A stretch of 64,000 bases of DNA, from assembly GCF_005116675.2 (NCBI RefSeq), contig NZ_CP050699.1:2379001-2443000 (forward strand), in the 5' to 3' direction. A model generated the notes under the pieces. That model was not told the origin of the DNA. It saw only the letters and a list, made by a program, of their open reading frames with translations, and ran no database searches. Below, one piece after another: positions 1 to 64,000 of this stretch. The number at the start of each line of letters is the position of its first letter. Position 1 is the first letter of the stretch. Made by a program: the position numbers and the translations under genes. The DNA comes from Desulfosediminicola ganghwensis (GTDB lineage Bacteria > Desulfobacterota > Desulfobulbia > Desulfobulbales > Desulfocapsaceae).

Positions 1-531
1 TGGGCCGCAGGCATGGGAATTGGTCTGCTGTTTCTGGCAAAGACACCGGGCTACGTGGACCCGATGAGCTATCTGTTCGGTAACATTCTGCTGATAACCA
101 GAACTGATATCTTTCTCGTGCTGGCACTGGACGTGCTGGTGGTGGGCGTCGTAGCGCTCTTTTATAATGTCTTTCTGGCGATCTGCTTCGATGATGAGTT
201 CGCCGGGTTACGTGGCATCCATACCCATTGGTTTTATTTAGTATTACTTTGCCTTACAGCACTGACCATTGTGCTTCTGGTTCGGGTGGTCGGGATTGTG
301 ATGGTGATTGCCTTGCTCACGCTGCCGGCGGCCATAGCCGGTAATTTTGCATCAAGTATCAAACAGATGATGATACTATCCGTGTTGCTCTGCGGTGTTT
401 TTATCCTCTCCGGGTTGAGTACCAGCTACACCTTGGATTTACCCAGTGGGCCGGTAATTATTGTGATTGCTGCGGGAGTTTATCTCACGGTGGTGGTGGG
501 CACAAAACTGTTTGCCCGGCGCCGTGCCTAA
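1..531 (+). CDS. Metal ABC transporter permease, C-terminal part (cut by window edge)
   Basis: The open frame runs in from the left edge, so the true start lies outside the window; about 176 residues are visible. It is very hydrophobic with five or more membrane segments and has the ABC-3 family pattern of zinc/manganese permeases (ZnuB/MntB/TroC type). The conserved stretch LLTLPAAIAGNFASS near residue 105 corresponds to the LLTxPAATA region of that family. It would form the membrane channel of an importer with an ATPase and a binding protein encoded to the left. The tail (KLFARRRA) is short, unlike the long C-terminal domain of the related permease at 16638-17900. Substrate cannot be told from this fragment. 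Confidence 0.85.
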   Translation, partial: WAAGMGIGLLFLAKTPGYVDPMSYLFGNILLITRTDIFLVLALDVLVVGVVALFYNVFLAICFDDEFAGLRGIHTHWFYLVLLCLTALTIVLLVRVVGIVMVIALLTLPAAIAGNFASSIKQMMILSVLLCGVFILSGLSTSYTLDLPSGPVIIVIAAGVYLTVVVGTKLFARRRA

Positions 532-572
532 CCTTTTTCCATCTAAAGTAACTCTTGTGCGCCCCTCCCTTT

Positions 573-608
573 GCCTGGTCGATACAATTCAACTGAATCG
601 GCCAGGCC
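573..608 (+). terminator. Probable rho-independent terminator after the metal permease
   Basis: An 11-bp stem (573-583 with 597-607, one T.G wobble) with a 13-nt loop is followed by a T-rich CTTCTTCTCCTT tail. It lies 41 bases after the permease stop. The U-tract is interrupted, so strength is uncertain. Confidence 0.55.
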
Positions 609-620
609 TTCTTCTCCTTA

Positions 621-636
621 TGAGCATATGTGCTCA
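621..636. promoter_or_regulatory. Small dyad TGAGCA-TATG-TGCTCA, candidate operator
   Basis: This dyad lies in the 301-base gap 532-832 and is followed by AT-rich DNA with possible -10 hexamers around 663-668. The shape resembles ArsR/SmtB-type operators (TGA-N-CA...TG-N-TCA), but no such regulator is encoded nearby. The rest of the gap up to the permease gene at 833 shows nothing else. Confidence 0.25.
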
Positions 637-832
637 TTTCTAATTTTTTTCGTTTCGAGCCTATATTATCTGAAGATAGTTCAAAAAACAGCTGACAAAA
701 TTGTATTTATGACGGTTTCGGTAGAATTATAGCTCGGCTTTTGCGGAAAAATGAGTTATGCAGACTGCTGCTTGATCAAATGCTAAGAGTAGTAATTGTA
801 TTGTGAGGACCTTGCAGAAATAGGAGCAACAA

Positions 833-2155
833 ATGGAAGGATTGCAAAAGAAGTATGGTTTCTGGACCGCTACCGCCATGGTTATTGGTATCGTTATAGG
901 TTCAGGTGTATTTTTCAAGGCTGATGATGTTCTGAAGGCAGCCAACGGCAGTTTGCCGATTGCACTGCTGGCATGGCTCATCGGTGGTTGCATCATGGTG
1001 GTGACCGCATATGTTTTTGCCAGAATTGCCACTCGAATTCAAAAGGTTAATGGCCTGGTCGATTATTTCGAAGAGGCATACGGCTGGCGTGCAGGCTATC
1101 TTGTTGCCTGGTTTATGACCTTTATCTACTATCCGACACTGGTTGCCGTTCTCGCCTGGGTTTCCGCAAACTATACAAGTGGATTGCTTGGCCTTGATGG
1201 TGCGGTCTGGTTGATTGCCGCCATTTATATGGTGTTCTTCTTTCTGCTGAATATACTTTCGCCTGTGCTTGCCGGTAAATGGCAGGTATCTGCAACCGTT
1301 ATAAAACTGATTCCACTTTTTCTGGTGGCAGTGGTTGGTATCTGCAGCGGTATTACAACCGGACAGACCTTTTCCAGTTTTACCGTCTCCGCCCAGAGTG
1401 TCTCAAACGGTGGCGGTCTGGCAGTGGCAACTCTTGCCACAGCGTTTGCTTATGAGGGCTGGATTATCGCGACCACCATTAACGCGGAACTGAAAGATGC
1501 CAAAAAGACTTTACCAAGGGCTCTTTTCCTCGGTTCGATCGCGGTAGTGATCATTTACATGCTCTACTATCTTGGTATTTCCGGTGTACTGTCAAATGAA
1601 GAAGTGATCCAGGCTGGCAATAATGCCCCTGTAGAAGTTATTTCCATGATTTTTGGACGCCTGGGCGGAACCCTGCTCACAGTGTTCGTAATCATTTCCT
1701 GTCTCGGAACCCTTAATGGTCTTATTATGGGCTCTTCCCGCGGGATGTTCTCTATCGCTTCGCGTGGACTGGGACCAAAGGCGAAATTCTTCGCAGCCAT
1801 CAATCACAGCTATAACAGTACGGTAAACTCTGCCATGGTCGGCTTTGTGCTATCCGCCTTCTGGCTCATGGTATGGTACGGCAACTTTGCAGGCTGGTTT
1901 GGTGCCTTTATGGATATCTCCGAGCTGCCCATTGCCTTCCTCTATGTGATCTATCTTTCCCTGTATCTCTGGGTAATGAAGACATTTACGGATCTGGGCC
2001 CTGTCAGCAGGTTTGTAGCACCATTTCTGGCAGGAGCCGGTTCACTCTATATCATCTGGGGTGCAATCCAGAAGGATATGTTCATTCATTTCCTTATCCT
2101 CGCTCTGGCTATTGTTGCCGCCGGTATCCCGTTTATGAGGGTAAAGAAAGACTGA
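833..2155 (+). CDS. APC-superfamily amino acid permease
   Basis: A 440-residue membrane protein with about 12 hydrophobic segments. The N-terminal motif IGIVIGSGVFFK is the TM1 substrate-binding signature of amino acid/polyamine/organocation permeases, and the order of segments fits the LAT/SteT-like branch (serine/threonine exchanger type). It probably exchanges or symports a neutral amino acid; the substrate is inferred only from family. The ATG at 833 follows AGGAGCAAC (823-831). The gene stands alone, ending in a strong terminator at 2221-2255. No truncation is seen. Confidence 0.88.
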   Translation: MEGLQKKYGFWTATAMVIGIVIGSGVFFKADDVLKAANGSLPIALLAWLIGGCIMVVTAYVFARIATRIQKVNGLVDYFEEAYGWRAGYLVAWFMTFIYYPTLVAVLAWVSANYTSGLLGLDGAVWLIAAIYMVFFFLLNILSPVLAGKWQVSATVIKLIPLFLVAVVGICSGITTGQTFSSFTVSAQSVSNGGGLAVATLATAFAYEGWIIATTINAELKDAKKTLPRALFLGSIAVVIIYMLYYLGISGVLSNEEVIQAGNNAPVEVISMIFGRLGGTLLTVFVIISCLGTLNGLIMGSSRGMFSIASRGLGPKAKFFAAINHSYNSTVNSAMVGFVLSAFWLMVWYGNFAGWFGAFMDISELPIAFLYVIYLSLYLWVMKTFTDLGPVSRFVAPFLAGAGSLYIIWGAIQKDMFIHFLILALAIVAAGIPFMRVKKD

Positions 2156-2220
2156 TACAGAGAAGGTGGTTGAGTTGACCGGTATAAAGGCAATTCAATA
2201 GTTGCTCTTGAAAAGATTAA

Positions 2221-2255
2221 GGCTGTATCCGTTAAAGGCGGATATAGCCTTTTTT
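2221..2255 (+). terminator. Rho-independent terminator of the APC permease gene
   Basis: An 11-bp stem (2221-2231 with 2239-2249, one G.T wobble), a 7-nt loop and then six T residues. It lies 65 bases after the permease stop. Confidence 0.85.
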
Positions 2256-2307
2256 ATTGTGAAAAATTTAAGGAATAACTAGTCCTCTTTTGGAGAGGTG
2301 ATACTTC

Positions 2308-2679
2308 TCACCCCTGTCTCCTTACTTGGCTAACAGTTTTGGCACGTTTAAGCTTTTGGCCAATCCAGAATGACCAGAGGAGCAGTAACAGGTGAATACC
2401 TGTCCAGCCACCAACCAGAACCGAGTAGCTGTTAAGACCTTTCATCAGATAAATGGTCACTGTCCAATAGATTTCAGCCGCGACAAACATGAAAAAGCTG
2501 AACAGGCCCCACCACGTACCATGCAGTTCGTATGTAATCCAGCAACTCCAGAAATGGAGCAGCAGACCAAATGCCGCTGATATGGTAAGGATCAGCTTGA
2601 TAGTTGAGTGTAGATAAAGTTCCGGGGGCGGAGCCGGTTTCGGTGGGATGACTTTTTTCTTTCGTTTCTTCTTTGCCAT
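2308..2679 (-). CDS. Small hypothetical membrane protein
   Basis: A 123-residue protein of unrecognised family. The N-terminus is strongly basic and then proline-rich (MAKKKRKKKVIPPKPAPPP), followed by three predicted membrane segments (about residues 25-47, 55-78 and 85-107) and a basic tail. The positive ends suggest cytoplasmic termini. It is convergent with the APC permease and divergent from the methyltransferase gene at 2788. The start ATG gives the basic leader; no function is assigned. Confidence 0.6.
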   Translation of the reverse strand: MAKKKRKKKVIPPKPAPPPELYLHSTIKLILTISAAFGLLLHFWSCWITYELHGTWWGLFSFFMFVAAEIYWTVTIYLMKGLNSYSVLVGGWTGIHLLLLLWSFWIGQKLKRAKTVSQVRRQG

Positions 2680-2787
2680 TTATGAATACTATACGGTAAT
2701 ATTTTTATTTTCGTACGTGAATACGCGCTACTTTACTGTAAATAGTCAATAAAAGGCAACCCTCTCCTGAAAGGACGATAGAAAATT

Positions 2788-3705
2788 ATGGACTTTACCG
2801 CCACCTTGGAAAAATGCCGGGTAATGCTCACTGAAGGGGCTGTTGCAGAGCGATTGCGGCGCCGAAAAGATATTGAGCTGCACCCAACCTTGTTCAATAC
2901 CCCCCTTGTCAACAACGACTATGGCAGGCAGTGTATGCGAGAGATATACCGTCAGTATCGTGAGATTGCGCGCAGGGCCCAGGTACCGTCGTTACTGTGT
3001 GCACCGACCTGGCGGGTCAATATCGAACGGCTTGAGGCTGCCGGGCAGTCAACAGAGCTGAACAGGGATGCGGTCTTCTTCATGCAGCAATTGAAGGATG
3101 AATGGCAGGATGAGACGTCGCCGCTCTTTGTCGGTGGATTGATTGGACCACGAAACGATTGCTATAAGCCGGATGAGGCACTTTCAATCGAGGAAGCTGA
3201 ACAGTTTCACAGCTGGCAATTGCATAAACTTGCAGCGGCGGGGGTGGATGTTGTCATTTGCCAGACATTTCCAGCTGTATCAGAGGCAATCGGTGTGATC
3301 AGGGCCTGCGCTTCGATTGGTGTTCCATGTATCATGAGCTGTGTCATCAACCGTCGCGGGCTGGTGCTCGACCAGACCGACCTGGCAGAAGCTGTTCGAA
3401 TTATGGACGAAGCTTCAGGCAACAGTCCGTTGGGGTATATGGTAAACTGCGTGCACCCGACTTTTGTGCTGCCGGAGAAACAACCACCAGAACTTTTCAG
3501 GAGACTGATCGGTATCCAGGCCAATGCCTCTTCCCTGGACCATGAGGACCTGGATGGCTCGGCAGTACTGATGCAGAGTGATATGCAGGAGTGGGGGGAG
3601 CTGATGCTCGAGCTGAACACAACCTACGGCATGAAAATTCTTGGCGGTTGCTGTGGAACCGATGAGAAGTATCTGGGCTATATCAGTTCCAGGATAAAGA
3701 GCTGA
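2788..3705 (+). CDS. Homocysteine S-methyltransferase-family protein
   Basis: A 305-residue protein with a homocysteine-binding (beta/alpha)8 fold. The C-terminal GGCCGTD motif (near residues 288-294) supplies two zinc cysteines, and the upstream NCVHP (about residues 219-223) supplies the third, as in MmuM/BhmT and the N-terminal module of MetH. It should move a methyl group from a small donor such as S-methylmethionine or a betaine to homocysteine or a related thiol; the donor cannot be read from sequence. The N-terminus lacks the classic DGAMGT motif (here ltEGAVAERLRRR), so it is a divergent member. The ATG at 2788 follows GAAAGGACG (2769-2777). Confidence 0.82.
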   Translation: MDFTATLEKCRVMLTEGAVAERLRRRKDIELHPTLFNTPLVNNDYGRQCMREIYRQYREIARRAQVPSLLCAPTWRVNIERLEAAGQSTELNRDAVFFMQQLKDEWQDETSPLFVGGLIGPRNDCYKPDEALSIEEAEQFHSWQLHKLAAAGVDVVICQTFPAVSEAIGVIRACASIGVPCIMSCVINRRGLVLDQTDLAEAVRIMDEASGNSPLGYMVNCVHPTFVLPEKQPPELFRRLIGIQANASSLDHEDLDGSAVLMQSDMQEWGELMLELNTTYGMKILGGCCGTDEKYLGYISSRIKS

Positions 3706-3729
3706 AATGTCAAGTTCCAATAGTGTTGG

Positions 3730-5997
3730 TCAAGCGACGAGCGGCACTGTTTTCTTGCGTAAAGGCAGCAGGATCGATTCAATCTCGTAATAAAATCTAT
3801 CGGGCTTGATGGGTTTGGAGATGTAGCCGTCCATTCCCGCTTCCAGGCAGCGTTTCCGGTCACCTTTTACTGCATATGCAGTCATGGCAATTACCGGGAC
3901 ATGGTTTCCGGAAATCCGTTCCAACTCACGTATACAGCGCGTCGCCTGGAAACCGTCCATTCTCGGCATCTGAATATCCATAAGGATCAGGTCAAAGTCC
4001 TTTTTATGATCCCGGATCATCTCCACTGCTTCCTGACCATCTTTCGCAGAAGTTACCTGCCAACCGGCACGTTCAAGTACTGTGGTGGCAACGGTGCGGT
4101 TGATGGGTTCGTCCTCGGCCAGCAGTACCTTAAGGGAATCCCTCAGTTTCGGATCGGTGCTGGATGTTTGGTTATGGGGGATAAGGCTTAAGACAGGTGA
4201 GGCCGGCAGCCTGAATTCCGCGGAGAAGTGAAATGTCGTTTCGCGGCCCGGTGTACTCGCTACCTGGATTGTACCACCCATCTTCTCGACTAATTCTGCG
4301 ACAATGACCAAGCCGAGCCCTGTGCCGCGCTTATTGCAGTCCAGTCTTGTGCCGACCTGGCTGAATGGGCGAAAAACATGATTGAGTTTGTCAGAGGGGA
4401 TTCCCACACCGGTATCCCGAACCTTGAATTGAAGTTCGAGTTGCTGAGAGCCCGGAGTATGTTTTTGCGTTCTCGCCACGGAGAGCAATACCTGGCCATA
4501 GTCCGTGAATTTAATGCTGTTGCTGATGAGGTTGGTGATAACCTGGCAGAGCCGGGTTGCATCCCCGATCACTATCTTTGGTATGGTCTCGTCCCAGGTG
4601 AAATCCAGATGCACGTGTTTTTTCTCGATCCCGATTTTCAGAAGCTCGAGGGTCTCAGTAATTTCTTTATGGATATCGAATGGGAAGGTGACGAGATCGA
4701 GCTTACCTGCTTCTATTTTGGAAAAGTCCAGAATGTCGTTTATTAGTGAAAGCAGACGGTTAGCAGAAGTCTTAACCATGCCAAGATATGTTCGAACATC
4801 GTTTTCGAGTGGTTTGTCCAGGGCAATTTCAGTCATGCCGATAATACCGTTCATGGGAGTTCGGATTTCATGACTCATAGTTGCCAGAAAGGCACTCTTT
4901 TTCTGTTCTGCCTGTTCCGCTTTCTCTTTTGCTTTATGTAGCTGCTTTATCTGTTGTTTGCGGGCGAGGGCGTCACCGATATAACGGGCAACAAAGGACA
5001 TGAAACGCATGTCGTGACCAGAATAAACGATGTCTGTAAAGCATCGTAATATCAAAGCACCTGAGATGTTCCCTCGTCGGAACGGTACCCCAAGCCAGGA
5101 GACCGGCCGGGGGCCGGTGAGGTGGAGGCCATGGGTATCGATGAGTTCTTCAATGTTCTCCGGGGTGATGAGGAGCGGATCCGGATGGGAAAAGAGAAGG
5201 GAGTATAATTCTTTTTGGCCCGGATCATATTCCACACGTTGGCAGCTGTGATAGGGGAATTGTGTGTCGGAAACGTACGGGAACGAGTAGTAGAGTTTCC
5301 CGTCCTTTTCGTACCAGGTCATAATGCTGAAATTCACTGCATGAACAAGTGTGCTTATAGTGCTATGGATTTGTTGATAGAGTTGTGGGAGTGAATTGAA
5401 ATTATGGGATTGCTCACTGATCTGAAAAAGTACAGAACGAATTTGTTCGGAGCGTTCGAGTGCCTGCATGGAGAATTTCAGCTGTCTGATGGTGTCCATG
5501 CTTTTTAAGCGTGAACCGATGACGGAGCAGAGTGTCATAAGTCCGGTGAGCTGTTCGGCGCTGAAGGTGCAGGCTTCGGCGGAGCCGATGTAGAGTGTTC
5601 CTACGATGGTGTTCTGGTCAAAAATAGGAGTAACTATATGGGTTGAGTTGCCTGTTTGTCGCAACCATTCGGGTTGCTCTTCAGCCTGAATGATGGTCGG
5701 ACTTCGTGTGGAAAACGGCTCTAGGAAACGTTCCTCGTCGAGGGCAATTGAAGAGGGGATACGCGAGCGGAGTGTCGTTGCAGCATTGGCTGGTGGTTTC
5801 AGATCTCTCGTGCTGTTCTCCGAGATAAGATAAAGCTGGATTGCAAAGTTACCGATTTTAGGGAAAATCCTTTTGTGCAGAAAGTTGTGCAAGCGGACTG
5901 GTGTGTCAGCTGTGCGTTGGCCGATGGTCAATTCCTGAATGAGTTCCAGGAAAGTGGCTGAGGCAATAGGAGCTGCAGCGAAAAGGTGTCTGGGCAT
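3730..5997 (-). CDS. Hybrid sensor histidine kinase (GAF-GAF-HisKA-HATPase-REC)
   Basis: A 755-residue soluble kinase without membrane segments. Two GAF-like sensor regions (about residues 20-165 and 195-345) are followed by a short coiled coil (350-372). The HisKA domain has phospho-acceptor His376 in MSHEIRTPMNG. The HATPase_c domain carries an N box (ITNLISNSIKF) and G boxes (DTGVGI, GTGLGL). A C-terminal receiver domain has LLAEDEPINR, phospho-acceptor Asp674 in LMDIQMPRMDG and a late lysine in GYISKPI. It would sense a cytoplasmic signal and relay phosphate through its own receiver to an unlinked phosphotransfer protein. No response regulator or HPt gene lies next to it. It is convergent with the methyltransferase gene and divergent from tdh. 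Confidence 0.93.
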   Translation of the reverse strand: MPRHLFAAAPIASATFLELIQELTIGQRTADTPVRLHNFLHKRIFPKIGNFAIQLYLISENSTRDLKPPANAATTLRSRIPSSIALDEERFLEPFSTRSPTIIQAEEQPEWLRQTGNSTHIVTPIFDQNTIVGTLYIGSAEACTFSAEQLTGLMTLCSVIGSRLKSMDTIRQLKFSMQALERSEQIRSVLFQISEQSHNFNSLPQLYQQIHSTISTLVHAVNFSIMTWYEKDGKLYYSFPYVSDTQFPYHSCQRVEYDPGQKELYSLLFSHPDPLLITPENIEELIDTHGLHLTGPRPVSWLGVPFRRGNISGALILRCFTDIVYSGHDMRFMSFVARYIGDALARKQQIKQLHKAKEKAEQAEQKKSAFLATMSHEIRTPMNGIIGMTEIALDKPLENDVRTYLGMVKTSANRLLSLINDILDFSKIEAGKLDLVTFPFDIHKEITETLELLKIGIEKKHVHLDFTWDETIPKIVIGDATRLCQVITNLISNSIKFTDYGQVLLSVARTQKHTPGSQQLELQFKVRDTGVGIPSDKLNHVFRPFSQVGTRLDCNKRGTGLGLVIVAELVEKMGGTIQVASTPGRETTFHFSAEFRLPASPVLSLIPHNQTSSTDPKLRDSLKVLLAEDEPINRTVATTVLERAGWQVTSAKDGQEAVEMIRDHKKDFDLILMDIQMPRMDGFQATRCIRELERISGNHVPVIAMTAYAVKGDRKRCLEAGMDGYISKPIKPDRFYYEIESILLPLRKKTVPLVA

Positions 5998-6333
5998 AAT
6001 TACCTGTTGTCATGATTACGTGGGAATTGTTGCTGGTTACGTCATTGTATTATCGATAAAAATTAGCACGACAGACCAATCATATCAAAAATAGAGATGA
6101 GGTTGAAGGGTAAGTGGAAAAAAGGATGTTAAAAAAAATCGGGCGACTATCTGATGTGCCATTTCTACTCGGCTCTGAGTTACCGAGAGAAAAGTAATTG
6201 ATGCAATATCCAGTCAAACTCTTGGCATCGGTGAGTGGTAGGAGATATATTTTTTGGTAACTGCTGTGATACACTTCATTCGAGTGCAGGTTGCGCAAAT
6301 TCTAAGAGCTATACAACTTGATGGGGAGTACTG
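5998..6333. other. Divergent intergenic region between the hybrid kinase and tdh
   Basis: About 336 bases, AT-rich, holding the presumed back-to-back promoters of the kinase and of tdh. I saw no convincing hexamer pair, sigma-54 element, terminator or RNA gene. GGGGAG (6320-6325) serves as the tdh ribosome binding site. Confidence 0.4.
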
Positions 6334-7380
6334 ATGAAAACTATGAAAGCCCTGGTCAAGGCAAAAAAAGAACCAGGATTGTGGTTGCAGGATCTTCCGC
6401 TGCCCGACCCGGGGAAAAGTGATGTGCTCATTCGTATTGAACGGACCGCAATTTGTGGCACCGATGTTCATATCTACAATTGGGATGCCTGGGCACAAAA
6501 GACGATTCCTGTACCCATGGCCATCGGGCATGAGTTTGTCGGCAGAGTTGCCTCGGTTGGAGAAAATGTCAAAGATTTCAAGCCAGGTGATCTGGTTTCG
6601 GGAGAAGGGCATCTGGTCTGCGGGCATTGCCGGAATTGTCTGGCTGGCAGAAGGCATCTCTGCCCCAACACAAGTGGTGTCGGTGTCAACAGGACAGGTG
6701 CGTATGCTGAATATCTCTGTATCCCGCAAACTAATGTATGGTACTGCGACTCTGCCATTCCTCTCGATATTCTGACCTGCTTTGATCCTCTGGGCAACGC
6801 AGTGCATACCGCGCTGTCTTTTGATGTGCTAGGGGAGGATGTGCTTATAACCGGAGCGGGGCCCATAGGCTGCATGGCTGCCGCTGTCGCACGACATGCC
6901 GGGGCACGGCATGTCGTGGTAACTGATATCAACCCCTATCGACTGGAACTTGCCAAAAAAGCGGGGGCGACCCTCGTGGTCAATGCGGCTGACACCGACC
7001 TGAGGGATGTACAGAATGCCCTGGGCATGAAAGAGGGATTTGATGTGGCCATGGAGATGTCAGGCAGTCCGGCGGCCCTGAACTCAATCCTTGAGAATAT
7101 GTGTCATGGCGGCAAGATCGCCATGCTGGGCATTATACCTGAGAATACCGAAGTAAACTGGAATACAGTGGTCTTCAATGGTCTGACGATCAAAGGAATT
7201 TACGGGCGTGAGATGTTTGAAACCTGGTATAAAATGACAGCCATGATCCAGAGCGGTCTGGATATTTCCGAACTGATCACCCACCGTTTTCGCTATACTG
7301 AATTTGAAGAGGCGTTTGCCGTTATGCGCTCGGGCAATTCCGGTAAGGTTGTGCTGAGCTGGGGAGAGGAGAAAGAATAA
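6334..7380 (+). CDS. tdh: L-threonine 3-dehydrogenase
   Basis: A 348-residue zinc-dependent medium-chain dehydrogenase that oxidises L-threonine to 2-amino-3-ketobutyrate with NAD+. The catalytic zinc region contains [11 protein letters not shown] (Cys about residue 38) and GHEFVG. The structural zinc loop is [15 protein letters not shown], and the Rossmann motif is [26 protein letters not shown] is the Tdh-specific stretch that separates it from alcohol and sorbitol dehydrogenases. Length matches E. coli Tdh (341). The ATG at 6334 follows GGGGAG. The stop overlaps the next start (TAATG), so translation is coupled to the 2-amino-3-ketobutyrate-cleaving partner and the pair makes glycine plus acetyl-CoA from threonine. 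Confidence 0.95.
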
Positions 7381-8603
7381 TGTCCATGGAAAAACTTGAC
7401 GCAGCCCTTGTAGCTGAATTGAAATCCCTGGAAGAAGAAGGCAGGGCAAAGCCGCCGGAGAGGGTGATTACCGGTTATATCCCCCCTAAAGACGAGCGTG
7501 GTCCCAGATATACCCTTGCGGGTGTTGATGGCGAATTTATCCGTCTGAATTCCAACTCCTATCTATCTCTTTCCAATCACTCCGCGCTTATTTCCGCCGC
7601 CGATGAGGCGACTCACGCCTGTGGGGTGGGGCCCGGGGCAGTGCGCTTTATAGATGGCACGTTCAGTTATCATAAAAAGCTGGAAGAACGAATTGCCGCG
7701 TTTGTCGATAAGCCTGCGGCCAAGATCTTTAATTCTGCCTATACTTCAAACTGTGGTCTGGCTCTGACCATAGGTAACAGGAAAACCCATTGGATTGGTG
7801 ATCAGCTTAATCATAATTCCATTATCCGTGGCATGCGGATTTCCGGGGTGCCGAGTAATCACAAGGGAATTTTTGCCCATAATGACATGGGTGACCTGCG
7901 TCGCTGTTTTGGCGAAGTGGCAGATGACATCGAACGGGTTGTGGTAATTTTTGACGGTATCTTCTCCATGCGCGGAGATTTTGCTCCCATCGACAGGATT
8001 ATTGAGATATGCAAAGAGAATGAAAATCGTTTTCGTGACGGTATAATCACAGTGGTCGATGATTCCCACGGTATTGGTGCCTACGGCGATACCGGCAGAG
8101 GAACACCGGAGCACGCTGGCGCTGTGCCTGACATTATTATCGGAACTTTTGGCAAGGCTTTCGGGGTGAATGGCGGCTTTATCGCGGCCAGCGAGATGGT
8201 TGTGGAAGCCGTGCGCCAGAAGGCGGACACCTATATTTATACAAACCCGTTAAGCGTTGCTGATTGTGCAGCTGCCACCAAAGCCCTGGATATTTGTGAC
8301 AGTGAAGAGGGGCTTGAGCTGTTAGCCAATCTGAAAAACAGGACGACACAGTTCAGGGAGGGGCTCGCCGATTTGGGTCTGGAGTCTATTCCCGGCCCCC
8401 ATCCGGTGGTGCCGCTGATGGTACGTGATACAACCAAAACGCGCCGGATGGTGGAGCATCTCTGCAACAAAGGAGTATTGGTTGTCGGCTTGACCTTTCC
8501 TGTCGTCCCCCGGGGAGATGAGTCGATTCGCTTTCAGATCAATGCTGCTCATACCAGGAGTGATATCGAGTATGTACTTGCCTGTCTTGCGGAAAAAAAC
8601 TGA
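7380..8603 (+). CDS. kbl: 2-amino-3-ketobutyrate CoA ligase (glycine C-acetyltransferase)-like PLP enzyme
   Basis: A 407-residue class II alpha-oxoamine synthase. The PLP lysine is Lys259 in IGTFGKAFG, preceded by VVDDSHGIGAYG with the cofactor-binding Asp and His. Other family stretches are GPGAVRFIDGT and FNSAYTSNCG. With CoA it should cleave the Tdh product to glycine and acetyl-CoA. The symbol rests on the tight coupling to tdh. The sequence is not the closest possible match to E. coli Kbl (IGTFGKAFGVNGGF rather than the usual GKALGGASGGY), so the call is family plus context. There is a one-base overlap with tdh. Confidence 0.85.
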   Translation: MSMEKLDAALVAELKSLEEEGRAKPPERVITGYIPPKDERGPRYTLAGVDGEFIRLNSNSYLSLSNHSALISAADEATHACGVGPGAVRFIDGTFSYHKKLEERIAAFVDKPAAKIFNSAYTSNCGLALTIGNRKTHWIGDQLNHNSIIRGMRISGVPSNHKGIFAHNDMGDLRRCFGEVADDIERVVVIFDGIFSMRGDFAPIDRIIEICKENENRFRDGIITVVDDSHGIGAYGDTGRGTPEHAGAVPDIIIGTFGKAFGVNGGFIAASEMVVEAVRQKADTYIYTNPLSVADCAAATKALDICDSEEGLELLANLKNRTTQFREGLADLGLESIPGPHPVVPLMVRDTTKTRRMVEHLCNKGVLVVGLTFPVVPRGDESIRFQINAAHTRSDIEYVLACLAEKN

Positions 8604-8622
8604 TCTCCGCAGTTCATTTCAC

Positions 8623-8687
8623 AAATTCGATATGGCACCATTTATTATGTAAAAAAAGATGGAGATGGTGCCAGCCCGATCGAATTT
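8623..8687. repeat. Interrupted inverted repeat after kbl
   Basis: AAATTCGAT (8623-8631) plus GGCACCAT (8634-8641) pair with ATGGTGCC (8665-8672) and ATCGAATTT (8679-8687), around a central A-rich loop. It is in the 337-base gap 8604-8940, 20 bases after kbl. It could act as a terminator without a U-tract, an mRNA-protecting hairpin or an operator. The rest of the gap is AT-rich and carries AGGAG (8931-8935) for the next gene. Confidence 0.5.
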
Positions 8688-8940
8688 CTCATAAGTTCGC
8701 ATTTTCGCCCTACCATCCCGATTTTTCCCAAAAGATCTTGTTCTGCAAGTAGTAATTATTCAAGGGGCTTCGTTTTATTTCCTATATATTTAGGTGTTTA
8801 TGCCTATTTACAGCTGCGATTTATACAGGCTAATTAATACAGCAAGGAACTTTGGAATGAGCCGCTGTGTCTGGTAGTGGCAAAAAACAGGCATAAATAG
8901 TTGGCCATGAGACATCCCTCGTACACAACAAGGAGATTTG

Positions 8941-9471
8941 ATGAAGCGACTGACTTTTGTACTGCTGTTGGTTCTCGGAGCAGTATTGACAGGCTGTGCA
9001 CAGAAGCTGCCTGTCAACACCGGTAATGATGTAGGGGTTCTCGCTATTCCGATGATGGGGCAAAAGAGTGGCAGGGGAGAGTTCATTTTCAGTTATGAGC
9101 TTACCCATTCGATGAACCATGAGATTGCTATCAGGATAACTCCTGGCGCAGGTGAAAAATTTGTTTTTTCTGAGGCTCTGCCAGCGGGTAGTTACACTTT
9201 CGACACTGTGACCATGTATGCGAAGCCAACAATAACCACGCTATCCTCTGTGAATAAGCTCTCCCGAAAATTGGATCCTCCTGTTCGTATCCAGATAGAG
9301 GCAGGGAAAGTAGTTCTTCTGCCTTCACGGTTACGGGTCTCTATTAAACCGGGAGATGCCGAGGAATTCTATCAGGTTACCAGTTGGGAAGAAATGGATG
9401 AAGAAACCATTGTTACTATGAAAAAAAGATTGGAGTCAATGGAGAACGCCGATGGTTGGCAGATACAATAG
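8941..9471 (+). CDS. Predicted lipoprotein, paralogue 1
   Basis: A 176-residue protein with a lipoprotein signal peptide: MKRLTF, a hydrophobic core and the lipobox LTGC (Cys about residue 19), so it is lipid-anchored and exported. I chose ATG 8941 over the in-frame TTG three bases earlier because AGGAG ends 5 bases before it. No known domain is recognised. The mature part looks all-beta (FSEALPAGSYTFDTVTMY). It is clearly related to the protein at 9732-10277: both have (V/L)G(V/M)LA(I/V)PM near the N-terminus, an LP/VP-(A/P)-G-x-Y-x-FDT strand and a MENADGW/LENADKW C-terminal motif. Confidence 0.72.
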   Translation: MKRLTFVLLLVLGAVLTGCAQKLPVNTGNDVGVLAIPMMGQKSGRGEFIFSYELTHSMNHEIAIRITPGAGEKFVFSEALPAGSYTFDTVTMYAKPTITTLSSVNKLSRKLDPPVRIQIEAGKVVLLPSRLRVSIKPGDAEEFYQVTSWEEMDEETIVTMKKRLESMENADGWQIQ

Positions 9472-9542
9472 TACTCCTATAATGTTTTGGGATCTTAACT
9501 ATATACGATAACCGTACCGTTCATTACGAAGGGGCATCTGTT

Positions 9543-9608
9543 ATGCACTCAAGGCCCCGTATTCTTATCATATTCATCGTGCATTCACTTGTTGCAGGGT
9601 CCGTTTGA
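9543..9608 (+). CDS. Possible 21-residue hydrophobic peptide between the lipoproteins
   Basis: ATG 9543 follows GAAGGGGC at good spacing and gives a 21-residue frame that looks like a bare signal segment (ILIIFIVHSLVAGSV). It may be a relic of a third lipoprotein copy or chance. Only the frame and the ribosome site support it. Confidence 0.2.
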   Translation: MHSRPRILIIFIVHSLVAGSV

Positions 9609-9731
9609 ATGAGCTCTTTCCTGTACAGATTGCGTTCTGCAATTGGTACAGAATGAAAGTTTTCGTTTATCAGCACAATGGGAAGCGTTCAGGGTGAGAG
9701 GTTACACTAAAACATGTTTTCAGGGGGAATT

Positions 9732-10277
9732 ATGAAACGTCTGATGTTGCTTTTGTGTTTGCTTGCTGTATTGAGTGGCTGCGGTCAGAAGGTGCCGGTT
9801 CTAGGTGATGGTGAGAATTTGGGAATGCTTGCGGTTCCCATGGATGTATACAATAACACCGGTTTTCCTTTCACCAGATACTTTGTCCTGTCAAATAGCG
9901 AAAATCCGGATTTTTCAGTGAGGCTTGATCCGTGTGTTGGTCGCTATTTTGCACTTTCAGAACCGGTTCCACCGGGCGTATATGTTTTTGATACTGAAAC
10001 TACCTATCTTGTTCCATCATCCCGCTTTTCTTCTAGCACCCATAAGGGAAGCAGACGGTTAAATCCTCCCTGGAAAGTACAGGTTGAGAAAGAGACCCTG
10101 TTAATTGCAGGGCAAAAATACTCCGTAATGTTCAAAAAGGGCGAAAACCATATGTATTGGACAAATACCGATATTACTCATCTGGACTGGAATGAGAGAA
10201 AAGATTACACGGAAAAACTGACCCAATTGGAAAATGCAGACAAATGGCGTATTTTAGGGCAATGGGAGCAGTATTGA
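9732..10277 (+). CDS. Predicted lipoprotein, paralogue 2
   Basis: A 181-residue lipoprotein. ATG 9732 (MKRLMLLLCLL) follows AGGGGGAAT and gives a proper signal peptide with lipobox LSGC; the frame extends 18 bases upstream but that would spoil the signal. It is homologous along its length to the protein at 8941-9471 (shared GMLAVPM, SEPVPPGVYVFDTET and LENADKWRI motifs) and so is a tandem duplicate, here with its own 260-base upstream region. Function unknown; it is a membrane-anchored periplasmic or surface protein. It ends before a perfect terminator. Confidence 0.72.
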   Translation: MKRLMLLLCLLAVLSGCGQKVPVLGDGENLGMLAVPMDVYNNTGFPFTRYFVLSNSENPDFSVRLDPCVGRYFALSEPVPPGVYVFDTETTYLVPSSRFSSSTHKGSRRLNPPWKVQVEKETLLIAGQKYSVMFKKGENHMYWTNTDITHLDWNERKDYTEKLTQLENADKWRILGQWEQY

Positions 10278-10400
10278 GAGGAAATGACAATCCTGGCAAG
10301 TTAAAGCAGTAGACGGGTTTTGTGGTAGAGACGCTACGGCTTTCGGCAGTTTGCTCTGTATTTGTAGTAAAAAGTAAGTATAACAGGTGGTTGTAATCGG

Positions 10401-10433
10401 GCTGGAGATCAGGGATGATCTCCAGCTTTTTTT
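10401..10433 (+). terminator. Strong rho-independent terminator
   Basis: A perfect 11-bp stem (10401-10411 with 10416-10426), a GGGA tetraloop and seven T residues. It closes the lipoprotein transcript. The rest of the gap 10278-10650 holds a G-run (10499-10507) and the upstream region of the ABC operon. Confidence 0.92.
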
Positions 10434-10650
10434 ATTTGGTCTCACCTGCGGGGGGTGTTAACTGATTATTGTTCCTTTTGTATTGTAAAAGTGACAGGAG
10501 GGGGGGGAGAATTAAATTCAGCAAATGATGAAGTTTGGGTAAAAAAATAATGAATAATAGCTCTACGGCGGATTTTCCATTGCCCACTTGTCACTGTTTT
10601 GTTAGTAATATTTGGATTCGTTTCTTGTATACAAAAAATCGGGGGATACT

Positions 10651-11379
10651 GTGATTTCGTTTAATAAGGTCAACAAGTGGTATGGGGACTTCCACGTCCT
10701 GAAGAATATTGATCTTGAGATAGAGCATGGTGAGGTTGTCGTTGTCTGCGGTCCGTCCGGGTCCGGTAAAAGTACGTTGATCAGGTGTATCAACAGGCTT
10801 GAGCCGATCCAGGAGGGAAGCATCGTCGTTGACGGTATGGACGTGAATGATCCTCGCACAAATATGACCCATCTACGGGCCGAGGTTGGCTTTGTTTTTC
10901 AGCAATTTAACCTCTATCCTCATATGACCGTGCTGGATAACATAATGTTGGCCCCGACCTTGGTGCGTCGCATAAACAAGGATGAGGCCAGAAAAATTGC
11001 TATGGATCTGCTGCATAAGGTAGATATTCCAGATAAAGCAAATTCTTACCCTTCTCAACTGTCCGGTGGTCAGCAGCAGCGTGTGGCAATTGCACGAGGC
11101 CTTGCCATGCGTCCGAAGATCATGCTCTTTGACGAGCCGACAAGTGCACTTGACCCCGAGATGATTAATGAAGTTCTGGATGTAATGAAGTCTCTGGCCC
11201 GTGAGGGCATGACTATGATCTGCGTTACCCATGAGATGGGTTTTGCCCGTGAGGTTGCCGACAGGGTAATCTTCATGGACGACGGCAATCTGGTTGAGCA
11301 GAACAGCCCGGAGGAGTTCTTTAACAATCCACAGAACAGACGTACCAAAGACTTCTTAAGCAAGATTCTCAGTCATTAA
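10651..11379 (+). CDS. Polar amino-acid ABC transporter ATP-binding protein
   Basis: A 242-residue ATPase of the GlnQ/HisP family. Walker A is GPSGSGKST, the Q-loop region [14 protein letters not shown], the signature [17 protein letters not shown], Walker [15 protein letters not shown], and the switch histidine is in VTHEMG. I chose GTG 10651 because GGGGGAT (10641-10647) precedes it and the length then matches GlnQ (240); an in-frame TTG at 10612 would add 13 unlikely residues. It powers import through the fused permease at 12358 with the binding protein at 11455, an unusual gene order (ATPase, binding protein, permease). Confidence 0.92.
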
Positions 11380-11454
11380 CGGCTGAGGGAGAAGAGGCAG
11401 AACCCGTCGGTATAGAGCCTGCGGGGAGTACTAATCATTATTATAGGAGAAGAT

Positions 11455-12282
11455 ATGAAATTTCTGAAAGTTGGTGCAATGGCAGCGGCTTTCTGCATTG
11501 CCACCGCAAGCATGGCATTTGCAGGCCCCACCTATGACCGTGTTATGGGTGACAAGGTTGTAAAGGCAGGTATTTCCAACAAAGGTAAACCTTTTGGCTT
11601 CATCGATGCCAACAACGAGTGGGTTGGCTTTGACATGGACATGGCAAAAGAGATCGCCAATCGTCTTGGCGTGAAGTTTGAGCCTGTCGTCGTAAACAAC
11701 AAAACCCGCATCTCCTTTCTGCAGACCAATCCACCCAAAGTAGATATGGTTCTGTCCAACATGACCCACAAGCGTGTACGTGATGAGAAAATCGACTTCT
11801 CCATCACCTACTTCTTCGATGGTCAGAAGTTCCTCGCCAAGAAAGGTGCAATTGCTGATGGCAAGGATCTCGCAGGCAAGAAAATCGGTTCCATGCAGGG
11901 CACAACTTCCATCGTAAACGCGAAAGCATACCTTGAGAAGATGGGTGACACTGATCCTAAGGTAACCGGTTACCAGAACGAGGTTGAGATGTTTGAGGCT
12001 CTCCGTTCCGGTCGTGTTCAGGCTATCTCCACTGATTCCACTCTGCTGATCGCTCTTGCAGCCAAAGAGCCGGGTAAATACGAGCTGGTAGGTGAATTCA
12101 TTTCTGATGAGCCTTATGGCGTAGGTCTACCGCAGGATGATTCCGCATGGCGCGATATCGTCAACTTCACCATCCAGGATATGTGGAAAGATGGTAAGTA
12201 CATGGAGATCTACAACAAGTGGTTCGGACCAGATACCGAGACCCCATTCCCGATGACTGAAAAAATTGAAATGTGGCCGTAA
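11455..12282 (+). CDS. Amino-acid ABC transporter periplasmic binding protein
   Basis: A 275-residue secreted protein of solute-binding family 3. The signal peptide (MKFLKVGAMAAAFCIATASMAFA) is followed by typical motifs: AGISNKGKPFGFIDA, GFDMDMAKEIANRLG, and the ligand region DMVLSNMTHKRVRDEKIDFS. The sequence fits glutamate/aspartate or general polar amino-acid binders; ligand is not certain. The start has AGGAGA at good spacing. Its codons are more uniform than those of its neighbours, consistent with high expression, and a hairpin follows it (12320-12342). Confidence 0.92.
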   Translation: MKFLKVGAMAAAFCIATASMAFAGPTYDRVMGDKVVKAGISNKGKPFGFIDANNEWVGFDMDMAKEIANRLGVKFEPVVVNNKTRISFLQTNPPKVDMVLSNMTHKRVRDEKIDFSITYFFDGQKFLAKKGAIADGKDLAGKKIGSMQGTTSIVNAKAYLEKMGDTDPKVTGYQNEVEMFEALRSGRVQAISTDSTLLIALAAKEPGKYELVGEFISDEPYGVGLPQDDSAWRDIVNFTIQDMWKDGKYMEIYNKWFGPDTETPFPMTEKIEMWP

Positions 12283-12319
12283 TCAATTAACCCGGTTACA
12301 GATTTTCAAATTTTCCTTA

Positions 12320-12342
12320 TCCCGGGACCCATGGTTCCGGGA
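12320..12342 (+). promoter_or_regulatory. Hairpin between binding-protein and permease genes
   Basis: A 10-bp stem (12320-12329 with 12333-12342, one mismatch) with a 3-nt loop and no U-tract, lying 38 bases after the binding-protein stop. Such hairpins commonly stabilise the upstream mRNA so that binding protein outnumbers permease. Role is inferred from position. Confidence 0.55.
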
Positions 12343-12357
12343 TTTGTCTGTTGATGG

Positions 12358-14139
12358 ATGCCAATGTTTACGCACTACATGAATAAGACCTGGGTGCAGA
12401 ACCTGTCACTGGTTCTCATGCTGGGATTGATAGCCTATTATTTCGGGTTTGTTTTCAACTTCGATTACAAGTTCAACTGGAGTGTTCTCTACACTGAGAC
12501 CGAGTATGGCAATATGGGCCATATGCTCCTGAATGGCTTGAATCTGACGGTGAGTATCTCGTTGTACTCTGCTGTGCTTGCCCTGGGGCTCGGTACTCTG
12601 TTTGGATTAGCCCGATTATCGAATTTTAAACCGGTGTATGTGTTTGCAAGCGCATATGTCGAGTTTTTCCGTAACACCCCGCTGCTGGTACAGCTCTTCT
12701 TCTGGAACTTCGCCCTGCCTGCAGGTTTGCCTGAAGAACTGAAGATGAAGCTCTTTGAACTCGATTTCGAGTTCTGGGTGGCAACCCTCGGGCTGGGTAT
12801 TTATACCAGTTCATTCATGGCGGAGGTTATCCGTGCAGGTATCCAGTCTGTCCCGAAAGGGTTGCTTGAGGCTTCATACTCTTCCGGCCTTACCTACAGT
12901 CAGTCACTGAGAAAGATCATCCTGCCACTGGCTTTTCGTGAGATTATTCCACCCCTGGGATCGGAATTTCTCAATAATATGAAAAACTCCTCCCTGGCGA
13001 TGACCGTCGGTGTGGCTGAGGTGTGCTGGTCTGCCCAGGAGGTTGAAGCCCTGACCTACTCCGGTTTTGAGGCAACCGCAGCAGCGACTGCTATTTACCT
13101 GACCCTTTCGCTTATTATTGCAATTTTCCTGAACCTGGTGAATGCCAAGCTGAAGATCGTGGGCAACGATGGTGCCACCACGACCCGCAGAATAGCGGAT
13201 CTGATCTTCCTGCCAGTGGTGAAGGTTTCACAGATTCTTTCCGATCTGCTCTGGCATCTGGGTAAGGCTCCTGTCGATTCCCGCACGCTCTCACCGGGTG
13301 CTGCGGCATGGTTGAAATTTCGGACAACCTGCTGGGCGGCCATTGTGTTCACAGTCAAGGCGCTGTTTGTCGCTTTCCTTTTGGGGATTGTATATCAGAC
13401 GGTGAAAGGGCTTGCCTCGTTCAATTACCAGATAATCTGGGACAATCTCCGTGCGCTTCTGATCTGGCGCTTTCCCAACGGTGGCTCCACCGAGGTATTC
13501 TGGGGGCTTGGTGGTCTTTCTATGTCCATCATCATGGCCGTAATCAGTATCTCGTTGAGTTTCATTATTGGCCTGGTTGTCGGTGTCGGTCGTACTTCTG
13601 ACAACCGTGCAATCAAGGTTCCCTGTATGTTCTATATTGAACTTATTCGAGGGAATCCGTTGATTATGGTAATTTTCTGGGTCTATTTCTTTCTGCCGCC
13701 GATTCTCAAGATTCAGCTTGATGTATTCTGGAGTGCGACCCTGGCCATGACCATCTTTTTTGGTGCCTATATTGCCGAGATCGTACGCGGTGGTATTGAA
13801 AATATTCCTAAAGGACAGGTGGAAGCGGCCGTATCAACTGGACTCGACTATTTCCAGACCATGCGAAAGGTCATCCTGCCGCAGGCGCTCAAACAGATGC
13901 TGCCCGCCATTGTCGGCATGTTTATCGCTGCGTTCAAGGATACCTCTTTAGCCTATATCATAGGTGTTATGGAGCTGACCACGGCGGCATACTCCATCAA
14001 TAACCGTTTGATGCTCTATCCATTTGAAATCTATACTACTATTGCGGTATTGTATTTTGTCTGCTGCTACCTCATGAGTCTTTACGCCAGGAGGCTTGAG
14101 CGTAAGCTCAGCCCAGAGAGCGTTCGTCTGGCAATGTAA
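12358..14139 (+). CDS. Fused double permease of the polar amino-acid ABC transporter
   Basis: A 593-residue membrane protein made of two complete HisM/GlnP-type permease domains in tandem (about residues 60-270 and 385-590), joined by a linker with an extra membrane segment near residues 325-350. Each half has an EAA loop for contact with the ATPase: EVIRAGIQSVPKGLLEAS (from about residue 155) and EIVRGGIENIPKGQVEAA (from about residue 474). These usually come as two separate subunits of 220-250 residues; here one chain gives a fixed heterodimer. No frame break is present. No strong ribosome site precedes ATG 12358; ATG 12364 or 12379 are possible starts. It ends at a strong terminator. Confidence 0.9.
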   Translation: MPMFTHYMNKTWVQNLSLVLMLGLIAYYFGFVFNFDYKFNWSVLYTETEYGNMGHMLLNGLNLTVSISLYSAVLALGLGTLFGLARLSNFKPVYVFASAYVEFFRNTPLLVQLFFWNFALPAGLPEELKMKLFELDFEFWVATLGLGIYTSSFMAEVIRAGIQSVPKGLLEASYSSGLTYSQSLRKIILPLAFREIIPPLGSEFLNNMKNSSLAMTVGVAEVCWSAQEVEALTYSGFEATAAATAIYLTLSLIIAIFLNLVNAKLKIVGNDGATTTRRIADLIFLPVVKVSQILSDLLWHLGKAPVDSRTLSPGAAAWLKFRTTCWAAIVFTVKALFVAFLLGIVYQTVKGLASFNYQIIWDNLRALLIWRFPNGGSTEVFWGLGGLSMSIIMAVISISLSFIIGLVVGVGRTSDNRAIKVPCMFYIELIRGNPLIMVIFWVYFFLPPILKIQLDVFWSATLAMTIFFGAYIAEIVRGGIENIPKGQVEAAVSTGLDYFQTMRKVILPQALKQMLPAIVGMFIAAFKDTSLAYIIGVMELTTAAYSINNRLMLYPFEIYTTIAVLYFVCCYLMSLYARRLERKLSPESVRLAM

Positions 14140-14149
14140 TATTCATAAA

Positions 14150-14184
14150 AAACCTCCGGGGAATTCCTTCCCGGAGGTTTTTTT
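14150..14184 (+). terminator. Rho-independent terminator of the amino-acid ABC operon
   Basis: A perfect 11-bp stem (14150-14160 with 14170-14180) with seven T residues from 14178. It separates this operon from the Fur-boxed metal operon. Confidence 0.9.
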
Positions 14185-14220
14185 CTCTTCCCTTCCCCTT
14201 CGTTTGAAGGTTGTTGGTTT

Positions 14221-14239
14221 GATAATGAAAATCGTTTTC
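14221..14239. promoter_or_regulatory. Fur box upstream of the metal ABC operon
   Basis: GATAATGAAAATCGTTTTC matches 16 of 19 positions of the classical Fur box GATAATGATAATCATTATC and has the expected dyad. It lies 125 bases before the start of the binding-protein gene. This points to repression by an iron- or manganese-loaded Fur-family protein. A candidate -10 (TGATATAT) lies around 14273-14280. Confidence 0.75.
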
Positions 14240-14363
14240 ATTTCAGACTGATACCTTTTCTTTTCAAGATCTCTGATATATCCTTTCTCTAGACTATTTC
14301 TTTTGCTGTAAGCTCTACTGTGTTGGTTTTTTATTATTGGAACGAATATCGAAAGAGGAAGCT

Positions 14364-15293
14364 ATGTTCAGAATAATACTGGTTTTGAGTGCCTGTTTTT
14401 TACTACTCTCTGCCGTTGGCAATGTCGGGGCTATGGAGGCCGGGACTCCTTTTAAAGTAGTCGCGTCCACCACCCAGATTGCCGATTTTGCCAGGCAGAT
14501 AGTTGGTGATCGCGGCGAAGTGCTGAGTGTACTGGCACCGGGCGCCGATCCCCACACCTACCAGCCGACGCCGGCTGATGTACAGTTGGTTCTGGCGGCA
14601 GATCTCTGCCTTGAAAACGGAATACATCTGGAAGGTAAGAGCTGGATGGCCACTCTGGCTAAAGATGCCGGTAAACCTCTGGTAACGACTACCGAAGGAC
14701 TGGCGCCTTTGAGTATAGACCAGGGTGGCGAAAGTATCATGGACCCCCACGCCTGGTTTTCACCGAAAAATGTGGCTCTGTATGTCAATAATATCACCAG
14801 GGCCATGATGAAATTTGATCCCGAAAATTCCAGCGAATATCAAGCCCGGGCCAAGCTCTATCTGCAGCAACTCAGGGTCCTCGACGGCTGGGTACGCGAG
14901 CAGGTGAATCGTATTCCGCCGGAGCGCCGTATCCTGGTAACCACCCATGATGCTTTCAACTACTTCTGCCGGGAATATAAGTTCAACCCGAATAATGATT
15001 TTCTCTCTATTGCCCCGGTCGGCTGGTCTACAGGCGCTGAAGTGGGTGCGGGTATTACACCCGAGCGCCGGCGAATGGTGGTACAGTCGATCAAGGACTC
15101 AGGTGCTCCCGCAATTTTTGTCGAAACCACTATCAACCCCAAGCAGATCAGGGAAATCGCCAGTGAGACAGGGGTGAAAATCGGCGGGGCGCTCTATTCC
15201 GACTCCATGGGGCCCGAAGGAAGCGCCGGGGAAACCTATATCGGCATGATGCGGGAGAATGTGCTGCTGATAGTGAATGCACTCAGTCAATAA
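14364..15293 (+). CDS. Metal ABC transporter substrate-binding protein (ZnuA/TroA/MntC family)
   Basis: A 309-residue cluster A-I binding protein. ATG 14364 follows AGAGGA and opens a signal peptide ending about VGNVGA; an in-frame TTG upstream lacks these. Metal-ligand histidines are visible in GADPHTYQPTPADV and MDPHAWFSP, with a third in TTHDAFNYF and an acidic ligand near GALYSDSMGPEG. The zinc-type His-rich loop is absent, which with the Fur box and the DtxR-fused permease favours manganese or iron over zinc. First gene of a four-gene operon with the genes at 15316, 15824 and 16638. Confidence 0.9.
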   Translation: MFRIILVLSACFLLLSAVGNVGAMEAGTPFKVVASTTQIADFARQIVGDRGEVLSVLAPGADPHTYQPTPADVQLVLAADLCLENGIHLEGKSWMATLAKDAGKPLVTTTEGLAPLSIDQGGESIMDPHAWFSPKNVALYVNNITRAMMKFDPENSSEYQARAKLYLQQLRVLDGWVREQVNRIPPERRILVTTHDAFNYFCREYKFNPNNDFLSIAPVGWSTGAEVGAGITPERRRMVVQSIKDSGAPAIFVETTINPKQIREIASETGVKIGGALYSDSMGPEGSAGETYIGMMRENVLLIVNALSQ

Positions 15294-15315
15294 TTAATAG
15301 TGTTAAGGGGTTGTC

Positions 15316-15834
15316 ATGAGATTTGTCCTTACAGCAGTAATCTGGATCGTCATAGTGGGAGGGCTGTGGGGATACACCCGGCAGCGGCTGCAGGCTGAGG
15401 CGGGAATTGAGCGCATTCAGCCGCAGCTGGTTCAGGTTACACAGAAGTTCGATCTTATCCTGACACCTACTTTTTCCGTTGAGCCCGACCCTTTTGCGCT
15501 GCAGGTAACGGATGAGCTTGCGGTCACTATGGATTTGCGTATCAATGGCCAGCAGGTCGCAATTGCCGCTGATAGTCTGCAGCGAGGAGTCCCGTTGGTG
15601 ATCGAGGATGTTCGTGGCCTGGTGGAAGGGCAGAATGAGATTTATGTCCAGGCTAGCCCACCGTTATCTGAGAGCGAAAAATCACATGCGGTGAGAGTCC
15701 AGCTCAGGAGAGCGAGTTCATCACTGATGGATAACACTATCTGGGCAAGTCAGGGAGCGAGAGTGCTGGGTACGGTGAATTTTGTTTTAACCGCCAGGGG
15801 TGATAGTGGAACAGGGGAAGCAGATGAACACTGA
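15316..15834 (+). CDS. Membrane-anchored hypothetical protein in the metal transport operon
   Basis: A 172-residue protein with one N-terminal membrane segment (FVLTAVIWIVIVGGLWGY) and a mostly beta, soluble remainder, so probably periplasmic. The family is not recognised. It is 22 bases after the binding-protein gene and its end overlaps the ATPase gene by 11 bases, so it is translated with the transporter. It may be an accessory factor for the importer, but that rests only on location. Confidence 0.7.
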   Translation: MRFVLTAVIWIVIVGGLWGYTRQRLQAEAGIERIQPQLVQVTQKFDLILTPTFSVEPDPFALQVTDELAVTMDLRINGQQVAIAADSLQRGVPLVIEDVRGLVEGQNEIYVQASPPLSESEKSHAVRVQLRRASSSLMDNTIWASQGARVLGTVNFVLTARGDSGTGEADEH

Positions 15835-16645
15835 AAAAACAGTTGAGGCACGATCAGATTTTGCGGTTGAGGTGGAACATTTGACGGTCAGCTATCATGC
15901 ACGGGCGGCCCTGCTCGATGTAAGCGTGAGTATTGAGCATGATCAACTGGTAGGGGTTATTGGCCCCAATGGTGCAGGAAAATCCACTTTTATCAAGGCA
16001 GTTCTCGGTTTCGTCAAGCCGGATCTCGGTACGGTGAGAATCAACGGCAAGAATGTGCAGAAGGTAAAGGGGCAGGTGGCCTATGTGCCCCAGCGTGGCT
16101 CTGTTGACTGGGATTTTCCCATCACGGTCCAGGAAGTGGCGCTGATGGGACGTTATCAGAAAATTCCCTGGTATACAACACCAGGCCGTCGTGACCGGGA
16201 AGCTGCTCTGGAAGCGCTCGAAATGGTGCGAATGGAAGATTTTGCCGACCGGCAGATAGGTGAACTCTCAGGCGGACAGCAACAGCGGGTGTTTCTTGCC
16301 AGGGCGCTCTCCCAGGGAAGTGATATTCTCCTGCTTGATGAACCTTTTGCCGGAGTAGATGCGGCCACTGAAAGGGCCATCCTCGATGTGCTTGGCAGGG
16401 CCAAAGAGGCTGGCAAAACCCTGGTGGTGGTACACCATGACCTTGCGACAGCTGCCGAGTATTTCGACAAGCTCATCCTGATCAAACAGCGACTTTATGC
16501 CTACGGCACGCCGGAGATGGTGTTGCAGGAAGAACTGCTCAGTAAAGTATATGAAGGCCGCTTGCGGATCTTTGCAGATCTGAAAATGGGCGGGGCGGCT
16601 GCAGGCACACCTGTAGGGACAGTAAAGGAGGAGAGCAATGCTTGA
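15824..16645 (+). CDS. Metal (Mn/Fe-type) ABC transporter ATP-binding protein
   Basis: A 273-residue ATPase. Walker A is GPNGAGKSTF, the signature [16 protein letters not shown], Walker B DILLLDEPFAGVD, and the switch histidine is in VVVHHDLATA. The Q-loop stretch VPQRGSVDWDFPITVQ is typical of manganese/iron ATPases (MntB/SitB/TroB). ATG 15824, with AGGGGAAG upstream, is preferred to an earlier in-frame GTG (15800). It overlaps the preceding gene by 11 bases and the following permease gene by 8. Confidence 0.92.
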   Translation: MNTEKTVEARSDFAVEVEHLTVSYHARAALLDVSVSIEHDQLVGVIGPNGAGKSTFIKAVLGFVKPDLGTVRINGKNVQKVKGQVAYVPQRGSVDWDFPITVQEVALMGRYQKIPWYTTPGRRDREAALEALEMVRMEDFADRQIGELSGGQQQRVFLARALSQGSDILLLDEPFAGVDAATERAILDVLGRAKEAGKTLVVVHHDLATAAEYFDKLILIKQRLYAYGTPEMVLQEELLSKVYEGRLRIFADLKMGGAAAGTPVGTVKEESNA

Positions 16646-17900
16646 TGCATTTCTTGCACCGCTTCAGGAGACCTATTTTCAAAAGGCGCTCATTGGTGGG
16701 TCCATTGTAGCGGTGGTGGCCGGTGTGGTTGGCTGCCTGGTGGTGTTGCGGCGTATGGCGTTTTTGGGTGATGCCCTCTCCCACGCCATGATCGCCGGTG
16801 TGGCCGGCGGTTACCTGGTTATGAAGATGTTCTTTGGCCTTGAGGCCCATGCCCCGGGTATGCTGCTCGGCTCCTTGATCGCAGCAATAGCCACAGTGGC
16901 TTTGATCAGCTTTGTGTCAAGGGTATCGCGTATCAAGGAGGACACCACCATCGGGATCATGTATACCGGGATTTTCGCCCTTGGTGTTGTCGCAGTTTCC
17001 GTCTTTCGGCACTATATCCATATTGATCTCATGCATTTTATCATGGGTGATATTCTCGGGGTGGCCGATACCGATCTCTGGGTAAGTGCTTTTACAGCAG
17101 CGATAGTGCTGACAATTATCATCCTCTTTTTCAGGCATTTTCAGATTGCCACATTTGACCCGGTCATGGCTGCCTCCATCGGCCTGCCTGTGCTGTTGCT
17201 CGACTACCTGTTGACGATATGCGTTTCCCTGGTGGTGGTGAGCGCAGTGAGCATGGTTGGAGTGATCCTGGTGGTCGGGCTGCTTATCACTCCCGCCGCA
17301 ACCGCTTACCTGCTCAGTGACCGGTTGGATCGCATGATGGTACTCGCCGGAATTTTTGGGGTGACCAGTGTTATTGGCGGTCTCTACCTTTGTGTCTGGC
17401 TTGATTCCGCCGGTGGTGGCGCGGTGATGCTGTTTTGCACCCTGCAGTTTCTGGTGGTTTTGGCTGTCGCTCCCAAATATGGCCTGCTGGCCCGCTGGCT
17501 GCGCCTGAAACGACTTGTTCCCCAGCAAGTGGTCGAAGATGTGCTGACCACCATCCTAAGGCATGGTAAAGCCACTTCACTTCCAGTGATTCGAACCTAT
17601 GTGGAAAGTGGTCAGGGGGGGCTGCGAAAAGCACTCAAGCGTATGATTCAGGATGGCCTTATCGCAGAAGAGGTCGAGGGGTATGTTCTTACGGCAGAAG
17701 GTCGCAAGGAAGCGGATAAGGTACTCAGAGCGCACAGGCTCTGGGAGGCATATCTGGAGCGGATTGGAACACCGAAAGAAGAACTGCATACCACCGCCCA
17801 TCAACTGGAGCACATCGGCGATGCCGCTGAATATCTTGACGAGCGATTGGGGAAAACAAAGAAAGATCCGCATGGACAGGTTATCCCGGAACCTCGTTAA
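16638..17900 (+). CDS. Metal ABC permease fused to a DtxR-like regulator domain (YtgCR-like)
   Basis: A 420-residue fusion. Residues about 1-290 form an ABC-3 metal permease with 8 or so membrane segments and motifs GDALSHAMIAGVAGGY and LLITPAATAYLLSD. Residues about 295-420 resemble the DtxR/MntR family: a winged-helix part (LPVIRTYVESGQGGLRKALKRMIQDGLI, LTAEGRKEA) and the metal-binding/dimer part with AHRLWEAYL and HTTAHQLEHIGDAAEYLDERLG, ending DPHGQVIPEPR. The ancillary-site ligands of DtxR (His79, Glu83, His98) and Glu105/His106 have counterparts; the Cys102 position is His. Chlamydia YtgCR has the same architecture and releases its repressor part by cleavage; whether that happens here is unknown. 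Last gene of the operon. Confidence 0.9.
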   Translation: MLDAFLAPLQETYFQKALIGGSIVAVVAGVVGCLVVLRRMAFLGDALSHAMIAGVAGGYLVMKMFFGLEAHAPGMLLGSLIAAIATVALISFVSRVSRIKEDTTIGIMYTGIFALGVVAVSVFRHYIHIDLMHFIMGDILGVADTDLWVSAFTAAIVLTIIILFFRHFQIATFDPVMAASIGLPVLLLDYLLTICVSLVVVSAVSMVGVILVVGLLITPAATAYLLSDRLDRMMVLAGIFGVTSVIGGLYLCVWLDSAGGGAVMLFCTLQFLVVLAVAPKYGLLARWLRLKRLVPQQVVEDVLTTILRHGKATSLPVIRTYVESGQGGLRKALKRMIQDGLIAEEVEGYVLTAEGRKEADKVLRAHRLWEAYLERIGTPKEELHTTAHQLEHIGDAAEYLDERLGKTKKDPHGQVIPEPR

Positions 17901-17934
17901 TGTGCGGTAGCTTTTAACTAATTATAAACCGGAA

Positions 17935-18047
17935 AATTCAGCAGTTCAGACGGCGTCATATTCGAAGTTTTCGGCAATACACTATAGATTGTCCTATGTG
18001 TATTGCCGAAACACTGAAGAAGATGGCGCCGTATGGTTTGCTGAATT
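17935..18047. repeat. 113-bp imperfect palindrome between convergent genes
   Basis: The ends AATTCAGCA (17935-17943) and TGCTGAATT (18039-18047) are perfect inverted copies. The inner arms contain a perfect 14-bp pair (17969-17982 with 17998-18011) around a 15-base centre. The segments between align with a few mismatches and a 2-base gap, so almost the whole 113 bp folds on itself. It lies between the metal permease and cydB, which converge. It could be a bidirectional terminator or a REP/MITE-like mobile palindrome. No second copy was noticed in the window. Confidence 0.8.
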
Positions 18048-18054
18048 CTATAGA

Positions 18055-19083
18055 TTAATAGCTGTTCTCACCTAGCTGCACCTTCCCTCTAAATGTCCAG
18101 TAAATGATCGCGGTGTAGGAAAGGACCATGGGCATACCAATTGCCACGATCAACAGGCCGATCTTCTGGGTCAGTGGGCTTGAGGCTCCGTTGAAGATGG
18201 TGATTGAGTATTCAGGGTTGTTTGTCGCCGGCAGCAGGTTTGGGTAAAGAGCTGCGCTGAACAGGAAAACCAGCACCGCAATGGCGAAACAACTGCTGAT
18301 AAAGGCATAAAAGGGTTTTTTCTGCTGAATGGCCCTGTATATATTAGCAATGGCCAGAAAATTGAGCAGGGGAACGAGCCAGAGAATCGGGTAGTCGCTG
18401 AAATGGTGGATGGAGGCGGGTACAAAGAGTGTTGACCAGAGAGTGACAACTATAAAGAGAGCCAGGAAAGCAAAATATGTACCTTTCATCCAGTGAAAGA
18501 GGCGATCCTGTAACTCTCCTTCCGTTTTCATGTACAAATAGATTGATCCGTGCATGGCGAGGAGCGCCACGGTCATCAGACCAACATTGATACTGAAACC
18601 GTTGAGCATATCGAGCATTGTACCCTGGTAGTCACCGAGTTCCGAGATGTTCAAACCTTGCATCAGCGTACCAATTGCCACACCGAAGAGCAGTGCCGCC
18701 AGTGTCGATCCTGTAAAAAAAAGAATGTCCCATAGGGTGCGCCAGGCTTTGCCCGATCGTTTTGAGCGAAACTCGAGTGAGACGGCGCGGAAAATCAGGG
18801 CAAAGAGCAAAGCAACGAAGGGGATATAGAAGGCGCTGAATATTGAGGCGTAGGCGTTGGGGAACATGGCAAAGAGTGCCCCGCCAAAAGTCACCAGCCA
18901 CACTTCGTTGCCGTCCCAAAGGGGGCCTATTGAGTTCATTACCAGTCGCCGCTCAACATCCGTCTTTGCCACAAAAGGATGCAGTATGCCTACTCCCAGA
19001 TCGAATCCGTCTAGGATGGCATAGCCGATCAACAGTACGTTAAGCAGAATAAACCAGATTATACAGAGTAATTCGGTACTCAT
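18055..19083 (-). CDS. cydB: Cytochrome bd ubiquinol oxidase subunit II
   Basis: A 342-residue membrane protein. Recognised by the N-terminal LDGFDLGVGILHPF and GPLWDGNEVWLVTFGGALFAMFP motifs conserved in CydB. With CydA it forms the high-affinity cytochrome bd quinol oxidase that reduces oxygen to water without proton pumping. Its ATG overlaps the cydA stop (ATGA, 4 bases), so the two are translationally coupled. Length is somewhat below E. coli CydB (379). In an anaerobe it would serve oxygen detoxification or microaerobic respiration. No CydX-like frame follows. Confidence 0.95.
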   Translation of the reverse strand: MSTELLCIIWFILLNVLLIGYAILDGFDLGVGILHPFVAKTDVERRLVMNSIGPLWDGNEVWLVTFGGALFAMFPNAYASIFSAFYIPFVALLFALIFRAVSLEFRSKRSGKAWRTLWDILFFTGSTLAALLFGVAIGTLMQGLNISELGDYQGTMLDMLNGFSINVGLMTVALLAMHGSIYLYMKTEGELQDRLFHWMKGTYFAFLALFIVVTLWSTLFVPASIHHFSDYPILWLVPLLNFLAIANIYRAIQQKKPFYAFISSCFAIAVLVFLFSAALYPNLLPATNNPEYSITIFNGASSPLTQKIGLLIVAIGMPMVLSYTAIIYWTFRGKVQLGENSY

Positions 19084-20639
19084 ATCGAGCCTCCCTCTGC
19101 CTCTTCTTTATCAAGGCGGGCGTGCTGGCGGTCCATTGCAGCGTGCCGAATGCCATGGGTGTCGGTTTCGTCATGTTCTTTAAGTGGTGTGGGGCCGGTT
19201 CGTATTTTCCTGTCGAGCACCATGATCCACACCGCAGCAAGTGCAAGATAGAGCAGGGTGAAAAGCGCCAGTGAGGTCTTTGCTTCTTCGACACTTACTG
19301 CTGCACTCACGGAGTTACTGGTCCTGAGGCCGAGAGTCTCATCATAGTTATAAAAACCGTCGGGACCTGTAACGAGGTCTGTACCATCGTCAGTCCACAC
19401 AATTGGCGGATGAACGGTCCAGGGTTGGCGACCCACCTCTGCAGCTATCCAGCCTGCCTGGTTGGCAACCATGACAAAGCCGATGGCGAAAACGAAACTC
19501 CAGAGTAGCCATCGCTTATTCTGTATTGTTTTTCTATAGTTGTAGTACAACCCAAGTCCGGTGAGGACGATCATAAGTCCGCCAAAGCCAACCATGGCGC
19601 GCCAGGAAAGATAGGGGATAATGATAGGCGGCCGATCTTCTTTTTTGAAACGGTCGAGCCCTACGACTTTCTTGCTGAAGGTGAAGTCATCAAACATCAT
19701 GAAGCTGAGGCCGCCGGGGATGCTCAGATCAAAGTGTATCTTCTCCGCCTCACCGTCCGGCCAGCCGATAAGGTTCAGGTCTCCCCGGCCGGTGTCAAAG
19801 TGTGCTTCAAAAGCGGCCAGCTTCTCCGGTTGGTATCTGTAGGTGTTCTGGGCCTGGGTATGACCATTTATTCCCAGACCCAATGAGGCGATAAATGCAA
19901 GGACCAAAGCGCCATTAAAGGATTGCTTGGCGAATTGCTGGTGGCGATTTTTCAGGAGGTAGTAAGCAGAGACCGAGAGCACGAAGAACGCGCCGACAGC
20001 AGCTGCCCCAAGTAAGGTGTGGCTGAGCCGTTGTACCGTGGTGGGGTTAAAGACCAGATCCCAGAAATTGACTATTTCAGCCCTGCGCTGAACGACTCCA
20101 TCAACCACCCAGGGAGCGAGGCTGGTTGTACCGTCGGTCAGGGTCTGTTCGCGCATGATCTCCACGATATGATGTCCGGCGGGTGTCTGCTGCCAACTGT
20201 TGGCCACGATGATCCAGATGGCCGAGAAGGTAGAGCCGAGCGCGACCATGTACACACTGAAGAGATAAAAGCCCCGCTTCACTCTTTCCCTGCCGAAAGC
20301 GACAATGGCAAGAAAGCCGGACTCCAGAAAGAACGCAAAGATTCCCTCCGCGGCAAGGGCGCTGCCGAAGACATCCCCGACAAAACGTGAGTAGGTGGCC
20401 CAGTTGGTGCCGAACTGAAACTCCATGACAATGCCACTGGCGACGCCGATGGCAAAGTTCAGGATGAAGATCCTGGTCCAGAACTGGCAGGCCACCGCGA
20501 ATGATTTGTCCTTGCTGAGGTAGTTTCTCGTTTCCAGGTAGGCCAGAATGATGCCCAGACCGATGGTCAGGGGGGGGAAGATGTAATGGAACATTATCGT
20601 GAAGGCAAACTGTAGTCGCGAAAGTAGAACAACATCCAT
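19080..20639 (-). CDS. cydA: Cytochrome bd ubiquinol oxidase subunit I
   Basis: A 519-residue haem-binding subunit. Typical stretches are [24 protein letters not shown] (with the N-terminal haem-ligand His), [55 protein letters not shown] and [10 protein letters not shown] place the start at ATG 20639 ([10 protein letters not shown]) because GGAGG precedes it by 7 bases; an upstream TTG would add five residues. First gene of cydAB. The upstream region is long and uncharacterised. Confidence 0.95.
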
Positions 20640-21503
20640 AAATGAACCTCCCAAAGACTGAGCTGTCGGAGTTTGACTCTATTGACTGACGCATTACGAC
20701 GAGAATTGCCATTGTGGATATAGCAATCCTATCGTAAAAAAAACATGAAAACAAATGGATCATGCAGGGAAAGAAGGACGTTGGGGGAGTTCATGGCTTA
20801 CATGAGATAAACGCTGTCAGAAGCGGTGTAGTGAATACGGTGCAGGCAATTATCTTTTTAGCTGAAAAGAGGCATTGCCTCGCATCTCCATGAGGCGACG
20901 AGGGTAGTCTTTTCTTGATGGCCTCACCAGCTGTCTACGCATTGGCATCTACAGAAAAAACTCTGAATGCTTGCTAGATGTAATAGGGGAAAAAGGAATA
21001 ACTCATATATCCAGTTATCTGATTCTTAGAGATATTTTACGATTATTATCCCTGTCTTGCTGGTTGTGCAAAGAATATGTGCACATTGAAGAACGAACCA
21101 ATTGATAGCAGGGGAAGAATTTCGTGCGTATTTTTCTTGATGTCAACGAGTCCAGTGCTTACCTGATAACACAAACATCGTGCCCGGGGGGGTATGGAAC
21201 TAATCGCTCTAAATCCGATGGTTATTTGCCATGCAAATCTCCGGGAGGATGAAAACGCAAGGCGATTTTAATTTTAACCTGATATTTGAAGAGTTTTGTT
21301 TGTGACGTTCTGGAGTTCCAATTTTTCTGGTGTATAGAACGTGAGTGAAAAACAGCGTCAAAGATCACAGGCGAACGTTTTTTTGTAGCAATTATGTCAT
21401 GTCTTGTGTAATGTGCGCGGTTTTCTGAAGAGCTTTTCGGTTGTCAGGCGAACAGCATGCCTGTTGAAGTGAAGTTCCCAGAGTTTTGAATGTTTCTCAG
21501 AGT
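20640..21503. other. Long divergent intergenic region, cydA to fusA
   Basis: Nearly 1.1 kb (20640-21739) lacks a convincing gene. The first 860 bases are AT-rich with scattered stops in all frames. They presumably hold the cydA promoter on the minus strand and the start of the fusA leader. No tRNA, CRISPR or known riboswitch motif was seen here. The last part is a candidate structured RNA and terminator, listed separately. Confidence 0.4.
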
Positions 21504-21633
21504 GTCAGGATTAACGACCTGGTTTTGCTTGGGAGACCGTAGTTTATAGGGAACCGCAAGCCTGACGGGAACATGCGGGGCGATGCTTACAGTGTTCAAT
21601 TCCTGACCTTGATACGTAGCATATCAGTCGAAT
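21504..21633 (+). ncRNA. Candidate structured RNA or leader upstream of fusA
   Basis: Nested complementary segments: GTCAGGA (21504-21510) with TCCTGAC (21601-21607), and within them GCTTG (21527-21531) with CAAGC (21557-21561). They are followed immediately by an intrinsic terminator at 21634-21670. The set would make a compact terminated transcript or an attenuated fusA leader. It matches no RNA family I can name. Confidence 0.3.
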
Positions 21634-21670
21634 AGGGAGTTGCAGAGTGCTGTAGCTCCTTATTTTTTTT
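21634..21670 (+). terminator. Intrinsic terminator 69 bases before the fusA start
   Basis: A 12-bp stem with several G.U pairs (21634-21645 with 21650-21661), an AGTG loop and eight T residues. No coding gene on this strand precedes it within 3.7 kb, so it ends either a small RNA or an attenuated fusA leader. Confidence 0.75.
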
Positions 21671-21739
21671 CATTACCCAAATGACAGACAGTGGGGCCGG
21701 AACCATTCCGGTGTGCAGAGTTGGTAGAGGATAGCAGCC

Positions 21740-23821
21740 ATGAGAGATTTATCAAAAGTACGTAATATTGGTATCAGTGCCCATATCGATTCGGGTAAAA
21801 CTACCCTGACCGAGCGTATTCTGTTTTACACAGACAGAATTCACGCAATTCACGAGGTTCGCGGCAAAGATGGTGTCGGCGCTAAGATGGACTCCATGGA
21901 ACTGGAGAAAGAGCGTGGTATTACCATTCAGTCCGCAGCGACGTATTGTTCCTGGAAAGATCTCGATATCAATATTATCGATACCCCAGGCCACGTTGAC
22001 TTTACCGTAGAGGTTGAGCGTGCACTGCGTGTTCTTGACGGTGCGATTCTGGTTCTCTGCTCCGTTGGTGGTGTACAGTCCCAGTCCATTACCGTTAACC
22101 GCCAGATGACCCGCTACAACGTTCCGCGCATCGCTTTCATTAATAAGTGTGACCGTACTGGTGCCAACCCTGCGAAAGTAACCCAGCAGCTCCAGGAGAA
22201 GCTTGAGCTGAACGCGCACATGCTGCAGATGCCGATTGGCCTCGAGAACGACCTTGAAGGTGTTATCGACCTGATCACCATGAAGGCAATCTACTTCGAT
22301 GGCGACAATGGTGAGATAATCCGCGAGGAAGAGATCCCTGCCGATATGCTCGACGAAGCTCAGGAGAGACGTGAGTCTCTGCTCGAAGAGATCTCCATGT
22401 TCTCCGAAGAGCTGATGGAAGCACTGCTGGAAGAAGGTGAAGTAGATACGCAGCTCATCTGGGATGCCGTACGAAAAGGTACTCTTGCGCTTGAGTTCAC
22501 CCCGGTTCTCATGGGTTCTGCTTACAAGAACAAAGGTGTTCAGAAGCTTCTGGATGCGGTAGAACTCTTCCTGCCAGGACCAAAAGACGTTGTCAATATG
22601 GCCCTCGACCTGAAAAATGAAGAGGAAGAATTTGCGGTAACCAACGATCCTGCAGACCCGCTGATCGCCCTGGCGTTCAAACTGGAAGACGGTCGCTACG
22701 GTCAGCTCACCTATATCCGTACCTATCAGGGTACGCTGAACAAAGGTGACACCGTAATCAACACCCGTACCGGTAAAAAAGTGAAGATCGGTCGTCTCTG
22801 CCGCATGCACTCCGACGAGATGGAAGAGATCGATTCATGTGGTTCCGGTGACATCGTGGCGCTGTTCGGTATTGACTGTGCTTCAGGCGACACCTTCTGT
22901 GCTGAAGCCGTTTCCGCATCCATGACCTCCATGCACATTCCTGAGCCGGTTATTTCTCTGGCGATTATCCCGGTTGATAACAAGGCCCAGGTTAACATGT
23001 CCAAGGCGCTCAACCGCTTCACCAAAGAAGATCCAACTTTCCGCTCTTTCGTGGACAAGGAGACCGGTGAGACCATTATCTCCGGTATGGGTGAGCTTCA
23101 CCTTGAAGTGTACACCGAGCGCATGAAGCGTGAGTACAAGGCAGAGGTTGAGGTTGGTGCTCCGCAGGTTGCATATCGTGAGGCGATCTCCCAGCGTGCA
23201 GAGTTCAACTACACCCACAAGAAGCAGACTGGTGGTTCCGGTCAGTTTGGTCGTGTTGCTGGTTTCCTCGAGCCGCTTGAGGACGAAGAGTACGAATTTG
23301 TTGATTCCATCGTGGGTGGTGTTATTCCACGTGAGTTTATCAGTTCCTGTGATAAAGGTTTCAAGAAGGCGATCGCTAAAGGTTCTCTTATCGGTGCTCC
23401 TATCACCGGTGTCAAGGTTACTATCAACGATGGTGCCTTCCATGCGGTTGACTCCTCCGACGTTGCCTTCCAGCTCGCTTCCGTAGGTGCTTTCAAAGAA
23501 GGTTATATGAAGGCGAAGCCGCAGATCCTCGAGCCGATCATGAAGGTTGCTGTTGAAGGTCCTTCCGAGTTCCAGGGTGGTATCATGGGTTCCATCAACC
23601 AGCGCCGTGGTATGATTATCGGTTCTATGGAAGAAGGTCTCTATACCGTAATCGAGGCAGAGGTGCCGTTGTCGGAGATGTTTGGTTACTCAACCGTTCT
23701 TCGCTCCCTTACCCAGGGTAAAGCGGAGTTCACCATGGAATTTGCAAGCTTCAAGCCTGTGCCGAAGACTGTTAGTGAAGAACTGATCAAAGCTTTTCAG
23801 GAAGAGAAGAAGAACGGTTGA
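21740..23821 (+). CDS. fusA: Elongation factor G, spd/mitochondrial EFG1-like type
   Basis: A 693-residue translational GTPase that drives tRNA-mRNA translocation. G1 is AHIDSGKT, followed by the switch region [11 protein letters not shown]3 DTPGHVDF and G4 NKCDR. Domain IV shows [11 protein letters not shown], and the C-terminal domain [32 protein letters not shown] and [29 protein letters not shown] follow the mitochondrial EFG1 and spirochaete/planctomycete/delta EF-G1 pattern rather than the usual bacterial HIDAGKTTTTER. Codon use is strongly biased, as for a highly expressed gene. It stands outside a str operon. Confidence 0.95.
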
Positions 23822-23853
23822 TTCTAAATCAATAACCGTTTAGATATAAAAGA

Positions 23854-23888
23854 TATCGGGAGCATCGAATGGACTCCCGGTATGTTTT
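23854..23888 (+). terminator. Terminator after fusA
   Basis: A 9-bp stem (23854-23862 with 23874-23882, one T.G wobble), an 11-nt loop, then TGTTTT. It lies 33 bases after the fusA stop. Confidence 0.65.
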
Positions 23889-23942
23889 AAGCTGCATGAG
23901 AAGACGTGCACACGCAACCACGAAATATGACGAGGTGATTTC

Positions 23943-24638
23943 ATGGCGAGCAATGATTTGGTAGTGAACAACCCTCTCAAGGCTATCGGCCTTGAAGAGA
24001 AGGCGAAGAGCGGAAGCAAAAGTATGGGCCTGGTTATGTCCCGCGCTGGTTTGGGCAAAACCGCAGTGTTGGTCCAGTTTGCACTCGACTGCATGCTGCT
24101 TGGTAACAAAGTTCTGCACATATCCATTGGTGAGACAGTGGATAAAACCAGAGCCTGGTATGATGATATTCTCTCCCTCATTGCTGATGGTGAGAAGCTT
24201 GAAGATCTCCCGGCCGTAATGCAGAACAGAATGATCATGACCTTCAAGGAGAGCTCTTTCTCCAAAGCGGTACTGGAAGAGCGCCTGGACGATCTGGTAG
24301 AGCAGGATATTTACAAGCCGGAGTGTCTGATCATCGATGGGTTTGACTTTGCTTCAGCTGATCGTGCTACAGTGGAGGAAATGCGCAGCTTCATGGAACA
24401 GCGTGGACTGAAAATGATCTGGTTCTCAGCTATTCGTCATCGCGATGACGAGAGATTGAGTTCCGATGGTGTTCCTGCTCCGTGTCACGAGATCGACGAT
24501 CTGTTCGACACTGTTCTGGTAATCAATCCAGCCGGTGAAGAAATGAATCTCGACATCGTGAAATGCGATGAGTGCACAGTTGATCCCGGTACTTCTTTGA
24601 AGCTCGACCCTTCTACCATGCTTATTCAGAAGGTATAA
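23943..24638 (+). CDS. RecA/KaiC-like cytoplasmic ATPase of unknown role
   Basis: A 231-residue soluble protein with a P-loop in MSRAGLGKTAVLVQFALD (about residues 31-48). The first Walker A glycine is replaced by serine (S-x4-GKT). Walker B is CLIIDGFDF, and a later strand is KMIWFSAIRH. The order resembles the single-domain RecA superfamily (KaiC/RadA-like), but there is no zinc finger or DNA-binding part. The ATG follows GAGGTGATTTC. Codon use resembles that of fusA, so it is probably abundant. It is alone between the fusA and hisA terminators. No function is assigned. Confidence 0.75.
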   Translation: MASNDLVVNNPLKAIGLEEKAKSGSKSMGLVMSRAGLGKTAVLVQFALDCMLLGNKVLHISIGETVDKTRAWYDDILSLIADGEKLEDLPAVMQNRMIMTFKESSFSKAVLEERLDDLVEQDIYKPECLIIDGFDFASADRATVEEMRSFMEQRGLKMIWFSAIRHRDDERLSSDGVPAPCHEIDDLFDTVLVINPAGEEMNLDIVKCDECTVDPGTSLKLDPSTMLIQKV

Positions 24639-24683
24639 GAGCTGGAGTCGTCATCGACTTTGCAGTAGAACCATAGTAAATGG

Positions 24684-24720
24684 AAACGGGATGTCCGCTT
24701 GTCGGGTATCCCGTTTTTTT
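24684..24720 (+). terminator. Terminator after the ATPase gene
   Basis: A 14-bp stem with two imperfect positions (24684-24697 with 24701-24714), a short loop and seven or more T residues. It ends 16 bases before the hisA start and occupies the longer in-frame extension of that gene, which helped fix the hisA start. Confidence 0.88.
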
Positions 24721-24736
24721 GTTTTTGAGGGACAGT

Positions 24737-25513
24737 ATGAAATTCAGACCATGTATTGACCTGCATAACGGCACGGTGAAACAGATTGTCGGCTCCTCAC
24801 TCAGTGATAGTCAGCCAGGTGAACTGAAAACCAACTTCACTGCGGAAAAGCCATCCTCGTATTATGCCGAGATGTATAAACGGGATAATCTCACTGGAGG
24901 GCATATAATCAAATTGGGCCCTGGTAACGATGAGGCAGCGCGTGAGGCCTTGGCAGCCTGGCCCGGGGGAATGCAGATCGGTGGGGGAATTACCGCCGAC
25001 AATGCTGCCCAGTGGCTTGATTTTGGGGCAAGTCATGTGATCGTTACTTCATATGTCTTCTCAGCTGGTGAAATTGATCGGGAACGGTTGCAGAAGCTCT
25101 ATGCAACTGTCGGACGTGAACGGCTGGTTCTCGATCTCAGTTGCCGGAGAAGAGGTGATGAGTATTTCATTGTTACTGATCGTTGGCAGAAGTTTACTGA
25201 TGTGATCATAAGTAAAGAAGTTCTGGAAGATCTGGCTGGATACTGTGACGAGTTTCTGATTCACGCCGCAGATGTGGAAGGGAAATGCTCCGGAATAGAA
25301 AAGGTGCTGGTGGAAAAGCTGGGTGAGTGGTGTCCCATTCCAGTAACATACGCCGGTGGAGTCCGGGATTTGACCGATTTGCAGGCCATCCGTGATCTGA
25401 GCAGTGGTCGCCTTGACGTTACAGTGGGCAGTGCGCTTGATATTTTTGGCGGTACCACCCTCAGCTACAGTGATGCAGTGCAATTCTGCAGAAAGGGAGA
25501 ATCTGCAGCGTAG
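24737..25513 (+). CDS. hisA: Eukaryotic-type HisA (ProFAR isomerase)
   Basis: A 258-residue (beta/alpha)8 enzyme for the fourth step of histidine synthesis (ProFAR to PRFAR). It follows the fungal HIS6 pattern: FRPCIDLHNGTVKQIVG, KPSSYYAEMY, GHIIKLGPGNDEAAREAL, QIGGGI, VLDLSCRR, FLIHAADVEG, VTYAGGVRD and VGSALDIFGG. Ordinary bacterial HisA has PAIDLxxGxCVRLxQG instead. The catalytic Asp pair would be in CIDLHNG and HAADVEG. ATG 24737 follows GAGGGACAG; a longer frame would read through the terminator. No other his gene is adjacent. Confidence 0.92.
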   Translation: MKFRPCIDLHNGTVKQIVGSSLSDSQPGELKTNFTAEKPSSYYAEMYKRDNLTGGHIIKLGPGNDEAAREALAAWPGGMQIGGGITADNAAQWLDFGASHVIVTSYVFSAGEIDRERLQKLYATVGRERLVLDLSCRRRGDEYFIVTDRWQKFTDVIISKEVLEDLAGYCDEFLIHAADVEGKCSGIEKVLVEKLGEWCPIPVTYAGGVRDLTDLQAIRDLSSGRLDVTVGSALDIFGGTTLSYSDAVQFCRKGESAA

Positions 25514-25532
25514 CATTGGTGATCTACGCTGC
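25505..25532 (+). terminator. Hairpin overlapping the hisA stop
   Basis: A perfect 9-bp stem, 25505-25513 with 25524-25532, whose left arm contains the hisA stop codon. Only a weak TTCATT tail follows, so it may be a weak terminator or a stability element. Confidence 0.45.
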
Positions 25533-25561
25533 TTCATTGGCGATTCAGACATTCTTACGGA

Positions 25562-25735
25562 ATGATTACAAACGAGAGATGCCTGAATCTTGACCTACTG
25601 ATTTTCTTTATCTACAATGCCCCGGATCGCACAGATGATGAGCTGGATGTGATGGGAAGAGAATATTGTGAGCCGGGGAAGTACGGTGAGACAGAAGTTA
25701 TGATCGCCGTCGAAGGCAGGTTGCTGACCGTTTAG
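25562..25735 (+). CDS. Possible 57-residue protein in the hisA to nuclease gap
   Basis: A short frame with natural-looking composition (LLIFFIYNAPDRTDDELDV, then GREYCEPGKYGETEV) fills most of the 309-base gap 25514-25822. No good ribosome site precedes ATG 25562 and no family is recognised. It may be a small protein or the remnant of a larger one. Confidence 0.25.
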   Translation: MITNERCLNLDLLIFFIYNAPDRTDDELDVMGREYCEPGKYGETEVMIAVEGRLLTV

Positions 25736-25822
25736 CGGGACGGGGCAGCGCAAAAAAACGATTGCGCGGTCTTATCAAAATATGCAGCTGATTCACCTGA
25801 AGCGCTATGGTGGTGTCTGCAC

Positions 25823-26653
25823 TTACAGGGTGTATCGTCTTTTAATCCGCTCCACGCAGGTGAGATCCGCCTGAAATGGCAGGGGTGGTGCCAGGGCATG
25901 GGGCAGTTTCAGCTCTTTCGCGAAAGGAGTCTGGGAAATATTCCTGTTGTAGGCCTCTATCATCAACTGCTCAAGGTTTACCGTATCTTCTATATTATAG
26001 GCCAAGAGAGTCTCGAGAGCCGATTCGTCATTATAGCTTTTATATTCCCGCCAGAGCAGAACCGCAAAGTAGCCGTCTACTCCTTCCAGGCCACCTCGGT
26101 CTATCCCTAACATTTTTTCACAGCCTTTCAGGCCGCCCTTGAAGCCGAGCCGGGCAAGCACATATCGGAGATCTATCTGGGCGTGATCTAAGGTGATCTT
26201 GAAATATCTTTCCAGAAACGGGATATCGAATGATTTGCCGTTGTAGCTGACCAGTACCTTGTAATTCCAGATATCATTCAGGAAATCATCGAGGTTGCGG
26301 CCGTTGACATAGTATTTGACCTCCGCACCATCATAGAGGGCGATGGTGGTAAGGTCGGCATCTTCGGCAAGACCGGTGGTTTCTATATCGATATAGGCAG
26401 TCTGGTGCCGGTATTGCGGAAATATGCGCCAGACTTCATGGGAAGCCAGTCTTTCGGTAAAAAAAGACGGGTCGGTGTCGAGGGCCTCATCGGAGTTCTC
26501 GAGGAGGCTTATAATCTCATTTCTGCTGCTGTTTGGCAGGCGAACAGGTGCAGGTTCCTGCCACTGGTCCCAACTTGTCACTCCAGCTTCCCAGAGTTTT
26601 TTTTCCGTGGCCGGGCCGATACCCGGGATGTGACAAAATGTATTTTGCAGCAT
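25823..26653 (-). CDS. RNase H-like (YprB-type) exonuclease with N-terminal HhH
   Basis: A 276-residue protein. Residues 1-25 (FCHIPGIGPATEKKLWEAGV) form a helix-hairpin-helix element. A DnaQ/RNase H-like exonuclease domain follows, with YIDIETTGL supplying the acidic Exo I pair, VSYNGKSFDIPFLERYF (Exo II) and YNIEDTVNLEQLM (Exo III-like Asp). This order matches the YprB ribonuclease H-like family. It probably degrades or trims single-stranded DNA or RNA; the substrate is unknown. It is 88 bases downstream of deaD on the same strand, beyond a hairpin. Confidence 0.82.
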   Translation of the reverse strand: MLQNTFCHIPGIGPATEKKLWEAGVTSWDQWQEPAPVRLPNSSRNEIISLLENSDEALDTDPSFFTERLASHEVWRIFPQYRHQTAYIDIETTGLAEDADLTTIALYDGAEVKYYVNGRNLDDFLNDIWNYKVLVSYNGKSFDIPFLERYFKITLDHAQIDLRYVLARLGFKGGLKGCEKMLGIDRGGLEGVDGYFAVLLWREYKSYNDESALETLLAYNIEDTVNLEQLMIEAYNRNISQTPFAKELKLPHALAPPLPFQADLTCVERIKRRYTL

Positions 26654-26675
26654 TTCTGAGAATGTGATTGAAACA

Positions 26676-26703
26676 GCGAGCAGAGTTATAATGCTCTGCT
26701 CGC
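26676..26703 (-). terminator. Hairpin after deaD
   Basis: A perfect 10-bp GC-rich stem (26676-26685 with 26694-26703) with an 8-nt loop, between deaD and the nuclease gene. On the minus strand it is followed by TGTTTC, a weak U-tract, so read-through into the nuclease gene is possible. Confidence 0.6.
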
Positions 26704-26741
26704 CGTAGGATTATCTGTTTTCTCCTATACAGGAGAGAGGA

Positions 26742-28562
26742 TCATGCCGCTTTTGAACGTGAGCTATTGCTCTTGGCAAGACTCTTCTGGCGAGGGCCCT
26801 TTTTGAAGTTGTTTCTGCGGGGCTTGTCACTGCGTGTCTTGCGGCCGTCGTTGCCAAAATTGTCACCATCCGGCTGGTCGTCAGCTATTCTGGTTCGCAT
26901 CAGGCGGCCATTCACGCGGACATTCTGCAACATGCGCAGGACCGGTTTTGGCATGCCATTGGGCAGGTCAACGGTGCTGTAATCCTCAAAAATGGAAATG
27001 CGACCGATATATTCACTGCTGATATCCGCTTCGTTGGCTATGGCGCCAACAATATTGGCAGGGCGAACACCGTGGACTTCTCCAACTTCTATGCGGTACC
27101 TGTCGAAACCATCCTGGGAGTTGTGGTTCTCGTGTTTTTTGCCACGAACTTTCCTGTCGCTGCGTTTGCCACGCTCCTGCTCACCATATTGATCTCTGGA
27201 ATTTTTGCGAGGCGCAGGCTTGGGAAGATCTTTCAACAGCAGTGGAGTTTTGCCCTGGGCGATTTTGGCCAGTGCTGCAGCAACATCTTCAGCAGAGGTT
27301 TCAGTCTCCTGGCAATATTCACTGATCAGCTGGGAGAAAAAATCGCAGTTACCTGAAAGGGTTTCTGTGATTCTGTTCTTATAGGCCGCAATACGTTTCT
27401 GGTTAATCTCCTTAACCGATGGCAGCTCTATCTGCTCAATACGTTTTCTGGATGCACGCTCAATGGATTTGAGCATGGATCGCTCACGTGGGGTCAGAAA
27501 CAGGATGGCTTTACCTTCACGACCAGCTCTGCCGGTTCTGCCGATACGGTGGATATATGCCTCGGCATCGAAGGGGACATCGTAATTGACGACGTGACTT
27601 ACCCGTTCTACATCCAGGCCACGTGCGGCAACATCGGTGGCTACCAGAATATCGAGCTTACCGGACTTCAGCTGCTCGACGGTACGTACTCGCTGGCTTT
27701 GCGCGATATCTCCGTTCAGGGCTGCGCATGAGTAGCCAAGATCACTGAGTTGTTCTGCAAGCTCAACAGTTTGCATTTTGGTACGAACAAAGATCAGCAT
27801 CCCTTCAAATTCTTCAATTTCAAGGATTCGGTTCAGCGCTTCCTTTTTGAGCTGAAAATTTTTCACGATCAGGTACTGCTGGCTGATGGTGGAAGCGGTT
27901 GCCGTCTTATTCTGGATTGTAATTTCAATTGGCTCATTCAGATGAGTAACCGCAATGCGCCTGATGGAAGGCGGCATGGTAGCGGAGAAAAGAGCAATTT
28001 GCCGCTCTTTCGGTGCCTGGTCCAGGATCCACTCAACGTCTTCCAGAAAGCCCATCTTGAGCATTTCATCAGCTTCATCAAGTACAATGGATTCGATAGT
28101 GGAAAGGTCGAGGCTGCCCCGGCGAATATGGTCCATAACCCGGCCTGGTGTACCGACAACTACATGTACACCGCGGTCCAGCTGTTGAAGCTGGCCGACG
28201 TAGTCCTGGCCACCATAGATTGGCAGTACCCGCAACTGTTTCATGTTGGTGCCATACTGCTTAAAAGAATCACTGACCTGAATAGCCAGTTCGCGGGTGG
28301 GAGCTAAAACCAGCACCTTGGGCCTGGCCTTTTTGACGGGCTGAATCCGACTCAGCAGCGGCAGGGCGAATGCCGCAGTTTTACCGGTTCCGGTCTGGGC
28401 TTGGCCGACAACATCTTTTCCGGCCAGGACATGGGGAATCATCTTGGATTGAATTGGAGTCGGCTCGGTATAACCTGCGCTGTCAAGTGCGCGGAGAAGT
28501 GGTTCGGTGAGACCGAGTTCACGGAAATCTTGCGGCATTATGGTAAGAAAATCGTTAGACAT
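26742..28562 (-). CDS. deaD: DEAD-box ATP-dependent RNA helicase (DeaD/CsdA type)
   Basis: A 606-residue helicase. Visible motifs are Q (FRELGLTEPLL...PTPIQSKMIP), I (AQTGTGKT), Ia (APTRELAIQ), Ib (TPGRVMDH), II (VLDEADEML), III (FSATMP), IV-V (ATDVAARGLDVE) and VI (HRIGRTGRAGREG). Residues about 495-570 form a DbpA-type RNA-binding domain (YRIEVGEVHGVRPANIVGAI... GRISIFEDYSTVDLP), and the tail is basic and rich in Lys, Arg and Ser. It should unwind structured RNA in ribosome assembly or mRNA turnover, typically important in the cold. The gap upstream would allow a long leader, as in E. coli csdA. Confidence 0.95.
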   Translation of the reverse strand: MSNDFLTIMPQDFRELGLTEPLLRALDSAGYTEPTPIQSKMIPHVLAGKDVVGQAQTGTGKTAAFALPLLSRIQPVKKARPKVLVLAPTRELAIQVSDSFKQYGTNMKQLRVLPIYGGQDYVGQLQQLDRGVHVVVGTPGRVMDHIRRGSLDLSTIESIVLDEADEMLKMGFLEDVEWILDQAPKERQIALFSATMPPSIRRIAVTHLNEPIEITIQNKTATASTISQQYLIVKNFQLKKEALNRILEIEEFEGMLIFVRTKMQTVELAEQLSDLGYSCAALNGDIAQSQRVRTVEQLKSGKLDILVATDVAARGLDVERVSHVVNYDVPFDAEAYIHRIGRTGRAGREGKAILFLTPRERSMLKSIERASRKRIEQIELPSVKEINQKRIAAYKNRITETLSGNCDFFSQLISEYCQETETSAEDVAAALAKIAQGKTPLLLKDLPKPAPRKNSRDQYGEQERGKRSDRKVRGKKHENHNSQDGFDRYRIEVGEVHGVRPANIVGAIANEADISSEYIGRISIFEDYSTVDLPNGMPKPVLRMLQNVRVNGRLMRTRIADDQPDGDNFGNDGRKTRSDKPRRNNFKKGPRQKSLAKSNSSRSKAA

Positions 28563-29210
28563 GGTACATCCTATGCTGTTGTATTGATTCCTTCTGGAGA
28601 GGCGTTTGACGTCATCTACTCGGGAAATGATGGCGGTATCACTGAAGGCAAGGAAAACTATCTCTGCCTGTTATCGCTTAATCGGGGAACTCCCCACCGC
28701 CGCTCAGTGCCTCTCCAGATTTCTCAGCATGTCCATGGCTGATCTTGCTAAGCGCCGCTTAGTTATAGTTAGGTAATGTTCTTAATACCCGTTGTATAAC
28801 GTTCGCGCTTTATACTGGTCCGACACTCACATAAAAACCCTTCTATCTAACAGCTATCCGTAGTATCTGCAATGCTTTTCTTTCAGGCAACGGATAGCCT
28901 CCGAAAATATTGTGCAAAAAAACAAGGATAACTGCTCAACACTTTTGACATTTATTGAAAAGATGCTGAATTCTGTTTAAATCAGTACCCATTTAAAATA
29001 GTTTCAATACCATATTCTGCAAAATAAAGTGTCCGGTAAAATGAAAAATGGCAGAAATCGATTATGAGTAACGCTGATGGAATAGATGATATCACACAAT
29101 GAGCAATTATGGCGGGCCGTCGTGCACTCTTCTGAAGCTGAACTTTCTGCAAAGGCTTGAGTGATGTCGTCCATGAGTTCTCTGAATCCTAAGGAAAGTC
29201 TGGTGGGGCG
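28563..29210. other. Divergent intergenic region, deaD to DUF2157-like gene
   Basis: About 650 bases without a convincing gene. It must contain the deaD promoter and leader on the minus strand. AGTGTCCGGTAA (29028-29039) recurs at 51699-51710. A 21-residue frame (29099-29164) and a frame antisense to the 5' end of deaD look like chance. No terminator or RNA gene was seen. Confidence 0.4.
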
Positions 29211-30242
29211 ATGAAATTGAACAGGAAAAAATTACAGGAGGCGGTGGGCGCTGAGATTCTCTCCAACGAGCAGGCGGACAGACTCTGGAGCTTTTTAGAA
29301 AAACATCCCACCGCCGGGCCCCGCTTTGACTTTACCCATGTCCTCTATTATATGGGAGGGCTGACCGCTATCGGCGCAATGACCGTTTTCATGACTCTCG
29401 GCTGGGAGAATTTCGGTGGTTGGGGAATATTCGGTATCTCCATGGCGTATGCTGTGTTCGGCGTGATCATGGCCAACATGTTCAGGTCAAGAGGATATCA
29501 TGTGCCTGCAGCGATCTGTGCAACCTTTACCGTGGCGATGACTCCGCTGGCAATTTACGGTCTGCAACAGGCCATGGGATGGTGGCCTGATTCAACACAG
29601 TACCAGGATTACCATCGCTATATCCGTTATCACTGGTTGTATATGGAATTCGGTACATTGGTGGTCGGGGCCGTAATGGCCTATGTCTATCGCTACCCGT
29701 TTCTGCAGATGGTTATCGCTGCAACACTCTGGTATCTTTCAATGGATCTGGCTGCAATGATCGCCGGCGGCAGGCCGGACAGGGAGTTGCGTGCCAATGT
29801 CTCCATGTGGTTCGGCCTGGCCAATATTCTTTTTGCCTTCTATGTTGATTTTCGATCAAGGAAGTCTGCAGATTATTCATTCTGGCTGTACCTCGCCGGA
29901 GTACTGGCTTTTTGGGGTGGCATGACCTCTCTTGATTCCAGCAGTGAAGTTTCGCGTTTTTTCTATTTCGTCATTAACCTGTTAATGATCGGTTTCGGGG
30001 TATTGATCTCAAGGCGTGTTTTTGTGATATTTGGTGGAATTGGGTGTTCTTTTTATTTGGGACACCTCGCTTTCAGCGTATTCAAGGCGAGTTGGTTGTT
30101 TCCCATTGCATTGGCGGCGATCGGTTTTGTTATTATTTATCTCGGAGTGCTATGGCAGAAAAATGAGAAGAAAATGACCGCAACGATGCGATCGTATCTG
30201 CCTGATTCGTTGAAAGAGATGCTTGATAATCGATCGGCCTGA
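29211..30242 (+). CDS. Polytopic membrane protein, DUF2157-like
   Basis: A 343-residue protein. A soluble N-terminal helix (KLQEAVGAEILSNEQADRLWSFLEKHP) reads like the start of DUF2157-type proteins. It is followed by about nine membrane segments and a basic C-terminus (WQKNEKKMTATMRSYLPDSLKEML). It is probably an inner membrane protein of unknown role. The ATG follows GGTGGGGCG at short spacing. No enzyme or transporter signature is evident. Confidence 0.7.
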   Translation: MKLNRKKLQEAVGAEILSNEQADRLWSFLEKHPTAGPRFDFTHVLYYMGGLTAIGAMTVFMTLGWENFGGWGIFGISMAYAVFGVIMANMFRSRGYHVPAAICATFTVAMTPLAIYGLQQAMGWWPDSTQYQDYHRYIRYHWLYMEFGTLVVGAVMAYVYRYPFLQMVIAATLWYLSMDLAAMIAGGRPDRELRANVSMWFGLANILFAFYVDFRSRKSADYSFWLYLAGVLAFWGGMTSLDSSSEVSRFFYFVINLLMIGFGVLISRRVFVIFGGIGCSFYLGHLAFSVFKASWLFPIALAAIGFVIIYLGVLWQKNEKKMTATMRSYLPDSLKEMLDNRSA

Positions 30243-30319
30243 AAGTGAGTGTTTTCGAATCAAAAACGCTGTAAAGCTGAATGCAGCATAAGCTCTGATT
30301 GTGGTTGAGATTACAGGAT

Positions 30320-30730
30320 ATGCCGAAATTGCTTCATAAAGCTGCCGGGATAATTATTCAGGACAATTCGCTGCTGGTGCTTCGTTCCCTGGGGAAAACT
30401 CTTTTCTTTGCACCTGGCGGCAAGCTGGAGCGGCACGAGACTCCGCGACAAGCTCTGGTACGGGAGCTCTCTGAAGAAATCTCGATAGAGGTGGATGAGG
30501 CCAAATTGAGATTTTTTTCCACATTTACCGCTCCCGCAGCGGGTCTGGAAGAAATTACTCTCTGCATGGACGTGTTCGTTGTTCAGTGTTATGAAGGTCT
30601 GATATCGCCCCGAAATGAGATTGCCGAGTGCTGCTGGATTAACTCCGGGAATATAGATAGCATCGAGATCGGTTCAATTTTTCGTGATCAGGTTTTTCCG
30701 CGACTGCTCTCGGCCGGGCAGGTTCAATAA
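30320..30730 (+). CDS. Nudix hydrolase
   Basis: A 136-residue protein with a Nudix box, GGKLERHETPRQALVRELSEEI (GX5EX7REXXEE), near residues 32-53; the usual glycine after EE is serine. It would hydrolyse a nucleoside diphosphate-linked compound with Mg2+; the substrate is unknown. I chose ATG 30320 (MPKLLHKAAGIII), since the longer frame adds seven unlikely residues from a TTG. First of a loose run with two acetyltransferases and a methyltransferase. Confidence 0.85.
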   Translation: MPKLLHKAAGIIIQDNSLLVLRSLGKTLFFAPGGKLERHETPRQALVRELSEEISIEVDEAKLRFFSTFTAPAAGLEEITLCMDVFVVQCYEGLISPRNEIAECCWINSGNIDSIEIGSIFRDQVFPRLLSAGQVQ

Positions 30731-30796
30731 TCGGCTTATGGACCAGCACGAAACGGTGTTGTCGCTTCGATATATGATTTTGAACCATTAGATGTA

Positions 30797-31294
30797 ATGA
30801 CAGATAAACCAGACATCTTTCTATTTGCAGATTTTGCGCAGGTCCCGCTGAGAAGTGGTATGAGCTTTTCAACACGGGTCGCGCGAGCAGATGATTTCGC
30901 TTTTCTGGACGCGCTCTATAGCGACAATATGAAGGGCTATGTGGAGCGGGTGGGCACCTGGGACCCGGATATGTTTCGGGGGAATTTCGAACCGTCCGCT
31001 ATTGAATTGATAGAGGTGCAGGGGGATAGAGCGGGTTTTTTCAAGCTGGTACCTGAGCGGGATTCTATCTACCTCGCGGAATTGCAGGTGGGCAAAAAAT
31101 ACCAGGAGAACGGAATTGGAAGTTCGATCCTGGAAAAGCTTATTGACTATGCCGGTAAAAAGGAGAACCTCATCACCCTGAAGGTGATTCGTGGCAATCC
31201 TGCGGAATTTCTCTATTTGAGGTACGGCTTCAGAACCTATAAAAAGACGGGTCTCCATTTGCACCTGAGCCTCAACCCGTCAAGAAAACTCTAA
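30797..31294 (+). CDS. GNAT-family N-acetyltransferase
   Basis: A 165-residue protein with the GNAT core: RVARADDFAFLDALYSDNM (helix 1), AELQVGKKYQENGIGSSILEKLI (acetyl-CoA pyrophosphate loop, Q/R-x-x-G-x-G/S, about residues 96-118) and YLRYGFRTYKKTGLH. An acceptor cannot be predicted. ATG 30860 is an alternative start that would remove 21 residues. It is the second gene of the 30.3-32.5 kb run. Confidence 0.85.
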   Translation: MTDKPDIFLFADFAQVPLRSGMSFSTRVARADDFAFLDALYSDNMKGYVERVGTWDPDMFRGNFEPSAIELIEVQGDRAGFFKLVPERDSIYLAELQVGKKYQENGIGSSILEKLIDYAGKKENLITLKVIRGNPAEFLYLRYGFRTYKKTGLHLHLSLNPSRKL

Positions 31295-31374
31295 TAATGA
31301 ACAGGGCGCCGGTGATTGGAGAAAAAATTGCGAAATGTTGTCTTGCAAATGATAAGCGCTGCCGGGAAGAGTCG

Positions 31375-31863
31375 ATGAAAGTGAACATCCGAATACGACA
31401 GGCTACTCCCGAGGATCACCAACGTATTGTCGAAGTGATGCGGCAATGGTGGGATGGTCGTGACCTGAGTTCAGGCCTGCTGAAAATATTTTTCCATCAT
31501 TTTCAGGAAACATGTTTTGTAGCTGAGAATAGTGATACCCTGGTAGGTTTTCTGGTCGGCTTTTTCTCCCAGTCAAAGCCCGAAGAAGCATATATACATT
31601 TTGCAGGGGTAGCGCCCGAATACCGCAGGCAGGGTGTTGGCCGGGCATTATATCGGAGATATTATACTGTCTGCCAGAGGCATGGCAAAACTGTCGTCAC
31701 CTCCTGTACTTCTCCCGTCAACCTGCAGTCCATTGCGTACCACCAGCGTATGGGGTTTACTCTGGTTGAGGGGAATGGGGAAGTGGACGGGTTCCCTGTA
31801 TTTACTGATTATCTTCGCCCGAACGACCCCAAGGTCCTGTTCAGGTTGGAGATTACCGACTAA
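31375..31863 (+). CDS. GNAT-family N-acetyltransferase
   Basis: A 162-residue acetyltransferase. The core is IRIRQATPEDHQRIVEVM, then FAGVAPEYRRQGVGRALYRRYY (R-R-Q-G-V-G acetyl-CoA loop) and NLQSIAYHQRMGFTLVEG. I prefer ATG 31375 (MKVNIRIRQAT) after GGGAAGA; the frame is open from ATG 31297, which would add 26 residues with no family match. Its stop overlaps the next ATG (TAATG), coupling it to the methyltransferase gene. Confidence 0.85.
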   Translation: MKVNIRIRQATPEDHQRIVEVMRQWWDGRDLSSGLLKIFFHHFQETCFVAENSDTLVGFLVGFFSQSKPEEAYIHFAGVAPEYRRQGVGRALYRRYYTVCQRHGKTVVTSCTSPVNLQSIAYHQRMGFTLVEGNGEVDGFPVFTDYLRPNDPKVLFRLEITD

Positions 31864-32522
31864 TGGATGATTACTTGATGGCTGATCGTTTGGTATGCCG
31901 CCTTTGCGGTGCTGATGAGGTAACGTTTTTCCATGCTGATGACACTCGGGAGTATTACAGGTGTCGAGAATGTAAACTGGTGTTTGTGCCTCAACAGTTC
32001 TGGCTGAGTGCAAAAAAAGAGAAGGCCGAATATGATCTTCATCAAAACAGTGAAGATGATAGCGGGTACAGAAAATTTCTTTCCCGTCTGAGTGGCCCTG
32101 TAATCAGCCGCCTCAACGCTGGAGCACACGGTCTGGATTTTGGCTGCGGACCGGGCTCGCCTCTCGCGAAACTATTTGCAGAGCAAGGGTTTTCTGTAGA
32201 GCTCTACGATCCTCTCTATCGCAATGAACCGTCACTGCTGGAAAAGCAGTATGATTTTATCTGTGCGACTGAGGTGGCAGAGCATTTCAAGGAGCCTGGT
32301 AAAGAATTTCAGTCACTGTTTGGTATGCTCAAGCATGGTGGTCTGCTCGGTATCATGACAAAGCGGGTACTGGGACTGCAAGCTTTCCGAAACTGGCATT
32401 ATATTCGTGATTCAACCCATGTCAGCTTTTTCAGTGAAGAAACATTTGATTACCTGGCCAACCAGTATAACGCCGAGTTGAGTGTTGAAGGTAATGATGT
32501 TGTTCTGTTTAACAGGCAATGA
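31863..32522 (+). CDS. SAM-dependent methyltransferase with N-terminal zinc ribbon
   Basis: A 219-residue protein. Residues about 12-36 hold two CxxC-type pairs (CRLCG and CRECK), like a zinc ribbon. Then come a class I methyltransferase motif I (HGLDFGCGPGSPLAKLF), motif II region VELYDPLY, and ICATEVAEHFKEP (motif IV-like). This matches the methyltransferase type 11/12 group often found with cell-surface or small-molecule modification genes. The substrate is unknown. The one-base overlap with the preceding acetyltransferase suggests they act together. Confidence 0.85.
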   Translation: MDDYLMADRLVCRLCGADEVTFFHADDTREYYRCRECKLVFVPQQFWLSAKKEKAEYDLHQNSEDDSGYRKFLSRLSGPVISRLNAGAHGLDFGCGPGSPLAKLFAEQGFSVELYDPLYRNEPSLLEKQYDFICATEVAEHFKEPGKEFQSLFGMLKHGGLLGIMTKRVLGLQAFRNWHYIRDSTHVSFFSEETFDYLANQYNAELSVEGNDVVLFNRQ

Positions 32523-33179
32523 GAGAGCACATGAGAGATTCCGGCCCGTTGCCTCTCAATCTATTGGTGTTGTTGCTGAAATGTTTTTGCCGCGAAGCGG
32601 ATATTCATAATTTGGGGTAGAAAAAAAGAGAGTTGCTCCATCGGGTTTCATTAACACGTCGTATTCTAAGATCAGTAACCTTGGATGCTTTTAGCAGCGT
32701 GGTTGGTTTTCAAAACAGGCCAAAGAAGAGTGCAATTTAATGAAGGCCTTGTCTATAAAAGAATAAATGCTTGTTGTGGAGGGCGGATGTTGCGTAACAT
32801 GTCGCTTTTACCACTAAAAAAAGATACGTGCAGTCGATTCTTGTTGCAAAGAAAAGCCTAACATGAGAAATTAAGCAATAATAGAAGAAACTGGCAGATT
32901 ACCGTTTTCTGTGAATTCTATATAAAGACCAGCCTGTTGTGGTATGAGGCTGCCACGTACTGAAGGCCTTGGAACTCTTCGAAATCTAAAATCTAAAGCA
33001 GATTGATGACTGGCCGGGGTTTTGGTCTGAACTCCCTGCCTGCACTGTTTTATCATAATACGCTATAATAGAAGACGAAGTACATGCCGACACATTCTTA
33101 TTGAGTGCTTCCATGCCATACGGATCATCGGGAAAAAGAGCGGTGCCCGATGTTGTGCAACATCTGAGGAGAGCTATAT
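32523..33179. other. Gene-free stretch before the SDR gene
   Basis: About 657 bases, AT-rich, with stops in all frames and only one short minus-strand frame that resembles nothing. I see no terminator with a U-tract, tRNA, riboswitch or repeat. The last 15 bases carry the GAGGAGAG ribosome site of the SDR gene. Confidence 0.4.
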
Positions 33180-33908
33180 ATGGAAAGGCGTGTGGTAATC
33201 TATGGTGGTTCGGGTGGTATAGGTTCAGCGACGGCGCGTCTGCTTAGCCAACAGGGCTGCGTGGTACATCTTGTTGGCCGCAATATTGCGCGATTATCGT
33301 CGATAGCTGAAGAGCTCGGTGCAGGTTATACGGTAGGCGATATAGAGCAAAGCGAAACATTCAGCCAGGTGCAGCAGGATTTCTCAGCCCCATGGGATGG
33401 CCTGGTGTACTCCATAGGAACGATTAATCTTATGAGTCTTCGCAGGCTGACCCGGGAGCATTTTATTAAGGATTTTCAGGTGAACTGTATAGGTGCAGCC
33501 ATGGCTGTGCAGACCGGACTAGCTGCTTTGAAAAAAAGTGAACATGGTGCATCGGTGGTTCTCTACTCGAGTGTAGCTGCGAGGCAGGGCTTTGCCTTTC
33601 ACGCTTCTGTGGGAATGGCGAAAGGTGCCATCAATGGTCTGACTCTGGCTCTGGCAGCAGAATTGGCACCTCGCGTCCGTGTTAACGCCATTGCCCCTTC
33701 AATTGTCAGGACCTCTTTGTCTGAACCTCTTCTCGTCAATGAAAAGATGGTGGAAACTATATCGCAGATGCATGCGATGAAGAGGCTTGGGTCAGCTGAG
33801 GATATTGCAGGATTGACGGGGTACTTGCTCTCTGCAGATTCCGGCTGGATAACCGGGCAGATTTTCGGTGTGGATGGTGGAAGATCCACGGTCAGACCGT
33901 CCGGTTGA
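33180..33908 (+). CDS. Short-chain dehydrogenase/reductase lacking the catalytic tyrosine
   Basis: A 242-residue Rossmann protein. The cofactor motif is YGGSGGIGSATARLL (GxxxGIG), and the structural Asn region is YSIGTINL...VNCIGA. The serine is in LYSSVAARQGF, and the lysine is Lys148 in VGMAKGAINGLT. The residue four before this lysine is Val144, where classical SDRs have the catalytic tyrosine. It belongs to an SDR subgroup with S/V-x-x-x-K, so its activity may be altered. The C-terminus GQIFGVDGG is typical. GAGGAGAG precedes ATG 33180. The gene stands alone. Confidence 0.87.
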   Translation: MERRVVIYGGSGGIGSATARLLSQQGCVVHLVGRNIARLSSIAEELGAGYTVGDIEQSETFSQVQQDFSAPWDGLVYSIGTINLMSLRRLTREHFIKDFQVNCIGAAMAVQTGLAALKKSEHGASVVLYSSVAARQGFAFHASVGMAKGAINGLTLALAAELAPRVRVNAIAPSIVRTSLSEPLLVNEKMVETISQMHAMKRLGSAEDIAGLTGYLLSADSGWITGQIFGVDGGRSTVRPSG

Positions 33909-34036
33909 GTATTGGAAAAATCATAATATTTTAACACTGCAGTAAACTTCAGGGTAGAGACTCGCAATAGAAGCTTTGTTGGGAGATTGTCAGGTGGTAA
34001 CCCACTTTGTACTGAAATTCAACTCGGAGTGGTATT

Positions 34037-34492
34037 ATGTCTTCTGTCGCACAACGACATCGACGTGGTGGCCCGGATACCAGAAATTATGGTGGGCGAA
34101 GGATAAAGGCCGGCGAAAAACAGGCCATGGTGGAGCGGTATGTCTATGCGTACAATGCCTTTGATATAGATACCATGCTTTCTTTGCTGCATCCGGCTGT
34201 TGAATTCCAGAATATCTCAAATGGTCAGGTGACCGTTCAGACCAAGGGGATTGACGAGTTCCATGCCCTCGCTTTGCAGGGCAAGACATTGTTTTCTTCA
34301 AGAAAACAGACAATTATGCACTATGCTGAAAAGAACAATAGTGCCACCATAGAGGTTGTATATGCCGGGGTTCTGGCAATAGACCTCCCGGAAGGCCTGA
34401 AAGCCGGTGAAACACTAAATCTTTCAGGCAAGTCGGAGTTCACGTTTCGTGATGGAAAAATTTATAGCCTGACTGACATTGTTCTTGATTAG
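34037..34492 (+). CDS. NTF2/SnoaL-like small protein
   Basis: A 151-residue frame. The region from residue 31 (MVERYVYAYNAFDIDTMLSLLHPAVEFQNISNGQ) is a SnoaL-like, NTF2-fold start with the usual cone helices and beta sheet to the end (FRDGKIYSLTDIV). ATG 34037 has GGAG seven bases upstream, but the first 30 residues are basic and have no family match, so ATG 34127 is a real alternative. The fold hosts isomerases, hydrolases and binding proteins; the function is unknown. Confidence 0.7.
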   Translation: MSSVAQRHRRGGPDTRNYGGRRIKAGEKQAMVERYVYAYNAFDIDTMLSLLHPAVEFQNISNGQVTVQTKGIDEFHALALQGKTLFSSRKQTIMHYAEKNNSATIEVVYAGVLAIDLPEGLKAGETLNLSGKSEFTFRDGKIYSLTDIVLD

Positions 34493-34901
34493 CTGCCGAC
34501 CGTCTTCTCCCTGCCAGATCACTCATTTTAGATTTTCTATCTTCCGAAATTCCAGTTTTTATCATTATCAGAGACAAGTTTAAGCAGAAGGTTCGGCTTG
34601 GTATTCAGCCATTCCGTCGGCCTCTTTTGCTTACAGGTGGCTCAAAGGCTCGCGATTCCGTTGACATGGTACATTAAGGAGTTAGCATATTTTTGTAGCC
34701 TTTGAGTATTTTCTGTGCAAATTGCAGGAAACTTTTGACCACAAAAGTTGGTGACTTGGCTCAACGGGCGCTGGAAGTCTGCCGGGTTAAGCCCTTTATC
34801 AATTTCCCGTTATGCTTTCTAAACTGCTCAACCCGGCATTATCGAGAGGACAGTTGTGAAAAAAAGTTAAATACTGCGACAGGCTTTCAGGGTATCGAAA
34901 T
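34493..34901. other. Intergenic leader before the PfkB kinase gene
   Basis: About 410 bases without a gene. GCCGGGTT (34781-34788) pairs perfectly with AACCCGGC (34830-34837) across 41 bases, and an intrinsic terminator follows at 34902-34927. Together these could form an attenuated leader for the sugar kinase, or the trailer of the upstream transcript. No known riboswitch core was recognised. Confidence 0.35.
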
Positions 34902-34927
34902 GGTGCCGAAGGGCACCGTCTTTTTTT
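34902..34927 (+). terminator. Intrinsic terminator just before the PfkB kinase gene
   Basis: A GGTGCC/GGCACC stem (34902-34907 with 34912-34917), a GAAG loop, then GTC and seven T residues. It ends 18 bases before the kinase ATG. Confidence 0.75.
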
Positions 34928-34945
34928 CTATTTGAGGGTGGGGTA

Positions 34946-35890
34946 ATGAAAACACGATCAGTTCTCACGGTTACGCTCAATCCCGCAATTGATCAGACTA
35001 TCTACATTGATGATTTTGCAATAAGTAAAGTGAATCGGGTACGTGATCAAAGGGAGGATGCCGGAGGTAAAGGAGTTAATGTTGCCGGATTTCTTGCCGA
35101 TTACGGCATGCATGTGACCGCAACGGGTTTCCTTGGCACAGGTAATTCCCTTATTTTCAGTCAGTATTTTTCCGGCAAGGGTATACAGGATAAGTTCTTT
35201 CGTCTTAAGGGGCACACCCGAACAGGAATCAAGATAGCTGATCTGAAAAACAGAACTACCACCAATATTAATTTCCCGGGAATCGGTCCGGGGAGCGGAG
35301 ATATGACCGATCTGTACGATTTGATTCGGGAGGTTGGTGCTGATTATGCATGGGCAGTGTTAGCCGGAAGTGTCCCCGAAGGTATTCCGCTTGATTGTTA
35401 CGCAAACCTGATAAAGGATTTGAAGAATGTCGGTGTGAAAGTCGCCCTGGACGCAAGTGGTGAAAGTTATCGTCAAGGCCTGAAAGAAATCCCGAATCTT
35501 ATTAAGCCAAATCTGGCGGAGTTGGAAGAATATTGCGGTACCACTTTAAAGTCGAAAGAGCAGGTAATTAGTGCCGGGCAGAAATTGTTGACCGAGGGAA
35601 TTGAGACGGTGATCGTTTCCATGGGAGAGGAGGGTGCTCTATTTTTTGAAGGCGAGGACGTCATTCACACCATTGGAGAGAAAGTGACTGTTGAATCAAC
35701 TGCCGGGGCCGGTGATGCAATGGTCAGCGGCATGATTGCGGGAAAGATTGACCAGAAATCCTTTGCTGATTGTGCACGGTTAGCAACAGCCTTTTCTGTG
35801 TTAGCGGTTACTACTGTTGGTGCAGGTATTGAGTCTATGAGTGATTTACATAAGATCGAAAAGACCATTAAGGTTATGGGAAGAAACTAA
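34946..35890 (+). CDS. 1-phosphofructokinase/6-phosphotagatose kinase-type PfkB sugar kinase
   Basis: A 314-residue ribokinase-fold kinase. The N-terminus VTLNPAIDQTIYIDDF and the glycine pair in DAGGKGVNVAGFL are typical of 1-phosphofructokinase, tagatose-6-phosphate kinase and minor Pfk-2. KPNLAELEEYCG and STAGAGDAMVSGMIAG carry the anion hole and catalytic Asp. It phosphorylates a sugar phosphate to a bisphosphate that the aldolase at 36307 could split, so the two probably act in sequence, though each has its own upstream region. GAGGGTGGGG precedes the ATG. Exact substrate is not decidable. Confidence 0.88.
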   Translation: MKTRSVLTVTLNPAIDQTIYIDDFAISKVNRVRDQREDAGGKGVNVAGFLADYGMHVTATGFLGTGNSLIFSQYFSGKGIQDKFFRLKGHTRTGIKIADLKNRTTTNINFPGIGPGSGDMTDLYDLIREVGADYAWAVLAGSVPEGIPLDCYANLIKDLKNVGVKVALDASGESYRQGLKEIPNLIKPNLAELEEYCGTTLKSKEQVISAGQKLLTEGIETVIVSMGEEGALFFEGEDVIHTIGEKVTVESTAGAGDAMVSGMIAGKIDQKSFADCARLATAFSVLAVTTVGAGIESMSDLHKIEKTIKVMGRN

Positions 35891-36306
35891 AGGTTACTGC
35901 ATGTTACCCGGTTAAGACCGGTACCCGGCATGTGGTTGCGTCAGCTCAGGAACTTGATTGGCAGTTGGTAATTGTGTTTATCTTGAAAAAACTTACAGAT
36001 AAAGTGAGGCAGTACATGGTTGCCCGACTTGAAGAGATGATTTGCGGTATTATTTTCTCTGATACCATGTAATCACTGCATGATAGAACAATGGTAGTTG
36101 TCACTATTGCAGATTTTTGCAATAAAATGGAAAAATGATAGCCTGGAGCTGCGTAAGGGGAGGGAGTGGCTCAAACCAAACATCCTGCTGTGTATTACAT
36201 TGGACTTCTAATCGGTACTAGCCTGCAATTAAAAGGTATTCTGAATTTTCAGTAAAATGCTCATGAGGGCTCTGAGCTAATCCTCCACCTTTAGAGGGAA
36301 GATACT
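35891..36306. other. Intergenic region between sugar kinase and aldolase
   Basis: About 416 bases with no gene. A small CCGGT/ACCGG hairpin lies near 35910-35925, with no U-tract. The AT-rich middle could hold the aldolase promoter, but I found no hexamer pair I would defend. The 3' end has a weak ribosome site, TAGAGGGAAG. Confidence 0.35.
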
Positions 36307-37287
36307 ATGCCTAAGTTGATCGCTTATACAGAACTTGGTCTGGTGAACACCAGGAAAATGTTTCAGGATGCAATGAAAGGGCAATATGCAGTTCCTGCCT
36401 ATAACTTTAACAATATGGAACAGCTACAGGCCATTATCACGGCCTGTGCCGAGTCCAACTCGCCGGTAATACTTCAGGTATCGGGAAGTGCAAGAAAATA
36501 TGCCAACCCGGTTTTTCTACCCTGCATGGTGAAAGGAGCAGTCGAAATGGCCAGGGAAATGGGCAGCACTATCCCTGTAGCCCTGCATCTGGATCATGGC
36601 AGCAGCCTTGAGCTGGCAAAGGAGTGTATTGATAGCGGGTTCTCTTCGGTAATGATTGATGCTTCACATCACTCGTTTGAGGAAAACATTCGTCTCACTG
36701 CTGATGTCGTCAAATATGCCCATGAGCGTGATGTCACGGTAGAGGCTGAACTCGGTGTGCTGGCCGGTGTTGAGGATGAGGTTTCCCATGAAGTTTCCAG
36801 TTATACCCAGCCGGACGAGGTAGAGGAATTTGTCGAGAAGAGTGGGGCTGACAGTCTGGCCATCTCCATTGGCACCTCTCATGGCGCCTACAAATTCAAG
36901 TTGAAGCCGGGTGAACCTCCGCCAACTTTGCGATTCGATATTCTGGAGGAGATCGAACGTCGTCTCCCCGGCTATCCGATCGTGCTGCACGGCGCATCAT
37001 CTGTTACTCCGGAGCATGTGAAGATGATAAATACCTACGGCGGCAAGATGGATAGCGCGGTGGGGATTCCAGCCGAGCAGTTGCGTCGTGCAGCCAAGTC
37101 AGCAGTTTGCAAAATTAATATCGACAGTGACGGCAGACTCGCGATGACAGCAATAATACGAAAAATTTTTGCTGAAAATCCAGGAGAATTCGATCCACGA
37201 AAATATCTGGGGCCTGCCCGCGATGAGTTAATATCACTCATTAAAGATAAAAACACCAATGTGCTGGGCAGTGCCGGTAACGGCTAA
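36307..37287 (+). CDS. fba: Class II fructose-1,6-bisphosphate aldolase
   Basis: A 326-residue zinc aldolase. The catalytic Asp and zinc His are in VALHLDHGSS, and further zinc ligands are in the GVLAGVEDEV, GTSHGAYKF and LHGASSV regions. The bisphosphate site has KINIDSDGRLAMTAIIRK. The extended length and KYLGPARDEL tail fit the type B class II family (Fba/GatY/KbaY). It reversibly splits fructose 1,6-bisphosphate to DHAP and glyceraldehyde 3-phosphate; a tagatose bisphosphate substrate cannot be excluded. It follows the PfkB kinase gene on the same strand. Confidence 0.93.
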   Translation: MPKLIAYTELGLVNTRKMFQDAMKGQYAVPAYNFNNMEQLQAIITACAESNSPVILQVSGSARKYANPVFLPCMVKGAVEMAREMGSTIPVALHLDHGSSLELAKECIDSGFSSVMIDASHHSFEENIRLTADVVKYAHERDVTVEAELGVLAGVEDEVSHEVSSYTQPDEVEEFVEKSGADSLAISIGTSHGAYKFKLKPGEPPPTLRFDILEEIERRLPGYPIVLHGASSVTPEHVKMINTYGGKMDSAVGIPAEQLRRAAKSAVCKINIDSDGRLAMTAIIRKIFAENPGEFDPRKYLGPARDELISLIKDKNTNVLGSAGNG

Positions 37288-37455
37288 CTCTTTTTCATGG
37301 CCATTATGGCGGAATTTCACCTGCTGCCCATCAGCATTGTAAAGTGAGGCGCAGCTGTGGTGAAGATTATTCATTCCTCGAATGAGTAATCCGGCTATCC
37401 TGCCTTGAAGAATTTGTGAAAAAATCTCAAGTTATGTACTATATGCAGCAGTGTG

Positions 37456-37492
37456 GCCGGGACGTTGGCTGAACAACGTCCCGGCTTTTTTT
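37456..37492 (+). terminator. Perfect rho-independent terminator
   Basis: A 12-bp perfect stem (37456-37467 with 37474-37485), a 6-nt loop and seven T residues. It lies 168 bases after the aldolase stop and 26 before the next start, and it excludes the longer reading of that gene. Confidence 0.93.
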
Positions 37493-37518
37493 GTAATGTT
37501 ATCATTATAGAGGTGTAT

Positions 37519-37863
37519 ATGAGAAAAATTATCGTAATCCTGGCATGTTTGCTGGCAGCAGGCCCGGCATTCGCGGGGAAAGATCACGGCAAGCACAATG
37601 GTAAAGCTCTGCCGCCAGGACTTCAGAAAAAGGTTGAGCGCGGTGATGACTTGCCTCCCGGTTGGCAGAAGAAGCTTACCAGGGGGTCGATTATGGGGGA
37701 TGAGTACTATTCCCGGTCGGTGGTGATTCCTCGTACCTCACCAGAATATGTTCCTTATAAAACCCCGGGGACGGAGTTACTCAAAATTCAGGATAATATT
37801 TATAGAATCAAACGGGATACCAGAGAGATCGTTGATATTGTCACCGGCAAGGGAGGCCACTGA
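37519..37863 (+). CDS. Small secreted basic protein
   Basis: A 114-residue protein with a clear signal peptide (MRKIIVILACLLAAGPAFAG). The mature part starts KDHGKHNGKA and repeats a motif: LPPGLQKKVERGDDLPPGWQKKL, found in periplasmic RcnB-like and other small unnamed proteins. The C-terminus (LLKIQDNIYRIKRDTREIVDIV) looks like a small beta unit. ATG 37519 follows AGAGGTG. It is probably periplasmic; function unknown. Confidence 0.75.
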   Translation: MRKIIVILACLLAAGPAFAGKDHGKHNGKALPPGLQKKVERGDDLPPGWQKKLTRGSIMGDEYYSRSVVIPRTSPEYVPYKTPGTELLKIQDNIYRIKRDTREIVDIVTGKGGH

Positions 37864-37973
37864 TCGCCTGATCAGGCAATCAGTACAATTCCCTGCGGGC
37901 AAATTTGAAATTGAGCCCAAGCTTTTATAGCTGTGGATTCCTTAGGGGGGAAGCCCGCTGCCGGCTCAGGAGA

Positions 37974-38720
37974 ATGGATGTGAGAATTGGAGTATTGTCG
38001 GATATTCATAGTAATGTTTTTGCGCTGGAGTCGGTGCTGGAAGATCTTCAACATAGAGATGTCGATGCCATAGTCGACCTCGGAGACATTGTCTACGGCC
38101 CCATCGCTCCCCGGGCAACCTGTGAGCTTTTGCAGGAGCAGTCGATAAAGCATGTGCAGGGTAATCAGGACCGTATGCTCCATGAAGTAAAAGATCCTGA
38201 AATAGCAAACAATCCTACCCTGCAGCTGATGCTTGACGAGCTGTCAACAGACCAGTTGACCTGGCTGAAGGCATTACCCTATGACCTGTATTTGGAAGAT
38301 GATGTGTATCTCTGTCACGGTTCTCCGCGAAGTGATACGGATTATCTGTTAGAAGATATATCCGGTGGAACCCCGAGGGTAAAAGAAGATAGCGCAATTT
38401 TGAAGATGCTGGGCAATGTTACAGCACCGCTTATCCTCTGCGGGCATACCCACGTGCCCCGTATCGTCGAACTCTCCACCGGTCAGATCGTTGTAAATGC
38501 AGGCAGTGTTGGGCTTCCGGCCTACAGGGATGACCTCCCTGAAGTTTATCGGATGGAGAATTTTTCCCATCATGCAAACTATTCTATAGTTGATAAACGT
38601 TCCGTCGGCTGGTGTATTGAGCAGATTCGCGTGCCGTATGACTTCGGCAGAGCACTGGAGATGGTCCGCAGCAATCAGCGCGAGAATTGGGTGAGATTGC
38701 TGGAGGAGGGGAGAGCCTGA
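37974..38720 (+). CDS. Metallophosphoesterase (YfcE/diadenosine tetraphosphatase-like)
   Basis: A 248-residue calcineurin-like phosphoesterase. Metal ligands appear as IGVLSDIHSN (D-x-H), DAIVDLGDIVYGP (GD), HVQGNQD (GN-x-D), YLCHGSPRS and LCGHTHVPRI (GH-x-H), then VNAGSVGLP. This is the YfcE/MJ0936 group of broad phosphodiesterases. ATG 37974 is used because CAGGAGA precedes it and the family starts here; the longer frame adds 23 unrelated residues. Confidence 0.88.
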   Translation: MDVRIGVLSDIHSNVFALESVLEDLQHRDVDAIVDLGDIVYGPIAPRATCELLQEQSIKHVQGNQDRMLHEVKDPEIANNPTLQLMLDELSTDQLTWLKALPYDLYLEDDVYLCHGSPRSDTDYLLEDISGGTPRVKEDSAILKMLGNVTAPLILCGHTHVPRIVELSTGQIVVNAGSVGLPAYRDDLPEVYRMENFSHHANYSIVDKRSVGWCIEQIRVPYDFGRALEMVRSNQRENWVRLLEEGRA

Positions 38721-38733
38721 TAGGTCTTCTCGT

Positions 38734-39150
38734 TTATTCTATCTTTTTCCGCAGTTTTTTTACCTGACTGTGTTTTGTCTTGCTTTCAAGCCGACGTTTA
38801 TGGGCAGCCTTGCTTGGCTTGGTTGGTTTGCGTTTCTTGTGCACCACTGTTGCCTGGCGGATGAATTCTGCCAACCGGTTTAAGGCATCTTCTCTGTTTT
38901 TTTCCAGGCTTCTGAATTGCTGAGCTTTGATGATTAACGCGCCGTCTGAAGTGATGCGCTTGTCGGGCAGGGCTATCAGTCGTTCTTTGATATGTTGTGG
39001 TAATGATGAGCCGTAAATGTCAAATCGCAGATGTACGGCGCTCGATACCTTGTTGACATTCTGGCCCCCTGCACCTTGAGCCCTGATTGCGGTAAACTCC
39101 ACCTCGTTTTCGGGCAGTGAGAGAGAGGGGGTAATTTGTAATCTTGCCAT
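38734..39150 (-). CDS. arfB: Alternative ribosome-rescue factor ArfB (YaeJ)
   Basis: A 138-residue peptidyl-tRNA hydrolase that frees stalled ribosomes. The GGQ motif is in AIRAQGAGGQNVNKV (about residues 21-35), and the basic tail (KKRKPTKPSKAAHKRRLESKTKHSQVKKLRKK) is the part that enters the empty mRNA channel. Length matches E. coli ArfB (140). It is convergent with the phosphoesterase gene, with 13 bases between. The start MARLQITPSLSLPENEVEF fits the family. Confidence 0.93.
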   Translation of the reverse strand: MARLQITPSLSLPENEVEFTAIRAQGAGGQNVNKVSSAVHLRFDIYGSSLPQHIKERLIALPDKRITSDGALIIKAQQFRSLEKNREDALNRLAEFIRQATVVHKKRKPTKPSKAAHKRRLESKTKHSQVKKLRKKIE

Positions 39151-39340
39151 GATGTTATCCCTGACTAATAGTAATGTTAGACGCGATGTTGATATAATTC
39201 TTTGGATTTGCTATGTTTTTTTTGAAGGCCATTTTGGGGAAAAGTGGTTGCGAGGTCAAGAGAAGAAGGTATTCTACACGATCCTGACATAAAATCTTCT
39301 CTAAATCTTTATTAAATATAGTTCATTATCGGGGGAAATA

Positions 39341-40546
39341 ATGGAGAATGGCAATATTCGGTGTCCCAAGTGCACGCATGAACAGGACGGCGGTACCGAA
39401 TGTGAGGTGTGTGGAGTTATTTTTGCACGCTATCAACAGATTCTGGCCAGAAAAGCCAAAGCACTCGAAGAGCAGCGGGCCAGACAGGAAGAACTGGCGC
39501 AAAAAAGTAAAGGTGCTGGTAAGGGGCCGCTCATTGCGATAACCGTGCTGATGTTGGTCGTCCTGACTGCCGGTGCCACGTACTATCTTGTCCGACCCGA
39601 TTCCCCGACCCCGTCAGGCGAGCAACTCGCCAATGTGGTTCCTGAGCAAAAGATAACAGAGGCTGAGCAGAAATTGCCGGTTCCGGCTGCGGCTGAATCG
39701 AGTCGAAATTCGGAAAATCAGTCAAACTCGGCTCCGGGACAGGATACCAGGCAATTGAGAGCAAGCGGTGGCACTATCGAGCAGGCAAGAAGAGCTACGG
39801 TATCCATTGAAACCCCCTGGGGGACAGGCTCTGGTTTTTTTATCAACGACAACTATATAGTTACCAACCGTCATGTTATTGAGCTCGATCAGAATCAGCT
39901 TGCCGAGTTTCGCAGAAAAGTGGAGGCAACCCGCGATCTGGTCGAACTGGAGAAGAAAAAACTTGGTGACTATCGGGCCGAGATGAAACGTCTACCCCAG
40001 GGAGCAACCCGCAGCCAGCTCGCGATTATCATTAAAGAGAGTGAACGGGAGCTGAATAAGGTGCTCCCCCGGTTGCAGGAAGCGGAAGAACGGCTCAGCA
40101 GAATGGAAGATAGCCTGCTGCCGTCTGATATCAAGATCATCCTTGCCGACGGCGCCAGTCATTCTGCCAATTACCTGATGGTAAGTGAAAAGCACGACCT
40201 GGCGATTATGTCTCTTTATGTCAAAGATACGCCATATCTTAAACGGGCACCCAAGAACGTTCCAATCCAGCAGGGGGACAAGGTTTTCACCATTGGCAGC
40301 CCGGTAGGGCTGAGGAATACCGTCACCTCCGGAGTTTTTTCCGGTTACAGGAAAGATGGTGCCAGCGGCAAGGTCTTTCTGCAGACCGACGCTCCGATCA
40401 ACCCCGGCAACAGCGGCGGCCCTCTGATCGATGAGCGTGGCTATGTCCATGGGGTGAACACCATGATAATTAAGGATACCGAAGGCATAGGTTTTGCGAT
40501 TCCGATTGCGACGGTTTTCGAGGAGTTCGGTTCATCGATCTATTGA
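39341..40546 (+). CDS. Membrane-anchored trypsin-like serine protease with zinc ribbon and coiled-coil insert
   Basis: A 401-residue protein. Residues 8-30 hold a zinc-ribbon-like CPKC...CEVC, then a charged helix, a membrane segment (PLIAITVLMLVVLTAGATYYLV, about 67-88) and a low-complexity linker. The S1C-like protease domain (about 145-400) has catalytic His178 (VTNRHV), Asp286 (KHDLAIM) and Ser358 (GNSGGP). A stretch of about 75 residues between His and Asp is a charged coiled coil (LAEFRRKVEATRDLVELEKKKLGDY and on), not seen in DegP. No PDZ domain. The protease faces the periplasm if the ribbon is cytoplasmic. GGGGGAAATA precedes the ATG. Confidence 0.87.
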   Translation: MENGNIRCPKCTHEQDGGTECEVCGVIFARYQQILARKAKALEEQRARQEELAQKSKGAGKGPLIAITVLMLVVLTAGATYYLVRPDSPTPSGEQLANVVPEQKITEAEQKLPVPAAAESSRNSENQSNSAPGQDTRQLRASGGTIEQARRATVSIETPWGTGSGFFINDNYIVTNRHVIELDQNQLAEFRRKVEATRDLVELEKKKLGDYRAEMKRLPQGATRSQLAIIIKESERELNKVLPRLQEAEERLSRMEDSLLPSDIKIILADGASHSANYLMVSEKHDLAIMSLYVKDTPYLKRAPKNVPIQQGDKVFTIGSPVGLRNTVTSGVFSGYRKDGASGKVFLQTDAPINPGNSGGPLIDERGYVHGVNTMIIKDTEGIGFAIPIATVFEEFGSSIY

Positions 40547-40720
40547 ACGCAGGGCTCTGTTGAACGTCTCTTCAGAACTCTCTTCTGCTCAGCTATCGTT
40601 TGCTTCAGCGAGCATTTTGCTGAGAAACAAGAGAAACCGAGACACATCAATGCATTGGGATGATTCTAGTTTATTTTAATAGGGCAAAGCAATCCTGAGG
40701 AATTGGGGCCAGGAGAAAGC

Positions 40721-40757
40721 GCGACAGGCTCGAAGCCATGTACTTCGTGCCTGTCGT
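40721..40757 (-). terminator. Hairpin terminator after pyk
   Basis: A stem of about 15 bp (40721-40735 with 40743-40757, one mismatch) with a 7-nt loop, 20 bases beyond the pyk stop on the minus strand. It is followed by a modest CTTTCTCCTGG tail. Confidence 0.65.
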
Positions 40758-40776
40758 TTCATTGGATGGGATGGGA

Positions 40777-42531
40777 CTATTTACCGCGTAGACTGCCGTA
40801 GCATATCTGACCGGTTGAACCATCGATCGTCACGGTCTGGTCATTTTCAAACAGCTTGGTGGCATTGGTCACGTTGCAGATAACCGGTATCCCCAGTTCA
40901 CGCCCAATAATGGCAGCATGAGAGGTAAGACCGGCTTGCTCGGCAATTATGCCGCGAACAGAGGTAAGTTTATCCAGCATCGAATGATCGGTCCCCTCTA
41001 AAACGACAATGGATTCCTTTGGCAGGTTGTTCCAGTCTTCTTCCGATTCGATGATGCGCACCGTACCATCGGTGATTGCAGAACCGATACCCTGACCAGT
41101 AAAGCAGACATCAGCGACAGTATGTACTTTCAGCATATTGGTCGTGCCTATGGTTTGAATGGGGAGGCCTGCGGTAATGACTACCAGGTCTCCGTTTTTA
41201 ATCAGCTGCGCCTGGGTGGAAGCGTGAATGGACATATCCAGCTGTTCGTCCATATTCGATGCGGGAGCGCAGAGTAAAGGCACTACGCCGCGAATCAGCT
41301 GAAGCTGGCGAATTGCGTCTTTGCTGGGGCTTGCTGCAATAATAGGAGCTTTGGGGCGATATCTTGCCACCATCCTGGCGGTGGAACCTGAAGTGGTGGT
41401 AGCGATTATAGCTGCGGCTTCAAGATCGGCGGCGGTGGCGCAACTGGCGTAAGAAATGGCGTCGGTCACTACCGGTCGACGGTGTCTCAGCCCTGCGGCA
41501 AGAATCTCCTCGTAGTTCAGCGAAGATTCAGCTATCTGCGCACAGCGGGTAAGAAAATTTAAAGCATCGATGGGGTTCTTGCCCACAGCGGTTTCGGCGG
41601 AGAGCATTACCGCATCAGTGCCGTCAAAGATGGCGTTGGTCACATCGCTTGCTTCGGCCCTGGTGGGGGTGGGATTGGTGATCATCGACTCCAGCATCTG
41701 AGTGGCAGTGATAACCGGTTTGCCGGCGAAATTGGCAGCGCGAATAAGCATTTTCTGGATAACCGGAACTTCCTCGGCCGGCATCTCAACTCCGAGATCG
41801 CCACGGGCCACCATCAACCCATCGGCAGCGTTAATAATTTCGTCGATGTTTTCCACGCCCTGGCGGTTCTCGATTTTCGCGATAATCGCCTGGCGGCCAC
41901 CATTGTCTTCGATGATTTTTCGTACCGCCCAGACATCGTCTGCCTGGCGCACAAAAGAGGCGGCTATAAAATCGACACCCTGCTTCACACCGAAGGCGAT
42001 GTCCTCTTCGTCTTTTTGCGATAATGAAGGCAGGTTGACCTGCATGTCCGGCAGAGCCACACGTTTTCTGCTGGAGAGGGAGCCGCCCACCAGCACTCTG
42101 GTGTAGACGTCATCACCTTCTATGTGCATAACTTCAAGTGCCATCTTACCATCATCGAGCAGTACTTTGCAGCCGACTTCAACGTCACTGGCAAAACCGG
42201 TATAGTTTACACCTATACGCTCTTTGCTTGCGTCCTCCGGTTTTATCATGGTCCCGTTGAGGATCAGCTCCTGGCCCGGGATCAGGCCGATATTTCCATC
42301 AAGCTCCTGCACCCTCATCTCAGGGCCGCGCGTATCGAGCAGGATAGCTGTGTCGGCATCCGCCTCTCTACGAGCCTCCTTGACCACGGCGATCAGGCGC
42401 TCATGGCTTTCACGATCGCCATGGGAGAGGTTGATGCGGGCGACATTCATGCCGGCTTTGATAAAGTTCACCAGCTGATCGACAGACTGGCTCTGGGGCC
42501 CCAGGGTGGCAATAATCTTGGTCTTGTTCAT
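40777..42531 (-). CDS. pyk: Pyruvate kinase with C-terminal PEP-utiliser domain
   Basis: A 584-residue glycolytic enzyme that makes ATP and pyruvate from PEP and ADP. The N-terminus is TKIIATLGPQSQSVDQL, then VARINLSHGDRESH, LLDTRGPEMRV, the catalytic-lysine region IIAKIENRQGVENIDEII, MVARGDLGVEMPAEEVP and ATQMLESMI. After the usual 470 residues an extra domain has GIIAEQAGLTSHAAIIGRELGIPVICNV, the swivelling His motif of PEP synthase and PPDK, as in Bacillus-type pyruvate kinases. It completes the glycolytic set with the kinase and aldolase nearby. Confidence 0.96.
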   Translation of the reverse strand: MNKTKIIATLGPQSQSVDQLVNFIKAGMNVARINLSHGDRESHERLIAVVKEARREADADTAILLDTRGPEMRVQELDGNIGLIPGQELILNGTMIKPEDASKERIGVNYTGFASDVEVGCKVLLDDGKMALEVMHIEGDDVYTRVLVGGSLSSRKRVALPDMQVNLPSLSQKDEEDIAFGVKQGVDFIAASFVRQADDVWAVRKIIEDNGGRQAIIAKIENRQGVENIDEIINAADGLMVARGDLGVEMPAEEVPVIQKMLIRAANFAGKPVITATQMLESMITNPTPTRAEASDVTNAIFDGTDAVMLSAETAVGKNPIDALNFLTRCAQIAESSLNYEEILAAGLRHRRPVVTDAISYASCATAADLEAAAIIATTTSGSTARMVARYRPKAPIIAASPSKDAIRQLQLIRGVVPLLCAPASNMDEQLDMSIHASTQAQLIKNGDLVVITAGLPIQTIGTTNMLKVHTVADVCFTGQGIGSAITDGTVRIIESEEDWNNLPKESIVVLEGTDHSMLDKLTSVRGIIAEQAGLTSHAAIIGRELGIPVICNVTNATKLFENDQTVTIDGSTGQICYGSLRGK

Positions 42532-42843
42532 GGTGATGTCACTTACACTTTATAAAACAGGTGAAAAAGCTGAGCTCTTTGAGAGTAGCGTGCACTTAAT
42601 TGAATCGTCAAAACTCTTTTGCTATAAGAAACTTCATTTCAAACATGATTACTACAGTGGTTACAAAAGAAAAAGAAGAAAAATAACAAAGCAAAACAGA
42701 TGAGTTCAGCTGATGAAGGGCTTCAGGATTACTGATGTGCGTGGCTCCGGTAAACGGCTGTCAGATAATGATCCGACTCAGGTTGTTTATCGATTCTCTA
42801 CAACATGTTAGCAGAGAAAAAGGGCATGTATGTTCAGTGTACA
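42532..42843. other. Region upstream of pyk
   Basis: About 312 bases, very A-rich near 42640-42710, holding the pyk promoter on the minus strand and the end of the acetyltransferase gene. No terminator, repeat or RNA was recognised. Confidence 0.35.
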
Positions 42844-43353
42844 CTAGGCCCGGTGGGCAGTGACCTTTTTTTCGTAGCAGTAAAATCTGCCTTTTCGAAA
42901 TTTCACCATACCGGCTCTATGATAGCCAAGCCTTTCATAGAGAATCAGTGCCCTTGGGTTGTTGGCAAACGCGTCGAGGCGGATTGTGTCATAGCCGTTT
43001 TTAGCAGCCATGGCCTCGGCGTGATGCATCAGCTTTGTGGCAAAGCCTCTGGACTGGCAGTTGGGGGAGACGGTGAGGCGATGGATGACAAGTACCCGGC
43101 CGCTATTGCGCCAGGCCACTTCACTGTACTCCGGTGCCTCTTGCCTGTTGATCGTGATAAAGCCGCAAATCGTGCCATGGCGGCTTGTGACGTACATCTC
43201 CTGTTGCCGGATGTCGGTTTCCAGGATCTCCCTGTCCGGGTAAATCTCGTCCCACTGATCGATGTTATGGGCTCTCATGTGCTGTATAGCGTCTTGCACA
43301 ATTGCCTCTATCACAGGATAATCGAAAAGCTTGGCAGGTCGTATGGTGTTCAC
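42844..43353 (-). CDS. GNAT-family N-acetyltransferase
   Basis: A 169-residue acetyltransferase. The core is IRPAKLFDYPVIEAIVQDAI, then VIHRLTVSPNCQSRGFATKLMHHAEAMA (Q-x-R-G-F-A/G acetyl-CoA loop) and NNPRALILYERLGYHRAGMV. The WDEIYPDREILETDI region near residues 34-48 is typical of RimI-like proteins of unknown acceptor. It is transcribed towards pyk, with 312 bases between. Confidence 0.88.
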   Translation of the reverse strand: MNTIRPAKLFDYPVIEAIVQDAIQHMRAHNIDQWDEIYPDREILETDIRQQEMYVTSRHGTICGFITINRQEAPEYSEVAWRNSGRVLVIHRLTVSPNCQSRGFATKLMHHAEAMAAKNGYDTIRLDAFANNPRALILYERLGYHRAGMVKFRKGRFYCYEKKVTAHRA

Positions 43354-43538
43354 CCTGAAGTTTGTCCTTTGTTGCAGAGCCTGCAGGTTAGCCCCGGCAT
43401 CTTGTTCAAATCGATGGAATTGTTGGCTAATGTAAACCTAGCGCAAAAATAGCTTTGGGCAACCATTTATCTCACCAACCCTGGACAAAGGCGGAAAATA
43501 ATGAAAATCTGTCGGAATAGTCAGGATTCACACAGAAC

Positions 43539-43566
43539 TTGAATGGATTTTGTGCTGTGCTATAGT
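43539..43566 (+). promoter_or_regulatory. Candidate sigma-70 promoter for the FKBP isomerase gene
   Basis: TTGAAT (43539-43544), a 16-bp spacer and TATAGT (43561-43566), giving a leader of about 230 bases before the isomerase start. It lies in the 450-base gap 43354-43803, where nothing else stands out. Confidence 0.5.
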
Positions 43567-43803
43567 GCCAGTTCATCGGTTACATGACCTGTGCAGCTCA
43601 TTCTCGGGGATTGGGGGATATTCGCAATGCCTGTGAGAAATACGGGTGAAAGGTGATAATCGGTGCATCAGGTAAAGGGCGGAGATATTTTTCGAGTCAG
43701 ATGGAGCAATCAGGAAATTAATGATTAATATCTGGCTTCAATCGTGAATGTAAAACCGTTTACTCAGTGCGATATTTATACATTATTAAAACAAGGAGCA
43801 GTG

Positions 43804-44232
43804 ATGCAGCAGGTAAAAAATGGTGACACAGTAAAAGTACATTACACAGGTACTCTTGAAGATGGTTCAGTTTTTGATAGCTCAGAGGGACACGATCCAC
43901 TTGAATTCACAGTAGGCAGCGGCCAGGTTATTGCTGGTTTTGATAACGCTGTGACCGGAATGGCTATCGGTGAGAAGAAGAGTGTATTTATTCCATGCGC
44001 AGAGGCTTACGGTGAAGCAAACTCTGACCTGGTGATGACTGTTCCCCAGGAGCAGGTACCACCCGATCTGAAGCCTGAAGTTGGTATGCTTCTCGAGGTT
44101 GGTGGTGCAAATGGTGAAGTGCTTAGAGTTACAGTGGTTGAAGTTTCTGAAGAGGTCATCATCCTCGATGCCAATCCACCGCTGGCAGGAAAAGATCTTA
44201 CCTTTGCTCTGGAACTGGTCTCTATAGGCTAG
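43804..44232 (+). CDS. FKBP-type peptidyl-prolyl isomerase (SlyD/SlpA-like)
   Basis: A 142-residue protein with the split FKBP domain of the SlyD/SlpA group: VHYTGTLEDGSVFDSSEG, then GSGQVIAGFDNAVTGMAIGEKKSVFIP. An insert-in-flap domain follows (YGEANSDLVMTVPQEQVPPDLKPEVGMLLEV), and then DANPPLAGKDLTFALELV. The His-rich metal tail of E. coli SlyD is missing. It catalyses cis/trans proline isomerisation and probably acts as a chaperone. ATG 43804 follows AAGGAG; the frame is open further upstream without family match. Confidence 0.92.
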   Translation: MQQVKNGDTVKVHYTGTLEDGSVFDSSEGHDPLEFTVGSGQVIAGFDNAVTGMAIGEKKSVFIPCAEAYGEANSDLVMTVPQEQVPPDLKPEVGMLLEVGGANGEVLRVTVVEVSEEVIILDANPPLAGKDLTFALELVSIG

Positions 44233-44250
44233 AACGGTACCAAAGTTATC

Positions 44251-44285
44251 AAACCCGGTACGAACCATCGTCACCGGGTTTTTTT
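44251..44285 (+). terminator. Terminator after the FKBP gene, probably bidirectional
   Basis: AAACCCGGT (44251-44259) pairs perfectly with ACCGGGTTT (44273-44281), and seven T residues run from 44279. It touches the last bases of the convergent radical SAM gene. Confidence 0.85.
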
Positions 44286-45846
44286 ATGCCTTGTATCCCA
44301 TCAATTGGTTATGAAACAGTGCGGCGTGGTTTGATGTGAAAAGGGTCGGATCATTCTGTAATATCCGTAGCAGCTTTGGGTCCCGCCTGAATTCATTGTC
44401 GAGGAACCTGCGTATCTCTTTACGGGCCCAACCTCTCGGGTGTTTGAAATCGCTGTAGATTGAAAGATCGCCCTCATAAAATTTCTGAATGTCCAGATCT
44501 TTAAGCTGGGGACTGCCAAGGGGAAGGTTAAATATTGCCAGATTGAGAAAGGTAATCTCTTTATGGAACTCGCTGGTAAATGCCATGGTCTGCCGCGCTT
44601 CGGCCAGCGACTCACCAGGAGTGCCGAACAATAGGTATACATAGGTCATGATTCCAGCCTGGTGCAGGGCGGGAAGCACTTTGCGCACCAGTTGCAGATC
44701 AATCCCCTTTTCCATTTCATTAAGTACATCCTGACTGCCCGATTCAAGACCAAGTTTCAACATTAAGCAGCCGGAGGCCCTTAATCTCCTGCAAAAGTCA
44801 ACGTCTGCAAGTTGTTTTGTGAAGCGTACGAAACCGTACCACGGAACAGGCGTCCCGTTACGGTCTGTCGGCGGTGTATCTGCCAGACCCTTCAGGACCG
44901 CAGGGCTGACTGCGTTGTCCAGAAAATGAATCAGGCTCGGTGAGGTTTGCTCAGAGAGTTGTTGTACTTCCTGCAGCACGGTTGCACAGGTAACGGGGTG
45001 ATACGGATTTTGCTCGCTGGTTTCAGGACAGAACAGACATTTCCTCCAGAAACAGCCGGTAGAAGTTGCATAGGGCAGTACAAATCCCGGAGATAGATAA
45101 CGGTAATCTAAAAAATCACTGTAATCAGGGCAAAATCTTGCGTGTTGCGAGTTGAGGCCGAGCAATTCCGGTAGCAGATTTTCACCCGGTCCCGCTACCA
45201 TATTATCTACTAAACCACTAAAAAGGTTCTGCCCATTTTGATTGTGTGGGCTTTGCAGCCAGGTGGTGACGAGTCCGCCGCCCAGAATAATCCGTATGCC
45301 CGGGTAGTGCTCCCGTAGATAACCGATGATGGCAAAACTACAGAGTGCCTGGCTGAGAAAGTTCAGTGAGATTCCGACACTCTCTATTGAATGTTGTTCA
45401 ATGAGCGAGGCGAGCCTTTTAGAGAAAAACGGGTAGTAGAGGTTTTTGCGATAATCTGCTGCAGCCTGAATAAGCTCTTCACTCTTTAAAGGAGAAAGAT
45501 TCTTTTCACCGTAATTGGCCAGACTGACATTTGCCCCGCATGCTTTGCCGGCGTTATCGATCAACTTGTTTATGTCGGTAACGGCTCTGGCATATTTGGA
45601 AAGATTGTCGTAGGTGGCCGGGTTGTTGAGCGCCTCAAGATTGCGTTGGCGGTTTTTTGCTGCCCGTTTGCTCCATGTGTCTGTGGCGGGATGGGCTTGT
45701 TCCAGAAGATAGTGCACTCCCTCTATGTTAAGGTCACATAGAGTGCAGTTGCACCCCCTCGCCCTGAGAGCGGATGCGAGCAGAGGTAATCCTGCAGGAG
45801 GTTCAGAAGGCTTGGCCTGGGGAGGGTGCAGAAGGAGTATGTTCAT
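44284..45846 (-). CDS. B12-binding-domain radical SAM protein
   Basis: A 520-residue protein. The N-terminal part (about 1-240) looks like a cobalamin-binding-type Rossmann region (ILLLHPPQAKPSEPPAGLPLLASAL... IILGGGLVTTW), though no DxHxxG motif is evident. The radical SAM core has cysteines 265, 270 and 273 in TSTGCFWRKCLFCPE. This is the C-x4-C-x2-C variant rather than CxxxCxxC. KLGLESGSQDVLNEMEKGI and YVYLLFGTPGESLAEARQTM follow, as in the B12-type radical SAM group of methyl- and ring-forming enzymes. Substrate unknown; it is a single gene with no obvious partner. Confidence 0.87.
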   Translation of the reverse strand: MNILLLHPPQAKPSEPPAGLPLLASALRARGCNCTLCDLNIEGVHYLLEQAHPATDTWSKRAAKNRQRNLEALNNPATYDNLSKYARAVTDINKLIDNAGKACGANVSLANYGEKNLSPLKSEELIQAAADYRKNLYYPFFSKRLASLIEQHSIESVGISLNFLSQALCSFAIIGYLREHYPGIRIILGGGLVTTWLQSPHNQNGQNLFSGLVDNMVAGPGENLLPELLGLNSQHARFCPDYSDFLDYRYLSPGFVLPYATSTGCFWRKCLFCPETSEQNPYHPVTCATVLQEVQQLSEQTSPSLIHFLDNAVSPAVLKGLADTPPTDRNGTPVPWYGFVRFTKQLADVDFCRRLRASGCLMLKLGLESGSQDVLNEMEKGIDLQLVRKVLPALHQAGIMTYVYLLFGTPGESLAEARQTMAFTSEFHKEITFLNLAIFNLPLGSPQLKDLDIQKFYEGDLSIYSDFKHPRGWARKEIRRFLDNEFRRDPKLLRILQNDPTLFTSNHAALFHNQLMGYKA

Positions 45847-46161
45847 TGATAATGATCAGCTGATAAAAATTATCCTCATGCGAGGCGGTTGAGCGTGAGC
45901 CTGATAACGTAACCATTTTTCATGTTATGCAACAGTGATCCGACAGGAGTGGTGGATTGGTAGCGGTTGATATAGGTATCACGGCAGTTGCATATCGGCA
46001 AGAAAATAGCTCAATCCTGTTATTACAAAAAAACAAATGTTGTGAAATCATGCAGCAATTGACATTGGGAATCGATGAGCAGTATGTTTTTGCTAGGCTT
46101 TTGTGGGCGGGAATGTCAATGTTGAGACGGGGGAGAGCAGGAACAGGAGCAGGAGTGGTAA
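45847..46161. other. Gene-free stretch before the kinase remnant
   Basis: About 315 bases. Short frames exist on both strands, but none has a ribosome site or family resemblance. The repetitive AGGAGCAGGAG near 46140-46155 may be debris from the lost N-terminus of the adjacent pseudogene. Confidence 0.35.
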
Positions 46162-46930
46162 AAGCTGATAGAAGTCTTTGCTGCCAGAATGGCCCATGAC
46201 CTGAATAATATAATTTCGGCAATTATCGACTATACGGATCTGAGCCTCACCTCGGAAAATCTGCCTCAAAATAACAAAAGCAATCTCCTGCAACTGCAGA
46301 AAGTATCCAGGTCCGCCTGCTATTTCATTAACAATATCGGCTTAATCAGTAGCAGAGGAATAGCAGCCCGCTGTATGTGTATGGATCCTCTTATCAGTGC
46401 GTCCCTCGAAACAATTCAAAAGAATTTCCCACCCAATATCGACATGGTAATCTCGGCACCGGAGAGGCTGGATAAGGTCAATATCGAGCCGACCCTCCTC
46501 GATCTGCTATTGGTGCAACTCTGTAAAAATGCGGTACAGGCGATTGAGAATAGTAATGGGGTTTTGCATGTAAAATATGAAAGAAAGACAGCAGGCAGTG
46601 GACCAGCCCTGAAAGTAATTGGTTCGTAGCAGACATATATGCAACTGAGTATTGCAGATACGAGGTAGGCATTCCGGCGGAGGTATTGCTCTATATTTAT
46701 GCACCCTACATCACAACGAGGCGCCATGGAGAGGGCAAGGGGTTCGGTCTTTCCATCGTAAAAGGTAGTGTTATTGGCTGTGTGTGGGGAGGGATTTAGT
46801 GGACAGCCAGCCAGGCAAAGGGAGTTGTTTCAGTCTCTGCTTTCCCTGTTACCAGTTCAAGGTAAAGCTGTTATCGGTGTCGTTATGCTGGGCTGCCTGG
46901 AACTGGTATTGCGTTGTTCTGCAAAAGTAA
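46162..46930 (+). pseudogene. Frameshifted histidine kinase remnant (HisKA plus HATPase)
   Basis: Three pieces in successive frames rebuild a kinase core. Piece one (46162-46629) has LIEVFAARMAHDLNNIISAI, the H-box of AHDxNN-type hybrid kinases, and the N-box LLVQLCKNAVQAIEN. Piece two (about 46629-46799) has YIYAPYITTRRHGEGKGF followed by GLSIVKG, the G2 box. Piece three (about 46790-46930) continues VDSQPGKGSCFSLCFP, the usual end of the ATPase domain. Two frameshifts are needed, and an in-frame stop precedes piece one, so the sensor part is also missing. It is a decayed gene unless sequencing error is responsible. Confidence 0.82.
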
Positions 46931-47200
46931 TGTGCCATCTCATCATATTCCCGACGCTCTTGCTCCCCGGTAATTTGTGCTTATACTACAACTGGTTCCA
47001 GCAGCTTATGTGTTTGGTTATACCAAGACCCGAAAAGCACTTTCGCAGGCAGTCTGCAACCCTTGTAAACTTCGATTTTGCATGACAAGTCGTCCACCTC
47101 CTGATAAGTTCCCCTGCAGGATGTGCCGCGGGTTTTACTGGATCTGGCGAAGCCCGCTGAAACGAATTTAAACATAAACTGAAAAAAACAAATTAAAAAT

Positions 47201-48157
47201 ATGGTTAATTTTCACAAGAGATTTGTTCCGGTTCTCCTGGTGCTTTTTGGATGTTTCATCCTGGGAGGAGGACTGATGGTCGACACGGCTGAGGCCAGGT
47301 CGAAAATTGGTGGTAAATCGTTCCGTTCTGCGCCGAAATCAGCCCCGGTTCAGCAGAGAACACCTGCACAGAATACCCAAGGTCAGCAGAGCGGTTCATT
47401 TGGCAAAGGTCTTGCCGGTGGTCTGCTTGGTGGTGCGCTTGGCGGTATGTTGTTTGGATCTATGTTCGGTATGGGTGGCAGTGGTATGGGTATCCTGCCG
47501 ATGCTGCTTCTGGCGGGTGGCGGATATTTTCTCTACCGCAGGTTCAAGAGTTCGCAGCAGGCTGGAGGCGCTGGATATCAGCAACAGGGCGGAGGCGGTT
47601 TGGGAGGCTTCCCCGGCAGCGGTCAGCAGGGCGGAGCCTTTGGTCAGACCGGAGGCGCTGGGGGGATGACGGACATACCACCGCCACCGCCAGGATCACC
47701 GATGGCGGTGGAAGCGGGACTTGATGAGATTCGTCAGAGCGATCGCAATTTTGATGCTGCGCATTTTAAAGAAGTTGCCTCTGATGTGTTCTTTCAGGTT
47801 CAGGCTGGCTGGATGCGTCGGGATGTTGCCTCGTACCGTCATCTGCTTGGAGAGCAACTGGCGGGCGAGTATGAGCAGCATTTTGAGGAAATGAAGGGTA
47901 ACGGAATTATTAACAAGCTCGAATCCATTGCTATTCGCAAGATTGAGATTGTTGACGCAGGTTGTACCGGTACCGAAGATTTTATTACCGTTCTGTTCAC
48001 AGCAAACCTGCTTGATTATAAAGTTGATGAGAAGACAGGCGATGTGGTTGAAGGCAGCAATAGCCAACCTGTCAAATTTGCTGAAGAGTGGACTTGGGCC
48101 CGGCCAATCAATACCGAGGATTGGAAGCTTGAAGGCATAAAAATAGCGGATGAGTAG
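47201..48157 (+). CDS. Tim44-like domain protein, membrane-anchored
   Basis: A 318-residue protein. A signal-anchor (VPVLLVLFGCFILGGGLMV) is followed by a low-complexity Gln/Pro stretch and a Gly-rich glycine-zipper segment (GKGLAGGLLGGALGGMLFG). A second membrane segment (about 100-112) is followed by a Gly/Gln linker, and residues about 165-315 form a Tim44/MBA1-like domain (FDAAHFKEVASDVFFQVQAGWMRRD... LLGEQLAGEYEQHFEEMKGNG). Bacterial members are secreted or membrane proteins of unknown role. No strong ribosome site precedes the ATG. pdxH follows 53 bases later. Confidence 0.82.
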   Translation: MVNFHKRFVPVLLVLFGCFILGGGLMVDTAEARSKIGGKSFRSAPKSAPVQQRTPAQNTQGQQSGSFGKGLAGGLLGGALGGMLFGSMFGMGGSGMGILPMLLLAGGGYFLYRRFKSSQQAGGAGYQQQGGGGLGGFPGSGQQGGAFGQTGGAGGMTDIPPPPPGSPMAVEAGLDEIRQSDRNFDAAHFKEVASDVFFQVQAGWMRRDVASYRHLLGEQLAGEYEQHFEEMKGNGIINKLESIAIRKIEIVDAGCTGTEDFITVLFTANLLDYKVDEKTGDVVEGSNSQPVKFAEEWTWARPINTEDWKLEGIKIADE

Positions 48158-48210
48158 CATAAACCGGCACCACAAGCCGGTAGCTTTTCCCAGTATTTGA
48201 GGAATATTAC

Positions 48211-48855
48211 GTGGATTTAAGTCAGTTTCGCAGGGAGTATTTGAAAGGTGGTTTGAGCCGCTCTGATCTGGAACGCGATCCCCAGAAGCAGTTCAGCCTC
48301 TGGTTTGAGCAGGCGCGTAAGACCAGTGTTGCAGATCCAACGGCAATGATTCTGGCCACTGTAGGACCAAACGGCCAGCCAAGTCAGCGTACGGTATTGC
48401 TGAAGTATTACGATGACCAGGGTTATGTGTTCTTCACTAATTTTGAGAGCCGTAAAGCCCGCGAGATTGCGCAGAATCAGAAAGTGAGTCTTCTTTTTGT
48501 CTGGCTCGAGCTTGAGCGTCAGGTGCAGATCAACGGTATAGCAGAGCGTATCTCTACCGCAGAATCGGCAAAGTATTTTATGACCAGGCCCAAAGAGAGC
48601 CAGATCGCTGCCTGGGTTTCCAGCCAGAGTCATAAGCTCTCTTCCAGACAGATCCTTTTGCAGAAGTTCCAGGAGATGAAACATAAGATAGGCGAAGGCA
48701 AGGTGCCCTTGCCATCATTCTGGGGAGGTTATAGGGTAAAGCCTGAAGAAATTGAGTTCTGGCAGGGTCGCAAGAGCCGCCTCCATGATCGATTTCTTTA
48801 TACCCATTCCAGTGAGTCTGAGTCAGGCTGGAAGCTCGAAAGACTTCAGCCCTGA
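48211..48855 (+). CDS. pdxH: Pyridoxamine 5'-phosphate oxidase
   Basis: A 214-residue FMN enzyme that makes pyridoxal 5'-phosphate from the pyridoxine or pyridoxamine phosphate. Family stretches in order: [96 protein letters not shown] and a C-terminal LERLQP. Length matches E. coli PdxH (218). The GTG start at 48211 follows TTGAGGAA. It uses molecular oxygen in the classical reaction, which is notable beside an otherwise anaerobic gene set. A terminator follows. Confidence 0.95.
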
Positions 48856-48882
48856 TCCGCGCGTAAGTATATTTTCGCAAAA

Positions 48883-48915
48883 AGAGCCATCCTGATTTGG
48901 GGTGGCTCTTTTTTT
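48883..48915 (+). terminator. Terminator after pdxH
   Basis: A 10-bp stem (48883-48892 with 48900-48909, one wobble) with a U-tract of eight T residues from 48908. It is extended by A/T pairs on both sides. Confidence 0.85.
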
Positions 48916-49036
48916 GTATAGGCTTTTTGTCACGAGGGAAGGAATACGTTGAAAGTGAATGGGGGACAGGATACCTCACCCTTCGTCTTCCGCCTCGTAA
49001 ACTGCCTTTTTCCGCCGTTTTTATTGCCGGGTAAGT

Positions 49037-49369
49037 ATGATAAAAAATTATCAATATAAAATTCCATTTCAACTAGCTGAAAGTCTGGATATTATTTTAG
49101 ACTGTGTGAAGGAAGTTCCACAGTGGAATCTCGTAATTTTAGAGGAGCAAGCCGGTGTTGTGGAATGGAAACAGAAGGTATGGCCAAGGCTGGGAGTAAC
49201 TAAAATCAGGGCGTATCTCAGAGAGCCAAGACCCCGGGACACTTTGGTTACTCTATATATCAATCGGCCATTCATGTTGGCTGATCCATTTAAAACCTGC
49301 GATAGAACGTTTGAGACACTGGAAGCAAAGCTCAACGACAAAATCAATACGCTGAAAGAATGCCGATAA
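49037..49369 (+). CDS. Hypothetical protein, 110 residues
   Basis: A small soluble protein with mixed helix and strand character (FQLAESLDIILDCVKEVPQWNLVILEEQAGVVEW... DTLVTLYINRPFMLADPFKTC). No signal peptide or known motif. GGGTAAGT before ATG 49037 is a weak ribosome site. It sits alone between pdxH and the LysE exporter gene. Real coding is likely from composition, but function is unknown. Confidence 0.5.
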   Translation: MIKNYQYKIPFQLAESLDIILDCVKEVPQWNLVILEEQAGVVEWKQKVWPRLGVTKIRAYLREPRPRDTLVTLYINRPFMLADPFKTCDRTFETLEAKLNDKINTLKECR

Positions 49370-49490
49370 CCGGCCCATTAGGCCATCTGTGAAATGATCA
49401 AGTCAACTCAAGGGTAGATTGGCAGTCTCCTTTTTAATAATAACTGAACGAGCCAAGCAAGGACCAAACTGATTTAACGGAGGAGATGTA

Positions 49491-50117
49491 ATGGAACTGT
49501 GGATAACATTCGCCCTGGCCAGTACCTTGATCCTGGTAATTCCGGGACCAACCATAATCCTGGTGATTACTCAATCTGTATCCTGTGGCAGGAGATCGGT
49601 GGTGCCCTTGGTGATAGGAGTGTTGTTGGGCGACTTCACGGCAATGACCATGTCTCTGTTGGGCTTAGGGGCTATTATGACCACTTCAGCTGCAGTTTTC
49701 ACCTTCTTTAAATGGGTTGGCGCTCTCTATCTCTTTTATCTCGGTTTCAAGATGTTGAAGTCAAAACCAGCGGAATATGATGATGAAAAAACTTATGGCG
49801 AGAACCTGGAGACATCACATTCGCTTTTTAGAAGTTCGTTTATCGTCACAGCCTTGAATCCTAAAAGTATTGCCTTTTTTGTTGCGTTCCTCCCTCAGTT
49901 TATCAGTCCTGATAAGCCCATCGTGGCGCAATCGTTTGTTTTGGGAAGCACCTTTCTCATACTGGCAACAATAAATGCGGCGATTTATGCAATATTTGCC
50001 AGTCAGCTCAAAGAAAAGATCAGAAGAGAGTCAGTGCAGAGATGGTTTAATCGTTGCGGCGGCAGTGCCCTGATTGGGGCTGGTGTTATTACAGCCAGTA
50101 TGAAGCAGTCCACTTAG
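49491..50117 (+). CDS. LysE/RhtB-family amino acid exporter
   Basis: A 208-residue membrane protein with about six segments. The N-terminal IPGPTIILVITQSVSCGRRS and GVLLGDFTAMTMSLLGLGAI stretches are the LysE/RhtB signature, followed by GALYLFYLGFKMLKSKP and LNPKSIAFFVAFLPQFI. It should export an amino acid such as homoserine, threonine or leucine; the substrate is unresolved. GGAGGAG precedes the ATG (49491) with good spacing. Confidence 0.9.
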   Translation: MELWITFALASTLILVIPGPTIILVITQSVSCGRRSVVPLVIGVLLGDFTAMTMSLLGLGAIMTTSAAVFTFFKWVGALYLFYLGFKMLKSKPAEYDDEKTYGENLETSHSLFRSSFIVTALNPKSIAFFVAFLPQFISPDKPIVAQSFVLGSTFLILATINAAIYAIFASQLKEKIRRESVQRWFNRCGGSALIGAGVITASMKQST

Positions 50118-50376
50118 CCCTCATATTTCATGAAAATCAACCGTCAGACTCCAGTGAGTGTTATAACCCTCAAGTCTCCCGGTCGGCAGACTGTCTCAAC
50201 ATGATAAATATTTGGGGTAGAGCGCTCGATGTCTGTTATGTAGCTGTTCTGTGATTTCAATTTCAGAACGATGAAACCAGACCTGTTTACAAAATTGAGC
50301 TTTGTTGCGCCTGGATGGCGGAACTCAGGATTGGTGTTGACGTTCACTGCACGAACCCGCAATCAAGATAAATACA

Positions 50377-50796
50377 ATGGAATGTATGCATACCTGGATT
50401 AAAGAATTACTCACCAGCCTGGATGACCTGGTTGATGAAAAAACAAAACAAAAGGTTCTGGAAAGGTGCGGGGAGAAATGCCCCTTCAGTCACATGCCTG
50501 ATGAGCAACTCATGGACCTGCGAAAAAAGGCAGCTGATGAGCAGGAATTTCTGAACCAATTAAGTGATCAATGGCGTTTAACAAAAGAGGATGGGCAATA
50601 CTACGTGGTGTTTGATCAATGTTACTGTCCTCTGGTAAATAAAGACATCAAGGAGGCTTCACAAACAATGTGCTACTGCACATTGGGCAATCTGAAGCGC
50701 AAATTTTCCATCAGTCTCGGCCGAACGATTGAAGTTGAAATGAGAAAAACGGTCCTGGCAGGAGACGATGAGTGTAGATTTAGAGTTTTGATATAA
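50377..50796 (+). CDS. Cysteine-rich small protein (V4R-like fold possible)
   Basis: A 139-residue soluble protein. Conserved-looking cysteine clusters are CGEKC (about 31-35), DQCYCPLV (about 86-93), MCYCTLGNLKRKF (about 104-116) and GDDECRFRVLI at the C-terminus. The last two resemble the end of 4-vinyl reductase-like (V4R) and related thiazoline-hydrolase-like proteins (C-x-G...GxxxC-x-F). Cysteines may bind zinc or a cluster. No good ribosome site; ATG 50386 is an alternative start. The gap 50118-50376 before it shows nothing. Confidence 0.6.
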   Translation: MECMHTWIKELLTSLDDLVDEKTKQKVLERCGEKCPFSHMPDEQLMDLRKKAADEQEFLNQLSDQWRLTKEDGQYYVVFDQCYCPLVNKDIKEASQTMCYCTLGNLKRKFSISLGRTIEVEMRKTVLAGDDECRFRVLI

Positions 50797-51134
50797 AGCC
50801 CATCAACGGCCATGGCCGAAAGTGTGCATTGAGCAAAATTTCTATTGGTGCAGTAGCAGTTGTACATTATGGCGCATAGCATTCTACCCGAATACATATA
50901 TCCTGAATAACTTCAGGAAGATCTTGGCACCCTTCCGGATTGGTGTTGTTGCGGCGCCCACATCCAGCCAGGTTATGCTGCAGATAACCACCTCCCAAAA
51001 CACTTGAAGATTGGATGCAGATCTGGCAGGATGCTGCTCCGAATTGGAACAGGTCTGGCATATTCATATCCGGAAGAGGTGACTGCCAGATCAGGAAAGA
51101 TCAACGTCTAATAAATGAAATTTACACAAACACA

Positions 51135-51464
51135 ATGACATATGTCTACCTTGCATTGGCGATAACCTTCGAGGTTATTGCCACAAGTGCCTTAAAAGCA
51201 TCAGAAGAATTTACCAGAGTAATCCCCAGTATAATAGTCGTTGTCGGTTATGGATTGGCGTTCTATCTGTTGAGTTTGGTTTTGAGAACCATGCCTGTCG
51301 GAGTAGCTTATGCGCTGTGGTGTGGTCTTGGTGTGGTGTTGGTATCCCTGGTGAGTATGGTTGTTTATAAGCAATCACTCGATATGCCTGCGGTTATCGG
51401 TATGGCTGTAATTGTTCTCGGGGTAGTTATCATCAATGTTTTTTCTAAAACAGTGAGTCATTAA
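51135..51464 (+). CDS. SMR-family multidrug/guanidinium-type exporter
   Basis: A 109-residue, four-helix membrane protein. The N-terminus TYVYLALAITFEVIATSALKASEEFT carries the essential membrane Glu (residue 13, equivalent to EmrE Glu14). PVGVAYALWCGLGVVLVSLVSM and MAVIVLGVVIINVFSK complete the EmrE pattern. It exports cations in exchange for protons as a dimer. ATG 51135 is used because the longer frame adds 40 unrelated residues; no strong ribosome site is present. The gap 50797-51134 holds nothing else recognised. Confidence 0.9.
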   Translation: MTYVYLALAITFEVIATSALKASEEFTRVIPSIIVVVGYGLAFYLLSLVLRTMPVGVAYALWCGLGVVLVSLVSMVVYKQSLDMPAVIGMAVIVLGVVIINVFSKTVSH

Positions 51465-52013
51465 GTAAAATAGCTCAATATCTCAATATACCTCGCCCAA
51501 ACAGCTGCCATCTTCCGCTTGATATCCTACCAGTTTTTGCTCGGCTTCAGGGGGAATCAGATCTGGATTGAGCTTTTCAACTCTTACCCGACTTCCTGAC
51601 TGGTAACCGGCAGTGTTTGGAAAAATGCTCAGTCTGGAGCACGTGAAATTCATAGGCAGAATAATATTACCTGAAGAAGACCCTGGATTTTGACACATAG
51701 TGTCCGGTAACAGAATCGTGTCATGGCACACCCCACCATCTGGTCGCTTCGATGAAGTGAAGCACCTCCCTCTTGAATGAACCATCCGAATAAAATAGAA
51801 ACACGGCCAATCTTCTCTTTCAGCCCGGCTGGCCACCACGTGGCACATTGTTTGCAACTGATATACCGAGGATCATGTTGGGTACGAGGATTGGAATGTA
51901 AAGGTTTTGATTTGATCGGTCAGCCTGATGCGAGCCTTGTCCGTTGGGGTGAGAACTGGTTGAGAGTTTTTTTTTCACATTTTCATTTTTAATGAAAAGA
52001 GAGGATGTGATTT
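51465..52013. other. Non-coding or decayed stretch
   Basis: About 550 bases. A 124-residue minus-strand frame (51483-51857) has no family resemblance or ribosome site. AGTGTCCGGTAA (51699-51710) repeats a word at 29028-29039. GAGAGGATG (52000-52008) serves the next gene. Confidence 0.35.
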
Positions 52014-52826
52014 GTGCGAAGTGGTACCCAAAGAGCAGTGGGCATAACGGAAAGGGCCAAGGTTTTTGGTGCTGATTTAGCGGGGATTGTAAGTCTCGAA
52101 GATTTGATCCATTCCCCTGCCTATCTGCTGGCCCCTAAGCTGGGATTTTTCGCTAACAGGAACAAAGATAAAGAAAGGGAAATACGGCGAGATTTGCCCT
52201 GCTGGCTGGTTGAAGCAAAGTCCGCAATTGTAATAGCTGTCCGGCACCCCGAGTATGAACCTCAGCTGGATTGGTGGAGTTCCCAAAACGGTTCAGTGGG
52301 AAATACCGAAGGAAACGTGATTCTGATGAGGATCATGGCAAAGTTGGCAGACTGGCTGGAAATCGAGCAGGGGATTCGATGCTTCAAAGTCCCATACAAT
52401 GTCGAACGGGGTGGAGTTTTCATGAAAGATACCGCAGTACTTGGCGGGCTCGGCTGCATTGGCAAAAACAACCTTCTGCTAACACCTGAATTTGGTCCCA
52501 GAGTGCGACTGCGGGCAATGTTGTTGTCTGTAGACTTGCCCTCAACAGGTACGATGAACTTTGTCCCGTGCGAAAAGTGTGAAGAACTTTGCCGTAAAGC
52601 GTGTCCGCAAAAAGCATTTGCCAAACAGGTGTATTCTCCGGATGAGTTTGGTATTAAAACCCTGCCAGGTCAAAGCGGTATGTATAACCGGGTACGCTGC
52701 AATAACGAAATGGTGAGGAATGAGTCTGAAGCTGAAATCGTTACCAGTGAGGACGACACTGGAAGAAGGGAACTCGTGAAATATTGTCGGCTATGTGAAT
52801 TGGTTTGTCCTGTAGGTACTCAATAG
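52014..52826 (+). CDS. 4Fe-4S protein related to epoxyqueuosine reductase/reductive dehalogenase family
   Basis: A 270-residue protein. The body has SAIVIAVRHPEY, then KDTAVLGGLGCIGKNNLLLTPEFGPRVRLRAML, the QueG-like corrinoid-enzyme stretch (AGLGxxGKN). Two iron-sulfur motifs follow, CEKCEELCRKACP (about 186-198) and CRLCELVCPVG near the end. It is shorter than QueG (about 380) and lacks its HEAT repeats, so it is more like the small QueG-related ferredoxin proteins found in anaerobes. The start is GTG 52014 with AGAGAGG upstream. It is isolated; role unknown. Confidence 0.82.
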   Translation: MRSGTQRAVGITERAKVFGADLAGIVSLEDLIHSPAYLLAPKLGFFANRNKDKEREIRRDLPCWLVEAKSAIVIAVRHPEYEPQLDWWSSQNGSVGNTEGNVILMRIMAKLADWLEIEQGIRCFKVPYNVERGGVFMKDTAVLGGLGCIGKNNLLLTPEFGPRVRLRAMLLSVDLPSTGTMNFVPCEKCEELCRKACPQKAFAKQVYSPDEFGIKTLPGQSGMYNRVRCNNEMVRNESEAEIVTSEDDTGRRELVKYCRLCELVCPVGTQ

Positions 52827-53713
52827 GGCAGCATCTTATGAGCGGATGGTTGCCTGTAGCACATCGTGCAGTTTTACGCGTAACCCGCGATGTGACCGGT
52901 TATGGGGAATGGTTCAATACTCATTGTGGTGATAATTGCGGCACAGGTTGGTAAAAGATCTGTCTATGCTGATATTGTCTCCATCGCGTTTTTTTTCTGG
53001 AATTTGAGCTGAAACTGTTTGTAGTTGATCTGCTACCCGGCATCTCGGCCAGTACAGTCGCTGCAATTCTCACGTGTATATCCTGCTCTCTGGTTTAAAC
53101 CGCGGCAGCCATAACGGCCCATCGAATATTGGTGAGAGAGATCGATTCAGTGGCTGGCAAAGCGGTATAATTCTCTCCGATGAAGAGATGAAGGCGAAAA
53201 AGGCGAATGAGAGGGACGTTCCCTTAATTGCTGATGTGTTTTCGCTGCTCCTCTAATCAAGTATTGACGGACGGTGTTAATGCTCAGCCTGCTGTACCGG
53301 TATTGGCCAGTGCCGGTTCATCCCTGGTCCGGAAATGTCATGTGTTTGCCGTGCTCCCGGCTAAAAAATAGTTTTCTACTGTTAACTCCCTATGACACCG
53401 AACTTTTGAGGGAAATTGTTCTGCTGTCATCGGAAATTATCCCTACAACAAGGATCAGTTTTCTTCTGTCCTTTACGAAGTGGAGAAATTTGGTATTTTG
53501 CTTCCAAAACAAATATGAAACCTCTGTTTCATAATTGCATGAAACAAGCTTTTTGAGTTGGAGTGTATGATACTTGACGAACACAACCTGTCGCGCTTCT
53601 GATGCTTTTGTTCGTTCCTTCAAAATTTGCTGAACCTATTCTGTGTGTCAATGTTACAGGGCTGACCTGCGGGGAATAACTTTTTTAAACATAGAAGTTG
53701 TAATAGATACCTC
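52827..53713. other. Long gene-poor region before the sigma-54 activator gene
   Basis: About 890 bases. Only short frames without ribosome sites or recognisable families (for example 53074-53256 and 53274-53534). A stretch ELKLFVVDLLPGISASTVAAILTC around 53007-53080 looks protein-like and may be a remnant. No terminator, tRNA or repeat was seen. The activator promoter presumably lies at the right end. Confidence 0.35.
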
Positions 53714-55198
53714 ATGATTGAAAAGAAATATGAAGTAGATGATTTCAAAGAAAAGTATGGTCATCTCTTCGGTCATTTAGATAGTATCTTCAACGTGTTG
53801 CATGAAGGTGTTTGTGTAAGTAACGCGGAAGGGGTAATTATCAAGATGAATCCCATGTATGAAAGGCTTTCCGGCCTTGCCCCCGAAGCGTTACTTGGCA
53901 AAAAGGTTAGTTATCTGAATAGCAAAGATGGGGTCTTTGATGAAGCGGAACCAAATGCTGAACAGGTAGAAAAACAGGAAGGCATTTTCATGGGGGCTGT
54001 CAGTCCTCTCATTCTCAAGTCAAAACGGCCTGCAAATTCCATTCAGACGACCACAGGGGGAAGGAAGAATCTTCTCCATGGTTATCCCCTACTGAGCAGT
54101 GAAGGGGAAATTGAACTTATTATCACCTTTATTCGTGATATCAGCCACCTCACACTGTTCAAAGAGCAGATGGCCACGCATAAGGATATTCTCTCTGCTT
54201 TTCAAAGTACTTCGTCGAATGTCTATACCGATCAACAGGCTGATCCATCTCTGATTATTGAAAGTCCAAAGATGAAAAAGGTCCTGGGGCAGGTGGATAA
54301 GATCGGAAAAACCGACGCAACAGTACTCATCCTGGGTGCGACAGGAGTAGGTAAAGGGGTCGTGGCCCGCCAGATTCACTCACGGAGCAAAAGGGCGGAC
54401 AAGGTGTTCTTTTATGCCGATTGTACCACTATTCCCGATAGTCTTGTTGAGTCGGAACTTTTTGGCTATGCGCCTGGTGCCTTTTCAGGAGCAAATCGTG
54501 AAGGGAAAAAGGGCTATTTTGAAATGGCTAACAATGGCACAATCTTTCTCGATGAGATAGGTGAGCTATCGCCTCCGATGCAGGCGAAATTATTACGTGT
54601 CATTGAAGATCAGGAAATTATGCAGGTTGGCAGCAGCAGCCCTAAAAAAGTTAATGTTCGTATAATTGCAGCTACCAATGTTGATCTGGAAGATGCTGTC
54701 GCCAAGGGTAATTTCAGGCAGGATCTCTATTACCGCCTCCATGTGAGCGTTGTGAAAATTCCACAGTTGCGTGACCGGGTTGAGGATATTCTGCCGCTCG
54801 TGTCCCGATTTGTGCAAAGCTATAATAGCAAGTACAAAAAGAAAATAGCTTTTTCAGAGCAGGCCTTGATCTTGTTTCTGAACCACAGTTGGCCGGGGAA
54901 TGTTCGTGAATTACAGAACCTTGTTCAAGGTATTATAATTGCACACGAAACTGATGTCGTGGAGCCTGAAGATCTGCCGACCTTGCTGGGTAGAGAGAAC
55001 ATTCGATCCAGTTGTCGTAAGTCGGTGTTGACCCAGGCGACCCATTCGGGCCAATCTTTGAAAGATATTGTCAACGCATTTGAGTACGAGATCCTTCAGC
55101 ATGCGATGCTTGAGCATGGGTCAATGACTAAGGTTGCCAAACTGTTCAAATTGAATCGCTCTACTGTGTCGAGAAAGCTTCAGGGTGGCAAAAACTAG
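53714..55198 (+). CDS. PAS-AAA+ sigma-54-dependent transcriptional activator
   Basis: A 494-residue enhancer-binding protein. A PAS sensor (about 20-140: IFNVLHEGVCVSNAEGVIIKMNPMYERLSG... YPLLSSEGEIELIITFIRDIS) precedes the AAA+ domain (about 180-410). Walker A is GATGVGKG, the L1 loop GAFSGA (Ser258 where GAFTGA is usual), Walker B GTIFLDEIGELSP, and the arginine fingers follow the FRQDLYYRLHV stretch. NHSWPGNVRELQNLVQG precedes a C-terminal TyrR-like helix-turn-helix (GSMTKVAKLFKLNRSTVSRKL). It would open sigma-54 holoenzyme promoters in response to a small ligand. The promoter at 56845-56860 is the nearest candidate target. Confidence 0.95.
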   Translation: MIEKKYEVDDFKEKYGHLFGHLDSIFNVLHEGVCVSNAEGVIIKMNPMYERLSGLAPEALLGKKVSYLNSKDGVFDEAEPNAEQVEKQEGIFMGAVSPLILKSKRPANSIQTTTGGRKNLLHGYPLLSSEGEIELIITFIRDISHLTLFKEQMATHKDILSAFQSTSSNVYTDQQADPSLIIESPKMKKVLGQVDKIGKTDATVLILGATGVGKGVVARQIHSRSKRADKVFFYADCTTIPDSLVESELFGYAPGAFSGANREGKKGYFEMANNGTIFLDEIGELSPPMQAKLLRVIEDQEIMQVGSSSPKKVNVRIIAATNVDLEDAVAKGNFRQDLYYRLHVSVVKIPQLRDRVEDILPLVSRFVQSYNSKYKKKIAFSEQALILFLNHSWPGNVRELQNLVQGIIIAHETDVVEPEDLPTLLGRENIRSSCRKSVLTQATHSGQSLKDIVNAFEYEILQHAMLEHGSMTKVAKLFKLNRSTVSRKLQGGKN

Positions 55199-55238
55199 TC
55201 TGAATCTCTCATCCTTTTTGACTTTCCATACGTAAAAT

Positions 55239-55276
55239 ATCTTTCACGGCAAAGCCGGTGCTCTGCCATGAAAGAT
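55239..55276 (-). terminator. Terminator after the first GltS-like symporter gene
   Basis: A 16-bp stem (55239-55254 with 55261-55276) that is perfect on the minus strand when two G.U pairs are allowed, with a 6-nt loop and an ATTTTA tail. The wobble direction assigns it to the minus-strand transcript; it may also stop the activator transcript. Confidence 0.75.
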
Positions 55277-55324
55277 CCCGCTTGGCTTATCTGAAAAGTA
55301 TCTTCAGCCACAAACTGTGGCAAG

Positions 55325-56710
55325 TTACCATACGCGTTTTTTGACGAAGCGGAGCGCAAAAAGAGCTATTGGCATTGCGATAAGATAGGCAATGAACACC
55401 GGAAGCATGAAAGATCCCTCTGTTGGCACAAAGGGAAGATTCAGGTAGATGATCTGCACAATTGGGAGAATGAACACGTTCATTATTGCAAGCTCAACTG
55501 CAGCCGGAGATTTGAAGTCGGGGTCGACGATGCGAAGTAACAGAATACCTGATGCCACTGTACCGGTGTAACAACCGAGGATTGCAAGCCCGCGTTCGAA
55601 CCCATATTCAGGCATACGACGTGCAAAATACATAATTACAAGATAGGTTAAGAAACCTGCTGCCAAGACAGTAATGATGAATGGCACAAGGATTGTCTGA
55701 ATATCACTCATGGAAATACCCATGAATACGGCGCAGATCATGTAATCAATAGTGCTGCTGGTGATGCGGCGAGTGCTAGCTGGGTCGAGAATGTGAATGC
55801 AATTGATCTTGTCGAGCACCTTGCGAGTGATAAGGCCTGTGATCATACCCCAGGTATAGAGAAGACCAAATCCAAGCCCGCTCACACCTTTTGGCAAAGT
55901 GAGCGACCAAGCGAGGGCAAACATGTAGCCGACTGCATAAAGAGCCGCCATAACAGCAATGTGAAAGGCGAAGTTATCAATATTTGCAGGGTGGGTAGTG
56001 CTGTTTGCGCAGTTCTCAGACTCACCTTTGGCCATCATGCCTTTACGTAATGATTCGGGCAGGGCGGCTACGGTCTTTTCAGAAACCCACCCATTTTTGA
56101 TACCGCGATTGGCAAGTGGAATACCAAAACAGATGGCACAGAGAAAGCCCATAGCGCCAAAGGCCAGGCCAACACTGCTTGCCCCCTGGATACCGTATTC
56201 ACTCTCCCAGATAGTACCAAAAGCGTGTGCGGCACCTGGTGATTGAGAAAAGCCGGAGCCAATGAGATAACCGAAACCTGTAAAGAAGTCTCCGCCAATA
56301 ACAAGCTTGTAGAGTTCAAACACGGTCTTTCCGGTGATGCCCTGGATTGCATAAACCATGCAGTAAATAAGCGCCATCCACAGGGCACCGCTACGCAGCC
56401 AGTTGGTGCCTGCTTCACTGGTCTTTGATTTTGCCTGTTGCATCAGGCCGATTCCTACAAAGCCGAATGCAAAAAGATGATAGACAAGAACACCAAAAAC
56501 CTTTGAAGGAATAATCACCCAGCCCTCAGCGGTAGGCATGCCGATAAGACCTGTGTTCATCAGGACAAAACCGATAAGACCACCGATCAGTGCCGAAGGG
56601 ATAAGTCTTTTTTGCAGGAATGAAATTTTCGCACGCAGGTAGGATCCTAAGACCAGCAATATACTGATCCAGATGAACGCTCCTACATATGGGTAAAATG
56701 TAGCTGACAT
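55325..56710 (-). CDS. GltS-like sodium/carboxylate (glutamate-type) symporter, copy 1
   Basis: A 461-residue membrane protein with about 11 segments and the two glycine-rich re-entrant-type stretches of the ESS family (SALIGGLIGFVLMNTGLIG; GFGYLIGSGFSQSPGAAHAFG; GLAILGCYTGTVASGILLLRIVDP). ESS proteins take up glutamate with sodium; this subgroup probably carries another acid or amino acid. It is almost the same protein as the copy at 62815-64000. A sigma-54 promoter lies about 135 bases upstream of the start, and the terminator at 55239 follows the gene. Confidence 0.85.
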   Translation of the reverse strand: MSATFYPYVGAFIWISILLVLGSYLRAKISFLQKRLIPSALIGGLIGFVLMNTGLIGMPTAEGWVIIPSKVFGVLVYHLFAFGFVGIGLMQQAKSKTSEAGTNWLRSGALWMALIYCMVYAIQGITGKTVFELYKLVIGGDFFTGFGYLIGSGFSQSPGAAHAFGTIWESEYGIQGASSVGLAFGAMGFLCAICFGIPLANRGIKNGWVSEKTVAALPESLRKGMMAKGESENCANSTTHPANIDNFAFHIAVMAALYAVGYMFALAWSLTLPKGVSGLGFGLLYTWGMITGLITRKVLDKINCIHILDPASTRRITSSTIDYMICAVFMGISMSDIQTILVPFIITVLAAGFLTYLVIMYFARRMPEYGFERGLAILGCYTGTVASGILLLRIVDPDFKSPAAVELAIMNVFILPIVQIIYLNLPFVPTEGSFMLPVFIAYLIAMPIALFALRFVKKRVW

Positions 56711-56844
56711 AAGGTTTTTCTCTCTTTTACAGGTAGGGGCTTAGGGGGCCTGCGCTCTCACTGCAGAATGCAATAATCAGTTGGTAAAATTGTGTCGTTT
56801 TACAAAAGCTGCTTTTAGACACGAGCGTGTAACTGACTGGAAGT

Positions 56845-56860
56845 AGCAATAAAAATGCCA
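56845..56860 (-). promoter_or_regulatory. Sigma-54 (-24/-12) promoter of the first symporter gene
   Basis: On the minus strand 56860 to 56845 reads TGGCATTTTTATTGCT. GG and GC are exactly ten bases apart and both core blocks match the consensus TGGCAC-N5-TTGCW. It predicts a leader of about 125 bases. The rest of the gap 56711-57295 holds the dyads listed next. Confidence 0.75.
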
Positions 56861-57033
56861 TGTTAGCTGGTAGATGTGAGCGACTCGTTGTTAAGGGGTT
56901 GAAAATGAGAGAAAAAACTTGGTTTATTGAGATCAGGTCAAGTGCAGTAGAAAGGTGACGTCTTAGACCTCTTGCAGAGTTGCACAAGGGTGCTTTGTTT
57001 ATCGTGCTAATAGTACGTAAAAGATACCGACAG

Positions 57034-57064
57034 GTGCAAAAGGCACAGGGGTGCAGAAAAGCAC
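57034..57064. promoter_or_regulatory. Tandem GTGC/GCAC dyads, candidate enhancer sites
   Basis: GTGCAAAAGGCAC (57034-57046) and GTGCAGAAAAGCAC (57051-57064) lie in tandem, with a related half pair TTGCACAAGGGTGC at 56980-56993. They sit about 130-215 bases upstream of the sigma-54 -12 element, the usual place for activator binding. Which protein binds is inferred. Confidence 0.5.
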
Positions 57065-57295
57065 TGTTGAGAGAAATTGTCAACAAGTAGCAGTGAGGAG
57101 AACTATTTTTTCAAGATATGAGCATCAACGGGCGGTACATGTCGGTGAATGCGTCAGCTGTAATTTGCTGAAAATCTGAAAGGGGACGGTGTGACTATGA
57201 CTGATCAAGCCGGAGTGGAGGCGGTGAGAGGTGCCTGCATACTCGACACGACTCGAAATACCCTTTTACTGAGTCGTGTCGATAAAGCTGTGTGG

Positions 57296-58513
57296 TTATC
57301 CCTGGCTCTTTTTTACATAGGATGCGGCAAGTCCGCCAAGGGAAGTCTCACGATAGAGTGAAAGCATGTCATGGCCGGTCTTCTGCATGGTTTCAACGAC
57401 CTTGTCAAATGAGATAAGGTGGTTGCCATCAGTGAGCAGGGCATAGTCTGCGCAAGCAATGGCTTTTACTGCAGCAAAAGCATTTCTTTCAATGCACGGG
57501 ACCTGAACAAGCCCTAATACAGGGTCGCAGGTGAGACCAAGATGGTGTTCAAGGGCCATTTCCGCAGCATATTCAATTTGTCGTGGTGAGCCACCCATAA
57601 GTTGAGCAGCAGCAGCTGCCGCCATGGCACAGGCAACACCCACTTCACCCTGGCAGCCAACTTCTGCGCCGGAGATCGAAGCGTTCTCTTTAACCAGGTT
57701 GCCTATAATACCCGCGGTGGCAAGAGCATTGAGAATGGACCTGTTGCTGTGGCCCTTATCATAAGAGTAATAGTAGAGCACGCTAGGCATAATTCCGCAT
57801 GAGCCACAGGTCGGTGCGGTAACCACATAGCCGCCATCCGCATTCTCTTCCGAAACAGCAAGAGCATATCCGGAGAGAAGGCCACTGCGGGCCTCAATGT
57901 CTTTCAGCCTTCTGGCCTGAACCATGAAATCTCTGGCTTTTCTGGGCAGATTCAGGCCACCGTGAAGTACGCCTTCCTTCTTTAAACCGTTATTGATGCT
58001 GGTCTGCATCTTTCGCCAGATATCGCCAAGATAATCGTTTATAAAACCATCTTCTTCCACTTCGTCAACCAGTTGCCATAATGGTCTTCCTGTGCTTGCC
58101 GCCCACTGAAGAACTTCTTCCATTGATTTTTGGCTGTAAATATGGGGTTGCTCACTGACCGAATCGTTTTCACTACGCAGTTCACCGCCGCCTATGCTGT
58201 AGGTAGTCCACTCTTCTATAAGCTGTCCCTGGCCATCAAGCGCTTCAAGCTTCATGCCGTTGGGGTGAAAAGGAAGTTCTTCTTCGTGCCAGACCAGCTC
58301 GCAGGGAGAGGGTGCGAGACCGTCTATGATGGCCTTATCTGTGAGGTGACCGACTCCGGTGAGACTGAGGCTGCCATAGAGATGGACTCTATAACTCATA
58401 GCTTCGGGAGTTCTGGCTTTGAATCGTTTCGCGGCGTTATTGGGGCCAATGGTATGACTGGAAGAAGGTCCCATACCATAGCGATAAAGATATTTGAGTG
58501 ATTGCACTTGCAC
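57296..58513 (-). CDS. Single-chain L-serine dehydratase (iron-sulfur type)
   Basis: A 405-residue SdaA/SdaB-like lyase. The N-terminal beta domain has YGMGPSSSHTIGPNNAAKRF. The alpha domain has cluster cysteines in APTCGSCGIMPSVLYY and LTCDPVLGLVQVPCIERNAFAA, and GAEVGCQGEVGVACAMAAAAAA. The 4Fe-4S cluster binds the substrate hydroxyl during deamination of L-serine to pyruvate; a related hydroxy-amino acid substrate is possible. It is about 50 residues shorter than E. coli SdaA. It follows the AOR operon after 133 bases that include a perfect inverted repeat, so it may form a separate transcript. Confidence 0.92.
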   Translation of the reverse strand: MQVQSLKYLYRYGMGPSSSHTIGPNNAAKRFKARTPEAMSYRVHLYGSLSLTGVGHLTDKAIIDGLAPSPCELVWHEEELPFHPNGMKLEALDGQGQLIEEWTTYSIGGGELRSENDSVSEQPHIYSQKSMEEVLQWAASTGRPLWQLVDEVEEDGFINDYLGDIWRKMQTSINNGLKKEGVLHGGLNLPRKARDFMVQARRLKDIEARSGLLSGYALAVSEENADGGYVVTAPTCGSCGIMPSVLYYYSYDKGHSNRSILNALATAGIIGNLVKENASISGAEVGCQGEVGVACAMAAAAAAQLMGGSPRQIEYAAEMALEHHLGLTCDPVLGLVQVPCIERNAFAAVKAIACADYALLTDGNHLISFDKVVETMQKTGHDMLSLYRETSLGGLAASYVKKSQG

Positions 58514-58546
58514 ACCTCGTGTTTGCGTGTAACAGCTCGATAGATA

Positions 58547-58588
58547 GCCTGATTTGCCAGCGGTGAAACCCTTGCTGGCAAATCAGGC
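58547..58588. repeat. Perfect 15-bp inverted repeat between AOR and serine dehydratase genes
   Basis: Arms 58547-58561 and 58574-58588 are exact reverse complements around a 12-base centre. No U-tract follows on either strand, so it could be a weak terminator of the AOR operon or an operator for the dehydratase gene, which starts 33 bases downstream. Confidence 0.8.
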
Positions 58589-58646
58589 TGTATTACCGCT
58601 TATGACAAACAGGATAGTTCGTCAGTGAGCATACTGCTCAGTGTTA

Positions 58647-60524
58647 TTAATAGATGTCCAGACCGAGTTCAGCAATTTTTTCAGGGCTTGGGGTGCCTGT
58701 TGCAACATCCCAGCCGCAGGCTGCGTAATAGCTGTCGAGCAGCTTGGAGTAATCACTGATAACGCATTTTTCTTCATCTTTGTATGTACCGAATTCCGGA
58801 ACGGAAAGAACTCTTTTCGGCAGCATATCATCTTCACGGCCAAGGCCTTCACGCATATTGAACATGCGCTGAAGATTATGGACACGCTCACCAACCTGAA
58901 GAAGCTCTGCTGCATCCATGTCCCAACCAGTGGTCTCTGCAACCAGCAGCGCCCAGTCTTCAGGGTTGATACCTGCATAGCTCATGAATTTACAGGTGCA
59001 GAGAACGTCCGGCAGAATCATTGCCCGCTGCAGCAGTGCGCAGTCCTCGCCTTTGCCTTCTTCGTCCCAGCGATCGATGGTTTCAGGGTCACGGGCGCCA
59101 TGCGCTTTCATGCCCCAGTCGAGCTTACCCCGATCAAAGGCCATGCCTTCGAGCGGATGCATGTGGCACATACCACGGTTACCTGTGCCGTAGGCGATAC
59201 CGAGAAGCTTGCCGGAGCGTGGATCATGGGCCGGGCCTTCGAGACCTTTAACATGAATCGCGAACTCTCTGGTGGCTTCACCAAGGGTTTCTGATGCATT
59301 ACGAACACCGTTTGCGAGAATGTCGCCAAAACCTTCTCTGAAGGTCATCATCTTCAAGAGAACAGGCAGGGCTGAAGCGTTACCCCAGGTCAGATCGAGA
59401 CCATCGACATCATCTGAAGTGATGATGCCCTTCTCGTAACATTCCATGGCAAAAGCAATCATGGCACCGGCAGAGATGCTGTCAATACCCCACTTATTAC
59501 AAAGATAATCACAATGTACGGCGGCATCCATGTTTTTGTTGAGAACAAATGATGTGAACACACTGATGCTTTCATATTCGCCACCCTCATGAACAGGGGT
59601 CTTGAACTCACCTTCTTTTACTTCACAGACACGGCCACAACCAATAGGGCAACCGGTGTAACAGCGTTTGGAGCTAACGAGATTCTGCTCTTGAAAGTGG
59701 TCGAAAAGGCGTGCGCCTTCGCCCCAACTGTTGGAGCGCCAGTTCTGAGATGGCCAGTCACCGTCTTCATCGTTGGCAGGCATGTCGCCAATGGTACCGA
59801 ATTCGTTGAAGCCACCACAAATTTCATTGCTGCGAACAGTCTTCATGGTCGCCTTGCTGGCGTCACGAAAACCTGCCTTGTTGGCAGATTCAGGCTGACT
59901 ACCACCTGCAACCGAGATAGCGAGAAGGTTTTTCGCGCCCATAACAGCGCCACCACCATTACGTCCGGCAGCCCTGTCCCGGGACATGATGGCAGCAAAG
60001 AGAACTTTCTCCTCACCGGCCTGACCAATGCACATAACGCTTGGTTTCTTGCCGTTAAAGCTTTCATTCTCTTCAAGAAAGTCGGTCTTCTCATACACAT
60101 CTTTACCAACCAGTGCAGATGCGTCTTCAAGTCGCGGAGTGCCGTCAGCAATGGCAAGGTAAAGAGGTGAGTCTGATGCACCTTCAACGATGATATGGTC
60201 AAAGCCTGCGCGGCGCAGATCCGGTCCAAAGTTACCACCACATCGGGATTCACCCCAGGCACCGGTTGCCGGTGACTTGAAGCAGACCATGATGGAGCCT
60301 CCACCTGCAACGGTATTGCAGGTAACCGGGCTGGTTGCGAATACAATTTTATTGTCAGGGCCGAGGGGATCTACGCCGGCTTTTACTTCATTGTAGAGTA
60401 CTTCCGCACCAAAACCGGCTCCACCGAGGAACTTACGTGCTTTTTCCACATTCAGCGGCTCTATGTCACATTGTCTGGTGCTGAGGTTGACCCGCAGTAC
60501 CTGTCCAGAATATCCGTTGGCCAT
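58647..60524 (-). CDS. aor: Tungsten-type aldehyde:ferredoxin oxidoreductase
   Basis: A 625-residue AOR-family enzyme. The N-terminal pterin-binding domain starts GYSGQVLRVNLSTRQ and has KIVFATSPVTCNTVAGGGSIMVCFKSPATGAWGESRCGGNFGPDLRRAGFDHIIVEGAS. Cluster cysteines 288, 292, 296 and 300 lie in RCYTGCPIGCGRVC, where AOR usually has C-x2-C-x3-C; the fourth ligand would be in DVLCTCKFMSY. It oxidises an aldehyde to the acid with ferredoxin, or the reverse, in the cytoplasm. It is preceded one base away by the MoaD-like gene and forms the last gene of a four-gene operon with the genes at 60526, 60807 and 61530. Confidence 0.93.
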   Translation of the reverse strand: MANGYSGQVLRVNLSTRQCDIEPLNVEKARKFLGGAGFGAEVLYNEVKAGVDPLGPDNKIVFATSPVTCNTVAGGGSIMVCFKSPATGAWGESRCGGNFGPDLRRAGFDHIIVEGASDSPLYLAIADGTPRLEDASALVGKDVYEKTDFLEENESFNGKKPSVMCIGQAGEEKVLFAAIMSRDRAAGRNGGGAVMGAKNLLAISVAGGSQPESANKAGFRDASKATMKTVRSNEICGGFNEFGTIGDMPANDEDGDWPSQNWRSNSWGEGARLFDHFQEQNLVSSKRCYTGCPIGCGRVCEVKEGEFKTPVHEGGEYESISVFTSFVLNKNMDAAVHCDYLCNKWGIDSISAGAMIAFAMECYEKGIITSDDVDGLDLTWGNASALPVLLKMMTFREGFGDILANGVRNASETLGEATREFAIHVKGLEGPAHDPRSGKLLGIAYGTGNRGMCHMHPLEGMAFDRGKLDWGMKAHGARDPETIDRWDEEGKGEDCALLQRAMILPDVLCTCKFMSYAGINPEDWALLVAETTGWDMDAAELLQVGERVHNLQRMFNMREGLGREDDMLPKRVLSVPEFGTYKDEEKCVISDYSKLLDSYYAACGWDVATGTPSPEKIAELGLDIY

Positions 60525-60525
60525 T

Positions 60526-60804
60526 TTAGCCTCCTATAAGAAATCTTTTTAATTCTACTACCTGCCCCTCATGCAAGAGGGTGGTATCCTTTTTCAATAC
60601 TCCGTTTTCAGAGCGAAGAATAACCGGACCCCGGGGCCTGCTTTTTTCGTTGTTCCATACGGCAGGCGATATCTCAGCCCCGGCAACGCGGCCGATTTCC
60701 TCGTACAGATCGGAGAGTTGCGCTCCCTCCTTGAGTTTGACTTCAAACTCAAGGGCCGGGAAAAACCTCTCCATGTTGGAGTGTATGTGTATTGTGATTT
60801 TCAT
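60526..60804 (-). CDS. MoaD/ThiS-like sulfur carrier
   Basis: A 92-residue ubiquitin-fold protein ending in the diagnostic Gly-Gly (KRFLIGG). Beta-grasp pattern: ITIHIHSNMERFF, FEVKLKEGAQLSDLYEEIG and LLHEGQVVELKRFL. The C-terminal glycine would be adenylated by the E1-like protein encoded two bases upstream and then carry sulfur for the AOR pterin dithiolene. Operon position (2 bases after the E1 gene, 1 before AOR) supports a dedicated role in tungstopterin assembly. Confidence 0.88.
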   Translation of the reverse strand: MKITIHIHSNMERFFPALEFEVKLKEGAQLSDLYEEIGRVAGAEISPAVWNNEKSRPRGPVILRSENGVLKKDTTLLHEGQVVELKRFLIGG

Positions 60805-60806
60805 GG

Positions 60807-61523
60807 TTAACCCTCCTCACTACAGGCGATACAGTTGTTGACCTGCTCAAACTCAAAGTTCTCCATAGTGCAGTTCAGCCCGTCAAAGACAACGAACCGG
60901 TTTGTGCAGAGTTCACCGGATCTGGTGAGGTATTTAACCACTTCGGTAGCCTGTAATCCTGCCACGATAGCTACAGAACTCCCTAGCGAAGGCGGCGGAG
61001 TGTCGCCAGCTTTATCGCTTTCTGATACAGGACAGATCGGGCATGCAGTTTTACCGGGTATAAAGGTGGATATTTGTCCCATCAGCCCTTCAACTGCGCC
61101 ATGGATGAGCGGGATGCCATGCCGGCTGGCAGCAGCGATCAGCTCAATTCTGCTGGCCAGATTGTCAAGACAATCAACGATGATATCGGGCTGGTATCGC
61201 GATATCATCTCGTCATTGTAGAGCTCGCACAACGCAACTATGTCAGTATCGGGGTTGATCTTCTGCAGTCGTTCTGAGGCGATATCGACTTTGTTGCAAC
61301 CAATCTCATCTTCGCGATATAAGGTCTGACGATTGAGATTGGACATGGCAATAGTGTCATGATCGCAGAGAATGAGCCTGCCCACTCCAGCCATGGTCAG
61401 ATTGGTGGCAACGTTTGTTCCCAATCCGCCGACCCCAGCGATGAGGGCGGTTGCGTCTTGCAGTGCAGTCTGATCAAAATTCGGTGTTAAACCGCGTTGA
61501 CGGCTGTATCTCTCTTTTATCAC
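60807..61523 (-). CDS. E1-like ThiF/MoeB-family adenylyltransferase
   Basis: A 238-residue protein. The nucleotide motif is IAGVGGLGTNVATNL, followed by LCDHDTIAMSNLNRQTLYREDEIG (the Asn-Leu-x-Arg-Gln adenylation stretch), VDCLDNLASR and GAVEGLMGQISTFIPG. Two CxxC pairs for zinc are CPIC (after GKTA) and CIAC at the extreme C-terminus. It should activate the neighbouring MoaD-like protein. No rhodanese domain. Six bases after the hydrolase gene and two before the carrier gene. Confidence 0.9.
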   Translation of the reverse strand: MIKERYSRQRGLTPNFDQTALQDATALIAGVGGLGTNVATNLTMAGVGRLILCDHDTIAMSNLNRQTLYREDEIGCNKVDIASERLQKINPDTDIVALCELYNDEMISRYQPDIIVDCLDNLASRIELIAAASRHGIPLIHGAVEGLMGQISTFIPGKTACPICPVSESDKAGDTPPPSLGSSVAIVAGLQATEVVKYLTRSGELCTNRFVVFDGLNCTMENFEFEQVNNCIACSEEG

Positions 61524-61529
61524 GTCGTC

Positions 61530-62681
61530 TTAGCGTAAAGTCCGGGCGAATAAAACTATGTCGTTTAAAAGCAACTCTGGCTCTTCAAGGGAAGAGAAGT
61601 GCCCACCTCTAGGCATCTTGGTCCATCTGGTAATATTGTAAAGACGCTCGGCGTAGGAGCGTGGCGGCCATGGAAAGCTCTCAGCAGGAAACATCGCTGC
61701 AGCAGTTGGAACTTCAACACGAGGACGCTCTTTGGTGCCAAGAATACGGCCACCTTCCTCGCGTCGGCCATAGTAAATCCAGGTGGAGGTGTTAAAACTT
61801 CTGGTCGCCAGATACACCATGATATTGGTGAGCATACCGTCTTTGGAATGGGCACTTTCCACATCGTCGTTTTCAAGATCTGACCAGGCGTGAAATTTCT
61901 CAACAATCCAGGCGGCAACACCGACAGGACTATCCATCATGGCGTAGCTGAGGGTCTGTGGCTTGGTGGCCTGCTGGGTGCGGTAACCATCCTGTAAAAC
62001 AACGCGCGGGCTGGTTTCACACTCGTGCGCCCACGCTTCTTCTTCCGGCGTCTGAGGGCCGTCAATGTGACGCATGGTCGGAAAACAGATATGGATACCA
62101 TCGCAGTGTGCACCATGATCGTAACCGAGCCAGCTGGAGATCGCGGAACCCCAGTCAGCGCCGTGGGCAACATAGTTCTGGTAGCCAAGCACATCAACCA
62201 TCAGGCTGTTGAGTACAGCAGCAATTTTGCGCGGCCCATAAGGCCGTGGTGGCCTTCCGGAGAAGCCGAAACCAGGCAGAGATGGAACGATGACATCAAA
62301 GGCGTCTGCGACATCGCCACCGAAACGCTCCGGGTGGGCAAGACGCTCGATAATCTCGACACTTTCAACAAACGATCCCGGCCAGCCATGGCTGATAAGC
62401 AGCGGGGTAGGGTTATCGCCACTACCTTTCTCGACGATGAAGTGCATATCGATGCCGTCAACAGGAGCTTTGAAATGGGAGAATTGGTTTATCGCTGCTT
62501 CCTGTTTTTTCCAGTCATACTCTTCAAGCCAATAAGAACACAGCTCTTTCATATAACCCAGATTGGTGCCATAATCCCAACCAGCCTCATCCGGCATTTC
62601 GTGCCAGGAGTAGTCGGCGACTTTTTTTCTGATATTGTCCAGGGTCTCTTGTGGAATATCTATGGTAAATGGCTTCATCAT
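61530..62681 (-). CDS. Epoxide hydrolase-like alpha/beta hydrolase with EHN domain
   Basis: A 383-residue protein. The N-terminal region (KPFTIDIPQETLDNIRKKVADYSWHE, KELCSYWLEEYDWKKQEAAINQF) is the EHN domain of microsomal-type epoxide hydrolases. The oxyanion region HGWPGS precedes the nucleophile Asp176 in HGADWGS, and the general-base His is in PRGGHFSSLEEPELL. It should open an epoxide to a diol through an Asp ester; the substrate is unknown. AAGGAACATA precedes ATG 62681. It opens the operon with the E1, MoaD and AOR genes, after a terminator. Confidence 0.88.
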   Translation of the reverse strand: MMKPFTIDIPQETLDNIRKKVADYSWHEMPDEAGWDYGTNLGYMKELCSYWLEEYDWKKQEAAINQFSHFKAPVDGIDMHFIVEKGSGDNPTPLLISHGWPGSFVESVEIIERLAHPERFGGDVADAFDVIVPSLPGFGFSGRPPRPYGPRKIAAVLNSLMVDVLGYQNYVAHGADWGSAISSWLGYDHGAHCDGIHICFPTMRHIDGPQTPEEEAWAHECETSPRVVLQDGYRTQQATKPQTLSYAMMDSPVGVAAWIVEKFHAWSDLENDDVESAHSKDGMLTNIMVYLATRSFNTSTWIYYGRREEGGRILGTKERPRVEVPTAAAMFPAESFPWPPRSYAERLYNITRWTKMPRGGHFSSLEEPELLLNDIVLFARTLR

Positions 62682-62692
62682 TATGTTCCTTT

Positions 62693-62732
62693 AAAAATCC
62701 TTTAGAGCGGTGTTTTCACAGCGCTCTAAAGG
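62693..62732 (-). terminator. Terminator between symporter copy 2 and the AOR operon
   Basis: A perfect 11-bp stem (62699-62709 with 62722-62732), a 12-nt loop and, on the minus strand, AT then five T residues (62697-62693). It ends the symporter transcript just before the hydrolase gene ribosome site, so the operon may need read-through or its own promoter. Confidence 0.8.
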
Positions 62733-62814
62733 TAATTAGATAGTAATGTATTGAAATATTAGTATCTGTAGATCAGGGCTCGGTGCCCGCGGACCATGTA
62801 TATGTTCAATCTTG

Positions 62815-64000
62815 TTACCAGATACGTTGTTTGACGAAGCGCAGGGTGTAGAGCGCAATCGGCATCAAAATCAGGTAGGCAACAAATATCGGCAGCATCA
62901 TTGAACCCTCTGATGGAACAAAAGGAAGGTTCAGGTAGACTATCTGAATGATAGGCAGAATGAAAACATTCATAATCGCGAGTTCAACTGCAGCAGGGGA
63001 TTTGAACTCAGGATCAACAATACGAAGAAGCAGCATACCCGAGGCGACGGTGCCGGTGTAGCAACCAAGTATCGCCAGGCCACGCTCAAAGCCATATTCC
63101 GGCATACGGCGGGCAAAGTACATGATGGCGAGGTAGGTCAGGGAACCGGCAACTATGACAGTGATGATGAATGGCACCAGGATCGCCTGAATATCACTCA
63201 TCGAGATACCCAGAAATACGGCACAAATCATATAATCGATAGTGGAGCTGGTAATACGACGGGTGGTAGCCGGGTCGAGGATATGAATGTTGCCGATTTT
63301 ATCCAGCGTCTTACGGGTGATGATACCAGCGATCATCGACCAGGTGTAGAGCAGCCCAAAGCCAAGGCCACTGACTCCCGGTGGAAAATTGACTGACCAT
63401 GCAAGGGCAAACATGTAACCAACAGCATAGAGAGCTGCCATTACTGCAATATGAAAGGCGAAGTTATCAATATTCGCAGGGTGCGTGGTTGTGTTGGCAC
63501 AATTTTCAGACTCGCCTTTGCCCATCATACCTTTACGCAGGGATTCAGGAAGGGTGGCAGCAGTTTTTTCAGAAATCCAGCCGTTTTTGATACCGCGGTT
63601 GGCAAGTGGAATACCAAAACAGATAGCGCAGAGAAAGCCCATGGCGCCGAAGGCGAGACCAACACTGCTGGCACCTACTATACCGTACTCACCTTCCCAG
63701 ATGGTACCGAAGGCGTGAGCAGCGCCAGGGGACTGGGAAAATCCGGAGCCGATGAGGTAACCGAACCCTGTAAAGAAATCTCCACCAACAACCAGCCTGT
63801 ACAGTTCGAATACAGTTTTACCGGTAAGGGACTGAATTGCGTATACCAGGCAGTAGATGAGTGCCATCCACAGAGCACCGCTACGTAGCCAACTCGTACC
63901 TTCATCACTGGTAGTGGATTTACTCTGCTGCATAAGGCCAATACCGACAAAACCAAAGGCAAAGAGATGGAAAACAAGAACGCCGAAGACGGAAGGAACG
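62815..64000 (-). CDS. GltS-like symporter, copy 2 (cut by window edge)
   Basis: About 395 residues are visible; the start lies beyond the right edge, and the frame is open to base 64000 (VFGVLVFHLFAFGFVGIGLMQQ). It aligns without gaps to the 55325-56710 protein, with most residues identical, including GGDFFTGFGYLIGSGFSQSPGAAHAFG and YFARRMPEYGFERGLAILGCYTG. Differences are mostly conservative, so it is a paralogue rather than a very recent copy. It lies directly upstream of the AOR operon on the same strand, separated by a terminator. Confidence 0.88.
   Translation of the reverse strand, partial: VPSVFGVLVFHLFAFGFVGIGLMQQSKSTTSDEGTSWLRSGALWMALIYCLVYAIQSLTGKTVFELYRLVVGGDFFTGFGYLIGSGFSQSPGAAHAFGTIWEGEYGIVGASSVGLAFGAMGFLCAICFGIPLANRGIKNGWISEKTAATLPESLRKGMMGKGESENCANTTTHPANIDNFAFHIAVMAALYAVGYMFALAWSVNFPPGVSGLGFGLLYTWSMIAGIITRKTLDKIGNIHILDPATTRRITSSTIDYMICAVFLGISMSDIQAILVPFIITVIVAGSLTYLAIMYFARRMPEYGFERGLAILGCYTGTVASGMLLLRIVDPEFKSPAAVELAIMNVFILPIIQIVYLNLPFVPSEGSMMLPIFVAYLILMPIALYTLRFVKQRIW

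Follow-up and report, generated by a model that had tools for sequence, protein, structure and literature searches.

A DtxR-type metal domain fused to an ABC-3 permease in Desulfosediminicola ganghwensis may sense metal for the importer

The operon and its fused permease

The window, by which we mean the whole 64-kb stretch (64,000 nucleotides) of Desulfosediminicola ganghwensis DNA analysed here, contains a metal-importer operon that opens with a Fur box and continues with the genes of a binding protein, a small protein, an ABC ATPase and a permease, the only one of the operon, which runs on into a DtxR-type metal domain (Table 1). The hairpin ahead of the Fur box looks like the terminator of an upstream amino-acid ABC operon and would part that operon from the metal importer; the terminator scan that also picked it out gave a count in the window not above that of shuffles. 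Directly past the metal-importer operon, on the opposite strand, lie ORFs (18055-20654) that by the look of their sequence are cytochrome bd oxidase-like.

Table 1. Features of the metal-importer operon and of its fused permease, with positions in the window
Feature	Position	Strand	Basis or remark
Terminator-like hairpin	14147..14183	+	14-nt inverted repeat, 100% complementary, then T; also in terminator scan
Fur box GATAATGAAAATCGTTTTC (predicted)	14221..14239	+	16/19 to consensus
ZnuA/TroA-type metal-binding protein	14364..15293	+	PF01297 E 1e-76; ORF start possibly TTG 14337
Small protein, no known family	15316..15834	+	Predicted membrane anchor and beta-sandwich
Importer ABC ATPase	15824..16645	+	PF00005 E 7.3e-32
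Permease fused to DtxR-type metal domain, 420 aa	16638..17900	+	Pfam PF00950 and PF02742
ABC-3 permease domain, residues 12-277	16671..17468	+	PF00950 E 7.5e-62
Helix 283-309, continuous in model, from permease C-terminal extension into DtxR-fold helix 1	17484..17564	+	AlphaFold2
Winged-helix region, residues ~290-352 (predicted fold; most DNA-contact positions not conserved)	17505..17693	+	
DtxR-type metal-binding and dimerisation domain, residues 352-418	17691..17891	+	PF02742
Metal-ligand positions H366, E370, H384, H388, E391, H392	17733..17813	+	Alignment to IdeR

The earlier note had read a Fur box upstream of the operon, and we also find it as a predicted site. Scored against a 19-nucleotide sequence that we take to be the Fur consensus, it is the only site with three or fewer mismatches in the window, where 0.01 would be expected. 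Genome-wide, seven places lie within three mismatches of this consensus (eight matches, one place matching on both strands) versus one match to the reversed pattern, and three Fur-family proteins are encoded. Among 26 related upstream regions of 450 bases each (24 from window-type operons, one of these from the same genus) no Fur box was found, the best score being 13/19. Therefore, the three-way circuit of transport, attached sensor and Fur that the note had proposed would not stand as a general feature and could hold, at best, for this species and a few of its relatives; Fur control of the operon looks recent or local.

PDB relatives of the binding protein include YfeA, MntC and TroA, and the ATPase has an MntA-type model as its top NCBIfam match, under that model's cut-off. 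We do not consider the label of a Mn/Fe-type importer, used by the note, to be established, since the binding protein has a His aligned to a Glu of YfeA that we take to be a metal ligand, and since its top NCBIfam match is a zinc model, AztC, also below cut-off. Judged from the sequence, manganese, iron and zinc are all possible substrates. In the permease, D45, H49 and D102 align with the Asp-His-Asp triad described for Mn importers (PMC8487065, PMC11779740), the first two by alignment to PsaC and D102 by numbering offset; this arrangement is reported to be common to transition-metal ABC importers generally (PMC8487065).

The small protein (172 aa) is matched by neither Pfam nor NCBIfam models at E <= 0.1, and a fold search gave no match at E <= 0.001. 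Its model (mean pLDDT 81.6) predicts a membrane helix followed by a beta-sandwich. It adjoins the binding protein in 25 of the 26 related loci with a binding-protein match (tblastn). Nine of 14 aligned small proteins end in HDH or in HDH plus one residue, and the window protein ends in DEH.

The fusion itself is present within one ORF, as the note had read it. PF02742 (Fe_dep_repr_C) matches the C-terminal domain with an E-value of 1.4e-17 (63.9 bits against a cut-off of 27), and the ABC-3 permease model is matched as well. Of the winged helix plus metal-binding region that had been described, the metal domain is thus confirmed by Pfam; the winged-helix model PF01325 (Fe_dep_repress) has no match on residues 1-420, and that half survives as a predicted fold. 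In the AlphaFold2 model (mean pLDDT 90.2, pTM 0.80), the best Foldseek match of the C-terminal part is the DtxR-family repressor DR2539, over 127-128 columns (TM 0.78-0.80 by target length, rmsd 2.0-2.1), so that the prediction retains a winged-helix fold which escapes Pfam. A DtxR-family match for residues 295-420 is therefore found both by PF02742 and by structure, and the Foldseek matches of this part include DNA-bound repressors. The permease part resembles PsaBC (TM 0.88-0.92 by target length). No SH3/FeoA domain was matched by Pfam on the 420-aa protein.

Distribution of the fusion

Within the window's class, 22 of 242 genomes have a match at E <= 1e-40, and 20 of these carry the fusion: D. 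ganghwensis itself and 19 others at 75-86% identity. This rules out that the fusion is an artefact; the joining of an ABC-3 permease and a DtxR-type metal domain is real, conserved and of known architecture. The remaining two matches are a distant fusion (L024) and a form that ends after the winged helix (L025, 1477-2580). The latter is a distant permease with a winged-helix-like tail that stops before the metal domain, and this domain was not seen in other frames just downstream. Two of the three other genomes of the same genus that were searched have no match at E <= 1e-40.

When the metal domain was used to scan named genomes, there were at least 591 pattern matches and 451 relatives among the matches listed, of which the best 80 were kept. 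Thirty-three of these 80 loci have a fused ORF, a proportion that is no prevalence because only the best of the listed relatives were retained. The fused loci come from Desulfobulbales genera, SAR324, Citrifermentans, Planctomycetota, Verrucomicrobia, Kiritimatiellae, Chlorobi and Bacteroidetes, Spirochaetaceae and Thiotrichales; a large share of these records are metagenome bins. Strains of Desulfogranum have a close orthologue. This spread agrees with a 2017 review, which credits Thompson et al. 2012 with permease-DtxR fusions in 11 phyla (PMC5599777).

For the counts below we use 54 distinct fused proteins, which remain after dropping L003 (same gene as L004), L025 (no metal domain), L026 (a fragment) and L027, L028, L032, L034, L037, L039 and L041 (identical over residues 101-250 to class genomes). 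Twenty-five of them are close orthologues (>=68% identity to the window protein), and the partial protein L033 belongs to the 54, outside the 25. Two sets of standalone proteins serve for comparison. The first consists of 66 DtxR-type ORFs, stop-to-stop frames found by our own profile in the 47 non-fused loci of the best 80; these loci, the ones without a fusion among L045-L106, are lower-ranked scan matches, and one ORF counted as standalone, in L099, is possibly a fusion cut by the contig end. The second is drawn from the window's class and comprises 30 orthologues of a single standalone DtxR encoded by D. ganghwensis (L002-type), the best-scoring loci of 194 genomes with a match; the other own-class family was left out of this control.

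Some proteins of the scan have further domains. Two fused permeases (L042 and L072) have an additional C-terminal FeoA match and are perhaps nearer to the original fusion. Two longer ORFs, L045 4854-5918 (355 aa) and L051 5603-6652 (350 aa), combine Fe_dep_repr_C with two FeoA stretches, lack PF01325 and each adjoin a shorter DtxR-type ORF.

Metal ligands and DNA-reading part

The ligand positions of DtxR and IdeR, which we take to be H79, E83, H98, C102, E105 and H106, correspond by alignment to IdeR to H366, E370, H384, H388, E391 and H392 of the fused permease. All six are invariant in the 25 close orthologues, with a His at the C102 position, which upholds the statement of the note that counterparts of the DtxR metal ligands are retained. 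Across the 54 fused proteins, H366, E370, E391 and H392 are kept without exception, 46 have H and 8 have D at the H98 position, and at the C102 position H occurs in 29, E in 15, D in 9 and M in 1. Helix 1 of MntR carries metal ligands; here E300, in helix 1, is found in all 25 close orthologues, and the position is E in 43 of the 54. The continuous helix 283-309 has further invariant residues in these 25 proteins (P295, Q297, D301, L303, L307 and R308). Such retention of the ligand positions would suit sensing, and the metal domain may still bind metal.

The part of the domain that would read DNA gives a different picture. PF02742 is found in 54/54 fused proteins and PF01325 in 1/54 (L044, E 0.0082). 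The same two models match 66/66 and 47/66 of the standalone ORFs from non-fused loci, 11/11 and 11/11 of the standalone DtxR ORFs within fused loci, and 30/30 and 30/30 of the L002-type orthologues. In the 25 close fused orthologues the mean pairwise identity is 0.90 for the permease and 0.79 for the ligand helix; for the turn and recognition helix it is 0.47 in one comparison and 0.42 in another (300 pairs), compared with 0.91 and 0.86 (435 pairs) in the standalone L002-type proteins, whose ligand helix averages 0.75. When pairs are matched at 65-75% identity of the metal domain, the turn and recognition helix reaches 0.415 in the fused proteins (158 pairs) versus 0.832 in the standalone ones (185 pairs). 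Pair by pair, the identity of this segment falls below that of the metal domain in 299 of 300 fused pairs versus 33 of 435 standalone pairs.

The residues of the IdeR recognition helix reported to contact DNA (PMC8464063) were placed on the fused proteins by phmmer alignment to IdeR. The positions of S37, P39, T40, S42, R47 and R50 are variable or deleted across the 25 fused orthologues, K being commonest at P39 (17/25); the Q43 position is K or R in 25/25 and the T44 position A in 21/25. The standalone control has a single letter at S37, P39, T40, S42 and Q43 in 30/30 and also differs from IdeR, at P39, Q43, T44 and R47. Departure from IdeR therefore proves nothing by itself, and the argument lies in the missing conservation. 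DNA reading by IdeR is moreover described as largely indirect (PMC8464063). On the other face of the evidence, L329, A332, L333 and M336, hydrophobic and with helix-face spacing, are largely kept in the fusions, so the winged-helix fold seems constrained.

Net charge of the turn and recognition helix is 0.56 in the fused proteins versus 2.37 in the 30 standalone ones. The net charge of the whole winged helix was tried as a sign of DNA binding and rejected, since it does not separate the groups (close fused, n = 25, -0.56; distant fused, n = 29, +2.45; standalone orthologues, n = 30, -0.23; standalone in fused loci, n = 11, +0.73).

The Pfam, conservation and contact comparisons use overlapping data, and all three agree in direction. 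Since the DNA-reading part is poorly conserved and the metal part conserved, the domain may sense metal for the importer and not switch genes.

This bears on the analogy with Chlamydia YtgCR drawn by the note. The layout is indeed shared: in Chlamydia trachomatis, too, an ABC-3 permease from a metal-importer operon runs on into a DtxR-type domain whose ligands are conserved (PMC5599777). Cleavage of YtgCR is reported to free a fragment that serves as an iron-dependent repressor (PMC5599777, PMC6504234, PMC7755916). By the same route, a protease would sever the DtxR-type domain from the permease, and the fragment would dimerise with metal and repress its own operon, for which the predicted winged-helix fold would be suited. 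We regard this as unlikely here. Nearly every fused pair shows lower identity in the turn and recognition helix than in the metal domain, PF01325 is matched in a single fused protein, and the genome has, besides the Fur-family genes, two further DtxR-family genes, one of them with a recognisable DNA-binding domain. Furthermore, a search for a shared operator found each exact palindrome (arms of 5 or 6) in at most 2 of 25 upstream regions, which does not exceed shuffles; this test is weak because the promoters have diverged. The claim that the attached domain represses its own operon is thus not borne out, and a YtgCR-style repressor reading of this permease is doubtful.

The two systems also differ in composition. 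Chlamydia trachomatis has YtgC and YtgD, in contrast to one permease gene, an extra small protein and a Fur box here, in a genome with other DtxR-family and Fur-family genes. Most DNA-contact positions are unconserved in our set, which comprises no Chlamydia sequences and hence no recognition helix of YtgR. An uncut protein might instead bind DNA from the membrane, as has been raised for YtgC (PMC5599777), and the retained winged-helix prediction would allow it. The poor conservation of the DNA-contact positions speaks equally against such a tethered repressor, which we consider very improbable.

A possible metal sensor on the transporter

The best reading of these data, to which we assign a probability of about 0.5, is that the fused protein forms the channel of a PsaBC/MntBC-type importer and bears, on its cytosolic side, a metal sensor that feeds back on transport. 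The importer resembles PsaBC and MntBC in its permease fold, in the Asp-His-Asp positions, in having one kind of permease and in a C-terminal cytosolic helix. The PsaBC and MntBC permeases are reported to be homodimeric (PMC11779740), and the one permease gene of the operon likewise implies a homodimer, in which a pair of DtxR-type domains would lie next to each other beneath the membrane. Cytosolic metal would fill their sites, and the two domains would pair or change shape, as metal makes DtxR repressors do. This change could pass through the helix that is predicted to be common to the permease C-terminal extension and sensor helix 1, and would hold the transporter inactive. The winged helix would be kept as a structural lever and not as a DNA reader, and control of transcription would fall to Fur in this operon and to standalone DtxRs in others.

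The attachment point can affect transport, because MntBC without its cytosolic C-terminal helix was reported to reach the membrane unchanged in expression and to lose transport (PMC8487065). The available text on PsaBC and MntBC reports no DtxR-type domain; in the window protein, by contrast, the C-terminal helix runs on into the sensor fold. With DR2539, IdeR and other DtxR-family repressors the fused protein has in common the metal-binding and dimerisation domain and the predicted overall fold. It differs from them in the His at the C102 position, the undetected PF01325, the unconserved recognition helix, the lack of an SH3/FeoA domain and the attachment to a permease.

The outcome would be substrate feedback (transinhibition) of the kind reported for MetNI and ModABC, where it is exerted by cytosolic domains (PMC10710835). 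The proposed logic is alike, in that substrate binds a paired cytosolic domain and the transporter stops. In those two importers, however, the domains have other folds and sit on the ATPase, and feedback has been shown; for the fused permease we infer it by analogy, with a DtxR-derived sensor on the permease. This position on the ATPase counts against the sensor reading, as do the winged-helix fold that is still predicted and matches DNA-bound repressors, the K or R at the Q43 position, the frequent K at P39 and A at T44, the largely indirect DNA reading of IdeR, the net charge of the whole winged helix, by which the groups do not separate, and the 19 of 66 standalone ORFs that also lack PF01325. 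A further objection is YtgR, a protein of like layout for which DNA binding and repression have been reported (PMC5599777).

Loci with two permeases add a further element. Of the 33 fused loci of the best-80 scan, 13 are window-type, and none of these has a standalone DtxR; among the 20 others, 11 have a standalone DtxR with PF01325 in the same locus, and 10 have two permease ORFs. The standalone DtxRs favour the sensor reading and their absence from the 13 window-type loci counts against it, although the D. ganghwensis genome has two DtxR-family genes elsewhere. Both permeases carry the domain in seven of the ten (L046, L048, L052, L055, L061, L082 and L100), and in 7/7 the ligand letters are HEDDEH on the first permease and HEH(H/E/D/M)EH on the second. 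A pair of domains within a heterodimeric transporter would explain why both permeases bear one with different, fixed letters, and a freed repressor needs no such pair. The idea leaves unexplained the 3/10 loci in which a single permease bears the domain.

The same loci help to weigh the possibility that the domain is a metal-handling or structural appendage, which receives incoming metal or stabilises the importer and regulates nothing. Conserved ligands would also be expected of such a part, the C-terminal helix of the related MntBC is essential, and the distant relative L025 has the winged-helix tail and ends before the metal domain. Against this, the fused proteins keep the ligand positions of both DtxR sites together with the dimerisation domain, which suits sensing, and the paired permeases have different and fixed letters. 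We therefore hold an appendage to be improbable, and return to the sensor on the transporter as the preferred reading.

Extended to the whole group, this reading can be put forward tentatively, at somewhat less than even odds: a widespread class of importers would have converted a DtxR repressor to a sensor coupled to transport, whose paired domains inhibit import when metal is sufficient and whose DNA reading has been lost, and YtgCR would represent a lineage that kept or regained DNA binding. Within open-licence PMC papers, a search for permease-repressor fusions gave two papers on Chlamydia (PMC5599777, PMC6504234) and three whose titles concern other subjects, and DtxR and transinhibition are not mentioned together. 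The texts available take these fusions for a means of producing a repressor, on the model of YtgCR, the single example that has been studied. Should the greater part of the class not read DNA, they would be another form of feedback control of metal import, with a metalloregulator moved from the gene to the transporter. In that case, how ABC-3 importers stop at the protein level would become directly testable.

A related arrangement may exist beside another importer. One of the two further DtxR-family genes of D. ganghwensis (L001, 1327-1989) adjoins a FeoB-like ORF and encodes a DtxR-type protein with a FeoA domain, in which PF01325 is absent at E <= 1; loci of its orthologues have a FeoB match in 28 of 30 cases. 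FeoB importers may thus possess an analogous metal sensor that lacks the usual DNA-binding domain.
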